Of a DNA stretch of 64,000 nucleotides, positions 1-64,000 are shown one piece after another. Both the position numbers and the translations under genes were made by a program. The notes under the pieces were generated by a model. That model ran no database searches, had not been told where the DNA came from, and saw only the letters and a list, made by a program, of their open reading frames with translations. The stretch's first letter is position 1, and each line of letters starts with the position of its first letter. The DNA is from Anas platyrhynchos. Its lineage: Eukaryota > Chordata > Aves > Anseriformes > Anatidae. The stretch lies in assembly GCF_047663525.1 (NCBI RefSeq), contig NC_092616.1, positions 1,649,501 to 1,713,500 of the forward strand. Reading direction: 5' to 3'.

Positions 1-43
1 CAAATTCAAAGGCCGAGAGTGCAACCATGAGGACTTCAAAACT
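1..43 (+). CDS. Possible 3' end of an exon cut by the window edge
   Basis: Reading from base 2, the first 42 bases are open and give KFKGRECNHEDFKT. They are followed directly by GTGAGTATG, a strong match to a vertebrate splice donor. The peptide is not low-complexity, but it is too short to assign to a family. No continuation exon is evident downstream. This may be the last piece of an upstream gene whose body lies outside the window, or it may be chance. I see only the open frame and the donor-like site. Confidence 0.22.
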
Positions 44-2942
44 GTGAGTATGAGCAGATGTTCTGCTTTTCTCTACTCTGGGTGTGTGGACGGTGCTGGT
101 GCAGGACCAGGACAGCTAGGATGTCACTGACCAACCTGCGTCAGCATGGTGCAATGAGCAGATAGTGTCTGTCAGGCTCTGGCATGGCAGAGGAGAATGA
201 GGCATCCTGTTGAGTTGAAGTTTATTTGCTGGAGTCCTTCATTTGCTTCTTCCAGGCATGGCATGGGGTGATGTGGGGGCAAGCAAGGGATCTGCAGCAG
301 GTCCACCATCCATCTTTCAGGAGACACACAGCTCCCAGGGTGTTTGGTGTCAAGCTGGGGCATCAGATGGGTCCTGCTGAGCAACTAAGGGGGCTTGTGA
401 GGTCTCTTGCTATGGTCAGTGAGAGGGCTGGAAAGAGGCCAGAGAGACTGGAAGGCATTTGAGGATGGTCTGAGCAACATCCATAAGCCAACTGAATTTC
501 CTTGGGTGTTTGTACCCTTGCTGAAATTGTGGCTTCTGATCTAACTGGAAGGGGAATTTTTCTGCTTGTTCATTGTGGCTGTGGCTCATAAATCCTAGTT
601 TGCTGCAGTGTGGCCAGCAACCAGGTCCCTTCTTGGTGTTGTTTTAGAAAAAGGGAAAAAAATAAAATAAAGAAGAAAAGAAATCAGGTTCTGCTCTTAT
701 TCCAGCCTGCTCTCAGGCTGGCAGGGAGGTGGAGAGTGCTGGGTAGCCTGAGGATCCTGAAGGCAGCAGACACTGCTCAGCTTATGGCTTCTGGGTGACA
801 CCCTGAAAGCAGTGCAGGCTGGCATGGGCATCTCAGCTGGCAGGCATTGTCAGCGTGAAATAGGAAGAAAAAGTAGGTTGCTTGGAAGAGGTGATCCCAC
901 CCATGCACTGGTGGTTGAGAGAGGGGCTGCAGAAGGGGCTGCTCCCCCCAAACTGGTGTCTTGAATCCTGCCTCAGCAGAGCTGCAGGCATGAGGCATGG
1001 GATGAGGCTAAGTTGTACTTTGCTCTTAGACCAAGCTGGATGGCTCCTTCTCACTGATTCTCCCTGGCATGCCCTGGTTGGGGGCTTGGTGACCCTGGAG
1101 TCAGCAATGCCGACAGATCTCAGCCCACTGTTTCTCTGGGAGTAATGCTGTTTTTTCTGCTCCATGTCCTGCAGACAGGCAGGGGCTGTAACAGGTTTCG
1201 TAATGTTTGCCAGTAGGATTTTGGTCTGTTTTTAGGAGAAGAGAGTATTTTGTGTCTCTGATGCTTTTGGATCCCCCAGCAAATGAGTCCAACTGATTCA
1301 TGCTCCAGAGTCACTGCCATTACCTGGACTGTGCTCTCTTTCAATGTCTGAGCAGGAATGTTTTGTCTGATGTCTCAGTTGTTGCCTGTGCGTAACCCTG
1401 ATGCCATACCCATTTTGGACTGGATAACAGGCAAACTGCTCCTTTTCTTCTGCTTCTTGGGCAGATCTGATCAGAGGTAGGGTGGTAGGTCTCATTCTCA
1501 GATGAGACAGGAGCTCTCGCTAGCTTCCATAGGAAACAAGAACTGTAATTTCCATGGCCACTTAGTTTTTGAGGTAGCTGCTTCTGAAACAATGTTTTTT
1601 ATTTCCATGGGTACACAGCAGTTTCCAGAAAGGTTAAACTCTCCCTGGCTGCTAAATAAATCCCTGTTCTCCTAAATCAGGTTAGGGCCAGCTAGAAACA
1701 TATGGGCCGACAGCTCTTGTCCTTGTTAAAGCACTGCAGAGATTCAGAAACAGGGAAGTGAAACACTTTAGTCCGTTATGCAAAGCAACTCCTAGATGAT
1801 ACAGAAGACATTGTCTTCTACACCTTTCTAACACAGAGAAATATGTTAAAGGAGATGCTGAAAGCACAATTAGGTTTTCCAGTCTCACTGACTTGAGGCA
1901 CTCCCTTAGGTTAGGGAAATCCAGGGAGCTGTGCTCAAAAGGGACTGAACAGCCTTGTTTTCCTTCTAGACTGTGCTTCTAAGAGACAAAAGACAGCAAA
2001 AAAAGCCTGCTTAAATGCTAAATAGATCTTTCTGGAGGGAGCATGCTGTTAAGGTCTTTGAACTGCCTCTGTGCTGAATCAGAACCTCCAGTTCTGGAGG
2101 AATTTTGTGTTTAATCATCAACAACCTGTTGCAACTTTGTGTACGGACTGTGTGGCAGCTTATCCATTCTGCTGCATTGCCAGTTGGAAAGAGGGAAGCA
2201 TCATCACTGAAGGCTGATTTCTTTCCTCTCAGGAAGCAGAGAGTGTAAATCCCAGAGCAGTTCTGTAATACGTCATCCTGATGAAGAACTTCAGCTCTCT
2301 CTTTCCATACTCCCCAAATTCATGCAACTGGGAGAAGAAGAAGTAGGAGTTTTGCAGTAGGAAGCTGCATCAAAGCAGAAAACTCTGCAATAAGATGCTC
2401 CTGAGGAAGTTAGTGCCGTAGTGGCAGCTGGTCACCTGTCCCACTTAGAGTATGTATCTATGTGTGTTGTATGCAATGCTGCATGGGAAAGCAGATGCCC
2501 ATGAAAACATGGCAGTGCCCTGGCACACTGAAAACGTGAATTTACTTTCCCTCCTCCACTTCCGTGTTCCAGTTCTTTGTTGCAGATTTTTTAACAGGAT
2601 TTGAGCTGTGCTCTCCTTGCACTCAATGTTCCTTCTCCCCAGATGATGTCTAATGCTTTTCAGACAACAGGTCCCCATATTATGGCCTGCTCAGAAGCAT
2701 GAGTCCTTTAAGCTTTTCTGCAGAGATACATCCAAAGGGAACAGCAAGAACTTAGCAGAACATGTGCTGATTCCTGAACTGGCATGGCAATGTACTGAGC
2801 AGCAGATAAGATAATGCTGTAGGCAAGGTAATAAAGAACAAGAAATTGGCAGAACGAGCTTCAGCAAACCTATTCCTTTATTGTATTTGGAGGAGGAAAA
2901 CCTGATAACAACATCAGCAGCTGAGGAAATTCCCTCTTTTTT

Positions 2943-2973
<31 letters not shown>

Positions 2974-3518
2974 TTTTGTGTATTGCTCCTTCCAGGAGGT
3001 CTCTATTGAAAATGACCTCACAGACGGCATCTTTCTGGAGGAGCTGTGCTCATGCTGCTCAACATGACATTAAAGTCTTCCCAACCTACTGCTGCTGAGA
3101 GTGATAAAGCTGTGACTCGTCAGCCCTAGACACACAGCTGTGGTTTTCTGGTTATCTCTATGAGTGTGCTGGACCAAAGCCTCCTTCCTGGGTCTGCACT
3201 CATGGCTTGTGGTCCTTTGCCAATCCAATATGGGATGAACTGAGCAGTGGCAAGGGGACCTTGCAGGAGAATTTCTATGGGTGGCACAGCAAACACATGG
3301 AGTAACAGGGGAGAAAAATCTATGAAAACTGTTTCACCCCATGGGGAAAAGGGAGAATGACAGATGGCGTGGTGGGGTTGCAGATATCTAGAATATGAGG
3401 AGCATGGGGAATAGGATATCTCAGTCTCAACTTGCTGAGAAAATTAGCCCCAGCAGCCAAGCCCTGCCTGAATGATTCAAGATACAGCAGTGACTGCGCA
3501 TTTTGGTATGTGAGCAAG
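44..3518. other. Non-coding stretch, no gene seen
   Basis: Open frames are all short (about 110 codons or fewer), lack recognisable motifs and occur on both strands at chance density. The only distinct feature is a T-rich run with single C interruptions at 2936-2977. It may be the tail of an old retroposed sequence or simple homopolymer expansion. Confidence 0.6.
2936..2977. repeat. T-rich homopolymer run
   Basis: Forty-two bases that are all T except for two single C interruptions. There is no clear retroposed body on either side, so I treat it as a simple repeat. Confidence 0.9.
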
Positions 3519-3904
3519 TGTGGTGGTTTTACTCAGGTGGGTAGTTGAGCTCCACCACAGCCACTCTCTCACTCCCCCTCCTCAAAGAGAAAGAGGGAGA
3601 AAATACTGTTTCTCACTCCTCTCTCTCTCCCAGCTTCTGTATAGCCATGTTTGTTTGTTTGATTGGTTGGTTGTGGTTTTTTGTTTGTTTGTTTTTGTTT
3701 GTTCATTTGTTTGTTTTGTTTGTTTTTTGTTTGTTTGTTTGTTTTCCCCTTTCTCTCACAGAGGTGTAAACAACATCACTTATTGGTTCAACTCTAGTCA
3801 GCAGCAGGGCCTTTACCTAACATGGGGCAGCTTCTAGATTCTTCTCAGAGAAGCCACCAGTATGGCCTCCTGCTACCAAAACCTTGCCATGTAAACCCAC
3901 TACG
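3519..3904 (+). mobile_element. ERVL-like solo LTR
   Basis: The segment begins TGTGGTGGTTTTACTCAGG and continues with the pyrimidine-rich block before GAGAAAATA that is shared by several LTRs in this window (58.4-58.6 kb minus, 61.9 kb plus, 63.8 kb plus). It ends near AAACCCACTAC, where this avian LTR type usually stops. A TTTG-rich simple repeat (3648-3745) sits inside it. I could not find a convincing target-site duplication, so the right boundary is approximate. No internal retroviral genes flank it, so it reads as a solo LTR. Family assignment is from recognition of the LTR start, not from a database search. Confidence 0.6.
3648..3745 (+). repeat. TTTG-type simple repeat
   Basis: Imperfect TTTG/TTTTG units inside the ERVL-like LTR, with T-run length variation. 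It probably expanded after insertion. Confidence 0.85.
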
Positions 3905-4364
3905 TTAAGGTTTTTCTGTCATGTCATTTGATAAATAGAAATTGTAGCATGTACTTCCCCACACGTCCATCTCGTTTCAGAGGTAACACAATAACTTAGC
4001 TTGTGCCTGCTATGCTTACATTGCCGGGTGTCTATTTATTTTCCATGTCTGTGACAATCGAAGGCTACAACTCATTTATTTTTAATACACATTCTTGCTG
4101 ATAGACAGTGTCCACATAATGGAGAGCATTTCATGTGAATACTTCTATTCTGAGACGCAAGTTTATGTCAATCTATCAGTCACTCTCTATGCATATATTT
4201 TCTGCCATTCTTTCTAGAGTACACATGAGGCCACTATATAGTAAATAGCTTTTGCTTTTTAGGCTGATTAGTCCATTCTCATCTTCCATTAAACAACTTC
4301 CACTTTCCTCAAAAATAAGTAAATAAATAGAAATCATGATGTTGTCTGCTTGATTCAGAAAAAC

Positions 4365-4997
4365 ATGACTGTAATACACAATAAATGTTTGTTCATTGTC
4401 TTTTGTATTATAAAAAAAAGGAGTTCTGTTTGAGGAGCTGGAGTTGCGAAACCTCCCTGCTGAAGTAAGGAGCTGGATAATGCTTGGCTAGACACTATGA
4501 AAATTCTTTTGCTTAATGTAACAAAAAAGGGAACCCCCTCCCCTTCTCTCCTTCTGCATCTCAGTTGCCTCTTTTGTTTAAAGACCCTGCTGCAAAGCTC
4601 ATGTAACCATCTCCTGAGAAGTTGCTAACCTAGCGTATCAACATCCTGCCTTCCTGTCTCACGCTGGGCCAACATGACCAAATAAAAAAAGAAGTTGAAC
4701 CACAACGCCGAGGAAGACTACGGCCTTCATCTTCACGACCACCAGAGGGACAGAGATGACCCCCTAGCAACAGTGTGCGCAGTCGCAGAATATACCAGTA
4801 CGTGCTGCATAATCCCGGAATTACCAAGATATAAAAAGGGACCCTGGCGGGGGTGAGGTGCACGCCGTTGGCGGAGCCGAGACTCCCCGGCCTCCCAGCG
4901 CTGTTTTGCTTGCTGTTGGCTTACTCAATAAATTCCTTTCTATTATTAATGCAATGCTCTCTGAAAATTAATTAAGGGGGCAATTTATAACAATGAC
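4365..4997 (+). mobile_element. Class I solo LTR with 5-bp target duplication
   Basis: An LTR of 623 bp (4370-4992) starts TGTAATA and ends TTATAACA. ATGAC flanks it on both sides (4365-4369 and 4993-4997), which looks like a 5-bp target duplication. A TATA box (TATAAAAA, 4830-4837) and a polyadenylation signal (AATAAA, 4927-4932) are spaced as expected for U3-R-U5. The last 100 bases match, in reverse complement, the LTR stub beside the tRNA-His primer site at 50718-50816, so both belong to one class I subfamily. No internal sequence remains, which implies LTR-LTR recombination. Confidence 0.78.
4830..4837 (+). promoter_or_regulatory. TATA box of the solo LTR
   Basis: TATAAAAA lies about 90 bases before the AATAAA signal, the usual LTR promoter layout. 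Confidence 0.6.
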
Positions 4998-7900
4998 CAC
5001 TTTATATTTAATATTTTTTCTGAAAATCATGACTTTTTCCAAAGTTTGCCTCAGTCCGTTAAAGATGCCAAAATGGGATCTGCCATTTTCTGCTAACTTT
5101 TACACAAATAAACGGTTCTTGCACTAGAAGAGCAAATATTTCTGCATCTTTCTGAGTCTGTGCTTAAACACCTTGTGTTTGCACATGCTGTTGAATATTG
5201 GTGCCTGGTCTTAGGCACGGGAGGGAATGCAGGGTTATTGTGTTCCTGTTGTAGGTGCCTGAGTTCGGTGTCTAAAAGTAGATGGATTGTATCTGGGTCA
5301 TATATCTGGCTTATGTACAAACCTCATCCTTGAGAAATGTAGACCTTTATTCTACCCAACATTAGCCTTGTCTAAATTTTTCTGTCCCTCAGACATCTAG
5401 TTGTAAAATGATTATGGTAGGTCTTGTCCATGGAGCTGATGGGCTTTGTACTTCCTTAATTTATTACAGAATATTGGGATAATGATTTGAAATTCACCAG
5501 AAAGGTTCTTGGGAGGATATCTGTTGTGATGAGTATCTGTTCACAAATATAAAAGTTTCCTGTGTAACTTGAATGGATATTGAGGTTAAAAAATAAAGAA
5601 GATAAGCCTGTGGAACCTCTCAGTGGGGTCTTTTTGTGGCAAATCCAATTATAAGTCATTTAATACAGAAAGCATTTACACTGGATGAAACAACTCACGT
5701 AAGACCAAAAAATCAGAGGTGTAAGTTATTTACTTGAGATGTGGGTCATCTGTGTCTGAGAGACTGCTTTGACTCAAGACCTGATCAGCTCAGTGATTAA
5801 CTCTTCCTTAATTTTCTTTTTAAAAGTCTGTGGTTTGTTCTGATTTAAGCTGTTTCTTGACTGGGCATACTCCTCTTCTCATTAGGAGTTTTGGGAACAA
5901 AAACTAAAGATCTGATGTCACAGAAAAGAGCACATCTGAAGTATCAAAAACATCTGCAGATCAGTGGGCTGTGAGTGCAAAGGGAGACAAGACACCAGAG
6001 CAAGAAGGACAAAGCACTTCTGTGCCTAAGAGCCAGATGTGAGCTCAGCATTCCCTTGCCTATGGCCTTGGTTTATATGATGCACCCATCCACTTCATTT
6101 GATGAAGAGGAAGAGCCACTCTCATCTGTTAAGTGATGTCTATTCATCACAATTATTTGTCAGGAGGCCAAGTGAGTGTGGATTCCTCTGTCCCCCATCC
6201 ACAACACACCTGCTAAGGGCTTTGCACATAAGATGGCATCTGGAGCTGAAGCAAAATGAAAACACTGCTGTGAGCAGAGAATAATGCTGTCAGATGAGGA
6301 GGAAATACTCAACAAGAAGGATTTCATCAGAGTTGCAAGGATGGAGACATTTGAGGGCTGCAGAGCTTCACCTGTTTTTTGTTTTTTTTTTTTTTTTTAA
6401 TGGAAATTGCATGAGGTTTTCCCATGCATTGGAAATATCTCTGAGTCGGACTTTCTGCACATCAGCTCTCCTATCTGAAAAATGGGAGGAAATTACTTTT
6501 ATCCATGGAGAGACACTGACAAGTAAGATGCTGGAAAGCTGTGAAGAGGCAAGGAAGTAAAACTCAGAGCTCAAGGTTGTGTCTTTAAGCCACAGTGTTC
6601 TATTGTTTCTTTGCTGTCTGCAGTGGACAAAGTGTTAAATGACCTGAAGCAGTCAAATGTACCTGTGCTCTTTCTACATGAACCACATTTAAATATAGTC
6701 ATGCCTAAAACTGTAAGTGAAGACTAGGAAAAAACAGGGACATATTAAAAAAAACAACATGGTTTCTATCTGGAGAGAGAAACTGGAGCAACATAACTTG
6801 TCCTGACCTTCCTCCATATACCTCATGCAAGTTCTCCATTGAGACTTCTTGAGAAATAATATATAACCTCCCAGATATTCACTTTTGTGGAATTTTGTGC
6901 TTATTTGACCAAGTGCATGCTAAAAACCATGATGTGACTGCTGTGAAACCATGTTGTATATTTACTCTAAGTGCTCCTAGCAAAGCACTGGCCATTACAG
7001 GTCAGTGTCTGTGATCCCAATGGAAGGCAATGGGCACAAATAAAACTGGTGATTGTAAACAAAGGCAGGAGAAGTTCTTAATAAAAGAGAAAGCAGGTCT
7101 GACTTCAGTATTGGCCTGAGTGGCTTCTTGAGGTCCCTTCCAAACTGAATTATTTAATGTATACATATATCTATATACATTATAAAGTATATCATATATT
7201 TCCATAATAAAAAGTGGGTACATACCTACTGGGTTTTGTCCCATGTTGCTATTTGTCATGCTTAATTCACTCAATCTTTACTGTGAGCATGAAAAATAAT
7301 TTTGAGAGGCAGTTACCCTCCCTGTTGTGAGCCTTGCATATAAGTTTGAGTTTATGTTATTGACCTGAGGAAAAAAATATGGCATTAAATGCACAGTTGT
7401 TGATGACTCTCTGCATTGAGCATCTGAGGCATTCACAACTCTGATACCATAATAATGATACCTCACAGTCTCTCTGGGTGGGTGTCTGTCCTTCTCCATC
7501 TTCTGGAACCATTACCATGCAGTTTGAAAGGAGACAGCAGAGATACCCTGAAAAAAATACCTCAAGTGCATTGTTCAGCTCCTCTTTGCAGAAAAAGCAT
7601 GCCTGACAGCTCTCCAGGAGTGCAGCCAGTTGCAGGACAGCAGGGACAGAGGGCACAGAGGTATCTCCATCTCCTCTGGCAGAACCTGGTGTCCAGAAGC
7701 TTTGCATGGCTAGTCCGTCCTGTGCCTTTGCAAAAACATTTTTTAAAGGAATTTATATCTGGAGTGCAAGCCAGACCAGGCTTGGTTGTCACAGCAGCAT
7801 TATGCATGAATTGGCTGTAATGGGGACACACAGTCAGTGTGTAGGCAATAAAATGCTCAGCTGCTGTGATAAGGTGGGACCAAGCAGGTTGTCAGGTGGA

Positions 7901-10900
7901 TGTCACAGCTCTACCAATTGTATATAGTTTTCAAAAGAGATAGCAAGTATTTTGCCTAGTTTCATTGATTGTTCTTTTAAGATTGCTGTGACATTTTGTG
8001 TGGATTTCCATAGCAAGAGCTCTTTGGAAAACCACATCCATGAGAACTCCTTGCCTGAAAGACAAACAGAGCTATGAGAGCTGTGTAGTGGTGAGAATGA
8101 GGGAATGAAGGTCCTCCCATAGATTCAGAAGGATTAAAACATGAACAGTGGCTATATTTACAGGTTGCAAAAATTGTCGGCTATTTTGCCACCTGCATCT
8201 GCTGAGAGGTTTATTTTAATTATTATTTAAAAAGTTTTAAATGTATTCTCTTTATTGAGGGATATTCTCTTTATTGCGGGATGAACACAACCTGAAAGGG
8301 ACTTGGCCCATCCAGGTATTTTCATGTAGAACAGAAGTTGCTTCATTGATGACTCCTGTGGATGAGACAGTTCTTCATGGAAATTTCCTTCCTTTTCCAC
8401 TGTACTGGCTCCTTAGGGGCTGGAATTTGAGAAGAAAATCAGAAATAAAAAAGACTGAGCCAAATTCAATTGACTCACCAGGTGTTTCTTCAGATCAGCT
8501 TGACCTGCACATGAGAAGGTGATTCCAGGTTCTGCCCAAGCAGGGTGAGCTTCATGCCAAGCCTGTGCAATTTCCTCTTAGCCAGAAGGTTGCTCAGATC
8601 GCACTTCCAGCATGGGTTTTTTAGAAAATGGAGTTTGTCCTGAGGGAAACTGGCAGCTCAGAGTCTGTCTTTATTGCGTATCTGGAAAACAGGCAAACAA
8701 ACAACCAAACCAACAACAAGAAAACAAACTAGGTTGAAGGCCAAAAGTTTTATTGAGATGAAGTTTTAGTCAGTTTTAAAAATCTGAATTTTCATGGTGC
8801 TTTTTTCAAATATATTAAACGCTTGGCAATATAAATGAAAGCAATATAAAGATAGGCATGAAATTAAATGAATTTAAAATGTTTGCCTTTTCAAAGCTTT
8901 TTAGATTATTTGGGGAAGAAAATCAAAACTATTCATTTAAACATTTTCTTTTTTTTTCATGTTTCCAAGCCTTCTGAAATCCCATGCTCCCATGGTGGAG
9001 GACAGTCATGCAAGGACTTCACAAGACAGCTGAATCCCATGGCAGTGATTCAAACTGTTCACCTGAACGTTTAAGAGAAATTAATCTTAGGCCAGGAGAT
9101 GAGAATAAATAAATCCAAGCAAATGTTCTCTGGTGATTTAACTGCATGTACTGTGAGCAACATATTTTAAGGGCTCAAATCTCTGCCACAATGCAGGGTG
9201 ACATATGTCCCCCAGCTAAACTAGAAAATGATGAGCTGAAGCCCTGGTACAGCAGAGGAGTGCATAATTGTCATGTGGGATCACTCAATATCAGGCAAGA
9301 AAATATCTTCACAGTATGTAATCAGCTGGACAGTAAGGGGTAAATCCACTGAACTGATTGCAGAGGAGAGTAAACAATCAGTGAGAAGAATTAATGTAAG
9401 CTTAACCCTTGAGTCACTAATTTTTCAAGATCACACTCTACTGCTCCCTGGTACAAAAATGAATGGGATATATAGAGCAGTCCTTTAGAGCCTCTGTATT
9501 TCTTCTACTGCCACTTGCTATGCTTTGGAAAAGCAGCATGTGTGATGGTTCCATCTTTGCCTACTATGCATGAAACAGCAGTGTTAGCAGCACTGTTAAC
9601 TCATCAGCAATTTTCCAGTGATGGAGACAGCTGAACAAGAATATCAGGCTTCAGATCAACCTCGAATGTTTGATAACATTATGTTTTGGGAGAGCTTGCT
9701 TTTTTATTTTTTTTTTCATTGTATTCCTATTTTCCTTAGGCTTGTTGAACACACTGGTTGGATTTTATCTCTCAGAATATAACACAGTGTCCTCTTTTGC
9801 TACAGAGGTGATGGCTGGTTACAGCAGTTGCACAGTCCTGTTATATACATTTTTTTTCTTTGAAGCACCTCATATTTGGGGATTTTTTCTTTTTACAGTT
9901 AAAGGACACAGAATCTTCCCCCAAAAGCTTTTGTGAAAACTGCCACTGTGATTGCTTCTTAAACATTGCTCCCATCTAAACCAAATTTTACATAAAAATT
10001 TGAGTCAGTGGCATGGCCAGACAGAGATGTTGATGTCATGTCCTCATTAGAAGGAGTTCTTTTGCCAGATGTTAACCCTCATACTTGTTGACTGAAAAGC
10101 ATTTTTTTTGTACTCCACCCTGGTAATGAATCCCACAGCTACCATCCCTTCTACAGATGCTCCAGGAACACTGTAAGTGGCCATTAACTAATGTTAAATT
10201 ATGATGGAACGTCTCCTGGAATACACGTGACATCCACGTGCATAATAAATGAATTCATTCCTGTCAAGACAATGACAATGGATTGCAGTTGAATTAACAC
10301 GAGTGTCATTTACTGCTCTACACCAACTGCAACAAGTTCCTTGTGGGGTGCATGTAATTAAGGAACATAAACAACATGACAGCAGAGGGATGGCATCAGT
10401 GTGAAGATGTAGCACTATAGACAGCCATTAAACATAAGCTGTGGAAGAAAGCAAGTCCCAGGCTGACAAACCAGTCCTATTCCTATTGAACTTCAGTGGA
10501 GTTTGCTTCTTAAAGACATTAGTGAGAGTGAAATCAGGCTGTTAGCCCCCACAATTGCATCTATCCCTGGGAAAATCATTCTCTCACTTAGTAGAACAAA
10601 AGACCCTTAGAGGAGGTTAGGACTATGATGACATCTCTGTGTGTGAGCATCACTCCAAGGGAAACTGGGGCAAGGAGGGAAAGGTTTTTTGGTGGTGTTC
10701 ATACACAATACTAGAAAAATACACAGTACTCTTGGTATTGGTGCATATAGAACTCTACAAATCATTTTTCTGTGGGTTGTGTTAGTGTTCAGAAACTTGT
10801 GTTACATATCTGCTTCCGTGTGTTTTGTCAGGTTGAGCTGTGGCTGCGCGTTCCTTGCTCACCATTTGTGTTGCATATCTTGAGGTGCTCTTCACAGTCT

Positions 10901-13900
10901 GCAGGTTAAATGAGGGGAAAAAAAGAGGAAGGGGGAAAAGAAATAAAGGAAGAGAGAAGAGAAGGTAAGACAGAAATAGGTGAAGACTGCTTATGTCATA
11001 AAGGAAAAAACCCTGAGGTTGGCTCAAAGAAAAACAAATTCATTTTAGAATTCAATTTTAGAAGCCAGCACAGGTTTTTGAAACATGGGTTGATGAGCCT
11101 GGAATTGGTTTGTATATTTCTATTGAAAACTTCTCTCTAGAAAATGCATTCTGAATGAAAAAAAAAACAAAAAAAAAACTCTTTCCTAAAGTTACACTTA
11201 CTGAGATAAGATTTCCCATAAGAAAAATGGAGGCTTTTTATCTTAAAGCATTTATTTTTTCCATTAAATTATTTTAAATTAAAAAAAAAAATCTTAGAGC
11301 AAAACCAAATCTTGGAAGGCTGGGATGTTTTGTTAAATGGATATTTTGATTTTCAGCTAGTTCTGATTAAATAATGGAAAAAGTCACCCAGAGCTGGGGG
11401 ATTTGCCACCACTTGGAGTCTCTACATCTTACACTTGTAGACCATGTGCACACCTGAGTCTATTTTAAATAATTTAGGGCAAAACCTGGTATTACCTGGT
11501 ATTATGTATTATCAAAGGTGAGTCCTGAGTTATATGCTCCTATTTGCTATTCCCTGAAGAAGGGGATTTCATATACTACTTTCAAATTAGCTCCCCCCTT
11601 CACCTCCTCTTTGACGGGACAAGATGCCTTCTGACAGACTATCCTCTGAGCTTTCTGGAGATTGTTAATCTTTAGCCTTTTTTCCTGATAATACAAGGTT
11701 TCAGAAATTTAAAAATTGGATAATTTTGCCTCAGTTTGAATGACCAGGAGAAGTCTCAAAGATATTAGGTTTCTAAAAGTATCATGAAAACTGGCAGCTG
11801 AGAGATACCCAAACTCATGTCCACCAAGGAAAAGCAGGGACAATGACATTATGTATTTTGTCTGACAACAAACAGCTGTCCAACAAACATATGTGCCCCA
11901 CTTTCTCCAAAATCAGCCTGGCGGTGGCAAGACAGCTTACACTCTTCTGACAGCATGGACAGTATAACAAACTGAAAAATTAGTATGCATAGGGCTGTGC
12001 TTCCCATGGGACATGAAGAAACAACCCAGAGGTAGACAGACATGTGCACATGCAGATAGGTACATGGATGTGGATGATAGCTGCTCCTGGATTACTTTGT
12101 TGTTGTTTGTTTGTTTGATTTTTGGTGGGAATCCTCAGGGACTTCAGGCAGAGCAAGGAGAGGTTAGAAGATGAAATATCAGCAGCCTTTGGAGAGCAAG
12201 CTTCATTAATTCTTCTGTTTCAAGAGCAACTTTTTTTTTTTTTTTTTCACTTACAAAAAGAATCACAGAAAAAAATCATAAAGTCCAGCATCTTCTGAAC
12301 ATCCATCCCAGCTGCTCATCCCAGCACCACATGGATGAGATTTAGTGGGTTCAGAATCTGCCTTTGCATGAAGCCCTGTGTGTGTTACAAAGGCAGAAAA
12401 GACCAGCAGCTGCTTGCTTGCCAAAGAGTCTCTCTTCTGCTATGTGAGTAACTGAACATGCACGCAAGCAACCTATATACATGTGTATTGACCTGCTGGG
12501 CTGCCGCTCTTCCTGCTGGGAGCACAGGTCCTGCATGCTGATTTTTTAACCACTATGCTGTCCAGACAGTGAGAGGAGCCTGTTTTGGTTTAATATTGTA
12601 GCATCTCTTTGTAAGGTTTATAGTGCTATATATACGACATGAGCTATTGAGAGAGAGAAGACTTGGGGGAGACCAGAGCCTCATGGTGTAGACTGCTTTA
12701 TGCAATAAACATAATTTATTATTTATTAGCCACACCCCATTTCTCAGAAAGAAGGTGAGAATGTTGAAGAAGGACTGGGAGAGCAGAAACATCATTTTAT
12801 TTTTAAGCTAAAGCCCAAAATAAAACGCATGAATCTGATTCCTCCCCTCTGAGCTTGGAAAAGTGCATGAAAAGATTGAGTTTAAACCATTTTAATACCC
12901 CTTCTTGCAGGGCTCTGCAATTTTGATTTGTTCTTGACCATCCTAGTGTGACTTCTTTTGCACTCTGTGTCCCATGGCTCTCCAAAAGAGGTGGGAAAAG
13001 GCAAAGAGTTGCTGCATGGAGCCCTCCAGCCTTGTTCCTGCTATGCCCTCTGCTATGCCTTCTGCTCCACCCCATGCACAGAAGGCTGCGAGCAGAAATA
13101 TTGCCATTTCTCTTCAAAACCCTGGTTACCCATTTGCTCCCATTGCATCCATGATGGTTTGCTCTTGGGCTCCAACCTGAAGTGAGCCAGCAACAAAGGA
13201 TATGAAACAGGGGCATTGATGAGTTTCCCAATGGAAAACTCAGGACAGATGGGATGGATGGGAGCTGCCTTGCACAGCTTATCCCAGGGATAAGAATGTC
13301 ACCACAGGTAGGATGTATAAGAACAGCCCAGCTCTGTACTTCCATAACACAGAATTCACACACTTCTGTTTGGATTGTGATAATGTTTGTCAGCTCCCTG
13401 GGGCAAGGACTGTCTTCCTGGCTTACGTTTATTATTAAACATTTATTTCTAAAATTGATTAAAATTTAAATAAGGGAGGGAATTTGTTTTAGCTTTCCTT
13501 GGAGAATGACACAGGTTGTGATTTTGTGCAGAAACAGAAGAATATCTAATGTTCTTCTTTGGAAGGAATTAAAACCACGCATTTTTCTACAAAAGTTTTT
13601 GCTCAGAAACCATTTTTATGGCCTTCCTTCCTATATTTGCAATTCATGTATGCAGTGTACCTGAGCATCCACAGCTATTCCCAGCTTTGCATACCCCAGA
13701 TAACTTCTGCAAGTACCTACAGGCTAAACAGCATCCCTAAACAAAGCTCCTGCCTCCCGTCCACTTTGGAACACTGTTAAATGTGAAGGGTGTTTCTAAG
13801 CCTAAAATTACTTGCCCATTTTGTGTGCCATTGGCTGTTTATTGGTACAATTAATTGCAGCATATTTTCCTCCCATGTTTCAAAACAATCTATAATAGTA

Positions 13901-16567
13901 CCCCTTGCAGAGGGTTAAAGTACAGCACAGCTACTACAGGTAAATTTTCGTGAACTATTTCTAGAGATCAAGCAAGGACAATTTAGTTACCAGGGATAGG
14001 GAAATGCATTGTGCATTTATTTTGTTGCAAATCAGATAGGTATATACACATTTGCAATGTAATCCAGGAAGCTGGGAAAGAGGTGTCAACAAATTGTTGA
14101 CACTGTTATTGTTAGTCCTTTTAATGTGTGTAGTCTGGTCTTCCATGCTTTTCTGCAATAAGAGGAGAAATAAATGTATGAGTCAGGTATGTTCTTGTAA
14201 ATACACGTCTTTCAAAAAGATTCATACACACCAGTTTCACTAAACAATAAAACCAGAAAGTGGAATACAGCTTCTTTGCTAAGAAAAACTTCAGTCTGTC
14301 CCCCACCCCAACCCAAAGCTGTATGCCCAAACAGCCCCATCTCACTGCAGTATTTCATGGTCCCACTTGCAACTGGACCAATTTGCTCTATATATGAAGT
14401 ACGTGCTAGTGGCTGTGATGTGGGGGGATCTTCTGGTGGCAGTGATGTGCAGGTCTTGGGCTGACTCCAACGATGAAAAGAACATGGGTGTTCCTCTGCT
14501 CCACTCAGTAAAAACAAATCATGGTGTAGGAGCACCATATCAAGCATTTTCTTGAATTGCCACACTTTCCCAGGATGCAGGAATGTTACCAAATGCAGCA
14601 TCACATAAATGTACCTAGATTGCTTTGGGAATGCAGGCTCATCTCCTTCCATAGCAGTTCATTCTGGGGTATCCACAAACTGCATTGCATTGTGCATTGC
14701 ATTGCATTTTATGTAAAAACAAGAAGAGAAACATATCTAATAGTTACAGCTGATAGCCTTATTCTACCAACTCTGAGATCAGCTGCCTTCTGTCCTACTT
14801 GTGTGATCTTAACTCCCAGAAAAGATTTGACTTCAAGGGAGTTAGGGACACTTCACACCTTGAAGGTCTGAACCTCCAGTTGCTTGAAATACTGCTTAGC
14901 AATACTCTTTGCCCATAATTTTTGTGCCAAACTATCATAACAATACATTTCCATACTAAATTTCCTCCCTCCCTTATTCAGAAATTAGAATTATCTCCCT
15001 GTTTCTTTGAAATTCTGGGGTTTAGCAGGTATATAATTTATACTTCTTAAAATCCAGCCCCAGCTATGAAGCAAATACTCCTTTCCTGGCAGGGAACCAT
15101 TCCTTTGCCTAGTTATTTTGAGCTTTGTTACAACTGTTACCATGCAATGTCAAATTTGTGAAAAGGAGGTTAAGTGCTAAGGTTCAAGCATAATTCAGAG
15201 TGCCCTTGGCAAAGACAGAAGTGTTACTGGGTCTCATTCATCATTACCTGACTACTTAAGGTGCTGGAGTGGCTCATTATTGTTTTTATATAACTTCGTG
15301 AGAGCTGTAATAGTCAAAGAGAGGAGTACCACAATTTTCCTCCCTTAAACCACATTCAGTGGGAAATAATATTTAAGACCTCAGAGAGCAATGCAAAACA
15401 GCTTCCTCTTCAGTAACCAAACACCCCTGCATGAGCTATGTGGAGTGGCTCAGACTCAGCTCCATTGAGGTTTTTGTTGTCTCTGGTGTGCAGCATTTTG
15501 GAGCTGATAGTGAGGAGCTAGTTTTGAGAAGGTCAGACCTACCTTCAGAGAACTATCACCTGCTTCTAAGGCAACCAGTCAGCTACATTTAGTCAGCTAC
15601 ACTTTTCTATTATTGATCCTACCTGTCATTCCTCCAGCCTTCTTCCCACTAGGATCACAGTCCCAATTTCCATACCACATACAAATATCAATTCCTTGCT
15701 CATTCTTTGCTCCCCCACCAATTTTCACACCATCTCAATCCATTTGCACCTGTGCAAGGTGGCAGTGAAAATATACCAAACTGAGACATTCACGTGGCAT
15801 CCTCTAGCAGCATTAGGCTTCCAGGCAGCAAAGTAACTCAAGAGGAGGGTTGAGTAAATCTTCAGCAGGGGCATGGCACTCTGCAGCGTGGGGAGAGATC
15901 ACACCATCATGGAGTATTAAAATAAAAAGCTTCTGAAGTATAATAGATCTCAAACTTTATGGAGCAAAGACCTCCTTGCTGCTTCATTCTTACCTATTTG
16001 TCTTGCTCCCATTGACTCCAGGCAGTGGCTCAGAGTAGTCCATACCTGATAATTTTTGAACAAATAACCACCAGATTCATAATGCTGAAGCCCTAACTAT
16101 TTTTTATGTTATGTGGCTGTTTTAACTTCGTGCGTGTTGACAAGAATCTTTACAAATTTGTTTCTTATAGCCATCAGGATTTGTTACTGTCTATTGGAGA
16201 AAGCAGTAGCAAATACTACTGCAGGGTGAACAGTAACAGGCATTCAAATGCATCTGAACTGACTGGATCAGGAATAGAAAAAGAATACTGGGAGGATTAA
16301 AGAAAAGCACCTGTTCTAGAATGGAAGATTATGAGAATTTAGATTGTTTAAGCTAGCAAGGCAAAGGCTGTGTGAAGATATGCAATTACTTTGTAGAAAA
16401 TATGTCAAGGGGATAAGCACTGAGAGGGAAATGGAGCCATTTCAGCTAAATGGTGATGCTGGCTTTGGAGCAAATGATATCTATTGGTCATGCTGGAAGT
16501 TAGAGGTGCTTGATTTTTTAATGCTTGAAGGAATGAAATCTTGAAGTAACTGCTCCATAGAATCAAT
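4998..16567. other. Long AT-rich non-coding stretch, no gene seen
   Basis: I see no coding gene here. Short open frames occur on both strands; the longest, 186 codons on the minus strand at 12803-13363, shows no domain, no repeat structure and no splice context. There are T-rich runs near 6375-6399 and 12231-12247. No LTR, CR1 tail or RNA gene was recognised. Old, highly diverged repeats could be hidden. Confidence 0.55.
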
Positions 16568-16590
16568 GGGGGGGGGGGGGGGGGGGGGGG
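16568..16590 (+). repeat. G homopolymer of 23 bases
   Basis: An uninterrupted run of 23 G, followed by about 35 bases of purine-only sequence. On the G strand it could fold into a G-quadruplex. Length is likely to vary between individuals and between sequencing reads. Confidence 0.9.
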
Positions 16591-19500
16591 CAGGGAAGGA
16601 GGGAAGAAGAGGGGGAAAGGGGAGAAACTGGCAAGTTTTAAAACAGTATCATCACTTGTGGATGTGATTATATGATGAAGATGCTGGTAACAGGAAGTTG
16701 AGCTCAAGTACCAGTTCAATGCGCTGCAAAATTTTCCTTTACTGAAGGAAAGGATTGGTTGTACACCTGGATCATGGGTTGTTAGGCATATCTGATGTGG
16801 GTTCAGAGAGGTGGGAGGATGCCTGTGAAACCCAGGTATCTGTGGTCACCTCCTGGACAGGATCTTTCACCTCAGCTCTGGGAGGCACATAGTGTGAATC
16901 CTATGCTTCTTGACCATAGGAAGATTTTAATACACAGCTTGTCAGATTGGGAAATTTGATTTACTCACTCCCCACCTGCGTCTGAATGGAGACATTATTA
17001 TTTAGTCCACCAGAGTGCAAGTCCACTCTTTTTGTCCATGAGGCTCCCATGTGGAGGCTGAAGCAGCTTTTGTAGATGACGGTGTCCATGTTGCATCTAC
17101 CTAAAGTATGAGTGTGAGAAACCTGAACCACAGACCATCTTTTGTGAGTGTTGCTTACTTATGTGCTAATGCCATGCTAAGGATATCCCTAAATATTTGC
17201 CAGTGTTTTCACCTTCAAAGGGTGGCAAGAACTTCCTGGGAGCTTTGCCTGTGTACAATCTAGCTCAGATCAGGGCAGCAGATGTATAATTTTTGTTTAT
17301 CAGCTGTATTGATAGTTTGTCTGTGAGCCCCTGGAATGCTGTTGTGTTAGAGTTGGTATAAAAATTGTTGGAATGATGGTCTCTGCTCTCTGTTGCTTAA
17401 AGATAAGATAATATTCTCTCTGATTTAAGGGGAATCTGAGTAGCAAGGGGAAAAAAATAGGGGGAAAACGTTGGTAGACTGATTCTGACCCATATAGCTT
17501 TCTACCATTCATAATATAATAGATATAGAGTTGTCTTTATCTGATAAGACAATAATACAGCCCAGCCATAGAAATTAGTTAGTTGATCTTGATTTTTCCA
17601 CCTGGGAACTCTGATTATTGTCTTGTGAAGCAGAGCACCTGGTCTATTATCCCATAAATAAGTGAGAGCGAATGCACTGTGTTTTCATTACAAAGCACGG
17701 CTTCCCTGCAGGGCTGCTGTGTGTATTGGAATATGCTGCAATACGGGAATGAAAGTTGGAAATTTGCCCTAAGGTTTCCTGGAGAGACAGGGCTGTAGTA
17801 GCAGTTAGAGAAATTCTTGCTCTGCCCACCGGGGTTCCCTTCCACAGCTAAAAATGTGATTGTTGTTACTATTAATTAGAGCTGTATGGAAACATTCACA
17901 GGCAAACCTCAAGCCACGTCAAACATGCCTCTCAGGGTTGTGTTACAAGCTTAAATTGCAAATCAACACTGGTGAAAAAAGCACTGAGATGCCTGAAGGG
18001 AGTGGGTGAGTGAGCTAGAGCTCTGGCATCAAATGCTGTGGGAATATATTTAGGGCAAACCAAGTCCCAGATGTGGACTAATTAAGACTCACTTTCAGTT
18101 GACTTGGGGGATATTATCTAAAAACTCCAGGACTGCTGAATGTGCAGTTCAACCTCCTTTCTTCTTGATTTTAGTGCCCACACTGAGATTTTGCACTGAG
18201 TCTATTTTGTTCCCATTTAAATTCTAGATGTTGTGCTCAAAAGCTCCACTTAAAAAAAAAAAGGACAGCAATGACCCTGCTAATACCACTTGGTGCTGCA
18301 GTCAGACCTAGTACAACTGAAAGCCTTTGATGCTTTGCTCGATGTAAAGGAGGTGTTAAGGATCAGGCCAATGAGATCTAGGCTGATACTGCTGCAAATG
18401 GAGGGATGCTCTGCTTAATCAATGAAGCCACTTAGGAGAGAGACTGAAAAGTAAATCCGTACTGGTTGCTCAGTACATAGTCCAATAAAGCTATTCATAT
18501 AGGTGGGGAGACTTTGCTAGAGCTCACTGGGATGCTGAAAACATCTCTCCTGGTTAGCAGGAAAAGGCTTATGCAGCTGAAAATGCAGCAGGAGGGAAGT
18601 ATGAGGGATCTACCCCAGCATCACCTGTGAGATGTGTGTCAGACTGGGATGTGAGAGCTTTCCATCTCTCTCTGCCCTGTTCCAGATCGTTTGTTTTGAC
18701 TGTGTGCATATGCTGTCAATTCACCAGCATCTCTACACAGTCAGTTACAATTCACATTTGTTGCTTTTTAATGAATGTTTGTTCACTGGAGCATTTTCCA
18801 GGGAGTTTGCATGGTGCAGAGAGCCAACCCACATCCCATCAGCCTCCAACACAATTTAAGGTGAAGAAACAAGCTCAGAAACAACTCAAGAATATATTAT
18901 GTGGCATCTGCCTCCTGTGGTGTCAGACAGAAAGAGACTCTGTGAATGGGAGCCTTGCAAGAAAGTCCTAACAACCATGTGGATTGAATAATTATTGCCA
19001 ATGCAGTGGAAACTCCCAGGGAGAATCATGGCCAGCTGAGACAGCTTTAAAATCAAAATACAATCTCAGACACCACTGCACTGAATCATCTCACCATCTT
19101 CTGTTCCTACCACAAGGACATTATCTGGGATGCTATTCCCATCAGTGAGATGGAGAATGGAAGCAAACCAATGTCTATTGATTGCATGGTGATGAGTGGC
19201 CCTTGAGAAAAGATTTCTTGTCTGCCCACACAGCAAGCTCAGAAAGGTGGCCCCACCATGCTTGCTCCACATGGTGTCAAAGCACCACCACACACAAGTA
19301 AAGTACCGATTCAAAGGCTACTCTTGATGTCCTGTGAGGCCTCACTACCTAATTCAGAAGTGTTTGGCATCACAAAAATATTCCCAGGAGCCCCAGATCT
19401 TTGGGAAGTATTGTGAGACAGAAAGGACAAAGCCAAGACAGAAAGACAGAGCCAAGACTGACTGTGATACTTCTAAAGATCCAGGATTTGTGGCAAAAGC

Positions 19501-21938
19501 GAACTCATAGGCTATGTGAATTCTTCAGTGAGTAGTGGGAGCCCAATCCACTTCACTGATGCAGAGCAAGGCAAATTCAAAATTACTGTCAATAAACATG
19601 TTGAAGTTAATTAGTTCTACCATTTGATGTCTTTGCAAATGATACAATGACTAACAGAGACTGCTTTCCTTTCTTTGCTGTGAAAGCCAAGGCTGCAGCT
19701 TGGGGAGGATGTGTCAGGAATGCCAAGGAGTAGACAGAAGAGTGGACACCAGCATCAGGTGGCTCTGAATCCTGTTGGGGACATGAGCCTGAGACCAGGA
19801 AACTGGGCTCAGGTGGCAAAAATCTTTTACTTCCATCTCATTGTCCTCAAATGCCCTGCTTGGACATTAAATCCAACTTGGATTTAAAGTAGGTCAGACT
19901 CTCTAGAATTGAAGTCATCTAAGGATGCTTCACAGAGGAAGAAATGCATGTCAGTGTGACACCACTCTGTACAACGGCATTTAACAGAGTTGCTCTCCAT
20001 TTGCTGATCCACATGATTCAGACAGTGGCTGTAACACAGAAGAAATGCTGCATCCGGATAGCACAACACATGGGTCACAAATCCCAGATGAAGGGAAGGA
20101 CTAGAACAGAGATGAAGACAACACAAGAGAAATATGGGAGCAGAGTCCAATATTTCAAGGTGCTTTCAACAAAAACAAACAAAATAAAATGTGGAGAAAT
20201 ACTAGCATCCCAAGCACCTTTTAAGTGGATTTGGGATCTCTCAAAAACTGATGTATCCACTCAGATTCAAGTGTTTCATAACGTAATCCCAGGTTTTTGG
20301 GGGTACTCTGTTAGCAATTCAGTCTGAACTATTTTAATAGCATGAGGGCATCATGGACACTCCTTTTAGGTCTCACATGTCTTCACAGTTTAGCATTTTG
20401 ACCTGCTCATTAGCATTTTGGGACTCAGGAAGGCCACACCAATGAATCAGGATTTCAGGCGCTTGCTCAGCACCTGTGAGTTTTGTATCCTGCATTTCCA
20501 GGGAGTTTAAAACCTGCTTCCAGGGAAGTGTTTCCATTGGCCTGGAGAGAAATTCACATTTTGTATCCTGTCATTCCACAGCAGTTGAATGTTTCTGCTT
20601 CATTTTCATGGGAGGTGGCAGTCCCAGGCACTGCAGCTGCTGAGCTGCAGTTTGCCCTGTTCACAATACACTCTGAAATCATTTAGTTTAACACATTAAG
20701 TCAATCCATTTCCTAAACCTAGCTGCAACTATAACCCTCCAGGGGTTCTTGGCAGCACTGCTGAGCCAATACCACTCATGGGCACTGCTTGAGCACACAG
20801 ATTTTTTGGGAAGGCAGTGGAGTGGAGAGGAGGAGGAGCAGATCAGCAGGGCGCTTCTGAGCAACTTTTTCTTCTCCCAGAGCCTCCTACCATTCAACAG
20901 AAACACAAAAGAGAATAGAAAAATAACATTTACTGACTCTCAGAGGAATGCACGTCAGAGCCAAACTCCATGTGAGGAATCTATGCATTATTTATGTCTC
21001 TCAGTGCTGTTCACTATCCCTCACTGGATGAGCAAGTTCTCTTGTTCAGAGAGATGCTTTTAACAGACAATTCTGTTTAAACCCAAATCCCTCTTTTCTC
21101 TACTCAGCTGGGACTGTAGAACATGGAGGCGTCACTGTGTTCATTTCATCTCCCCAGGTAAGAGCAGCCAAAAGGATTTGTCAGACCACCTGTCTGCAGG
21201 ATGCGAACTCAAGCCTACAGAGCACATGGCACCTTCGTCGGCTCTATCAAAGCCAGCAGATCAATGCTGAGCTAGCTTTGCATTCTCCTGTCTAGACGGG
21301 CCTTGAAAATGGTGCTTCTGAGTTGAGATCTTCCAGCTGGGGGACGTTGATTGCACAGGCTTGCCTGAAGGTTTCCCTTGGAAATGAGGCTGGTCTGTGA
21401 TGGGTTCTTGTCCTGCTGGAGTACAGCCCAGTAAGACCTGCTTGTTGAAGTATGCCAAGCCCAACTCATGGGTTTTTGCTCCTTGATGCAAACCAGCTTC
21501 TTGTACAAGGTACAACATGAGGCCTATAGCCAACTTTGGTACCTGCTTCACTCCTTCCTGCATTTCCCATGGGTCTGAGGTCTTACTCCACCTCACCAAA
21601 AAGCAGGAAGAGGCTGAGCCAGGCAAAACCTCCCTATGGCTCAGGATGGACAGACAGATCCCTGCTGAGGAATCTGAAACTGTCTCTTCTTGGTCTGCAG
21701 TAAAATAAATTAGAACAAAAATCAAAGCAATATGAAGGTAGCAACTGTAAAGTACGTTTCAGATACTGATATGGGCTTATTTGAATTTTACTTCTGTATT
21801 AACCTAAAATATGAACCTATATTTTAATATAACAAGTTTTTATATTGTGTCATACTAGACTTTGTATATTATTAAAAGTTTATATTAAATACAGTATTAA
21901 ATGATTTTATTATGTACATTTATTAAGTGGATATTTAG
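16591..21938. other. Non-coding stretch, no gene seen
   Basis: There is no reading frame with a recognisable domain. The longest frame is about 154 codons on the minus strand at 21261-21725, with no family features. No repeat family was recognised. The last 200 bases before the provirus are very AT-rich, and the provirus inserted into them. Confidence 0.5.
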
Positions 21939-21944
21939 TATACA

Positions 21945-22211
21945 TGTGGGTAGTTAGGGTCTGGCGGCCGGAAGATGTCGCGATGTACGGAAAGGTGGAG
22001 CCCCTCCCTTGATGGACAGTAGCGTGTGGCCTGTGATGTAAGCAAGCGGAAGTGACGCTATGGGCCTCGGGTATATAAGCCCATGTGACTCGACAAGAAA
22101 CGCCATTTGCCATCCACCACATTGGTGTCTGTGAGCTGATGGACCGAGCGGCCTGGGGTTGGTCGCCGTGCCGTTCCTGAACCAGGTCGCCACTGCCCCC
22201 TGAAGGCAACA
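21945..22211 (+). repeat. 5' LTR of the short provirus
   Basis: 267 bp, TG to CA. A TATA box lies at 22072-22079 and the alpharetroviral-like R block follows about 30 bases later. The usual AATAAA is absent; AAGAAA occurs just before the R block and may serve instead. Confidence 0.92.
22072..22079 (+). promoter_or_regulatory. TATA box of the 5' LTR
   Basis: TATATAAG sits about 140 bases before the LTR end. The identical site lies in the 3' LTR at 23932-23939. Confidence 0.7.
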
Positions 22212-22213
22212 AG

Positions 22214-22231
22214 TGGTGCCGAAACCCGGGA
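22214..22231 (+). promoter_or_regulatory. Primer binding site, tRNA-Phe
   Basis: TGGTGCCGAAACCCGGGA starts two bases after the 5' LTR. Its reverse complement is the 3' end of vertebrate tRNA-Phe (TTTCGGCA plus CCA). All 18 bases match the tRNA as I know it. Confidence 0.85.
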
Positions 22232-22311
22232 AAACTCCTGATTTGGGTGAACGGCGGCCGGAGCGGCGGGACCAGCCCGGCGGGGAGGAAGCTCCCGGAC
22301 CAACAAGGAAG

Positions 22312-22764
22312 ATGGAAACCCTTGTGAAGGTCGTATCAAAGTTGTGGAAGCTGTGGGGTGGCTCGGCTGAGGAAGCCAGGGGTGCCGGTGGGGAACCAGA
22401 GCCTGAGGAAATCTGGGAGAGACCACGGCCATGTGCGCCCCAGTACGGTGCTGAACTAGAAGACGAAGAATTGGGTGAAGAAGCCTCCGGCGGGAACGGG
22501 GATGAAGCGTTAGGTTTTACTAACAAGTGGAAATACGAAAAAGAGAACGGTTGCGGGGACGACCGGGGAGGAGGTAGAAGCGTGAGAGAGGGGCAGAGAG
22601 CCGATCGGAACGGCCATCCGAAAACACGCTCCTGTGGCGCAAACGCCTCGCTGAGATGGCGGCGGGGCGAGCCACGAGGCAGGGAGCGGCCCCCCCGCAG
22701 GGGTGGGGGGCGGGGCCGGAACTCGATGGGAGGGTACCGGAACTCGGAGGTGAGCAGTCAGTAA
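22312..22764 (+). pseudogene. gag: gag-derived frame, first part (matrix region)
   Basis: The frame is open from the primer site onward. The ATG at 22312 is the likelier start because it follows a 100-base leader and opens with a short amphipathic stretch rich in Lys, Trp and Leu. The rest is acidic and then strongly basic (Arg/Gly-rich), with no matrix motif I can place. It ends at a TAA (22762-22764). The sequence stays open in the same frame immediately after this stop, so the two parts look like one gag frame split by a single stop. Proteins of this type assemble the retroviral particle at the membrane. Confidence 0.6.
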
Positions 22765-23424
22765 AGCTCTGACTCCGGATCAGATACCGATTCAAATTCG
22801 GAGGAGGAAATGGGGACAGATAGCCAAAATATCCCCATCCGAAATAAAGCTGCACCGCGAGGCAGAGAAATTCCTCTCACAGATTGGAGGAAAATTAAGA
22901 TTGCGTGCACCATCTTAGCTCTATCGGCCGTGCTAGCGTTCCTGGTCTGGGTGACAGACGGGGGGCAGAGGGTTCACTCACCAACAAACCCTAAGGATGT
23001 ACAAGCGATTGTTAAAGCCATTGTGGATAAAGGGCTTCATTCTGCAATGGTCTCCACCCTCATAGATGGTGTTGTCAGGGGAGACAACATGCTCCCGTTT
23101 GATATAACACAAACTTGTAGACTGATCTTTGACGGGGGTGGGATGATCATTTTTAAACGAGAATGGGGGGACAACTGTATGAGACAACTGGCCCAAGTAA
23201 CTGGGACGGATCACACACTGTATGGCTCCAGCCTGCAGCGGCTAATGGGTATGGACCCAACAGTGATCACCCCCCAGGTGCAAGTCCAGGGCCTGAGGGC
23301 CCACAAAGGTATGGCAACTCGTACGTCCAGAGAAGCTCCAAACAGCCGACGCCCCAACTTCAGAACAAAACTAATGAAAACTGAGTTTCTGTTCACAGGA
23401 ATGGATCATCGGGCACCCCCGTAA
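22765..23424 (+). pseudogene. gag: gag-derived frame, second part (capsid N-terminal region)
   Basis: The frame continues from the preceding stop through a Ser/Asp/Glu-rich linker to the next ATG (22810), which gives a 204-residue product. Residues 55-150 from that ATG resemble the capsid N-terminal domain of alpha/beta-type Gag: an Asn-Pro-Lys start, a Lys-Gly-Leu turn, a Leu-Pro-Phe-Asp motif and a Trp-containing helix. Residues 31-49 form an unusual uncharged hydrophobic run. The capsid C-terminal domain and the zinc-knuckle nucleocapsid are missing, and the tail is basic. The element therefore encodes at most an incomplete Gag. Confidence 0.68.
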
Positions 23425-23545
23425 TCTGTATACCCCAGCGACATGAGAAGACAATAAGTCAGCAGGCATCCTGTCTAAGCCTGAGAGTTCCACACTGGCA
23501 GAATCCAGACACCAGCGAAGCGGCCTCCGTGGGTGGGGGGCTGCA

Positions 23546-23662
23546 ATGCGTTTGTGTGATCTTATCTTTGGACCTTGTATACTAAATATGCTTGTGTTGT
23601 TTGTTAAAAGTTGGTTAGAGAAAGTTAACATTATGTTGGTAGAACACCAACAACTACTTTAA
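23546..23662 (+). pseudogene. env: Short env transmembrane-tail-like remnant
   Basis: A reading frame ending in TAA (23660-23662) contains a hydrophobic stretch with a Gly-Pro-Cys-Ile motif followed by a charged Trp/Lys/Glu tail. The motif and spacing resemble the end of the transmembrane Env piece in the minus-strand element at 44339-44530. Upstream Env sequence is absent. It is too short to be sure, and no start codon supports separate expression. Confidence 0.42.
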
Positions 23663-23790
23663 GAGTGTATTTACTCAGGGTTACCAGTTACCTCTTAGTT
23701 TTCTCCTGGTTATTGTGCCCTATGTTTTTTAGTTAAGTTATGATGTCTACATCTTAAGATTGTTATATGTTAGCTAATTTGGGTGTGCAT

Positions 23791-23804
23791 AGGGAGGGGG
23801 GAAA
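23791..23804 (+). promoter_or_regulatory. Polypurine tract
   Basis: Fourteen purines (AGGGAGGGGGGAAA) lie directly before the TG of the 3' LTR, where plus-strand DNA synthesis is primed in retroviruses. Confidence 0.85.
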
Positions 23805-24071
23805 TGTGGGTAGTTAGGGTCTGGCGGCCGGAAGATGTCGCGATGTACGGAAAGGTGGAGCCCCTCCCTTGATGGACAGTAGCGTGTGGCCTGTGATGTA
23901 AGCAAGCGGAAGTGACGCTATGGGCCTCGGGTATATAAGCCCATGTGACTCGACAAGAAACGCCATTTGCCATCCACCACATTGGTGTCTGTGAGCTGAT
24001 GGACCGAGCGGCCTGGGGTTGGTCGCCGTGCCGTTCCTGAACCAGGTCGCCACTGCCCCCTGAAGGCAACA
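23805..24071 (+). repeat. 3' LTR of the short provirus
   Basis: 267 bp with no difference from the 5' LTR seen by eye. It is followed by the second copy of TATACA. Confidence 0.92.
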
Positions 24072-24077
24072 TATACA

Positions 24078-25425
24078 TTAGATGCTTCTGTAATTATAAA
24101 ATGCCATCAGATATGTATATACACTGTACAAATATGTACAGCAACATGCTGAAAATAAAATGGATTAAAGCAATAAGTGTGAATGGTCTGTTTTACCTAC
24201 CAAAAACAAAATATGTTAACATTGTTGAAACTAAGCTAGGAAGTCCATGTGATTCATTTAGACTTTTGTCGTGAAGTGGATTACACTCACTCAAATTGAA
24301 ACTTTGGTTTGAAGGGAAAGAGAAGAAAGGGGAAGAAAACACATTTTCCTCTTAAACATTTTCTAATCATTTTTCCCCTCCATGCCTGTCCCATGCTAAG
24401 CATAGGAAGAAGCAGCCTTCAGGGCTTGGCCACGGGGGCTCTTGTAGGCTGGTGGGAGAGCAGAAGCCAGGGGGGAAAGGTTTTGGAGTGATTGCAGAGG
24501 AAAACGCAGTACCACTTTGGTGGTAAAGCAAGTGTGGGTTTATTCCTCTGCCTCTAGCGTGGTCCTAATCTCTTGGGCTTTCAGTGCGATTAACATTCTC
24601 CAGTGCTCATGTATGTACAGCAGGGATCCCCACCATACAAACATCCTGAACAACACTACGCTAGCAGGTATCCACACAAGCCTCCTGGAACACAGCCTTC
24701 ATGGGTACAAGTGGTCAAAACCATGCTATAAAATACCCAAACATACACATGGACTCTGTGCCATGAGGGATTCCCTTTCAGATCATATCCCTGTGCTGGA
24801 AATGGCCTTTTTCTCTAAAATGCAAATTTTTCAGCTGAACAGATCCTAATCCCAGCTACACGTGCACACAGGCTGGGTGAGGTTGCTCATGAATGGAAGG
24901 CACTATATGGAGCTGGCAAGGCTCATGAGCCTTTGAGCACACGGGATCTCTCATATTTCAATTAGTTGGGCACATTGGATACTTCAATTAGTTTTGCAGC
25001 AATTCTCCCTGCAATCACATACACACATGCTGCAAGGGGGAACTGTGAACACTCTTGAAGATGCCCGGGCAGAAGGCCCAAGTAGGAACATTCAGAAAGG
25101 CAAGAGCAATTGCCAAGAGCTTCCTTTTTCTTCTACACCAGCACTATTTATCGTGCCCACAGACCAATTCTCCATGTTGAGTTCCTCTGGAAGTTACAAG
25201 CAATGAGGTTTCGGAAATTCAGGCTCCATGGTTGGCTCCTCTGGTGACAAGCATTTTTGAGAGCAGACAAGACAAGCAATTTTACACCAGTGGTTATGAG
25301 TGCTTCAAGGAAGTGCTTGTAATACAGAGATAAATACTGGGCTCAGCTGTATATAGTGGCATACAGGGGAGGATAGGCAGGTGTCAGAGCTCAGTCCAAG
25401 CACCTGGAAAGCTCCTTTCCTGAAT
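24078..25425. other. Non-coding stretch, no gene seen
   Basis: Short frames only. No repeat family or RNA gene was recognised. Confidence 0.55.
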
Positions 25426-25633
25426 TAGAATCATAGAATCTTAGAAACATAGAAACACAAGGTTGGAAAGGACCTACAAGATCACCTAGTCCAACCATCC
25501 TCCTATCACCAATACTACCCACTAAGCAATTAAATCATATATCATAGCACCTCGTCCAGGCACTTCTCGAACACCATGAGGGATGGTGACTCCAGCACCT
25601 CCCTGGGCAGGCCATTCCAGTGCCTGACCACTA
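25426..25633 (-). mobile_element. CR1 retrotransposon 3' fragment
   Basis: It starts with repeats of the CATAGAATC type, then GGTTGGAAAGGACCTACAAG, then the block ending in CTCCCTGGGCAGGCCATTCC. This is the reverse complement of the CR1 3' untranslated region and its octamer tail. It contains no ORF2 and is truncated, as most avian CR1 copies are. Confidence 0.85.
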
Positions 25634-28034
25634 GTCAGTGGGGGCTTCTCAAACACAGGTACCCCTGTGGCTTTGAACCTGTGGAGGAATCCATTTTCCT
25701 AGCTGCATTTGTTAAGGGCTCAATGAGAGCTCATAAGAAAAGCACTGAAGATTTGTCAGCATGGCCCTGGAAAGACATCTCAAAGGAAAACATATTTTTT
25801 CCTCTTCTTTCAAGGATCTCCCACTTTTCATTCCTACCATATGCACACAAGGCAAGGGTCAGACGTGATGAAGAAGAAACACCTTCCCCACCCCTTCTAG
25901 GAGGTGTTCATCAAGGAAGAGGCACTGTAAATAATCCTTCTTTCCATTCACAGTTGTGGGATTTATGTAGTGAGAAACTAATGCCCTGCTTGCAATAGAG
26001 AGCGTTTGAAGCATTTATTTCCAATCCTCTCCCCCACACACCCACCTTGGAATGACAAATAAAAGATTGTAATTTTCTGGGAGGCATGGTTTATGTGAAG
26101 CAATGCATTTTACTGTCCAAGCAGCTAAATATTATGTAGCACAGCAGTTGATATGAGGTTTGGGCAGTATATTCTTTGGCAGACTTTCCATGATTTTCTG
26201 ATTCACTGAGCTAATATGGGATGATTAAGACAAGTCATCCTTACTGGCTACTACTCTAATTTCTCCTCTGCATCATGTAATTTTTCCCAATTTACTTTTG
26301 CACAAGTGGACTGTTCCTCCTTTTCCATGTAAGTCTCCTGTATAAATTTTCTTTTTCTTATGCACCCTTGGTGGCTATGTCCCATGGAGAAAGTTCAGGA
26401 AGCATGTCTGTGTGTCTGTCTTAGTCGTGCTTAAGTTCACTGATCTAAAAGCTGGGAAACCTGGAGGATGCAGACCGCTTGTCCTGTGACTTGTGACTCC
26501 AAATCTGTTTCTGCACTGAAGCACAGCCTGTCCAAAAGGGCTATGCTGCAGATGACCCTCAGTACCTGAGACACATTTCTTGCTTAATATTGAGGACGTC
26601 AGTCAGCAACCAAGTTGCCCACACTGCACTTCTTTGTTTAAAGCATACACAAATCTCATTGGTACTGTGGTTCTGTAATTGTTAACTCTATTTTAGAGAG
26701 ATTTAATGGCATGTCTAACTCTTCCTCTGTCTTCATGAAATCTCTGTTCCTGATACTGGCATTTAACTGGCTAATATCCTTGTCTTGACATAATTTGGAT
26801 GCTGTCCTGTAGTTAGCAGGTTATAATATGCCTATTTAACAGTGCAGATAATTTCCTCTCCTTGGCTCTGGGAATTTACATTTGCCAGCTTCTACAAACC
26901 ATTGCATAGCTGCCCATCTCAAAATATAATGATGTTGGCTCTGCTTTTCTTCTCTGTCTTCAGGCTCTTTTGTTGGTGTTACTGGTGTCAGTGACCCACC
27001 ACGAGCTGGTTACAGTTTTGCTTCTAGCCTCAGCAACGCATAGGGAGCATAATAGAACTGTAAGCATGTCAAAGGACAGGCAATCTGTCTTTATGTTTTA
27101 ATAATCTTAACAGAAAAGTTAAGGTTAACATGGTTACTTTCTGCTTTACTTTGGAGCACAGCATCATGTAAGGTTATCAGGTTCCTTGTTTTTCTGTTTT
27201 TTATTCACTCACTGAGTTTACTAGAGGATGCAGAGTGCAAATAACTGAAAGGGCAGGCTACATACACATCATAAGTGGATATGTTAGCATAGTTCTAGGT
27301 ACAAATTCTCTCATGTATTACAGGAGCAGGTTAATATTCCGCACCAGTGGTAATGGTAGCTACATAACAACTGAGATATAGAACACCATAATATTACCAA
27401 TATAGTCTTGATGACTATCACTAAATTTAGAAATTGCATTATCCTCTTCATTTGTATTTTGTGACTATACTTGTGCTTATGTTATTTCTGCTATGTGATG
27501 AGAGAACATTATTTAGAAAAGAAGCAACAGGAGTTGTCATTGGCCTGGGGACAAGTGTAGGACACTGCTTGTTATTGAACCAGGATAAGGGCAAAGGCAG
27601 ATCAAGGTAAAGCATTTAAGATAGGGATAGAAGAACATTAATGCACATTTGTATGCAGAGAAATTCTGGTCACAGGAAGAAGAAATCATAAAATAAATGG
27701 ATTTCCTTTGACCTCCTAAATTTACAGAAAAAAAGAGCTGAGAGAAGAGCAGAAGGGTCTAAAAATACATCAGGAAGCCTCTGGAGAGAGGACAGGGATG
27801 ACATACTCCATAACTGCAGTGATAGAAGATTCTGACTGTGTAAAAAAAGCATTGTAGATGCGTTAATGAAGCACTTGAGTAAGGTGTTTGGGAGCTTGGA
27901 AATGGTCCATCATCAGTAGCCCTTAAGACAAGGAGAGATAAACACCTGCAGAAGCAATGTTAATAGAACTTACTGAAACAGAAAACCGGTTAAAAATCAC
28001 TTTGCATTCCTTCTCATTAGAGTTGTGCTAACTT
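25634..28034. other. Non-coding stretch, no gene seen
   Basis: There is one 140-codon plus-strand frame at 25576-25998, but its start overlaps the CR1 fragment and it has no domain. Nothing else was recognised. Confidence 0.5.
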
Positions 28035-28247
28035 CCACCCAGAGGTTCTTCACTGAGAGGGTTGTAGCGCACTGGAACAGGCTCCCCAGGGACGTAGTCA
28101 TGGCACCAAGCCTGTTGGAGTTTAAGAAGCGTTTAGACTGTGCTCTTAGTCACATGGTCTGAATTTTTGGGTAGACCTGTGTGGAGCCAGAAACTGGAGT
28201 CGATAATCCTTATGGGTCCCTTTCAACTTAGAAGATTCTATGATTCT
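28035..28247 (+). mobile_element. CR1 retrotransposon 3' fragment
   Basis: Contains the CR1 3' sequence around GGCTCCCCAGGGACGTAG and ends in GATTCTATGATTCTA, the octamer tail of a plus-strand copy. It is clearly diverged. Confidence 0.8.
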
Positions 28248-31200
28248 AAATGAGAAGTTTCTATCAGGTACTTGCAGGGTTTTAGACGTGAAGTTTCCTC
28301 TATTCCCACATCATTTTTTTAATGAGTGAAGCAAGAAGACTGCTCCTATTGAGTATGTCTGGCAATACCCAAAACACACTGCCCTGGCAGTAGCAGCAAA
28401 CTTTTAGCAATTGCAACTCCAGACCAGTGAGCAATACAACCACTGACTTTTCCTGGTGGGGATGGATTCACCATGAATAGGTAGTTACTGACCCAGTGGT
28501 TCTTCTGATCACTGCTGGGACAAACTGGCCAAAGCCAAACTTTGGATGGGAGGGGAACATGATCTTAAATAGAAAAGTCAGGAGAGCCTTTGAGCATATA
28601 ACTAACTTGCATTTGTGTCCCATCAAAGCTAGTGGAATGAAAGCTCATGGAGAAAGTGAACCCTGGAAAGCTGGGAGAGCTACTAAAGAGACACATTAGA
28701 TGGATGCCCCTGATGCTCACCACAGCTTGGAAGGGACCCAAAGTCCAAGAAGGGAACAATCCCAGCAGAGGATTGTCTTAAGCATGGGCAGAGTGGGAAG
28801 ATGGACAAATGGTTTGGAGTTGCTGTGGGAGCAACAAGAGCCTTTTTGGGAAGCTCTCAGCAGTGCTCACAAGACATTTCTGGTTGGGTCTGCTCCATGC
28901 TGGGCTGGATGGCAGCTCATACAGGTCCTGAAGTGACAGTGCTTGAGGGACCTCAAGCAGGGCCCTGGCAACTGTCCTATGTAATAAATAGTCATTACAA
29001 CCTGTCATCCAGTGACTTTGCTTCACAACCTTAGCTAATACAGAGACAATTTATCTGTGTTATATTCTGTCCTTATAAATAGAATGTCATCAACTCCTGT
29101 TATAAGCATGAGAGTGGAGTCAGGGTCTCTTCAGTGAAGGCCTCAAATCCAGAGGAAAGCCGAAACATATCCCAGGTTATCCAAGGGGTGTCCCTGGCCT
29201 TTCAGTAGTAATTAATTTTGTTGTAGGCTGTTTCATGTACATGTCTCTGGGGATGCAAATTCCACCTGTTCAATTAATTTGTAGTTTTGCGTCCTGGCTA
29301 GCCCTCAGGTACACTCATCTCTCATCATTATTTACTAGTGCACATCATCTTTCTCCTCTCCAAAGGCATTTCACCAGCTAGACAGACTGTGGTTCTGCAA
29401 TCAAAGCATTTTGTGATGAGAAAGGAAAGTTAGATTGGAACAGTAGACACCATGGAGGAAGGCTCAATGTATTTGCTCCTCATTTACAGTTAATCATCTT
29501 CCCACAGCATAGTGCCACAGGCCCTTAATTGTTGAATGTAGTCAAGTCTTTGGGTTTGCATCCTGTGAAGGGGGTGGTGTGGTGCTTTAGCCCCATTCTA
29601 CAGTTAAAACTTGAAAGATGACATATGGAAACTAAAGGAATCCATTGTACTGGAAAAAGAACTGTTTCCTAGTACACACAAACATATGTAGCTTCCTACA
29701 GAATACAGAGAATTGTTTTTTTTTTGTTTGTTTGTTTGTTTTTTTTCCAGTATCCTGATCAGAAAGCTAAGCAGCTCATTTCTGTCAGCTAGAAGCCATG
29801 AGACTCGTTTCTGTCAGTTAGAAGCCATGAGAAAGCAAAGGGAAAAGGATGAAAAGAGACAACAACTGTTACAGGTGTGTTTGTGTTTTTGTTTTTAAAA
29901 AAAGAGGGAGAAAAGTGTCTTCTGTCCTTGGTATCATGCTACATTAGCAGCATCAGAGCTCTAATAGAATTCAGAAAGGTATAAGATAAAGATAACAGAA
30001 GAAATGAATCCCAGTAAAGACAGGACTATGATCATTAAGGGAATTTTAACTTAGCCTGAAGTGATGCACTGGAAACATCTTAAAACATAACCTCTCCATG
30101 ACCTTGAAAAAGATTTCTCCCTGTTTGAAAATAAAATTCAGAAGGGGAGAAAGAAGAGAATTGATAGAATAAGTACTCCAGACTTTAAACATAGATGTTA
30201 CTGAATCCAGCCTACATAAAGCTTTCTCATGAAAAAGCTTCTCTATTGTTCCACCTTATTTGCGTTTGGAAGAGTGGCTGACAGGTGACTAGGATACTAG
30301 ATTAAGCACTAAAGTTTGCAATCCTTTATATATGCAGACTGAAAAGGAGGTCCAGGATTAGGGGCTGTTCTGTTACCTATTTGTAATGCAGATAACATAT
30401 ACTGCATTTCTTGCCAGTGTTTCAAAGCTGAAAATAGAACTGTTTCTTTCATATTCAGCATACAGGAAGAATCGGAAGCCAGCGAGCATGGACAATTAGG
30501 CATTTCACGCGAAAATATTTCATATGGTTAGTTGTACATGACCAACAGGCATCAATGAGAGAAACAATGAGTAGCAACAGCTACTTTGGAGTAGAACGAA
30601 GAACATTGTTGGCCCAGAGCTTACAGATATCACATGTGAGATTAGAGAGGACAAATTGAACATCAGAGCATAATGTTAGGCAAGATGCACATGACCTCTT
30701 TGTCCCACGGAGACAGAAAAACTTTAGCTACCACCTCTATTCCTCCTGATTCATCTGAGTGTCAGAGGAACTGTGCAACATGGTTTTGATTCCAGTCAAA
30801 AACTTGGGTAGGCTCCCTATACTGTCACAGACTGGGAAGTTCTACAGTAGCCACAGTTGTTTGAGCTGGGTGGGCCATGGACATCTTGTCTCAGTGCTGG
30901 TGACCAGTCACCAAGACCACTATCTATAGGTTGAACACCAGCAGATATTAAAACTGCTCACCTATGTCACTTGCTATGACCAAACTCAGGGAAGTTTTGT
31001 TTTAGGTTAAGTACATAACAAGCCTGCCTGAAGTGAGGTAGTCTGGTCAAGACAAAGGGATTCCTACCTGACTGGATTTGTAAAGGGACGGGAAGGTAAC
31101 AAACACACCACATGAAAGCCAACTTTTATAACTTATTCCATGACCAGTCCATTCAGCTTGGTCAAATAATTTATTTCCATCTCTTTGGCTTGGGATCTGG

Positions 31201-34200
31201 CTTGCCATCACTGTCATGTTTTCCAGGTGAGGTGAGAGATGGGTCATTATGTTCTTGAGGAAAAACTCTCTTCACAGCAGTAATAGCTACTAGCATCTTG
31301 ACTGGCCTCCCATCTCCTCCATCTCACTGCTGATGGCCATATCAACATCTGGATTACTTGATCTCCAGCAGAGAAGGATGCCTTAGGGCTCTGGGCACAT
31401 TCTGGATTCTTTTATACTCTTTGGGACCTCTGCCACATAACAACAAACTGGATGATGTCAGCAACCTGCCAGGAAGAGCAGGAAGGCAGCTTCACCTCTT
31501 CTGAAGCTAATAAGCTATAGAAAAAACACACTTGTCCTTCAGACTTCTTTCTATTGGCCACCAACACTGATCTTGGCTGATGACCCAGGAGAGTTCATAC
31601 TGCTCTGCTCCCCTCTTATACCATAGGGATCACAATGACAGGTGGTGGGAACCTTTCAAGGGGTGTCACAATAGCTCTTTCTCAACCTTGTTAAAGTAAC
31701 TGCAACAGTGGAGGCTACAACTCCTTTCCTCAATGGTATCTGGGAGGCTCTTCTCTGAGCGGCGTTGGCAGGACCTCCTCATGGAAGTAATACTGGTTTG
31801 GATTGTTCTCAATGTGGTACACACAATTACAGCTTCAAATTCTTGTCATGTTGATTCCAGGGAAATAATTGGTTGGGGATAAGTTTTATCCATTTTTGGT
31901 TTATATCAGGAGAGTTCTCTTCTTTCTGTATGCATGTTTGTGAGAAGTCACTGCTCTTCAATGGCATTTGTAAGCAGCGTGGCCATGGTGAAATGCATAT
32001 TTACAGCCAGACTTGCTCTTTTTTAACAGGTCCATGCAGAGCATCTTTTGCTTCTGGCAAGAACAGCCAGACACTCCCCCAGCAAATGCTAGAGCCAGTA
32101 GGCAGTCCATCTCTCCACTTCCTTCTGAAGGTTCAGCTATTCTGCAGCTTGAGGTCCATAGGTGAGGTCCTGACGCCCACTGAGGAGGTGAAAGGCAGAG
32201 TGCGTGTGGTAATGTATATCCTAGGAGGAGTTAAGTCTTGATGTGCTTGATGCTTTCTCAACAGAGCATTTCAGGGACACGGTTGAAGTAAGGCCGTGAT
32301 GTGTTAGCCTGGAATGTTGTGGTAGTGTCAAAGCATTAATAAGATCAGACTGAATCTTTTGAATGTTGTTTCCTCCAGAGGGAAAGGGGGTGGTGATGTT
32401 GAAAAGATGAAAGGGAAGAGTGCTAAAGTTCTTCTTCCTGAGGAAAAGGAGATCACAACCTTTTAACTGTGGATTACCCCTTTCACCCCCTCCTCCCCCA
32501 AAGCCAGACAGAATGGAATGTTGTCACGGGAGGAGCAAGTATCATGTCAGTGTCACGTTTCCTTTCTCCACAGCTGCCACTGGATGGGAGTAACATGAAT
32601 CACCAAACACCACAGCTATGTGGTGTGGCCATGCAGGGAGAAGAAGCATTGAACCCAATAACTTGTTACCATCCCAAGCTTGGACCAGCCATCCCAAAGA
32701 GGGATGTCACTATGGGTATCTGTACCACAAGCAATGCCCAGGAGGTGCCACCATCTCAGTTAATGCCCATAAGAAGAGGACAGTGGTTCAGGAATGACTG
32801 CGAGAGGAGGAGAGCAGCCACAACACCAAGTACTTCATGGTCCTGTCAAGGATCATTTCACAGTTTGTGTTTTAAGAAGAGAACTTTAGACCCAATTTTG
32901 GATTTCAGACAACCTTTGGATGTTACCTTTCCATATTCTCTGAAAAAGTTGTCATCTTAGGTTTAAATAGTACTTAAAAAGTACAATGTCAAAAGCAAAC
33001 CTTTCACCTGCTTCCAGAAGACCAAGATGCTGCATAAGAGATTTAAATCTTCATTTGTAAACCTTCCCAAGGTGTTAGGTAGGCAGACAAACACACCTCC
33101 CCAGTATCATATTTCTGGCCTATGTGGTGACCAAATTGCAGACACTGAAATATTGTGGGAACGCATCCCTCTGTTCCTCATTTCAATGGTTGTCATAGGA
33201 TCTCTTGCGTGGTTATTATACATGGTGTTGATGGGGTCATAGCATATATATTTCAGGTGTAGTGTCCATAGGAGAAACTGGTCTCTCATGGTGTTTCCTG
33301 TGTCAATCCCAGGTTGTGATATTTGATTGAAGATTGCAAGATTTGACTGACAGGTGAAGGCATATCTGGTTCTCATTTGGGTTTTCCAGTTCAGACTGTC
33401 TTCTTATTTTGTAGCACCATGTTCCTGTCTGGGTTGAGCATGTAGCCTGAAGAATTTGCTAGTAAAGGTGACTGACTTCTCTTTAGAGACGTTAGGGTGC
33501 AATCTGCTTTTCATTTCTGCTCAGATACCTGTGGTATGTGTTAAAATTGGTCAAATTAGTTTCTCCCACTTTAGTACAGAATGGGTTGAATACAAAGAAT
33601 ATTTATAGATTTACAAATGATACTTGCTTTGATTGAGCACTGATGACAACTACAGAGGACTTCACTCTCCTGGATGATGTCTGTGTTTCTTCTCACTACA
33701 TGTGAGCTCTTTTCCTTGTGAGCAATGAATTGCTTCTGACAGTCTGTTGTCATTTGCAGCAACACTTGAAAACAGGTAGTGTGGTACCTTTTTGGACATG
33801 AGGTGTAGCCTTCATATGTCTTCCAGAACTTTACTCCAACTGCCAAACACAGAATCGAAAGAGGACACATCTTTGATACTAAGACGGGAAAAAAATAAGG
33901 ATATTTGTCACTACCATGTACAATTTCAAGAAGCTGTGGAAATCAGGCACATGGTTCTTTTCACGATCATCTGGAAGGATTCTGTTGCAGAGGACACAAG
34001 GACAGCTTCTTGTCAGTGTGGTACTGGAAGAGATGATTCAGGCTCTGAAGCTCATCACAATCCATCCTAGAAGACACAAATCTCAGGGGCTGGTTGCCTT
34101 CAAGAGTTATTTCATATGGATCTAAACAGCCATGTAAAACTCTGCAAGGGGCCAAGTACTACGCTTGCTTGAAGGTGCTGGAGACAATTCTCATTCCCAG

Positions 34201-36624
34201 AGGAAGGAAAATATTATCCAAGCACTCTGGGCCTTATTCTGGAAAAGAAAGATACTGCTCTGCTTTACATCCCAATTATTTTGGTAACTGCATAGAATCA
34301 CATTAAAAGAGATGTCCTGCCATGGCAATGGACTCCATGTTAGCCATGTTGGATCTGGAAAGTTACCCAAAATGAGACACAAGTTCTTGCTACCAAGTCC
34401 TGGTTCTTCAGTACTCACATCCAGTACAGCCAGATGTCTACACCACAAATTGTTATGCTTGGTGGGATGCTGAGCTGTCACTCAGTCATCAAAATGTGCT
34501 ACCTTGATCCCACTTCATTGGCAATGTTCCCAGTGCAGCAGGTTGGCTGGGTAACAAGAGCCCATTGAGTTTGCAAGCTGCCCTGCTAAACCAGATTTGC
34601 TTGGTACACAAAGCATCATGCAGCTTTGCATACAACAGTCAGGAGACTTGGAATGAGGCAGAGTGTCATGATAGCAGATGGAGGCAGGCGCCAACAAATG
34701 CGCACCTATCTCTTCCCATGGCAGCTTGCCAGAGACAACACAGGATAGGCAACCCTGGCAAGGTTCTGGGAAAGGGATTCACCACTGCTCTCAGACCCAA
34801 ATTAAAATCCCACAGTGGAAAGTAGTGGTCCCAGGATTCAGAGGAGATTGTCATGCACCAATAGAGAAAAATGGATGAGGTATTTGAACTCTAGAGCTGT
34901 CATCCTGCACAGTTTCGTTGGCAAGGGTCCTCCAGTTCACAAGCAGAGCTGGCTCAGATTTTTCCAGCTCAATTATTTTTTGTCTGTTTTATTGAGACTT
35001 TGAGCTAAACTGCAATGAGTTGTTGCTTGAGAAGAGAAAAGAAAATAAGTTTTGTTTGAGTAGGAATATTCTATTTGCCACTGGTACAGCACAACCTTGG
35101 AGATTTTCATTTACTTTGATGCTAAATGGGCTTTCCCTATTTTTTTAAAAAATATACTTTTTTTTTAAAGAAAAGCCCTACTCAAAATAAAGAATGTCAA
35201 AACAAACTATTCCATCTCAAAGGATGCTTTTTCTCCCCCTCTCTGCATCTCTTCCTTCTTATTTATTTGTTTGTTTGTTTGTTTGTTTGTTTGTTTTAAT
35301 TAGGGTTTGGTTTTACTTTGTTCAGGTTCAGGAAAGAGCAACTGGTGACACGCTGGGATTTTTGAAAGAGGCAGTTGTAAGGTTTTATCAGCCCAAATAG
35401 GGCAGTTCTCTGGAAGCTTGGGCAACATGTCAGCCCTGTACTTTCCTGCTCCCCTTTGTCAAGGGCTAAAATTCCCTTTGCAACAGGATCCAGCGCACAC
35501 CTGTAATGAGCTGGGCACAAAAGCTATTGCCTGGTAGGCTGATGATTCTGTGGGAAGAAGAGAAAAACTGGCCAAAGTATAAATAAATTGAAAGTAATAA
35601 TAATAATAAAATGTGGTTTAGAAATGAACTGAGTATGTCTTATACAATTCTGGCATTTCTTGACTGATTTTCTGTTAATAAAAGTCTAATTGAAGGAAGT
35701 TTTGAAATGAAATATCACTTCAAATGAAAAAAAAAAAAAAGATAATTGAAGCTTGTTTCTTCTCAAAGTGCCAGGTTAACACAAATATTAAAGACTGAAA
35801 TATTTGTGTTCTCATTTTTTTCCAATTAACACCTTGAATTTACAATATGTACTAGAATCAAACTTTTTTTTTTTCCCAATTGGAAACAAATATATATCTC
35901 CCCTTCTCCAAACTAATTGAGTTTTATCTCCTACTTGTTACAATTTTATGCCCCTGCCAAAACTCAAACATAACACAAACTTAGTGCTAAAATTAAAAGG
36001 AAGATGCAACCAATATGTGCTGTTTGCTCTGGGTAAATGAGGCAGTCACTTTGCACTTGAAAGACAGTATTATAAGTAAACTTGAAAGTAACATTTTTTC
36101 CTGAGAAGCATCCAAAATTGATATTTCACCCAAGGATGTCTCTTCCAGATGCTGTGCAGCATATGATGCTTACTGTCACAGCACTGCTGTGCATGCATCC
36201 CTCGGTACAGCCCCTTCACCACCCTTGTAAGTGGTGATGAGTGCTTTGGGATTAGAGATTCAGATACATTTTGGAGAGCAGCACCTTATCCTTATCCTTA
36301 ACCTCATCTTATCCTGAAACAAAAATTTTGTGATGGGGAAGCAAAACATCACAGAGCACTAAAGCAAGATTGAGGGATGCCAGCTGCAGAAATCTGTGCT
36401 CAATACCACAGTGAACACCACACAACTAATTTAGACTTGTAACTTTCAGGCATCAAAAATTAAGCAAGAAACCCCAGCCTTAGTTGCTCTGCTCCCATCT
36501 GTTTGCTAGAGATAATGGCAATGTTCTATTTTCAAGCAAGGTTGTAAAGAGAAATGTATCCTTCAAGTACATGAGAGAGAATTGCAAAGAGAAAGGCAGT
36601 AAAGTGGTCTCCTTGTCCATGGGG
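28248..36624. other. Long non-coding stretch, no gene supported
   Basis: Several frames of 80-160 codons occur, the longest on the plus strand at 32469-32960 (163 codons). None shows a domain, splice context or composition typical of coding sequence. A T-rich run lies at 29717-29748 and a TTTG repeat at 35262-35297. Parts of 31-35 kb could be a very old retroelement, but I found no motif that proves it. Confidence 0.45.
35262..35297 (+). repeat. TTTG simple repeat
   Basis: Eight or so TTTG units in a row after ATTTATT. Confidence 0.9.
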
Positions 36625-36925
36625 ATAACATGAGAAATAATGGGTTTAAAACATAGGAAGAAAGATTGAGGTTAGACATTAAAAAAAACTTCCTAATGGA
36701 GAGAGAACGCAACCCTGCAATAGGTTGCCTCAGAAGTGGAGTCTCCATCACTGCAGGTTTTTAACAACATGTTGAACAAACATCTGAAGTGTTTTTGGGA
36801 AGAGCTGCTGGTGGTGGGGAGGGAAAGAGGTATGTGTGTGTGTGTGGGGGGGGGGGGGATTGCCTGGGTGACCTCACAAATCCTCTGGGTTCTGCTTTCC
36901 TTTTCATGTTTGGAAGACTGAGGGA
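36625..36925 (+). mobile_element. Old CR1 3' fragment, interrupted by a simple repeat
   Basis: The blocks GAGGTTAGACATTAAAAAA, GGTTGCCTCAGAAGTGGAG and the later CCTGGGTGACCTCACAAATC follow CR1 3' untranslated order. A GT run turning into a G run (36831-36859) is inserted between them. Divergence is high and the ends are unclear. Confidence 0.6.
36831..36859 (+). repeat. GT then G simple repeat
   Basis: A TGTGTG dinucleotide run passes directly into a run of about 14 G. Confidence 0.9.
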
Positions 36926-38177
36926 CTTGGTAACGGGCATCTGGGAAGTGCCTTCACTGAGCATTGCTTTGAAATAGCCAGGGACGAAGGCACTTTAGTG
37001 CCTTCTTCCTATGCCTCTCCCCACTCTTTCACAAAACAAGCAAAAACAAACAAACAAACAAACAATACAAAACAAACCAAGTACAAGCAGGCATTAGAAA
37101 TAAGTGGTATTGTAGAGAAATTGCAGATGCTCCCTCATCCCTGCTCTGAAGGCATTGTGTCAAAAGAAGAAGAGAGACAGGGAAGAACTAGGCAAAATCC
37201 AGCTGAGGATAAGGCATAATCTAAAGAGAGTGTTTGTTGACCATAATAAATGCTCAGGTAGGAAGAAGGCAGATTCTCTTTTGCAGGAGATGCTTAATGC
37301 ATTTTTAAGGCAAAGGGCTGTTTCGGTTGGTGGGAGGGGGCCAACTCCACCTTCTCAAAGCCCTGTGGCTACTTTAGGAGAGACCAGAGATGGGAAATCA
37401 TGTAGGAGCACAGGGGTTGGCACATGTGGGACCTCAATGGCACTTACGCAAAATGCACTCATGGTCTGGGTGTGGAACAGAGGTGGATATTTGTGTGGCC
37501 ATGCCTTATCACTGCAAGAGCTTGCTTGCGTGGAGATCAATTTTTCAAATCCTTTAAGTCTGTTGTCCTCTGGATTCCTGGAGGTGTTGGCATTAGATCC
37601 CTTCAGAAACAGCAGGTGTCTGAGAACGACTGCAGCCCAGAAACTGGGATCAGCGCAGACATAAATAGAGAGATTGCTGGTCTGAAAAGACAGATCAGAC
37701 TTCATACTGATTGCTCAGATATGCTACAGAGAGCCTAAGACACAGCAAGGAAGGAGGGAAACACTGAGGAGCATTCACTAGCCAGACCCGTGGTGCTCTG
37801 GCAGTGCTGGGAGGGCAGCAGGGGGTTGCGCTTCAAACCCTGCAGCCCTGAACACTTTTCGGGAAAAAGCAGAGAAGTAGCCCCAGAGGCTGCCTATCCA
37901 GAGCTTGCTGCCCTCCTTGCCAAGCAGCAACACCTGCCCTGGCATTTAAAGGGAGCCGGGCTAAATGTCACTGGAGTCTGAGGATCACTGGCAGTGGAAG
38001 AGGGCAGGGGCAGGTTTTTCGCCACAGCTAACAAGTTTCTGGCTCCCCTGGTTCAGCCCTCGGTACAGTTTCAAGCAAGGCTCCAGCTAGGAGGTTTATT
38101 GGGTGAAAGCTATCCTCTTTTTCCCCAGTTTTGCATGAAGAATGTGTTAAAATACAGAGAAGACAGGTGTCTGTATA
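36926..38177. other. Non-coding stretch, no gene supported
   Basis: A 169-codon plus-strand frame (37155-37664) is present, without a domain or splice context. A short CAAA-rich repeat lies near 37040-37070. Confidence 0.45.
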
Positions 38178-39161
38178 AAGAAAGTGGTGGAGGAGCCGAC
38201 GAGGCACTGGGTGCTTCTGGACCTTGTTCTTACCAACAAGGATGGGCTTTTCAGGGATGTGATGGTTGGGGTTGCTTGGGATGCAGTGACCGTGAGATGG
38301 TGGAGTTCAAGATGGAACTTGGTGGAAGAAGTAACGCTAAAAGTAGGATTGCTACCCTGGACTTTCAGAGAGCCATCTTTTACCTCTTCCAGGACCTACT
38401 GGGGGGTATCTCATGGGTAGATTGCTAGAAGGCAAGGGTGCTTGTGAGAGCTGGGCAACATTTAAACTGCATTTCTTCCAAGCTCAGGATCCATGCATCC
38501 CTAAAAGTAGGAAATCAGGGAAGGGAGGCAGGAGACCTGTGTGGATGAGCAAAGAACTCATCAACAAGATCAAAAGGAAGAAGAAGGTCTATGAAATGTG
38601 GAAAAAGAGCCTGTCCTCTTTGGAGGAGTATAGGAGTGTTGTCAGGGCCTGCAGTGATGCAATGAGGAAGGCTAAAGCCCAGCTGGAGATCAAGGTGGCA
38701 AAGGAGATAAAGAATAATAAGAAGGTGGGTTTTTTTGAGTATATAAATGTAAAAGGAAGACTAGGGATAATGTGGGTCCCCTGCTGAACGAGGGGGGTGT
38801 CCTGGTAACAGGGGTTGCTGAGAAGGCAGAGATACTGAATGCTTTCTTTGCTTCAGTCTTTGCTTCAAAGACTCCTCCCTGGGACTCCTGGACCCTGGAA
38901 GGAGGAGATAGAGTCTGGGAAATACAGAGCTCCCCTCTGATTGAGGACGGGGTGGTCCCAGAGTGTCTGTTTGGGATCATCGCACACAAATCCATGGGCC
39001 CTGATGGGATGCATCCACGTGGGCTGAGATAGCTGCAGAGATGATTGCAGAACTGCTCTCTATCATCTTTGACAGGTCTTGGAGAATGGGAGAGGTGCCT
39101 GAAGACTGGAGGATAGCCAATGTGACCCTGGTCTTCAAAAAGGGCAAGAAAAAAGATCTGG
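38178..39161 (+). pseudogene. CR1 ORF2 remnant (endonuclease end to start of reverse transcriptase)
   Basis: CR1 ORF2 encodes the endonuclease and reverse transcriptase that copy CR1 RNA into the genome. Here the product pieces appear in order but in shifting frames. First comes the end of the endonuclease domain (LLDLVLTNKDGLF, about 38184-38420). Next is the Lys/Arg-rich linker (about 38413-38787). Last is the start of the reverse transcriptase, with MGPDGMHPRGLR and EVPEDWRIANV (38772-39150). Frameshifts and stops make it inactive. It is 5'-truncated and is cut at 39162 by an opposite-strand CR1. Confidence 0.85.
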
Positions 39162-39450
39162 GAATCACAGAATCACAGAACTGCAGGGGTTGGAAGGGAC
39201 CTTGAAAGATCATCGGGTCCAACCCCCCTGCCAAAGTAGGTTCCCTAGAGCAGGTTGCACAGGTAGACATCCAAACGGTCCTTGAATACCTTCAGAGAAG
39301 GAGACTCCACAACCTCCCTGGGCAGCCTGTTCCAGTGCTCTGTCACACTCACCATGAAAAAGTTCTTTTGCATGTTGGTGCAGAACTTCCTCTGCTCTAT
39401 TTTGTGGCCATTGCCCCTTGTCCTGTCCCCACAAACCATTGAAAACAGGT
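39162..39450 (-). mobile_element. CR1 3' fragment inserted into the CR1 ORF2 copy
   Basis: It starts with AATCACAGAATCACAGAA, then GGTTGGAAGGGACCTTGAAA and TGGGCAGCCTGTTCCAGTGC, the reverse complement of the CR1 3' region. It begins exactly where the plus-strand reverse-transcriptase sequence stops. Confidence 0.88.
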
Positions 39451-41486
39451 TTGCCAAATATGTGTCCAAATATGTATCCTAATATGTTATATGGAAGACA
39501 GTAGCAAAAACTCCGAGGAGACTGGCGGTGCTGGGAATCACAGAGGGCTCAGGACTTCCTAGCACTGAGGCAGAGGGGCCAGGCTCGGGCTCACACCACC
39601 TTTTTTTCCTCCTCAGCTCCTGACCCCCAGATGCCTCCACCGCCTCAGGCCAAGCAGCAGCTGCGTGACAGTCACACAACACCGAACAGGGACTGGTAGA
39701 GCAATTTAAATGGCTGGGGTTGGGGCCTACTCATACAGTGTTTCCTTTGGGGAGTGAGGCAGCCCTGGGGCGCCTGAGGGGTTTGGGGGAGGAGGGGGCA
39801 GCGCTGTGCCCTTGGCTAGCAATTGGCCTGTAGGTACATCCTGTCCTGTCCTCTTCTTTAAATTGATTAAGTAACCCACAAGTTCTTTTTGTGGTTGTTT
39901 CTTTACTCCACGATCTGCTAGGAGCCTAGGGAGCTGGTGAGGCTCAAGAGCAAGCCTTAGCAGTGAAAATGGAGGCGAAAAAGTAGTGAGTACCATTACA
40001 ATTCTGTGATTCTGTGAAAGGGTTAACCCACTGCTCTGCAGGGGCTGCAACACCTGTGCACAGATATAGAGCAACCTTTCACAAAGAATTTGAGCCACAG
40101 CAAGCACACACACAACAGCATCCTGCAGAAGCACCCAGCTGCTCTGCAAGCCTTGTAATGTTGTAATGCGGGCATTACAACAAGCACATCTGTGCACTGA
40201 CATATCCCCACGGGATCTGGACTTTCTGGAAAGCTCAGAGCTGGCTTTACCAGATTTCAGCATCTGGCTGAAGGTGCTCATCAGCTAAAGACAGCTTGTT
40301 TATTTATCAACTGACAGGGACGCTTCTCTGAAGCACTTCCACTTCTCGAGATGCTCTGCCCTGCCAAAAGGCCTGTGTTGTCTGCAAGATGGTATTTGGA
40401 GGTTGCGAGTTACTCTGGGTGTAAGCAAGGAATGCCTTTGATGTCGGTTGAGCAGGCCAGCTCTGAAGGAGTTAAGTGTTTGATACTTAAACCCCAGGCT
40501 GCTGCATTTTATTTCTGTCTCCCTCCAGTGGAGGGCTTGTCTCTGGGATCATTTATTGGACACTGGCAGAACGTTTATTCCTTAACATGAGAAAATTTGA
40601 GAGGTAAGGATTAATCTCACACATAAGTCATAGGTTGGCACAAAAACTATTTAGCTAAAATTGTACTCAAATTGCCTTTCTCAGCCTTAGTCCTCAAACT
40701 GGAAAGAAACATGCAGGCAAGAATGCCAGTTTTGAGCAAATATGTAAGAAAACTGTGTGGCTCTGATCACTCTCTTTTTGCAGCAAAAAGCAGGCAGAGG
40801 TACTGCTGGGCTCCCTAGTGCTTTTGGAAAACAGAGGAAATAAAAGATTGTCCTGGGAAATGGAAAGCTTGGTGCCTCAGGGTTATGGGAGAGAATTGCT
40901 CAATCATCTCAGTGAGAAGGGGCCTGCCAGACAAAGAATTAGTGAATATAACCTTTGTAAGGCTTACCAGGAAAACAGTACAAGCAAGCACCTCCAGGGA
41001 TGCAGGAAGGGGAAACTGACTCCAGTCGCACCCTCAGGCTCTCTCTACACCTGCATTAGCTATTAATCCAGAGCAGAAATGAAACCTGTTTGCAGCCTTT
41101 AATAGATTTAACCCCACTACCACCTGCTCCCCATTTGCAGCTGGGGAAATCAGACCCAACAGAGCTTGGCAGAACTTTACGGGGTCTCATTCCTATCTCA
41201 GGTCCGCTTTTAAGCTTAGTTAATCTTTGCACAAGCAATGCAACCACCCTTAGCTGTACGAATTTGCACAGCTATGCCTTAGGGGGTTGGAATCCCTGGA
41301 ATGGGATGCTGCCATGCTAGCCTTGCAACAGCTGTGGCAAGAAGGTGTTGAGCTAGTGCAGCAAAGCCCAACTCTTATTGCAGTTAAGTGCAGAACAGTC
41401 TCACCTGTAAATAGAGAACTGTGTTTCATGGAGGCCCAAATATGGTAGGAAAGCCCCAATCCCACAGCTCCTCCACCATTTCACAG
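39451..41486. other. Non-coding stretch with a CR1-type tail
   Basis: At 39998-40014 the doubled ATTCTGTG octamer matches a plus-strand CR1 end, but I could not recognise a CR1 body before it. A 184-codon minus-strand frame (39727-40281) has no domain. No gene is supported. Confidence 0.45.
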
Positions 41487-41795
41487 TTGTGGGGAGCTGG
41501 GGGTCAGCCTCTTCTTGCAGATGGCTAGTGATAGGTCTAGAGTTGTGCCTCCTCAAGTTGTGCCAGAGGAGGTTTAGGCTGGAAATTATGAGGCATTTCT
41601 TCTCAGAAAGAGTAGTCAGGCATTGGAACGGGTTGCCTAGGGAAATGGTGGCATCACTGTCCCTAGGGGTGTTCGAGGAAAGGTTGGATGTGGTGTTTAC
41701 GAACATGGTTTAGTGGGTGACATTCGTGGTAGGGGGATGGTTGGACCAGATGATCTTGAAAGTCTCTTCCAATCTTTATGATTTTATGATGGCTG
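41487..41795 (+). mobile_element. CR1 3' fragment
   Basis: The blocks GTGATAGGTCTAGAGTTGTG, GGTTTAGGCTGGAAATTATG, GGGTTGCCTAGGGAAATGG and TGGACCAGATGATCTTGAAA occur in CR1 3' order, ending in ATGATTTTATGATGG. This is a diverged plus-strand copy. Confidence 0.82.
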
Positions 41796-43684
41796 CACCC
41801 CTTGGAGCCCTGAGAAAGCAATCACTGCTTTCCGGAGCCTCTCTACGTGCAGTTCTTGCAAGAGGAAGCTGTAAACTCATCAAGTCAGAACCTCAAATCT
41901 CCCCTTCCAAGCATCCCTGAACGGAAGGATGCCCTCTGTATGCAGAGCATCTAGAACTGGGCAGAGCAGGCTCATTCCAGCTGCACTGTTGGCTCTCAGC
42001 TTGGAGGAGCACTGCTCAGGGCAGGTCTTGGGCCAGGCTGTGGGCAGGAAGGCAATTGCCTCTTATGGGTAAATTCTCCCTGGCAAGCCTGCTGTCTGAA
42101 GGATTATTCATGACTGAACAATACAGAGACATTAAGACCCTTTTGCTCCCAAGGGAAACAGAAGGAAAGACTAATTATCAGCCAAATCTACCAAAGCAAA
42201 TACATTAGATTAATGAGCATCCCACTAGCAAACACCTTATCTGAGCAGGTAGATACATGTATATTCCCTGTAATTGAAAAGAAAAGCTATTCAGTAGGTA
42301 AAAGTTCTACTAATCCCAGGAATTTCCTTTATGCAATTAAACTTAGCCCTGCCTGCTTTTCCTTCAACATTTTCCTGGAGAGGCACACTCATGGTCCCTG
42401 GGTATACAAATCTGGAACAAGAGCAAGCTTCATCTTTGGGGGACAAGTTTAGGGGGCTCAGGACTACGGGGGGGGGGGGGGGAGAGGGTGCTGGCAGGGC
42501 ACATTCCCTCCTGGGACTCAGGGTTTCAGCTGCAGGTTCTTATTTTTCTGTTCTGCCTCTTGTATCTATGAATCCAGCTATAAATTCTTATATGTAAGCT
42601 CATTCTCAAAGTAAACTTCAATTTTTTAGTGCTACCTACCTCTACTTAAGCTGATCATTGTACATACCTGTAACTACTACTTCTGGGCTTCCTTCTCAGC
42701 CAAACTGCTAGGGGGTGCATGTTTCTATTTAATGGCTGCAACAGTGGTAAAGGAGATGGATACTAAAGTAGGGACCTCTGCTGTCTGATACAAGCCGCAT
42801 TTAACTTTTCTGCCTTTCTAAAAAAAAAAAAAAATTAAAAAATCCTTTAACCTAAAAAGCAGAGCCAGTATTTATAGTTCACCTGAGAGCATGTGCTTTC
42901 TATTCCCTCTACAGTGAGTCTGCTGCTTGTTCCAAAGGTTACTCTCAGTCCTGGGCAGTGGTTTTGGGGTTCTTAAGTGCTTGAGAGCAATTGCCTGCTT
43001 TTGAAAGGAGCCGAGGATTGTGTGAATGTGACTGAAGTTGCAAGTGTTTAAGCTCCTTAGTGTGTCATACTTCGCTGGTTTACACCTGTAGCCATCATAA
43101 AGACAAAAATGTTGTAGCAATGTACTCAGATTATAGCTGCTCATGTTAATACATAAGAGCAGGTAGACTGCAGGAGAAATAAAAGCAGAATTAAACTGTT
43201 TTCTTTCTCACCTCTGACTGGCAGTGAGATGCTTTGTTATATACTGCACCCATTCCTTTTAGTCAGCTGCTAAGCACTGCAACAAAAATGATGGAAACAC
43301 AAAAAAAGTCTTTACAAACCACTATTAGGATTGATTGCAGATCTAATTATAGGTTCCCTGATTTCTGCATTAAAGTGCTTTGAAGCCCTGGTGAAGGGCA
43401 GAACACATCTGTAGTAAACATGGACCACAGCAGTCTCTTGCCCAACATTTTACAGGCTAAGGAAAGGAGGCAAGGAAAAGATGGGGATCAATTAACTGCA
43501 ACCAGCCATGTGCTACAGAAGGAGGAGACAAGAGGAGTTCAGACAAGTTGTGAGGCTGTACTGTGAGTCCGTGGTATGGCCTAGAGGAGAAACCAGCAGA
43601 ATGGCTTAAGTGGATTGTTCTCTCTGACCACTTGATATCATGTTCTTTCCAATCAGGAACTGTCTTAGAGTGAGATAAAGGTTA
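41796..43684. other. Non-coding stretch, no gene seen
   Basis: Short frames only. A G run of 15 lies at 42468-42482 and an A run near 42820-42834. Confidence 0.55.
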
Positions 43685-43827
43685 TGTTATAAGTTAGACC
43701 ACACAATTTACTGGTCTATAGAAATTATTTTATTAATCAAGTAAGCAGACACGAGCAAAACAGCGCTGGGCGGCTGGGGAGTCTCCGCTCCACCACGGCA
43801 CGCAACTTCCCCTTTCCAGTGTTGCTG

Positions 43828-43835
43828 TTTTATAG
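43828..43835 (-). promoter_or_regulatory. TATA box of the 3' LTR
   Basis: The minus strand reads CTATAAAAC, about 100 bases before AATAAA. Confidence 0.6.
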
Positions 43836-43855
43836 CATTGAAGTTCCGGCTTGTT

Positions 43856-43925
43856 GAGACTTGTTGACTTGTCGAGACCTGTCGACTTGTCGAGACCTGT
43901 CGCCTTGTCGACTTGTCGAGACTTG
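43856..43925 (-). repeat. 18-bp tandem repeat in the LTR promoter
   Basis: On the plus strand, units of GACTTGTCGAGACCTGTC recur about four times, one of them shortened to 8 bases and others with single changes. They lie 20-90 bases upstream of the LTR TATA box, where retroviral enhancer repeats sit. Confidence 0.8.
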
Positions 43926-44192
43926 TTCTGAGGCTGCGCAGTCTGTTGTTGGGGGTCATTATTCTTCCTCCAGTGATCACCTTTGTGCTTGTGTTCAGGT
44001 GGGGGCAAAACAGGATGTCTTGCGGTGGGTGGGTAGTATCTTACAGAATCTTTGTTTTAACAAGGATGTTTACCCAACCCCCCTTCCCCATTTGTCCCCA
44101 TGTTACAATGCCGTGAGTTGTGAAACCTTATCTCCTCAGTAGATTCTTTAAATTCTCAAGGACAATGAACAAACCCCTATTAATTTATCACA

Positions 44193-44213
44193 ATCCCTCC
44201 TTTTTCTTTTTCT
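44193..44213 (-). promoter_or_regulatory. Polypurine tract
   Basis: The plus strand is pyrimidine-rich directly beside the LTR start. The minus strand is a run of A and G ending GGAGGGAT, typical of a retroviral plus-strand primer. Confidence 0.8.
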
Positions 44214-44338
44214 AACATATTTTGTTCATTGAATTTTTGCAATATTTGCTTGCTGAGCATCAAAGTTTCTGTGTCGTCCTCCTCCTGCTCAAGAGATTCA
44301 TACTTAGCACGCACAAGCATAAGATGAGCAGCTTCTAA

Positions 44339-45860
44339 TCAACTTTTCACAATTGCGATTACTCGATTGAATATACACGGTCCAAAAGTCAGTGTTAATA
44401 TAAGTAACAACAAGGGCCCCGCTATGGTTGATAGCAGGGTAGTAAGCCAAGGTGAGTAATTAAACCAGGATTCATACCAATTCTGACGAGCCTCATTTTC
44501 CCTTTTGCATTTTTCTAATTCTTCCCGCAATTTAGTCCTGCACCTGCAGCCCCGAAGGCCATTAAAGTGGCTAAGGTGATGGCCGTAATAGGCTCCCTCT
44601 TTACCAGATGGTATTCAGCCACTGTGTGATGGGTATACATATACTCGTCAGTGTGGTATAGAATCCTTGGTATAATGACCACCTGTACACAAAAATCATG
44701 AGATGTGCTAAACAATTTTAAAGATAGGCAAGGAGTGACTACCAATGATGAACATACCCACCTAGTGTTATTTGCAGGAATTAAACATTTGTGTGTTTGG
44801 TCCATTTTTATTTTTTTTCAGTGGCATGGCACAGATCATTTTTATCTCTTGGAACTGTGCCGATACATCTACCTTTTCCCGTAACTTGAGTCAAAGTTAT
44901 CCCGATTTCCTGACCCCAACTGCACTTGGAAGGATTTGACTCGTTTGAATATTCAGACCTCCCCATATCTCCTATAGCTTCATAATATGGAGGCTTAACA
45001 CTTACACATAGCCAGCACCCTTCAGTTATCTCAGAATTAGTTTGATTTAGTACCTGGAAACTAGCATTTATAACTTTCCACATACTACTCTCGGGTACAA
45101 CCCCTTTCTTTATTCACAATGCTTGGAAGCAGTGTGGGAAAGGATAACTCTGTCGACTTATTAGAAAACACTGTAGTAGGTTGGGCAGTCCCAGGTATCT
45201 TTACAGTCTGGACAACCAAACCTTCCCCTAATAACTCTTTATTAGGCCCGACTACCTTGGAAGTCTCAGGTTTTTCTTTCTTTATTAATATGAGTCCTCC
45301 CCTATCTGTTCCGTGTTTGTAAAATCTGACATTTTTCCTAGTACCCAGCTAGTATCGTCCGAGTTTGTTATATTTATATATAGAACCTTGCAAATTTCCT
45401 TATTTCTGTGGAAGGTTCCTGTATACCCTATACCATGCCTTCGCCACCTGTAACAGGGATCCAATTGTTGGTTACGACCTTGCAGCCCATATCCCACTTG
45501 TAAGAATTTATCCTGACCAGCCCCGAGTGTCCAGTCTGTAGCAATGGTTTCACACCCTCGGTATGCACAATAATACACGTTCAGGCATTTACAGTACCCC
45601 TTTCCCGGGTTAGAACTTGGGCAGAAATAAAATCCCATATATTCCCAGCACTGGGGCCTCGAGATCAGCTGACATAGTGTAGAAGTAAAGCTTGGCCCCC
45701 CCGATGTTATCTGGGTTGCAATAACCTGTTGATCTTCGAATCGACTTAAAGTCCATTTAAAAGGTTGGTGGGGGTGGTGTTGAGTCGCTATGCAGGATGA
45801 AATCACTGTGAGAACCCCCAAATACCGATAGGAATGGCTGAGGCCCATTTCTTTCCCCAC
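44339..45860 (-). pseudogene. env: Gamma-type env, broken, with a deletion in the transmembrane subunit
   Basis: Env mediates retroviral entry; this old copy is inactive. The surface subunit starts at the ATG at 45860 with a signal-peptide-like stretch and is open to 45285. It resumes in the same frame at 45083-44808, where the CWLC motif (about 45006-45017) marks a gamma-type surface subunit. The next piece, in another frame (44805-44515), ends in a hydrophobic Ala/Gly-rich fusion-peptide-like run. The last frame (44530-44339) starts directly in the membrane-proximal region, then has a membrane span and a short tail with Gly-Pro-Cys. The heptad-repeat and disulfide-loop block that normally lies between these last two parts is missing. 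Stops and at least two frame changes are present. Confidence 0.8.
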
Positions 45861-45975
45861 TTATTCACTCCTCTGCCTCACTCGTCAGTTGGGTTGCAGC
45901 CAACTACGAGGTTTTAGTTCTTCTCGGCAGCAGTAGTGTTCTTCAGGGGAGAGCCTCTACCTTAACCCACGGTAC

Positions 45976-46809
45976 CTATCGAGTTTGTCGCAATGTGAGC
46001 TTCAGGTCTTTGTTTCCTGGAGCGATCTCCCACTTCTTGTCACAGATGGGTCCTTTAACACGGCTGGCATGTGCCCATCCTTTCTCCGCAGTCCGGACGA
46101 CTGTTTCTGTAGTAAGCAAAACAACATAGGGGCCTTCCCCATCGTGGTGTTAAAAAAGTCTCTTTCCAAGTCTTAATTAGAACTGAGGGTGATCAAGTGG
46201 CAATTCCAAGTCACAGGGCATACCATATAGCATTTCAAAAGGAGAAATTCCTACATCAGTTCTGGGCTGTGTCCATATGTTTAACAGTGCAAGAGGTAAA
46301 CATTTTACCCAAGAAGCCTTAGTTTCCAGCATAAGTTTTGTTAGTTGTTTCTTAATTTCACCATTCATTTGATCTACCTTTCCAGAAGAGGAGGGGTGCC
46401 AGGGGCTTTGAAAATCCCACTCAATCTCTAAGGCCTGCTTTAATCCTTGCAGTAAAGCTTTACACCCATTCAGTCATGTGATCAATTAGGACAAACAAGT
46501 AACTCAGTAAAGTCTACCTGTATACTTTGGAAAGGTCAAAGCCCTGGCTCCCGTCCCCCTCTAGATAGGTTACGGAAGACCTTTTTATTTACCCTTTGAC
46601 ATATAGTACATCCTCTGCATGTGTGCTTCCCTAAAGTATATATTCCTACACAGACATGCTTTCTTAGAACAACATTACACATTGCTTACACCTCCCAATG
46701 ACTCTTCTGATGTAAAACAGTTAATATTTGCCTCATTACCACTTTATTCAGCATTTCTCTCTGTTAGGAAGCACTGCCAAAAGCACGACAGACACCAGTT
46801 GAGTCAGAT
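45976..46809 (-). pseudogene. pol: Retroviral integrase remnant (3' part of pol)
   Basis: Integrase inserts retroviral DNA into the host genome. From right to left, recognisable parts are the zinc-binding N-terminal domain (LHQKSHW near 46720, CRGCTICQR near 46610) and scattered pieces of the catalytic core. These are followed by the WHPSSSGKVDQMNG block (about 46340-46400) and the LPLALLNIW...SPFEMLYG block (46177-46368). The C-terminal domain (GPYVVLLTT, HASRVK) runs to a stop at about 45976. Several stops and frame changes occur and part of the core is missing. It lies just before env, as expected, and its upstream end abuts an LTR at 46810. Confidence 0.75.
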
Positions 46810-47671
46810 TGTTATAAATGGCTCAGGATTCAAATTAGGATTAAATAAAAAAATAGGATTTATTAGAAGAATATAAAGGAATAGAGGTAAGCAAACAGTG
46901 CTGGGTGCACCGGGAGTCTCCGCTCCACCAGGACGCACACCAGTTACATCAAGCAGCTGATTTTTATGCACCTAGACTAATACATATTCATTACTACTTC
47001 TAAAAAAATAGATTATTATAATTAGCTTCCGGGGTCCAGTTCCTCCTACTGGAGCATGCGCATCAGTCTCCTCTGGGGGTCTCTAGGGGTCTTTCATGCT
47101 GAAGGCTCGTAGTCTTCCTCTCACCCTTTGTACTTACTCGGCACTATTCCAAGTTTATGGAACACTCTCTGTACACTCTCCGCAGGTCTTGTCTCCCAAC
47201 CGTCCTTCAGCTTCTTTTTTCTTCCTCTTAATCTCTTGGCCCCCCCTGGCCAGATACCAAGGATCCACATAGTATCTCATAACAGTCACCAGCAGTCACC
47301 AGTTATTATCAGTTGTTCTGAAACTCCCAAACAGCTTGACGACTCACGAGCAATTAAAACATTCTTTCCCAGCTATTCACAGTCATCTACATAACATCTA
47401 TAGCAGTGTTAAATCAATCTCGAAGAAGACAGAAAAAAACTGTAACTGTTAGAACTAGAAGTCAGGAATAACAAAAGCAAACAGGTTCATAAATTTAAGG
47501 AGTATTTTCTGAAGACTTGATAAATTGACTAGAATGAGGGGGAGACTGGGACACACTGCATCTGTGGTTCAAGAATTAAATTGCCAGTGCAGGGCCCAGG
47601 CAGACAGGATTCCAACAGAATTGTTCTTTATGGACACGAATTTATGGACATGAATTGGAATTGTTAAAACA
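46810..47671 (-). repeat. Second class I LTR, within the pol region
   Basis: On the minus strand it starts TGTTTTAACAATTC and ends TTATAACA, nearly inverted ends like those of its homologue at 56335. The R region around 46890-46960 (AGTGCTGGG, GGGAGTCTCCGCTCCACCA on the plus strand) matches the other class I LTRs, but its U5 differs from both. No target duplication was found. The right boundary could instead be 48085, where plus-strand CCCAACA meets a polypyrimidine stretch. It separates integrase from reverse-transcriptase sequence. Confidence 0.65.
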
Positions 47672-48085
47672 TTCCTCACAAGATCATGCTGCTCCATTTT
47701 ATTGCCCGAATAGCCTAACTTTTATAGTGAACTTTACAGGGGCGGACAGTGCTTCACACAAGATTATTGGTCAAAAGCACTCAGACAAAAAACTAGAAGA
47801 AAACAACCCCACCTGCAAGAAAACAACCCCCCTTGTGATTAGCAGTCACGTAGATCTTGTCCTTGAAGCCAGCTGCTGGTAACAATATTTTTCTGAATTC
47901 TTCAATTGGGCAATGTGGGAATCATTGTCGTGGGAGCTTCTCATAGTTATTCTGGTAGCTTGGTTTGCTCAGCTACAGCAGGCCATGAGATTTTCTAAGG
48001 CCTACTCCTGGTTGCTTAAGGCAAGCTCAGACTGAACAATTGTTCCACGGACTCATGTCCAGGCCCTGTATGCCAATTCCCAACA
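47672..48085 (-). other. Unassigned retroviral-context sequence
   Basis: No coding match. The right end (48081-48095) looks like an LTR start on the minus strand (TGTTGGGA after a purine run), so this may be the 5' part of a longer LTR, or a remnant of another LTR. Confidence 0.35.
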
Positions 48086-48119
48086 TCTCTCCCATCAGGG
48101 AGTATCGTTTTTCCTTAAA

Positions 48120-48300
48120 ATGATCCACATATTTGTAACATTAATACCTCCTTGGGAGGTTGTAATTGCTCCAAAATCTTTTTTTTATAATTTACCCAAA
48201 TAGATAGGTGGCCCTATAAACCCCTGAGGTAAAATTGTCCACCTATATTGTTGCTTCCGCCCCCATGTCTTTCCATTCAGAGGTGAATATACATGTATGT
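48120..48300 (-). pseudogene. pol: Reverse transcriptase fragment
   Basis: On the minus strand a short open piece reads QYRWTILPQGFIGPP, the Leu-Pro-Gln-Gly-Phe block of retroviral reverse transcriptase, which lies just before the catalytic YxDD region. The catalytic part itself and RNase H are absent. The fragment lies directly after the protease end, so most of the polymerase has been deleted. Confidence 0.72.
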
Positions 48301-48349
48301 TTGCTCTCAGGGCCAGAGAGCACTCCATTCATAACACTGTTATTTCAGT

Positions 48350-48620
48350 CTAACAATTTACTAGTTGAATGCCCAATTTAATCATCAAATCCCTTCCCAA
48401 CAAGTTAGTTTCTGCCTTGGATACATACAATAATTGTCCAGTGATCATTTTATCCCCTGGTCTCAGCTTAGTATTCCCCAAAAGTGGCACTGTTATCCCA
48501 GTCCCTTCTACCCCCATCACATTTAGGGTTTCATTAGTTAATTTAATCCTTGATACTTTGCAAGTCAGTAATGACCTAGCTGTTCCCCAGTGTATTGGGT
48601 TTGATGGCAAGGTTCTGGGG
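48350..48620 (-). pseudogene. pro: Retroviral protease C-terminal fragment
   Basis: The minus-strand frame ends with TNLLGRDLMIKLGIQL, the conserved C-terminal block of retroviral aspartic proteases, preceded by a plausible flap region. The active-site Asp-(Thr/Ser)-Gly is not present upstream. The frame instead runs into low-complexity and unrelated sequence (48620-48775), so the N-terminal half is lost. The protease would cut Gag and Gag-Pol. Confidence 0.75.
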
Positions 48621-48865
48621 GTGTGAGGGGTGTGGGGGTGGGAAACTGCAGTGGCAGCCCCTGTGAAAAACAAAAAAAAAACAAAAAAACAGAAACCTCC
48701 CCGTGGCAGATAAGGGACAATTTCATCTGGCCCTGAAGGGGCCCACTGCTGCCCAGAGCCAAGCCATAGCAACACAGTCCATGCCTCTGTTAGAGTACAT
48801 CCATGAAAACAAACAAAGAAACAAAAAAAACCTGTTGCTCAACAGCAGTTGGGAGAGCAAGAATT

Positions 48866-48885
48866 CCCCCCCCCCCCCCCCCCCC
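48866..48885 (+). repeat. C homopolymer of 20 bases
   Basis: Twenty consecutive C inside the retroviral composite, near A-rich stretches at 48668-48690 and 48815-48830. Confidence 0.9.
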
Positions 48886-48949
48886 GCAAAACTTCTAGAC
48901 TGTTACTTAGGTAATTCATCACCTTTCCCTGCCCATTCAATTTCAAACA

Positions 48950-49650
48950 GCTGTTAAATACTACATGTCACACCTTCAGCAACCCTTTTAACACTTCCTT
49001 TATCTTTCTCCAGACCGTACTTTTCTAATACCAGCACCAAAGGCTCAGTCAGGGTCCAACTTAATTCCATACCTTTTCCCTCCAAGATACTGAAACAACA
49101 TATCAATAAATATACCATATTTCATCCCATTTTCCTTCTTTCCACAAAAACAACATTGACTGTAATATGGTGTTATAATTAATAGTTCCATTTAGGGGCC
49201 ACTCCGCTCCATCCTCTAGTTTATAAAGTGGCCACCATTGATTACAATATTTGATAAGAGTTCTTTTACTTTCTGTACCCTCTCACCCCACTATATCCCT
49301 CCAATATGTTAGTATACATCCTAGGGGGCTTTTCCTCGGGATTTCTTTGCTTTGAACTTTTCCTATTGTAATCTACAGTGGTTAATATTCCACTGTTTTC
49401 CTAGAATCTCTTTACTAGTCAATCCCAATCCCTCCAAAATCCACAATATACAGACACACAAGTAAAATCAGACCACTGTAAATTAACTGCCTGTAGACAA
49501 TTACACTGAGGACATTTAAACCTGATGAGCCGATAATATGCCTGGGCAAATTTTGTTCCCTTAGACATACACCTCAATGGCAGTTCTTATATTTTCATAT
49601 TTACATATTAACATATGTATAAAAGAACACTTTAACAAAAATGCCCGGGC
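48950..49650 (-). pseudogene. Degenerate gag-like coding remnant
   Basis: On the minus strand, short open pieces in changing frames include QWWPLYKLEDG, NYNTILQSMLF and KEGKWDE (about 49130-49270). A Cys-rich piece (CPQCNCLQ) lies near 49490-49520. The Trp-rich pieces look like a retroviral matrix region, yet a matrix-type gag frame already lies upstream at 49829-50328. This may be a second element's gag or a continuation I cannot place. Stops are frequent. Confidence 0.4.
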
Positions 49651-49828
49651 TTTTATATATACAATATAAAATGTACAGTTATTATTCCAGTTAGAATTAT
49701 TCCTCAGCAGCTGCAAACATTATGCCAGTTGCCATTAAAGCTTGCTTACCCTCCTCCTGTCTCTTTCTTAAAATCTCGGATGTCCCCGGAATTAATGGGG
49801 ACAGCCACATATTCCTAGTCACTGGTCC

Positions 49829-50328
49829 CTAAGCGCTAGAGTCAGAGTCGCTATCAGAGTCTCCCTGGGGTTGCAGATTTGGAAGCCCGGGAGTCGGAGG
49901 GGCTGCAGGTGGGGGTGGTGGAATATAGGGAGGCAGTGGGGCTGGGATGTCTAATTCCCGGTTTTTCTTGCACCTCCCATCCCCTCCTTTTTCTTTTAGA
50001 GGATATAAATTGGCTCGAGTTTCCGAGCTGATCCACAAATGTGCATATTCACTTTCTTCCAAACTAAAAGGTTCCTTTGAGTTTACATAAATATTTAGGG
50101 CTTGGCAAACCCAATCTTCAAAGGACCCAAATACAGGCCAGTAAAGGTGGTCTCCTCGAATCTGTTTACCACCGCAAACTTCAACACAATAATGCCTCAT
50201 TTTTACTTTATTCCTTCCCCGCCTAAAACGGGAATCCTCCCAATTTTTAATCATTAATCCCGGGGAAACCTAACATCAGATGTTACCCCACCCATGGGAC
50301 CAGAAGGCTTACCCTTCTTCTGTCCCAT
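49829..50328 (-). pseudogene. gag: Gamma-type gag, matrix region, frameshifted
   Basis: The ATG at 50328 gives Met-Gly-Gln, the N-myristoylation start of gamma-type Gag. This frame stops at 50254. A second frame from 50254 to 49829 continues the matrix domain (DHLYWPVFGSFEDWV) and ends in a proline-rich stretch and an Asp/Ser run. The two parts differ by one frameshift near 50254. The proline-rich stretch sits where late-domain motifs occur, but no exact PPxY or PTAP is visible. Capsid and nucleocapsid are not recognisable after the stop. The leader to the primer site is about 370 bases. Confidence 0.75.
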
Positions 50329-50694
50329 CTTCCGGAGCGCGTTCATACACACACGCATGAATCGCTTCCCCCTTTTTGTGGCCCAGTACCTCGCGGGATG
50401 TGGGAACCGCACTACTGAGGGGTCCGCACTCACTTCGTCCGCAATTGGACGTCTCACAACGCTACGCTCCAGGATACCCAACCCCAACCGAACGGATCAC
50501 CGGCCTATACTTACTCACTCCTGAGTCTTCGTTCGGTCTTCATGCACAAAGATTACTAGGGGTTTACCGGCTATATTTGCTTGCTGCCGAATTTAGGGTT
50601 CGTTGGTGAAAGATTTGAATGAAAGTAGTCCTAGCGAAGGCCACTGAAATCAGCGGGGCACTCCCTCCGAAGGTCTTTCAATCAGATTGCCTTC

Positions 50695-50712
50695 ATCCGA
50701 GTCACGGCACCA
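50695..50712 (-). promoter_or_regulatory. Primer binding site, tRNA-His
   Basis: The plus strand here reads ATCCGAGTCACGGCACCA, the 3' end of vertebrate tRNA-His with its CCA, so the minus-strand element carries the complementary primer site. It lies a few bases from the LTR end. Confidence 0.87.
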
Positions 50713-50717
50713 AATTA

Positions 50718-50816
50718 GTTATAAGTTGCCCCCTTAATTAATTTTCAGAGAGCATTACATTAATAATAGAAAGGAATTTATTGAGTAAGCAACAGCAAGC
50801 AAAACAGCGCTGGGCT
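50718..50816 (-). repeat. 5' LTR stub (R-U5 only)
   Basis: About 99 bases matching, in reverse complement, the end of the solo LTR at 4894-4990, including the AATAAA signal. The match stops at about 50816, and host-like GC-rich sequence follows. U3 and the promoter are gone. Confidence 0.82.
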
Positions 50817-51094
50817 GTTTTTACGTTCCCCAGGAACATGTTTGGCTTCTCCAGGGAGTTGCCAGAATGCTCCTTGGAAAAGACGGCTTGATCAGAGGAC
50901 TTGTGCCGAGGTCCTGCTAGCAAGATTGGTGGTCTGGGGAGATTGTTGGCTGCTCCAGGGAGATGCCTGTGTGCTGCACGGAGAAGCCTGGGCATCCTTG
51001 GGATGTGCCCGTGTGCCTAATGGAGATGGTGGTGTGAATCAGGGCAGTGCTTTGCTACGGTGGATGAAGCGACACAAGCAGTCTGGCTGTGCTC

Positions 51095-51100
51095 TTTATT
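51095..51100 (-). terminator. Polyadenylation signal AATAAA
   Basis: Minus-strand AATAAA at the end of the predicted terminal exon. The stop codon TAA lies within it. Confidence 0.5.
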
Positions 51101-51213
51101 TTCCATTCAGGGGTGGAAAGCGGGAGAGCTTCCCAGCCCCTTTGCTCAGAGCTCCGCTGCTGCCTTCAGCATTCCCAGCACCTTCCCCTCCGTTGCGGTA
51201 CCAGCATCTAGCG
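51096..51213 (-). CDS. Unknown gene, possible terminal exon
   Basis: It follows the pyrimidine-rich acceptor TTTCTGACTCCCTAG, is open for 38 codons in the required phase and stops inside an AATAAA signal (51100-51095). The composition is Gly/Ser-rich and not distinctive, so another acceptor in the same intron is possible. Confidence 0.38.
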
Positions 51214-52949
51214 CTAGGGAGTCAGAAAGAAAAGAGGATGATCAGGTTGTGTACAGGCTGAACACAGAGAAGTACTGCAGGCTTAGCTCGGGCCGTGCAC
51301 GTAGGGGTCTGCTTCCCATGAAGCTTCAAGGTTGCCGTCAGCTGCGACAGATGCCTAGTGCCCAAGCTCATCAGCCTGGGGCTGAGGCAGGGGGAGCGGA
51401 GGGCCCCGGAATGCCCTCTCTGTCCCAGTGCTGCCCCCACGGGAAGGACGGGCCTTGCAGCAGCGGGAAGCACCATCCCTTTCTGGAGATACTTACCAGG
51501 GGAGCCGCTGCTGCTCTTGCCGCAGCCGCTTTTCCTCTGCAGCACTTCTGAACACCCTTTGTTGACTGCGATGCGGCTCCGACCTTTTCAAAACTTGCAG
51601 TGCTCGTGGGGAAAGGTGGCTGCAACACCAGGACAAAGGGATCCCTCAGCCTCTGCCAGACACCCCTTCTGCCTCTCCCCTCATCCAGACCCTGCACCCA
51701 CGCGGTGCCACGTGCACCCACCCTTTCGCCCTGTGATGAGTTTTAGGCCTTGGCGGTAACCAAGGTCATGCCCGCTTTAGGAGAAAGCAAAGGGTGTCAT
51801 AGGCAAGCCCAGGACTCAGGGACCGGGCTGCTGGACATCTCCTGACATCGCTCAGCAGCTACTCGAGTGCCCCAGCACGTGAACGCAGCCGGCACACACT
51901 TACTCAGGCTGGAGGCTCTCCAGCTTGGCTGCCACTCTCCACTCCTCTTCTGCGGCAGGGATCTGAACCTTCCTCCACCTCCTCACGACCTCCTTGCTCC
52001 TGGGCTGGGCTGGGGGATGGGGAATCCAATCATGTTGCCTGGTGACCTGATGCAAGGAGAAGACGCTCTCATCAGACAGGACTGGACACACGGCTGCTGT
52101 TTCCCAGAGGACCCCTTGAAGGGACCCTGCAGCAGGACCTGGGAAGCAGGCGACTCGGCACTGCCGGCCCACGTCTGGCTGCTGCTTTGATCCCTCGCTT
52201 TCTGCTGACAGCCTCTCCCTCACAGGGAGGAGCAGGCAAAGCCCTGCCCTGCGCCCTGGTGCCCGTCCTGCTCCCACCACCCTGGGACCTGCCCCCCTCG
52301 GAGCCCTGGCGGGGAGGATCACTGCTGTTCTCAGTGGTGTTGGTCACGGCCAGTACCTGAGGTGTCTCTCGGTCCTCCCCCTGAGACCAGGCTTCCCAAG
52401 CAGCCATTTCTGCCCGGGCTTGCTGTATTCGCTTTTGGTACAAGGGCCACGAGCTCTTTGTTTGGTCCCACTGTGAGGACAGGTTCCAGACCTCCTGGAG
52501 GAAAACAAACAAAAAACACAACAGCAGACAGGATTGGTCTCAGCTGTTGGACCAAAGACCTCTGCCATCAAAGACCCAGAAAGCCCTCATTCCTTTTCCA
52601 TTGCCCCTGGTCCAAATGAAGCGGCTCATGGCAACACGGGAGGCAGCAAGAGGCAGGGAAGGTGTGTGGGACACCACCTTCCATCTCCCGAGGAAGAGAA
52701 GAAGGAGGTAACAAGTGTGAAAATGAACGCATCCCAAGGGTCCGGCTTGGGATCGCTCCACACAAAGAGGCTTTAGTACAGTCCCAAACCGCGTGGTCAT
52801 TGCAGCAAGGCAGAGCAGGTACCTGCACCGATCTCTGAGAGGCTTCGGGAGTAGGGAGCGCAGTGCTGGTGGACTTGGCTTGAGGAGCTGCTTCCTGCCT
52901 GTCTGTCTTCTTTGTCCTGGGGGAGCTGCCTGGACACGGGGGGAGCACA
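51096..52949 (-). CDS. Spliced minus-strand gene of unknown function (3' part)
   Basis: Five exons fit together on the minus strand with good splice sites and compatible phases: 52949-52823, 52494-52357, 52046-51904, 51547-51497 and 51213-51096 (stop TAA at 51098-51096, inside an AATAAA signal). Introns are 280-360 bases. The product piece starts with a Ser/Thr/Pro/Gln linker (TKKTDRQEAAPQ), then a Trp-rich helical segment (EVWNLSSQWDQT, QKRIQQARAEMAAWEAW). After that comes a basic/acidic helical stretch (EEEWRVAAKLESLQP) and a short coiled-coil-like piece (SAAEEKRLRQEQQRLP). I recognise no family. The 5' exons are not found; they may lie before 52949 or be lost. The gene is head-to-head with the CCDC81-like gene. 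The last exon is the least certain. Confidence 0.55.
51497..51547 (-). CDS. Unknown gene, 51-base coiled-coil exon
   Basis: One base completes the codon split in the previous exon, then 16 codons rich in Glu, Gln, Arg and Leu, then two bases before a GTAAGT donor. The phase match supports it despite its small size. Confidence 0.52.
51904..52046 (-). CDS. Unknown gene, basic/acidic helical exon
   Basis: 143 bases, entering in phase 0 and leaving two bases into a codon. The acceptor is CTCCTTGCATCAG and the donor is GTAAGTG, a near-perfect consensus. Confidence 0.6.
52357..52494 (-). CDS. Unknown gene, Trp-rich helical exon
   Basis: 138 bases, exactly 46 codons, phase 0 at both ends. The acceptor is TTTTCCTCCAG and the donor is CAG followed by GTACTG. 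Four of its five Trp residues lie in two predicted helices. Confidence 0.62.
52823..52949 (-). CDS. Unknown gene, exon with Ser/Thr/Pro-rich linker
   Basis: 127 bases. The acceptor is TCTGTTTGCAG before TGTGCT, and the donor is CAG followed by GTACCT. The frame that ends in phase 0 is open throughout and joins the next exon without a break. Confidence 0.5.
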
Positions 52950-53304
52950 CTGCAAACAGACACCGGGAGGCTGCATGAGCCCAGGGGAATTCGGTCTCCA
53001 GTCCGCGCTCGCAAGCTGCGTCAGCCTCTGCAGCAGACGGCAGTTCCGCAGCGAATGGGTGTTGGACTGGCCGTGTTCGCTTCAGCAGACACGGAAAGAG
53101 CCAACCGCGAAGCAGTGGCACCAGCTGCCTTCAGGAAGGCTCGCGATGCCCGTATCCAGGCCCTCTGTGGTGGCAGAAGGAGAGGAGCAGTGTCTTGTGC
53201 AAGGACAGGATCCTAGAGACACCAATACGGCCCAGCCGGGCTTATGGGTGGAAAGCAGATTATCGCTGGGGAGCCAGCAACATCGGAGAACGCCATCAGG
53301 CAAG

Positions 53305-53357
53305 GAATCACAGAATCACAGAATCTCTAGGTTGGAAGAGACCTCAAGATCATCGAG
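53305..53357 (-). mobile_element. Short CR1 3' tail fragment
   Basis: AATCACAGAATCACAGAAT followed by CTAGGTTGGAAGAGACCTC and ATCATCGAG, the reverse complement of a CR1 end. About 50 bases, severely truncated. Confidence 0.82.
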
Positions 53358-54099
53358 TCTGAATACAAGCATCTTCCTGAAGCACCCTCCATGGCACCAA
53401 AGTACCTCCCCAGGGAATATAGGCACCTCTTGAAATCAGATATACTTCCTGCAGGACACATGAGGTCTCCAAGAGCAATTCCACAGTCAGGCTGAAGAAG
53501 CAGACAGTCTTTTGGAAGCCACTGGATTAAGATGAATTCAATGACCCCATGTCACCCTGGGGGCCTTAAATCACTCAGACTGTCACAGAAAAGGGACACT
53601 ACAGGGTGCAAACATTCCCGAGGTTTCTATGGGTTCTTGGAGGCATCTTCTGTGCACAGCTGCCAGATGGGCCGACCTAGGTGATGTTCACCAGGATCTG
53701 GGACTTGCAAACAGGAAAACCCGTGTCTTGACAATCCTCCTGCAAAATGCGTGTCATAGTCCAGCTGCTTTTCAGCACAGGGAAAGAGATGAGGTTTTGG
53801 GGCCCAGCCCTACATCCAGCACTGCACAGGCCCACTCACTCATAGACCCTGGGAGGCCTGCAGCCCTGGAGAGTATTGGCAGACAGACTTTAGCAAACTG
53901 CCTAGAAAATGGGGAGGAACACAGCAGTGACTTCTCCAGCGCTCTACTTGCTTTATTCTGTGGCCTTTGTCAGAATTTGGAGATGTTCCTGGTGGATGGG
54001 CCAGGAACCGCTAGGAATGAACTGGGCAGAAGGGAGGTGACTGTTTCTCAGGACAAGAAGGGAAATCTCTCGTCTCTCTCCTGAGCTGTGCTGTCTCCA
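53358..54099. other. Intergenic stretch between two head-to-head genes
   Basis: No exon was recognised. A 151-codon plus-strand frame (53629-54084) has no domain. Missing 5' exons of the minus-strand gene could lie here. Confidence 0.45.
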
Positions 54100-54105
54100 T
54101 GCTGC

Positions 54106-54175
54106 TGACGTCATAAGGCTTATTATGACACGTGATGATGTCACAGAAGGATGTCCTGCATCACCAGGATATAAG
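54106..54175 (+). promoter_or_regulatory. Promoter of the CCDC81-like gene: CRE, E-box, CRE-like site and TATA
   Basis: Within 70 bases lie the full palindromic cAMP-response element TGACGTCA (54106-54113), an E-box CACGTG (54129-54134), a second CRE-like site TGATGTCA (54136-54143) and TATAAG (54170-54175). The ATG of the CCDC81-like gene is 240 bases further on. Sites of this type are bound by CREB/CREM/ATF and by USF/MYC-type factors. Their combination just before an exon suggests a real promoter. Confidence 0.6.
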
Positions 54176-54412
54176 CATTGGTGCAGCAGCAGTGCCGGCA
54201 CTTCCCTGCAAGGCCTGGTCCCTGCTGGGCACTGCTTGGGTGCTCCCCAGCGCTGTCCTTCTGCGGCCAGGAGTGGGGTCAGCAGGCAGCAAGCTTGCAC
54301 TGGGCGACCCTCGCTGACGGGCGGAGGAGCAGGGGCACCTTGCAGAGGAGCTGTGGTTGAGGAGCCAGGGCGGGCATCCCTTGTCCTGAGCTGAGGGCCA
54401 GCAGCAAGCGAG

Positions 54413-54491
54413 ATGGAGGGCTGCTGGAGGGTGACCATCGCCTCTGATATGGTTTCCCAGTTCCCAGTGCTCCTGAATCTCTCCCCCAAAG
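54413..54491 (+). CDS. CCDC81-like exon 1
   Basis: The ATG at 54413 is followed by 26 codons and one extra base; the donor is AAAG followed by GTAAGG. The start is chosen because it is the only ATG in frame with the following exons after the TATA box. Confidence 0.62.
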
Positions 54492-56048
54492 GTAAGGGTG
54501 TCAGGAGCCCCTTCGCAAGGGGTGGCCCAGGGGCTGTCAGCTGTCCAAAGCTGCAGGTCCTGGGCTGGGGGGTGGTGGCGGTGCTGGACAGAGCTGGTGG
54601 CTGCTGCAAGAGCCCTGCCTGAGGGTCCCGCTGGGCTCAGGGGACAATGTGGCAGCCAGGACTCCTGGGTCCTGATGCTAGGGCTGTCCTCAGCCCCAGG
54701 GCTCCTCTGGGCATGGCTCAGCCTCCTCGTGATGGGGACAATCCAGGGCCAGGTTTCCCTGGGAGCTGCTTCCTCTTTGGGATCTGGCTCTGGGAGGAAA
54801 GACCTCTGGTGTCCCAGAGACTGCTGTGGCCTGCAGCTCCCACAGGCCTCTCAGGAATGTCCCAGGAATGCCCGCATGGTGTTTTTCTGGGGGGCTCGCG
54901 TATGCCTGCATGTGTCCTCGCCTGGGTGAGGTGCTTGCCAAGAGGTGGTGAGCTGGCTGGCCTGGAGCCTGACCTGTCTTTTCCTTGCTTTCCAGAGACT
55001 GAGGCTATCTGGGATGCTGTATCCGAGCAAATTCTGGAAGCGCTGAAGCAGGATAAGGTGGGCTGGTGTCCTGGGCCCTGCAGAGCAATCCCTACCCGAG
55101 CAGCACGGCAGTGCACTGAGACTGCCCAGGGTGCCCGGAGCAGCTTGCTGGCCAGCTGGGAGAGAAACCAAGGCCATATCTGCTCTGCTTCTCAGGGGTT
55201 TGGCACACCCTAGGGCTTCACTCTTCCCTGCGGCCTGGGTGGAGAGGGCGAGCAGAGAGATGGGGGAATATCCTGGGTCCGTGCCTAGGATAATCAGTCC
55301 CAGGCCTAAGCCGTGTGCTGGAAACCTCTGGGCTCTTCCCTAGCCAAGGGATGGTGGCAAATCCTGGGAGGGGGGTGATGGAAGAAACGGAGGATGCGGC
55401 TCTTCTCCAAAGCTTTCCAAAGTGCCCCACCTTGCCCCATTGTCCCTCAGGAGCAGGCAGGGCACAGAGCAGTGTCCCCCTGCTCGGAGAGTCATCCCTT
55501 TTCCCGTCTCTCAAGAACTCCCTCCTCAGCCTTTCTGTCTTCTCTGTGTGCAGGCTATTCAGGTTGCGGGACTCGGGACCTTTGCTGTTCTCCAAGAGCA
55601 ATTCCACGTCAAGCAAAAGCGGCTCCTGATTCGCAAACCGTTCTTCCAGCTGGACATTGATGAGGGGTGGCTGGAGTACATGTACTGTCCCCCTGAGATC
55701 CTCCCTGGTGAGAAGGCAGCAGCCCCCCTCTTCCTGCCCCATGTCCGGAAGGATTTGTTCTCCCTGCTCTTTGGAAAGGCCTGGGAGAGGCAGAGGATTG
55801 TCTCCAACGGTCAGGGTGGAGCTTGAGTTCCCCCAGAAGACCCCGTGGCCCCGGAGCTGTTTCTCTTAGCAACCCTTCCTCTAGGCCCTTGTTCGGAATG
55901 CTGCAAGCAACTTGGGCTTGCTGTGGCACTGAGGATGTTGCTTCTCCTTGCAGATGACGTCAAGGTCGAGCGGGTTGTTCTGAAACCCCCAGACATCAAA
56001 GACTTCATACAAACACGAATAGCATTCTTATTGACACTTCACCAGTAA
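54413..56048 (+). CDS. CCDC81: CCDC81-like gene, HU-like domain, truncated by an LTR fragment
   Basis: Four exons fit with correct phases: 54413-54491, 54996-55057, 55554-55707 and 55954-56048. The product starts with a short leader, then TEAIWDAVSEQILEALKQDK, then AGLGTFAVLQEQF and the β-arm region KRLLIRKPFFQLD, and in exon 4 DDVKVERVVLKPPDIKDF. This order is the first CCDC81-type HU-like domain, a fold related to bacterial HU/IHF and found in centrosome-associated CCDC81. Related genes are amplified in birds. After KDF the reading diverges from the family and stops at 56046-56048, where a retroviral LTR fragment begins (56037). The second HU domain and coiled coils are missing. It may be a truncated pseudogene or a short paralogue. 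Confidence 0.72.
54996..55057 (+). CDS. CCDC81-like exon 2
   Basis: 62 bases after TTGCTTTCCAG. They encode the first helix of the HU-like domain, ending AAG before a GTGGGC donor in phase 0. Confidence 0.75.
55554..55707 (+). CDS. CCDC81-like exon 3 (core of the HU-like domain)
   Basis: 154 bases after CTGTGTGCAG. It carries the GLGTF turn and the β-hairpin arm residues of the fold. The donor is CCTG followed by GTGAGA, leaving one base of a split codon. Confidence 0.8.
55954..56048 (+). CDS. CCDC81-like exon 4, altered 3' end
   Basis: Starts after CTCCTTGCAG; its first two bases complete Asp. The family-like reading VKVERVVLKPPDIKDF ends near 56005. The remaining codons come from non-family sequence running into the LTR fragment. 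Confidence 0.65.
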
Positions 56049-56335
56049 TTAAAACATTCTTCACCAGCCATTCACAGGGACAGTCACACCTATAGCAGTG
56101 TTAAGTTAATCTCGAAGAAGACAAAAAAAAGGCTGTAACTGTTAGAAATAGAAGTCCGGAATAACTAAAGCAAACAGGTTCATAAATTTGAGGAGTATTT
56201 TCTGAAGACTTGATAAATTGACTAGAATGAGGGGGAGACTGGGACACACTGCATCTGTGGTTCAAGAATGAAATTGCCAGTGCAGGGCCCAGAGGCAGAC
56301 AGGACTGTTCTTTATGGACACGAATTGTTATAACA
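56037..56335 (-). mobile_element. Class I LTR fragment (U3 end)
   Basis: Closely similar along nearly its whole length to 47349-47671, the U3 part of the LTR in the pol region, including AATCTCGAAGAAGAC, GAGTATTTTCTGAAGACTTG and GAATGAGGGGGAGACTGGGA. On the minus strand it starts TGTTATAACAATTCG. R and U5 are missing. Its left end lies in exon 4 of the CCDC81-like gene. Confidence 0.8.
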
Positions 56336-56399
56336 TTCCTAACAACTTGAATGCAGCGCCTTGTCTGTGCTACTCTGTGTGACTTTTTGCCATTTAGGG

Positions 56400-56690
56400 G
56401 ATGAAAAGAAATGCTCACCAAAGCATGGACAGGACCTCCTGTATCCTGATCACTTCCAGCTCTTTCCCTATCCACCAGTGCCGTAACCCTGCCGTAGAAG
56501 GCCACCAGATATTTCAGGCATGATCTGCCCTTAATGAAGCCGCATTGTCTGTCACCAAGCGCCTCTTTGCCACGGATCCCTGGCTGCTCCGTAAATGTTC
56601 CTGCATTCCTCCTGGGAGGCTCAAGAGAGACCTTATCACCCCACTGCCCCACAGATGGTCCCACAGCTGTGCTGCCAAGGCACCACACAT
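56400..56690 (-). pseudogene. CR1 ORF2 reverse-transcriptase remnant
   Basis: The minus-strand frame contains CGFIKGRSCLKYLVAFYGRV followed by TALVDRERAG, which matches the conserved CR1 reverse-transcriptase block before the catalytic residues. Downstream the frame decays. Both ends are approximate. Confidence 0.75.
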
Positions 56691-58369
56691 TCAGGGCTGG
56701 GTCAAGCTCCTACTGACCGCAACAGGGACAATTGCCATGGAACACAGAACGCAATGCACAGGAAAAATCACACACAATTAGCAACCAAATAACAGTCGTT
56801 TTGTAGCCAACTCCTGGGAAGGGTTACAGCTGGGGCTATACAAATATATATCTCACTATACAGACAGAAAATGTGAATATTTCCACCAAGAAAGGCAGAT
56901 AGTACAGGTACGATTGGCACAAATTTACCCATTCAAAGATGGAGCATTTCAGGGAACAATCTTAACTCTGTTTTCTCTGCTCTAACAGGCAGGAGAGGTC
57001 AGAAGTCACAGATTTTCTCTGTGCCAGGAGTGAGGGGTGGCATGAACCGTCCTGGGCAGGGAGGGTTTTGTGGCATCAGAACTCCATACAGGACAGAAAA
57101 TTGTCATTGTAGGCCCGAGTACTACCTACTTGTTTTTAAAGCATTTCAAACATTTCACCTCAATCAGCACATTACAGTCAGCTGAAAGAGCTGAACAGTT
57201 CTAATACAATGTGAAAGGTGTCCCATGACATCAAAATTATCATATTTCAGGATGCCTATTACAGTGGGAGACAAATACTGATCTTCCCCTGTACTTGCAT
57301 TGCCAGAATATATCTTAAGCACTGCACTTCATCTCCTCAGTCTTTGAGGTATTTCCACCTGGCCTTACGAAACAAACCATGCTGGAAGTCACCTTTCCAA
57401 CAGAATGTGTGGACATGTGCATCTTCCACTCTTCTGCAGAGTTCCCCTCCACTTGCTCTTGCTCTTTGGTCATTCAGGTACTTCTCATAGACCCAGTTGC
57501 TCCTAGGGATTTTGGGGAGGTTGAGCTTGCCTGTATTTCAGTAGCCCCTCTCATCATCCCTGTAGTCAACTCTGTATTTCTCTTTTACCATTTCCTATCT
57601 CTCTGTGTCAAAAATTTCTTGTACAGTCATCCCTTGTGGATGGTGCACCTCATTGGAGGCAACTTGGAGTTGGCTCACCATTGTGGGCTCTGGTTTCTGT
57701 TTATTTCTTTTCATTTTGTTGGTGTTCGTTTCTTTTTTATATATTTTTTATAAATACTGAAACCAAATTTTTCACCTATATAGACCTCCTTTGGACGCAC
57801 ATTGGATCCATGACCACTAGAGAATGATGCTAGCACTTCTTTGCAAAACTGAAAACTAATGGAAACTAATCTTAAATAAAGAAAATGCTTTCTGTAAAGT
57901 GGTCATTGAAATCTTCTCCTTTAACTGCATTCTTGAAACCTCACTAATTAACTGAATAAGTCTGGAAGACTGGATGAAAATGGCTGAATTCTAATGAGCC
58001 CCATGGTGCATTTGGTGCTGAGTCCCTAAACCTCAGGTAGTAAGACGATAATGATGTAACTGCAGGAGAAGTTCAAGTCAGGAGACTTTGAAGTGTCTAG
58101 GAGTATTAATGGGCCCCAGTGAGGGTCATTACTGACAAAGCCTCCCCATGGACTTGTTAGAGCACACAATTGGAGGCCATGATTGCAGGTAGGCAAAGGC
58201 ACTGGGCAGGAGACTCTGATGCTGAGTAAAGGCCTTGGTTTGTTTGGTGAAGCAGAAAGGCCAAGCTCTGGCACCCAGCCCCTGGGCAGGGAAGTCCTGT
58301 CCCTCACCCATGGCTCAGGGCTCTTCCTGGGGCAGTGGGATGTGGGGTGTGTGATATTGTGTGAAGGAC
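56691..58369. other. Non-coding stretch, no gene seen
   Basis: There is a 124-codon plus-strand frame at 57379-57753 with a hydrophobic end but no recognised family or splice context. No repeat was recognised. Confidence 0.45.
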
Positions 58370-58585
58370 AATGCTACGACACCTGCTGGCCTCCCTACTG
58401 GGTTGCAAGGAGGCCACAAGGCCTTGAGTCTGTTTTGCCTGTGGCAATAACTGTTGTGATCTCCCTGTCCTCATCTCAACCCCTGAGCCCTTTTCATCGT
58501 ATTTTCTCCCCCTTTCCCTTTGAGGAGGGGCAGTGAGAGAGCGGTTGTGGTGGAGTTCAGCTGCCCAGCTGGGTAAAACACCACA
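58370..58585 (-). mobile_element. ERVL-like LTR fragment
   Basis: The minus strand starts TGTGGTGTTTTACCCAGCTG and has the same CTCCACCACA...CTCTCTCACT arrangement as the LTR at 3519. The left end is approximate. Confidence 0.62.
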
Positions 58586-59318
58586 CCCGCTCTAGCTGAC
58601 GCTGCCTGATCAGGGGGATCAGACAGAGGATCACTTGGAAAACAACTTTAAAAACAAACAAATAGACAAAGAAGAAAGAAAACTGCTCAAAACCTACCAA
58701 CTAAAAACACATGCAAGCCCCTCAAAGAACTACGGTGGCCATTAGGTTATTGTGGGCTTGGAGAATGTCTCAAAAACTTGTCTACGAGAGATGAAATCAC
58801 TTAAGATTACTTTAAGTTAGTCACTAATTACTTTAGATTGATCCATTCCTTTATTATTATTATTAATAATAATAATAATTATTTATATTTTTTATATATT
58901 TTCTAGTTCTGATTACTTTTGATATTTGAAGCCACTGTATCTTTGGAGTTGAGTCTTTTTATTTATTATTATTTTTTATTTATTTTTCTCTTCTTGGCAG
59001 CTATGCTTTCAGAGCTCCCGTCCGTTTTTCATCTCACGATTTGTTTGTGTAGCAAGACAGGCCAAGTGATGTTGTTTTCACAGCTCAGAGTTATTCCAGT
59101 AGGATATTCAGTTTCTCCAGCTCTTTTCCTTGTCTCTTTAACACTTTCTTCTTTTTCTCCATTCTTGAGAGTCCCCCATCTGCTTGGCATCAGGCACAAC
59201 ATTCACTCCAAAGGTTAAGCATTACATTTATGGAGGTGAGAGTATCCAGTAGAATAAAATTGCCTTTTTTTTTTTCCCCAATCCAATCCTGCATAAAATA
59301 TGCTCCCTAACAGTCTGT
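58586..59318. other. AT-rich stretch, no gene seen
   Basis: Contains ATT-type simple sequence at 58850-58905 and T-rich sequence near 58955-58990. Confidence 0.5.
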
Positions 59319-59321
59319 CAG

Positions 59322-59374
<53 letters not shown>

Positions 59375-59375
59375 C
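59319..59375 (+). repeat. A run followed by GA repeat
   Basis: More than 30 A pass directly into about 11 GA units, ending about 60 bases from the olfactory receptor stop codon. Confidence 0.9.
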
Positions 59376-59437
59376 TTCAACAAAAAGGGCCAGGGGATAT
59401 TTTTCCAGGAGGGACTTCCTGCTGGCCAGGTGGATAC

Positions 59438-60388
59438 TCATGGATTTCCCACCTGCTTAGTCATCCCCAGGAGCTTGCACAAAGTACGTTTCAAGGCTTC
59501 CTTCATCTGCTCGTTCCTTAGACTGAATATGAACGGGTTTAAAAGAGGTGTGACGATGCTGGAGAGAACAGAGAGGATTTTGTTGAGGTGCACAGAGTTC
59601 ATCTGGGGCGGCCTGAGGTAGATGAAGATAGAGATGCCAAAGCCCAGGGAAACCACGACGAAATGTGAAGCACAAGTGGCAGATGCTTTCTGCCTGCCCT
59701 GGTTGGACGGAATCCAGAGTATGGTTGAAATGATCCGGACGTAGGATGCTGCAGTCAGTGCCAGGGAACCGAGGAGCAGGACCGAAGACACCACCAAATC
59801 AGTCAACTCAACAACCCAAACGTCCGTACAGGCGAGGCGCAGGAGAGGCGTGCTGTCACAGAAGTAGTGCTCGATGACATTGGGACCACAGTAGGGCAGC
59901 CCGGCTCTAAGCACCGCTGATGGCAGGATCACGAGCAAGCCACCCACCCACACGGACAGGACAAGCTGGTTACACACCCTTCCCGTCATGATGGTGGGAT
60001 ACCTCAGCGGGTGGCATATTGCCACGTACCGGTCATAGGACATGATGGCAAAGAGGAGGAACTCTGCTGCAACAAGGGAGAAGTAAAAGTAGAGCTGGCT
60101 GAAGCAGCCCGCAAAGGAGATGGTTTTCTTCTCTGACAGAACATTTGCCAGCATTTTTGGCACCAGAGTGGAGGTTGTGGAGATCTCGATGAAGGAAAAG
60201 TTGCTGAGGAAGTAGTACATGGGAGAATGGAGATGGCAGTCTACATATACGAGTACGATGATAAGAGCATTTGCCAGGACAGTGACTAAATAAACAAACA
60301 GGAACACCACGAAGAAGACAATCTCTACCTCAAGGCTGTTAGGAAACCCCACCAGGATGAACTCTGTCACAGTGGTGGCATTCCCCAT
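59438..60388 (-). CDS. Olfactory receptor, class II, OR6-like, intact
   Basis: An uninterrupted 316-residue seven-transmembrane G-protein-coupled receptor that would bind odorants in olfactory cilia. The start is the ATG at 60388 because Met-Gly-Asn-Ala-Thr gives the usual short N-terminus with a glycosylation site. An upstream in-frame ATG at 60484 would add 32 charged residues atypical of the family. Hallmarks: LHSPMYYF (53-60), Cys95 and Cys177 for the extracellular disulfide, MSYDRYVAICHPLRY (116-130), KASATCASH (234-242) and PLLNPFIFSLRN (281-292). The length is normal (about 310-320) and no stops or frameshifts are seen, so it is probably functional. It has one coding exon, as usual. 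No other receptor lies in the window. Subfamily is judged by overall look only. Confidence 0.95.
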   Translation of the reverse strand: MGNATTVTEFILVGFPNSLEVEIVFFVVFLFVYLVTVLANALIIVLVYVDCHLHSPMYYFLSNFSFIEISTTSTLVPKMLANVLSEKKTISFAGCFSQLYFYFSLVAAEFLLFAIMSYDRYVAICHPLRYPTIMTGRVCNQLVLSVWVGGLLVILPSAVLRAGLPYCGPNVIEHYFCDSTPLLRLACTDVWVVELTDLVVSSVLLLGSLALTAASYVRIISTILWIPSNQGRQKASATCASHFVVVSLGFGISIFIYLRPPQMNSVHLNKILSVLSSIVTPLLNPFIFSLRNEQMKEALKRTLCKLLGMTKQVGNP

Positions 60389-61937
60389 TGTTCCCCACAC
60401 GTTTGCTGTCAGCTCTTCGAAATTTAACTCATTCCTTTTAAATAAAGATCTTTTCTTAGCAGTCACATCTCCGTTCCTCCCCATCTAGCAGTCACCAATA
60501 CTTGTTACAGCTTTTCACTTCAAAAGGATGGAGCAGACGAGTCCTTGCTGCCAAGCTGCTTCAGTGTCTCTGTTACCATCGGCCAGAATTGCCATCAAAC
60601 ATCTACATATGACTAGTTATTGTCACCCTGCGTTTTCTACAGCTGGATTTTCAGTTATGCATGCTCAAAGTGACCAAACATTGCATTTGCAAGGAAAATA
60701 CCCCTGCTTAGACATTGGTTGCTTCATGGTTGCCTTCATCATGAACATAGTTTGGGTGCCTTCCTGAAAGCTGTTGTGCCTGAATTCCTGATGAGAGGTT
60801 CAATTCTGGAAACCAAGAGGCAAAATGCAGAGACAGACTGAGAGAGAGAGGAAAAGATGATCCCGCGTTCCTCGTTTCTGTTGTACCAGCAGCAGAGCTC
60901 ACTCTTCAGCTGAGTTACTTATTGCACAGCACCCAGCAGGAGAAACACGGAGGTGCAGGGTGATGGGGCTTGGAGTATTAGAACAAAAAGGGGCTTACAC
61001 TCTCATAGCCAATATAACCGTGGCTCTCCTTCAGGTCTGACAAGCTGTGCTCAATCCCATGAGAATGGAGCAGTGTTTTCCATGGTCTGCATAAGTGCTG
61101 GCTGCAGATTCCTGTGGGAATTAGATTAGTCATGGCAGGAAAACCTGAACAATTAATGCTTGAAACCTCTCAGGGAAGGAAGCCCCAAAAGTAATGTTCA
61201 GTAATGGGGCAGAAGTGATTATATTATTATTTTTCTCTGTTTTCACAAAGAGGGCACATTTCACAATGGGACAAGAATACTCAATAGACTGTCTGAGAAA
61301 TTCCAAAAGAAATGGTAAAATGATTGCCTCCTTCACAAACATTTGCACCTCAAAGTCCAGAGATTTCCAACTCAGAAGACTGAGGGAAGCAAATCTTAAC
61401 GAATGTGTACAAGAGTAGGGCACTGGTCGATTTGAAATTGATTTTGTCCTGCATCCACCAAGTCTTGATGTAGCATCACATGAAGTATGAGATCTTCATC
61501 TTCAGGACATCTTCATCTGCATGAGATCTTCGTCTTCATGAGTATCTCATGAAGTATGAGGCAACAACGGCATTTTTCAGTGAATTGGATTAGGGATGAC
61601 CCCGCAAGGCTCCCAGCCCTCAGAGATACAACAGCAATGGGCAGATTCCAATCATTTCAATCACTTCACAGGGTGAATGTCTTTTTTTTGTTGTTTTGTT
61701 TTGTTTTGTTTGTTTGTTTGTTTGTTTTTTAAGCTAGCACAAAAGTGCACACTCACAGGGAATTCCAGGGTCCAGTTCATCTGCCTGGTTTAGGACAGAG
61801 CTAGCCAAGGACTAGGAATGTTAATGCCTTTCTCATCTTAAATCCCATTAACCCTGAAAAACTGTTCAGGCGGATATCCTTCAGGGCTCGTGGTGCTGTC
61901 TTGAGCAGTCCTAGTTCACTCACACTTTCTATTTGTG
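60389..61937. other. Upstream region of the olfactory receptor, no other gene seen
   Basis: Likely holds 5' untranslated exons and promoter of the receptor, but none can be fixed. A short duplicated block lies at 61479-61560 and a TTTG-rich repeat at 61681-61732. Confidence 0.45.
61681..61732 (+). repeat. TTTG/TTTTG simple repeat
   Basis: T run followed by TTTTG and TTTG units. Confidence 0.88.
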
Positions 61938-63370
61938 TGTAGTGGTTTAACACTGGTAGGTAGTAAGCACTACCATGCCGTTCTCTTACTCACTGTCCTC
62001 AAAATGGGGAGAAAATACCAAAAAAAGAAAAATAAAAAATAAAGACTCATGGTTTGAGATGAAGACAGGGAGATTGCTCGTACTCATGGTACCATAACAG
62101 GCAAAACAGGCTCACCTTATGGGAGATTAATGTAATTTGGGGAGATTAATGTAATTTATTGCCTATTGATAACAGACTGGGGCAGTGATAACCAAAGGCA
62201 AAACAAAACCACCTTCCTCCCACCTTCCTCTTCTACCTTCTCCTCCCAAGCAACGCAGAGGAACGGGGAATGGTGTCAGTCCATACTGCTTCGTTGGTGA
62301 TGCTCCTTCATCCTCACTCTCTTCCCTCACTCCAGCATGGGGTCTCTCCCAGAGATGTCCTTCCCGAACTGATCCCACAGGCTGCGTGCAGTTCTTCCTG
62401 TGGGGCACTGTTCTTGGGGAACGGATGTCTCCAGCATGCATCCTCTCAGTTAGGTTATCACAGAAAAACTGTGTTGGAGCTATGGCCATGTACTCGGGCT
62501 AGTGCATGGCCATTACTGCTGTCCCTGCACTGCTGTACTGAACAGGCTGGAACTCCAGCATCAATTTGAGGGACTGTGGCCTGTGAACGAATCTACATGG
62601 GGGCATGGACACCCCAACGGGTCTGCATGTGTGGATATGTCCAGAGTGCAGAAGGTACAACCCTGAAGGGCTCTGAGTCTCTGAGTCTGAGTCGGTGAGT
62701 CTTTGAGTTTACCATGAGTCTACTATGAGTCTATGCGTCTACTAACGATGAGTCTACATGTACAAATCTACAAGTCTATGAGTCTTTGAGTCTGAGTCTG
62801 AGTCTTTGAATCTGTGTCTGTGAGTCTTTGAGTCTATGAATCTTTGAGCCTTTGAGTCTGAGTCTGTGAGTCTTTGAGTCTTCAAGTCTATGAATCTCTG
62901 AGCCTTTGAGTCTGTGAGTCTTTGTCTTTGAGTCTGTGAATCTGAGTCTATGAGTCTTCGAGTCTATGAATCTTTCAGTCTGAGTCTTTGTCTTTGAGTC
63001 TTTGAGTCTGTGAGTCTTTGAGTCTTTGGGTCTATGAATCTTTGAGTCTGTGAGTCTTTGAGCCTGAGTCTGTGAATCTGTGAGTCTTTGAGTCTTTGAG
63101 TCTATGAAACTTTGAGTCTTTGAGTCTGTGAGTCTACGAGTCTGAATAAGGCCACAGAGGAGCAGGTGGGGTGGCATGAAGTGACTGTGACCATGGATAA
63201 GTGCACACTGCAGCAAGTACACCACTGAAGGAACCGTGCCTCATGGATAAGGCCACACCAGAGCAGGAACACCCCAAAGGGATGGAGGCCCAGAGCAGGG
63301 GCAAAGGGAGGCGTTCATTGCACTGTTAAAACCTACAGCCCTGTGGATTCTCTACCTCATCCAACACAAC
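61938..63370 (+). mobile_element. ERVL-like LTR with an internal tandem array
   Basis: It starts TGTAGTGGTTTAACACTGG, with the same plan as the LTR at 63814. It continues through the CAGCATGGGGTCTCTCCCAG and GGGGCACTGTTC blocks typical of the long avian ERVL-type LTR. After a tandem array (62674-63144), CATGGATAAGGCCACACCAG and AACACCCCAAAGGGA continue the same kind of sequence. The right end is not defined. A 19-bp direct duplication lies at 62121-62157. Confidence 0.55.
62674..63144 (+). repeat. GAGTCT tandem array (about 470 bases)
   Basis: Irregular units of 8 bases such as GAGTCTTT and GAGTCTGT, with GAGTCTAT and longer 10-12 base variants, repeated about 55 times. The array is nearly free of C except in TCT and leaves the minus strand open for 149 codons, which is a by-product of the period. 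Confidence 0.92.
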
Positions 63371-63418
63371 AGGTCTTTGGGGATGCATCAGGAGCGTTAA
63401 TAGAGAGTTAACTGCCAC

Positions 63419-63450
63419 GTGAGGTTTATGTTGGATGTTAGGAAGAACTT
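63419..63450 (+). mobile_element. CR1 fragment cut by another CR1
   Basis: GGTTTATGTTGGATGTTAGG then AAGAACTT matches a plus-strand CR1 3' segment. It stops exactly where the minus-strand CR1 tail begins. Confidence 0.5.
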
Positions 63451-63550
63451 CACAGAATCACAGAATCACAGAATTTCTAGGTTGGAAGAGACCTCAAGAT
63501 CATCGAGCCCAACCTCTGACCTAACGCTAACAGTCCCCAATAAACCATAT
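63451..63550 (-). mobile_element. CR1 3' fragment, interrupted by an LTR
   Basis: Three CACAGAAT octamers, then GGTTGGAAGAGACCTCAAGA and GACCTAACGCTAACAG, CR1 3' sequence in reverse complement. It ends at AAACCATAT, inside normal CR1 sequence, where the next LTR starts. Confidence 0.82.
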
Positions 63551-63650
63551 TGTGGGATTATTCTGGGTTGTGCCTGCGTGCACAAAAGGAGGGGTCTGGG
63601 GTGCCTGCAAGCACAGTGGGAGGGGTCCTGGGTTCCTGGGTGGGATGCTT

Positions 63651-63706
63651 TGACACTATATAAGTGACACTATATAAGTGACACTATATAAGTGTCACTA
63701 TATATT
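63651..63706 (+). promoter_or_regulatory. Triplicated TATA-box unit
   Basis: The 14-bp unit TGACACTATATAAG occurs three times exactly (63651, 63665, 63679), and a fourth degenerate copy follows. Each carries a TATATAAG core. Confidence 0.85.
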
Positions 63707-63719
63707 ACTGTCACGCAGT

Positions 63720-63725
63720 AATAAA
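63720..63725 (+). terminator. LTR polyadenylation signal AATAAA
   Basis: Lies 14 bases after the last TATA-like unit and about 70 bases before the LTR end. Confidence 0.6.
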
Positions 63726-63797
63726 TTGGCTTACGGCACAGAACGCTGGTCGTTGTGTCCGTTTGTCCCGGGGCTTTTGGTCGGGATATCCTACATA

Positions 63798-63813
63798 TGG
63801 TGACCCCGACGTG
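63798..63813 (+). promoter_or_regulatory. Primer binding site, tRNA-Trp, truncated
   Basis: TGGTGACCCCGACGTG is the first 16 bases of the tRNA-Trp primer site used by avian alpharetroviruses. It is cut after base 16 by the next LTR. Confidence 0.8.
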
Positions 63814-64000
63814 TGTCGTGGTTTAACCCGGCCGGCAGCTAAACACCACGCAGCCGTTCGCTCACCCTCCCCCCTCCCTCTCTGGGACGGGGGAGAGAAA
63901 TGGAGAGTGAAGCCCGTGAGTTGAGATAAAGACAGTTTAATAAGACAGGAAAATAATAATAACAAAATAATAATAACAATAATAATAATAATGATACAAT
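63814..64000 (+). mobile_element. ERVL-like LTR, running off the window
   Basis: It starts TGTCGTGGTTTAACCCGGCC, with AAACACCACGCAGCCG and GAGATAAAGACAGTTTAATA following, the well-known start of an avian ERVL-type LTR. It ends in ATA-type simple sequence at the window edge. Confidence 0.7.

What the first reader, a model, noticed from the sequence alone, without database searches (positions are those of the whole stretch)
21939..24077. Very young non-autonomous provirus with identical LTRs
Both 267-bp LTRs are identical by eye, the 6-bp duplication TATACA is intact, and primer site and polypurine tract are perfect, yet pol is absent. Such an element must rely on proteins from another retrovirus and may still be moving or be polymorphic in the population.
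Basis: partly seen in the sequence, partly recalled or inferred. Interest (0 to 1): 0.8.

Follow-up and report, generated by a model that had tools for sequence, protein, structure and literature searches.

The report
Pol-less duck retrovirus element, many copies
This is one recently inserted copy of a short, defective retrovirus-derived element in a duck-like bird; dozens of sister insertions sit in the same genome, and it most likely spread by borrowing the enzymes of a longer relative of which only a few near-complete copies were found.

Summary
In detail: two identical 267-bp LTRs, a 6-bp TATACA duplication, an 18-nt primer site, a polypurine tract and no pol. The host genome could be searched. 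I dated 38 two-LTR copies (37 separate insertions); 37 of the 38 share this deleted structure. LTR substitutions average 1.95 of 267 and 12 of 38 have none, so identical LTRs mean under about 3 million years, not "very young". A longer env-less gag-pro-pol relative shares LTR, primer site, leader and 3' end and is itself recent (2 of 267). Near-complete copies of its RNase H-integrase segment lie at about six places. The short form arose by stepwise deletions; intermediates survive. Three separate insertions share one frameshift, so a broken copy still spread, and the truncated gag frame evolves near neutrality (omega 0.85, 0.63-1.15). Best reading: passenger RNA mobilised in trans, as held for MusD/ETn or cattle ERVK D-type elements. 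Polymorphism could not be tested. New member of a known kind; moderate interest.

The parts
21939..21944 (.). 5' copy of the 6-bp target-site duplication TATACA
21945..22211 (+). 5' LTR, 267 bp, TG...CA
   Evidence: 100% identical to the 3' LTR
22072..22078 (+). TATA-like box TATATAA in the 5' LTR (so also in the identical 3' LTR); no AATAAA in the LTR
   Evidence: motif scan only
22214..22231 (+). primer-binding site, 18 nt, complementary to the 3' end of a tRNA (tRNA-Phe by recall)
   Evidence: a 22-nt tRNA-end pattern containing 15 of these 18 bases occurs at two places in the genome, control 0; that these are tRNA-Phe genes was not tested
22232..22311 (+). untranslated leader; PBS plus leader 96% identical in the pol-bearing relative on C33
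22312..22761 (+). first part of the truncated gag frame (matrix/p10-like by position), starting METLVKVV
   Evidence: no Pfam match; homologous N-terminus in P0001
22762..22764 (+). in-frame stop codon private to this copy among 36 compared
22765..23421 (+). rest of the same frame; stop at 23422-23424 (370 codons in uninterrupted sister copies)
22975..23301 (+). Gag_p24 capsid N-terminal domain (PF00607)
   Evidence: E 1.2e-20; best solved relative alpharetroviral capsid 1p7n, E 1e-4
23338..23359 (+). 22-bp remnant of reverse-transcriptase sequence; deletion-1 junction at 23337/23338, 106-bp deletion junction at about 23359/23360
23360..23384 (+). about 24 bp from the very end of pol
   Evidence: alignment to the C33 relative; ends approximate
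23385..23790 (+). 3' untranslated region; 361 bp of the 3' part 93% identical in the C33 relative
23791..23804 (+). polypurine tract AGGGAGGGGGGAAA
23805..24071 (+). 3' LTR, 267 bp
24072..24077 (.). 3' copy of the target-site duplication TATACA

Best explanation
The window holds one copy of a multi-copy, non-autonomous class II endogenous retrovirus of a waterfowl. Its RNA, made from the LTR promoter, keeps the cis-acting sequences (R/U5, primer site, leader, 5' gag, PPT) of a longer env-less gag-pro-pol relative, is packaged, reverse transcribed and integrated by proteins from that relative, and so moves as a passenger. The family arose by stepwise internal deletions of such a relative: capsid joined to RT, RT joined to the end of pol, then a 106-bp loss. 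Its truncated Gag frame is a leftover, not a needed product. Shown: structure, many independent insertions, a pol-bearing relative with matching ends, intermediates, a broken-ORF lineage at three separate sites, near-neutral evolution. Inferred: transcription, packaging and trans-mobilisation, and that the C33-type relative is the helper.
For: Copies: of 27 loci behind the 40 best LTR hits, 20 are full-length (2.12-2.15 kb) and 7 are solo LTRs; of 20 further loci, 18 have two LTRs. Perfect duplications at a fixed offset in 17 of 20 + 14 of 18; 37 separate insertions of 38 after one segmental pair is merged. Relative: C33:792537-798255, 5,719 bp, LTR 96.6% to the window LTR, leader 96%, 3'UTR 93%, same PBS 18-mer and 14-nt PPT, GAACAC duplication, own LTRs 2 of 267 apart; Gag p24, p24_C, zinc knuckles, protease, RT, thumb, RNase H and integrase. 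Broken lineage: L013, L016 and L026 share a 1-nt insertion in the ORF, clade support 100/98, three different target duplications. Neutrality: N=128, S=64, omega 0.85 (0.63-1.15), against dN/dS 0.115 between two long gags, capsid part only. Intermediates L059, L062, L063 keep the RT sliver, as does Oxyura protein P0003. The first 0.9 kb of the C33 relative is closest to the short copies and its capsid is not, as expected if the two RNAs were co-packaged and recombined.
Against: No direct sight of mobilisation, RNA or particles. The C33 relative has one in-frame stop in pol, so a competent helper was not seen. The frame is open in 29 of 38 copies (370 codons; two more are open with other lengths), which could hint at use. 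The shared frameshift is one base in a run of A, so recurrence is conceivable, though the three copies form one clade. The recombination breakpoint was picked after looking at the same data; in capsid the sites do not clearly group the C33 copy with other long gags (tied in 2 of 8 comparisons), and recombination between two long lineages would look alike.
Confidence: 0.85

Rival explanations
1. The truncated Gag (matrix to capsid N-terminal domain) is made and matters, either helping its own RNA in cis or interfering with relatives, so the frame is kept by selection.
For: 29 of 38 copies keep exactly 370 open codons and two more are open with other lengths; a 370-aa Anas acuta protein with the same ends stands for a cluster of 14 member sequences.
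Against: Replacement to silent ratio near neutral, omega 0.85 (0.63-1.15); three separate insertions share one frameshift and two copies end at the same codon 345; the window copy itself has a stop. Weak constraint (omega down to 0.63) is not excluded.
Confidence: 0.08
2. The helper is not the C33-type relative but another class II ERV or an exogenous retrovirus that accepts this RNA.
For: RNase H-integrase relatives with at least 1,100 of 1,131 bp are at about six places only, and the one read has a stop in pol.
Against: C33 shares LTR, PBS, leader, PPT and 3'UTR, and its own LTRs differ at 2 of 267 sites, so it too moved in the same period.
Confidence: 0.15
3. The insertion is older and its LTRs were made identical by gene conversion.
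For: The copy differs from its nearest sampled relative by 1.36% and carries private interior changes; its one private LTR change is in both LTRs.
Against: The same pattern is expected if the source copy already carried those changes; zero or few LTR differences are common across the family (12 of 38 without substitution).
Confidence: 0.1
4. The family spread by segmental duplication, not retrotransposition.
For: One insertion is amplified in arrays on C8, C10 and C6, the one copy read from each sharing flanks, and L035/L056 are segmental copies.
Against: 31 of 38 dated copies have perfect 6-bp duplications at a fixed offset, each different except in L035/L056; 13 flank pairs share 15-mers but only L035/L056 share nearly all of both flanks.
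Confidence: 0.02

Closest known systems
Cattle ERVK[2-1-LTR] C-type / D-type pair (PMC10924933; abstract, passages and section 20 read)
   Same: Defective copies outnumber pol-bearing ones (85% to 15% there), keep LTRs and part of gag, and are assumed to be mobilised in trans; C and D types recombine.
   Different: Cattle D-type is about 6.8 kb with a swapped-in middle segment and was seen moving in pedigrees; here 2.1 kb, middle deleted, bird host, movement inferred only.
MusD/ETn and IAP I-delta-1 (mouse), KoRVA/RecKoRV (koala) (named in PMC10924933 section 20)
   Different: ETn and RecKoRV carry a swapped-in middle segment; here the middle is simply deleted, stepwise. No sequence comparison made.
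TR-GAG retrotransposons of plants (PMC8704663, passages read)
   Same: Two LTRs and a single gag-derived frame; lack most of the proteins needed to transpose.
   Different: The TR-GAG described there encodes a full-length GAG; here capsid C-terminal domain and zinc knuckles are missing and the frame evolves near neutrality.
corCorLTRK1b 2.25-kb ERVK insertion near crow NDP (PMC7341801, passages read)
   Same: Similar size, ERVK class, young (about 530,000 years), bird.
   Different: Segregation in populations and an effect on a gene are reported there; not tested here; no sequence comparison made.
ART-CH of chicken (name seen in PMC7325683 passages; structure recalled)
   Same: Short alpharetrovirus-related avian retrotransposon with partial gag (recall).
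   Different: Different host; relation not tested, no ART-CH sequence was held.

Membership tests
Non-autonomous (trans-mobilised) ERV | Two LTRs with TG...CA ends and a target-site duplication | tested here: met
Non-autonomous (trans-mobilised) ERV | Primer site and polypurine tract retained | tested here: met
Non-autonomous (trans-mobilised) ERV | No pol enzymes encoded | tested here: met
Non-autonomous (trans-mobilised) ERV | Same defective structure at many independent insertion sites | tested here: met
   37 of 38 dated copies have this structure (L059 is an intermediate); 37 separate insertions in all (L035/L056 are one)
Non-autonomous (trans-mobilised) ERV | Pol-bearing partner with matching cis sequences in the genome | tested here: met
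   competence of the partner not shown
Non-autonomous (trans-mobilised) ERV | Mobilisation in trans demonstrated | not testable with these tools
   needs pedigrees or RNA data
Class II (alpha/beta-like) ERV | Gag p24 related to alpha/betaretroviral capsids | tested here: met
   E 1.2e-20; best hit 1p7n E 1e-4
Class II (alpha/beta-like) ERV | 6-bp target duplication | tested here: met
   (31 of 38 perfect at a fixed offset)
Class II (alpha/beta-like) ERV | RT places in class II by phylogeny | not tested
   RT found in the relative, no tree of RTs made
TR-GAG | Complete gag frame | tested here: not met
   capsid C-terminal domain and zinc knuckles absent here, present in the C33 relative; stop in this copy
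Young or polymorphic insertion | LTR differences below neutral expectation for old insertions | tested here: inconclusive
   0 of 267; 95% upper bound 2.9 My
Young or polymorphic insertion | Empty site in other individuals or sister species | not testable with these tools
   no second bird genome held
ART-CH | Sequence relation to ART-CH | not tested
   no ART-CH sequence held

The most novel reading that the evidence does not exclude
The short form is a parasite of a parasite: it captured the machinery of its env-less progenitor so well that it outnumbers near-complete pol-bearing copies many-fold and has pushed that progenitor to a handful of places, so this genome records such a takeover, with the deletion steps and possible recombinants preserved.
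Probability: 0.25. Interest if true: 0.65.

Novelty: new member of a known kind. Interest (0 to 1): 0.4.

Why it matters
It gives a clean bird case of a two-component ERV: many short passengers, few near-complete pol-bearing relatives, intermediates of the deletion path, and a measured loss of protein constraint. The idea that defective copies drive ERV families to extinction (proposed for cattle, PMC10924933) could be tested by comparing short to long ratios and ages across ducks. The LTR dating also shows how little identical short LTRs say about age.

Tried and rejected
Rejected: origin of the deletions by splicing (no GT-AG at the junctions; the 106-bp loss lies between short ACT matches). 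Rejected: strong selection as the reason for the open frame (weak constraint is not excluded). Rejected as evidence of age: private interior changes, because the source copy may already have carried them. Considered and corrected: loci L038 and L039, first taken for long relatives, keep long gag but only about 158 bp of the 1,131-bp RNase H-integrase segment, so they are pol-deleted too; L038 is one of the two gags behind the dN/dS of 0.115. Corrected on recount: the last deletion is 106 bp (246 against 140 bases; the 104 of my notes ignored a 2-base overlap of the two matches). Led nowhere: viral contig scans with ORF2 protein, P0002 and an LTR 20-mer, Rfam and tRNA scans of the window, first literature searches. 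The junction-specific copy count did not complete. The tRNA name for the PBS stays a recall: the longer tRNA pattern did not complete.

Full report
What is there. The coordinates given are exact: LTRs 21945-22211 and 23805-24071, 267 bp, no difference; TATACA on both sides; an 18-nt primer site two bases after the 5' LTR; a polypurine tract directly before the 3' LTR. The interior is 1,593 bp. It holds one truncated gag frame from the start at 22312, interrupted once by a stop at 22762-22764 and continuing in the same frame to 23421. The second part has a Gag p24 N-terminal domain (E 1.2e-20) whose best solved relative is an alpharetroviral capsid (1p7n, E 1e-4). No pol domain was found.

Host. 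The window has repeats that look like CR1 (the name by recall) and an olfactory receptor gene whose best named relatives are Chauna torquata and Anseranas semipalmata at 85-86%, with an unnamed record at 98%. The closest protein to the truncated gag is a 370-aa Anas acuta protein, 92% identical over 95% of ORF2. I take the host to be a waterfowl of the duck family; no tool named it.

Copies. The genome holding the window could be searched (G000, 1.26 Gb). An LTR search gave 498 candidates, of which the 40 best were scored, all at least 98% identical. The 27 loci behind them are 20 full-length copies and 7 solo LTRs. A protein search with a longer Gag (P0002) scored 108 of 752 candidates: 11 matches reach into or through the capsid C-terminal part, the other 97 stop at residue 246-253 as the window element does; this count includes tandem arrays. 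Twenty further loci were fetched; 18 have two LTRs and two (L062, L063) only a matched 3' LTR. Perfect 6-bp duplications at a fixed offset: 17 of 20, 14 of 18, and 6 of 7 solo LTRs. One pair (L035, L056) is a segmental copy, leaving 37 insertions.

Age. LTR mismatches over 38 copies sum to 74, mean 1.95 of 267, zero in 12 (two of these 12 have gaps). With 1.91e-9 per site per year, the rate used for duck LTR elements in PMC10989122 (passages read), one mismatch is 0.98 My, the mean is 1.9 My, and zero mismatches has a 95% upper bound of 2.9 My. The window copy is at the young end but not unusual. Its nearest sampled relative differs by 1.36%; ten sites were private among the first 20 copies, two of them the same LTR position in both LTRs, and nine stayed private among 36. 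So its source lineage had probably diverged before insertion, or the LTRs were converted.

Origin. Three loci (L059, L062, L063) keep 106 bp more, a sliver of reverse transcriptase joined in frame to the capsid; the Oxyura jamaicensis protein P0003 and the unnamed P0153 show the same kind of join. P0003 comes from a gene model, so its join could in principle be a predicted intron, but it agrees with the genomic junction here. Against the long relative on C33 the path is: capsid joined to RT, RT joined to the last bases of pol, then the 106-bp loss, which changed the C-terminal frame. Junctions show no GT-AG.

Relative. C33:792537-798255 is a 5,719-bp element with LTRs 96.6% identical to the window LTR, the same PBS 18-mer and PPT, its own GAACAC duplication, and LTRs that differ from each other at 2 of 267 sites. 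It encodes gag with p24, p24_C and zinc knuckles, protease, RT with thumb, RNase H and integrase; only about 420 bp lie between the end of pol and the 3' LTR, too little for env; its pol frame has one in-frame stop. A search with its RNase H-integrase segment scored all 29 candidates: 11 hits cover at least 1,100 of 1,131 bp, six of them in one tandem array, so about six places; the other 18 are partial, down to 103 bp. The weakest hit listed is 88% identical, and the tool skips very common words, so more diverged pol-bearing lineages may be missed. With that limit, the sampled 37 short or intermediate insertions alone outnumber near-complete pol-bearing places about six to one.

How it works. 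Three copies with three different duplications (L013, L016, L026) share one frameshift and form a clade with support 100/98: a copy with a broken frame was, most simply, copied onward (the insertion lies in a run of A; only 6 of 17 inner branches of that tree are well supported, this one among them). Two more copies (L046, L061) end at the same codon 345; whether that is one event was not tested. Among 29 copies with exactly 370 open codons, 128 replacement and 64 silent changes give omega 0.85 (0.63-1.15), no different from neutral (p 0.31), far from the 0.115 between the capsid parts of two long gags, L040 and L038; short against long gives 0.30-0.36. The first 15 copies gave 0.78 for singletons and 0.91 for shared changes. 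Excluding CpG sites gives 1.27 for singletons and 0.70 for shared changes, neither significant. These 29 were chosen for being open, which removes stops from the sample. The frame is therefore best seen as a leftover, and mobilisation as work of proteins in trans. The long copy L040 is closest to the short copies in its first 0.9 kb but not in capsid (for example sites 74:23:17 against 17:28:36 for short=L040: short=other: L040=other; Fisher p 1.5e-6 to 2.4e-4 over 8 comparisons), but I chose the breakpoint after seeing the profile, and in capsid L040 groups with the other long gag only weakly, tied in 2 of 8 comparisons. This suggests, and does not prove, co-packaging.

Known kinds. Passenger ERVs with a pol-bearing partner are known: the cattle ERVK[2-1-LTR] C/D pair, MusD/ETn, IAP I-delta-1, KoRVA/RecKoRV (PMC10924933: abstract, passages, section 20). 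Plant TR-GAGs are similar but encode GAG (PMC8704663, passages). A 2.25-kb ERVK insertion segregates in crows (PMC7341801, passages). A duck ERV survey reports 1,607-2,031 copies averaging 7 kb (PMC11067759, abstract and first part of section 9) and does not, in what I read, describe this family. My literature searches on duck or bird non-autonomous ERVs listed no paper whose title or abstract start names such a duck family; that is not proof that none exists.

Verdict. Observation confirmed; interpretation partly supported; a new member of a known kind, interesting mainly for the lopsided short-to-long ratio and the preserved deletion path.

Noticed in passing
G000:C8:39.84-39.94 Mb, C10:25.09-25.37 Mb, C6:41.6 Mb (L065-L067): Tandem arrays near the ends of three contigs carry this element (steps about 13.1 kb on C8, mostly 11.4-13 kb on C10, 13.1-13.5 kb on C6). 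One copy read from each shares flanks at about 99%, so one insertion was amplified.
   Followed up: partly
G000:C32:3.12-3.17 Mb and C35:63.44-63.80 Mb: Further clustered copies, on C35 in both orientations.
   Followed up: no
G000:C2:106,607,766-106,626,579: Six tandem copies of the RNase H-integrase segment, steps of 3,369-4,201 bp.
   Followed up: no
G000:C39:2.51-3.19 Mb: Eight hits to only 103 bp near the end of pol, spread over 0.7 Mb.
   Followed up: no
L036 and L043: The 5' LTR match of two long-gag loci is split by about 860 bp of other sequence.
   Followed up: no
window 21945-22211: The LTR has a TATA-like box but no AATAAA; how these transcripts are polyadenylated is unclear.
   Followed up: no
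window 59441-60484, - strand: Open olfactory receptor frame of the OR6M1 type.
   Followed up: partly
window 62773-63143: 8-bp tandem repeat AGTCTTTG, about 49 copies.
   Followed up: no
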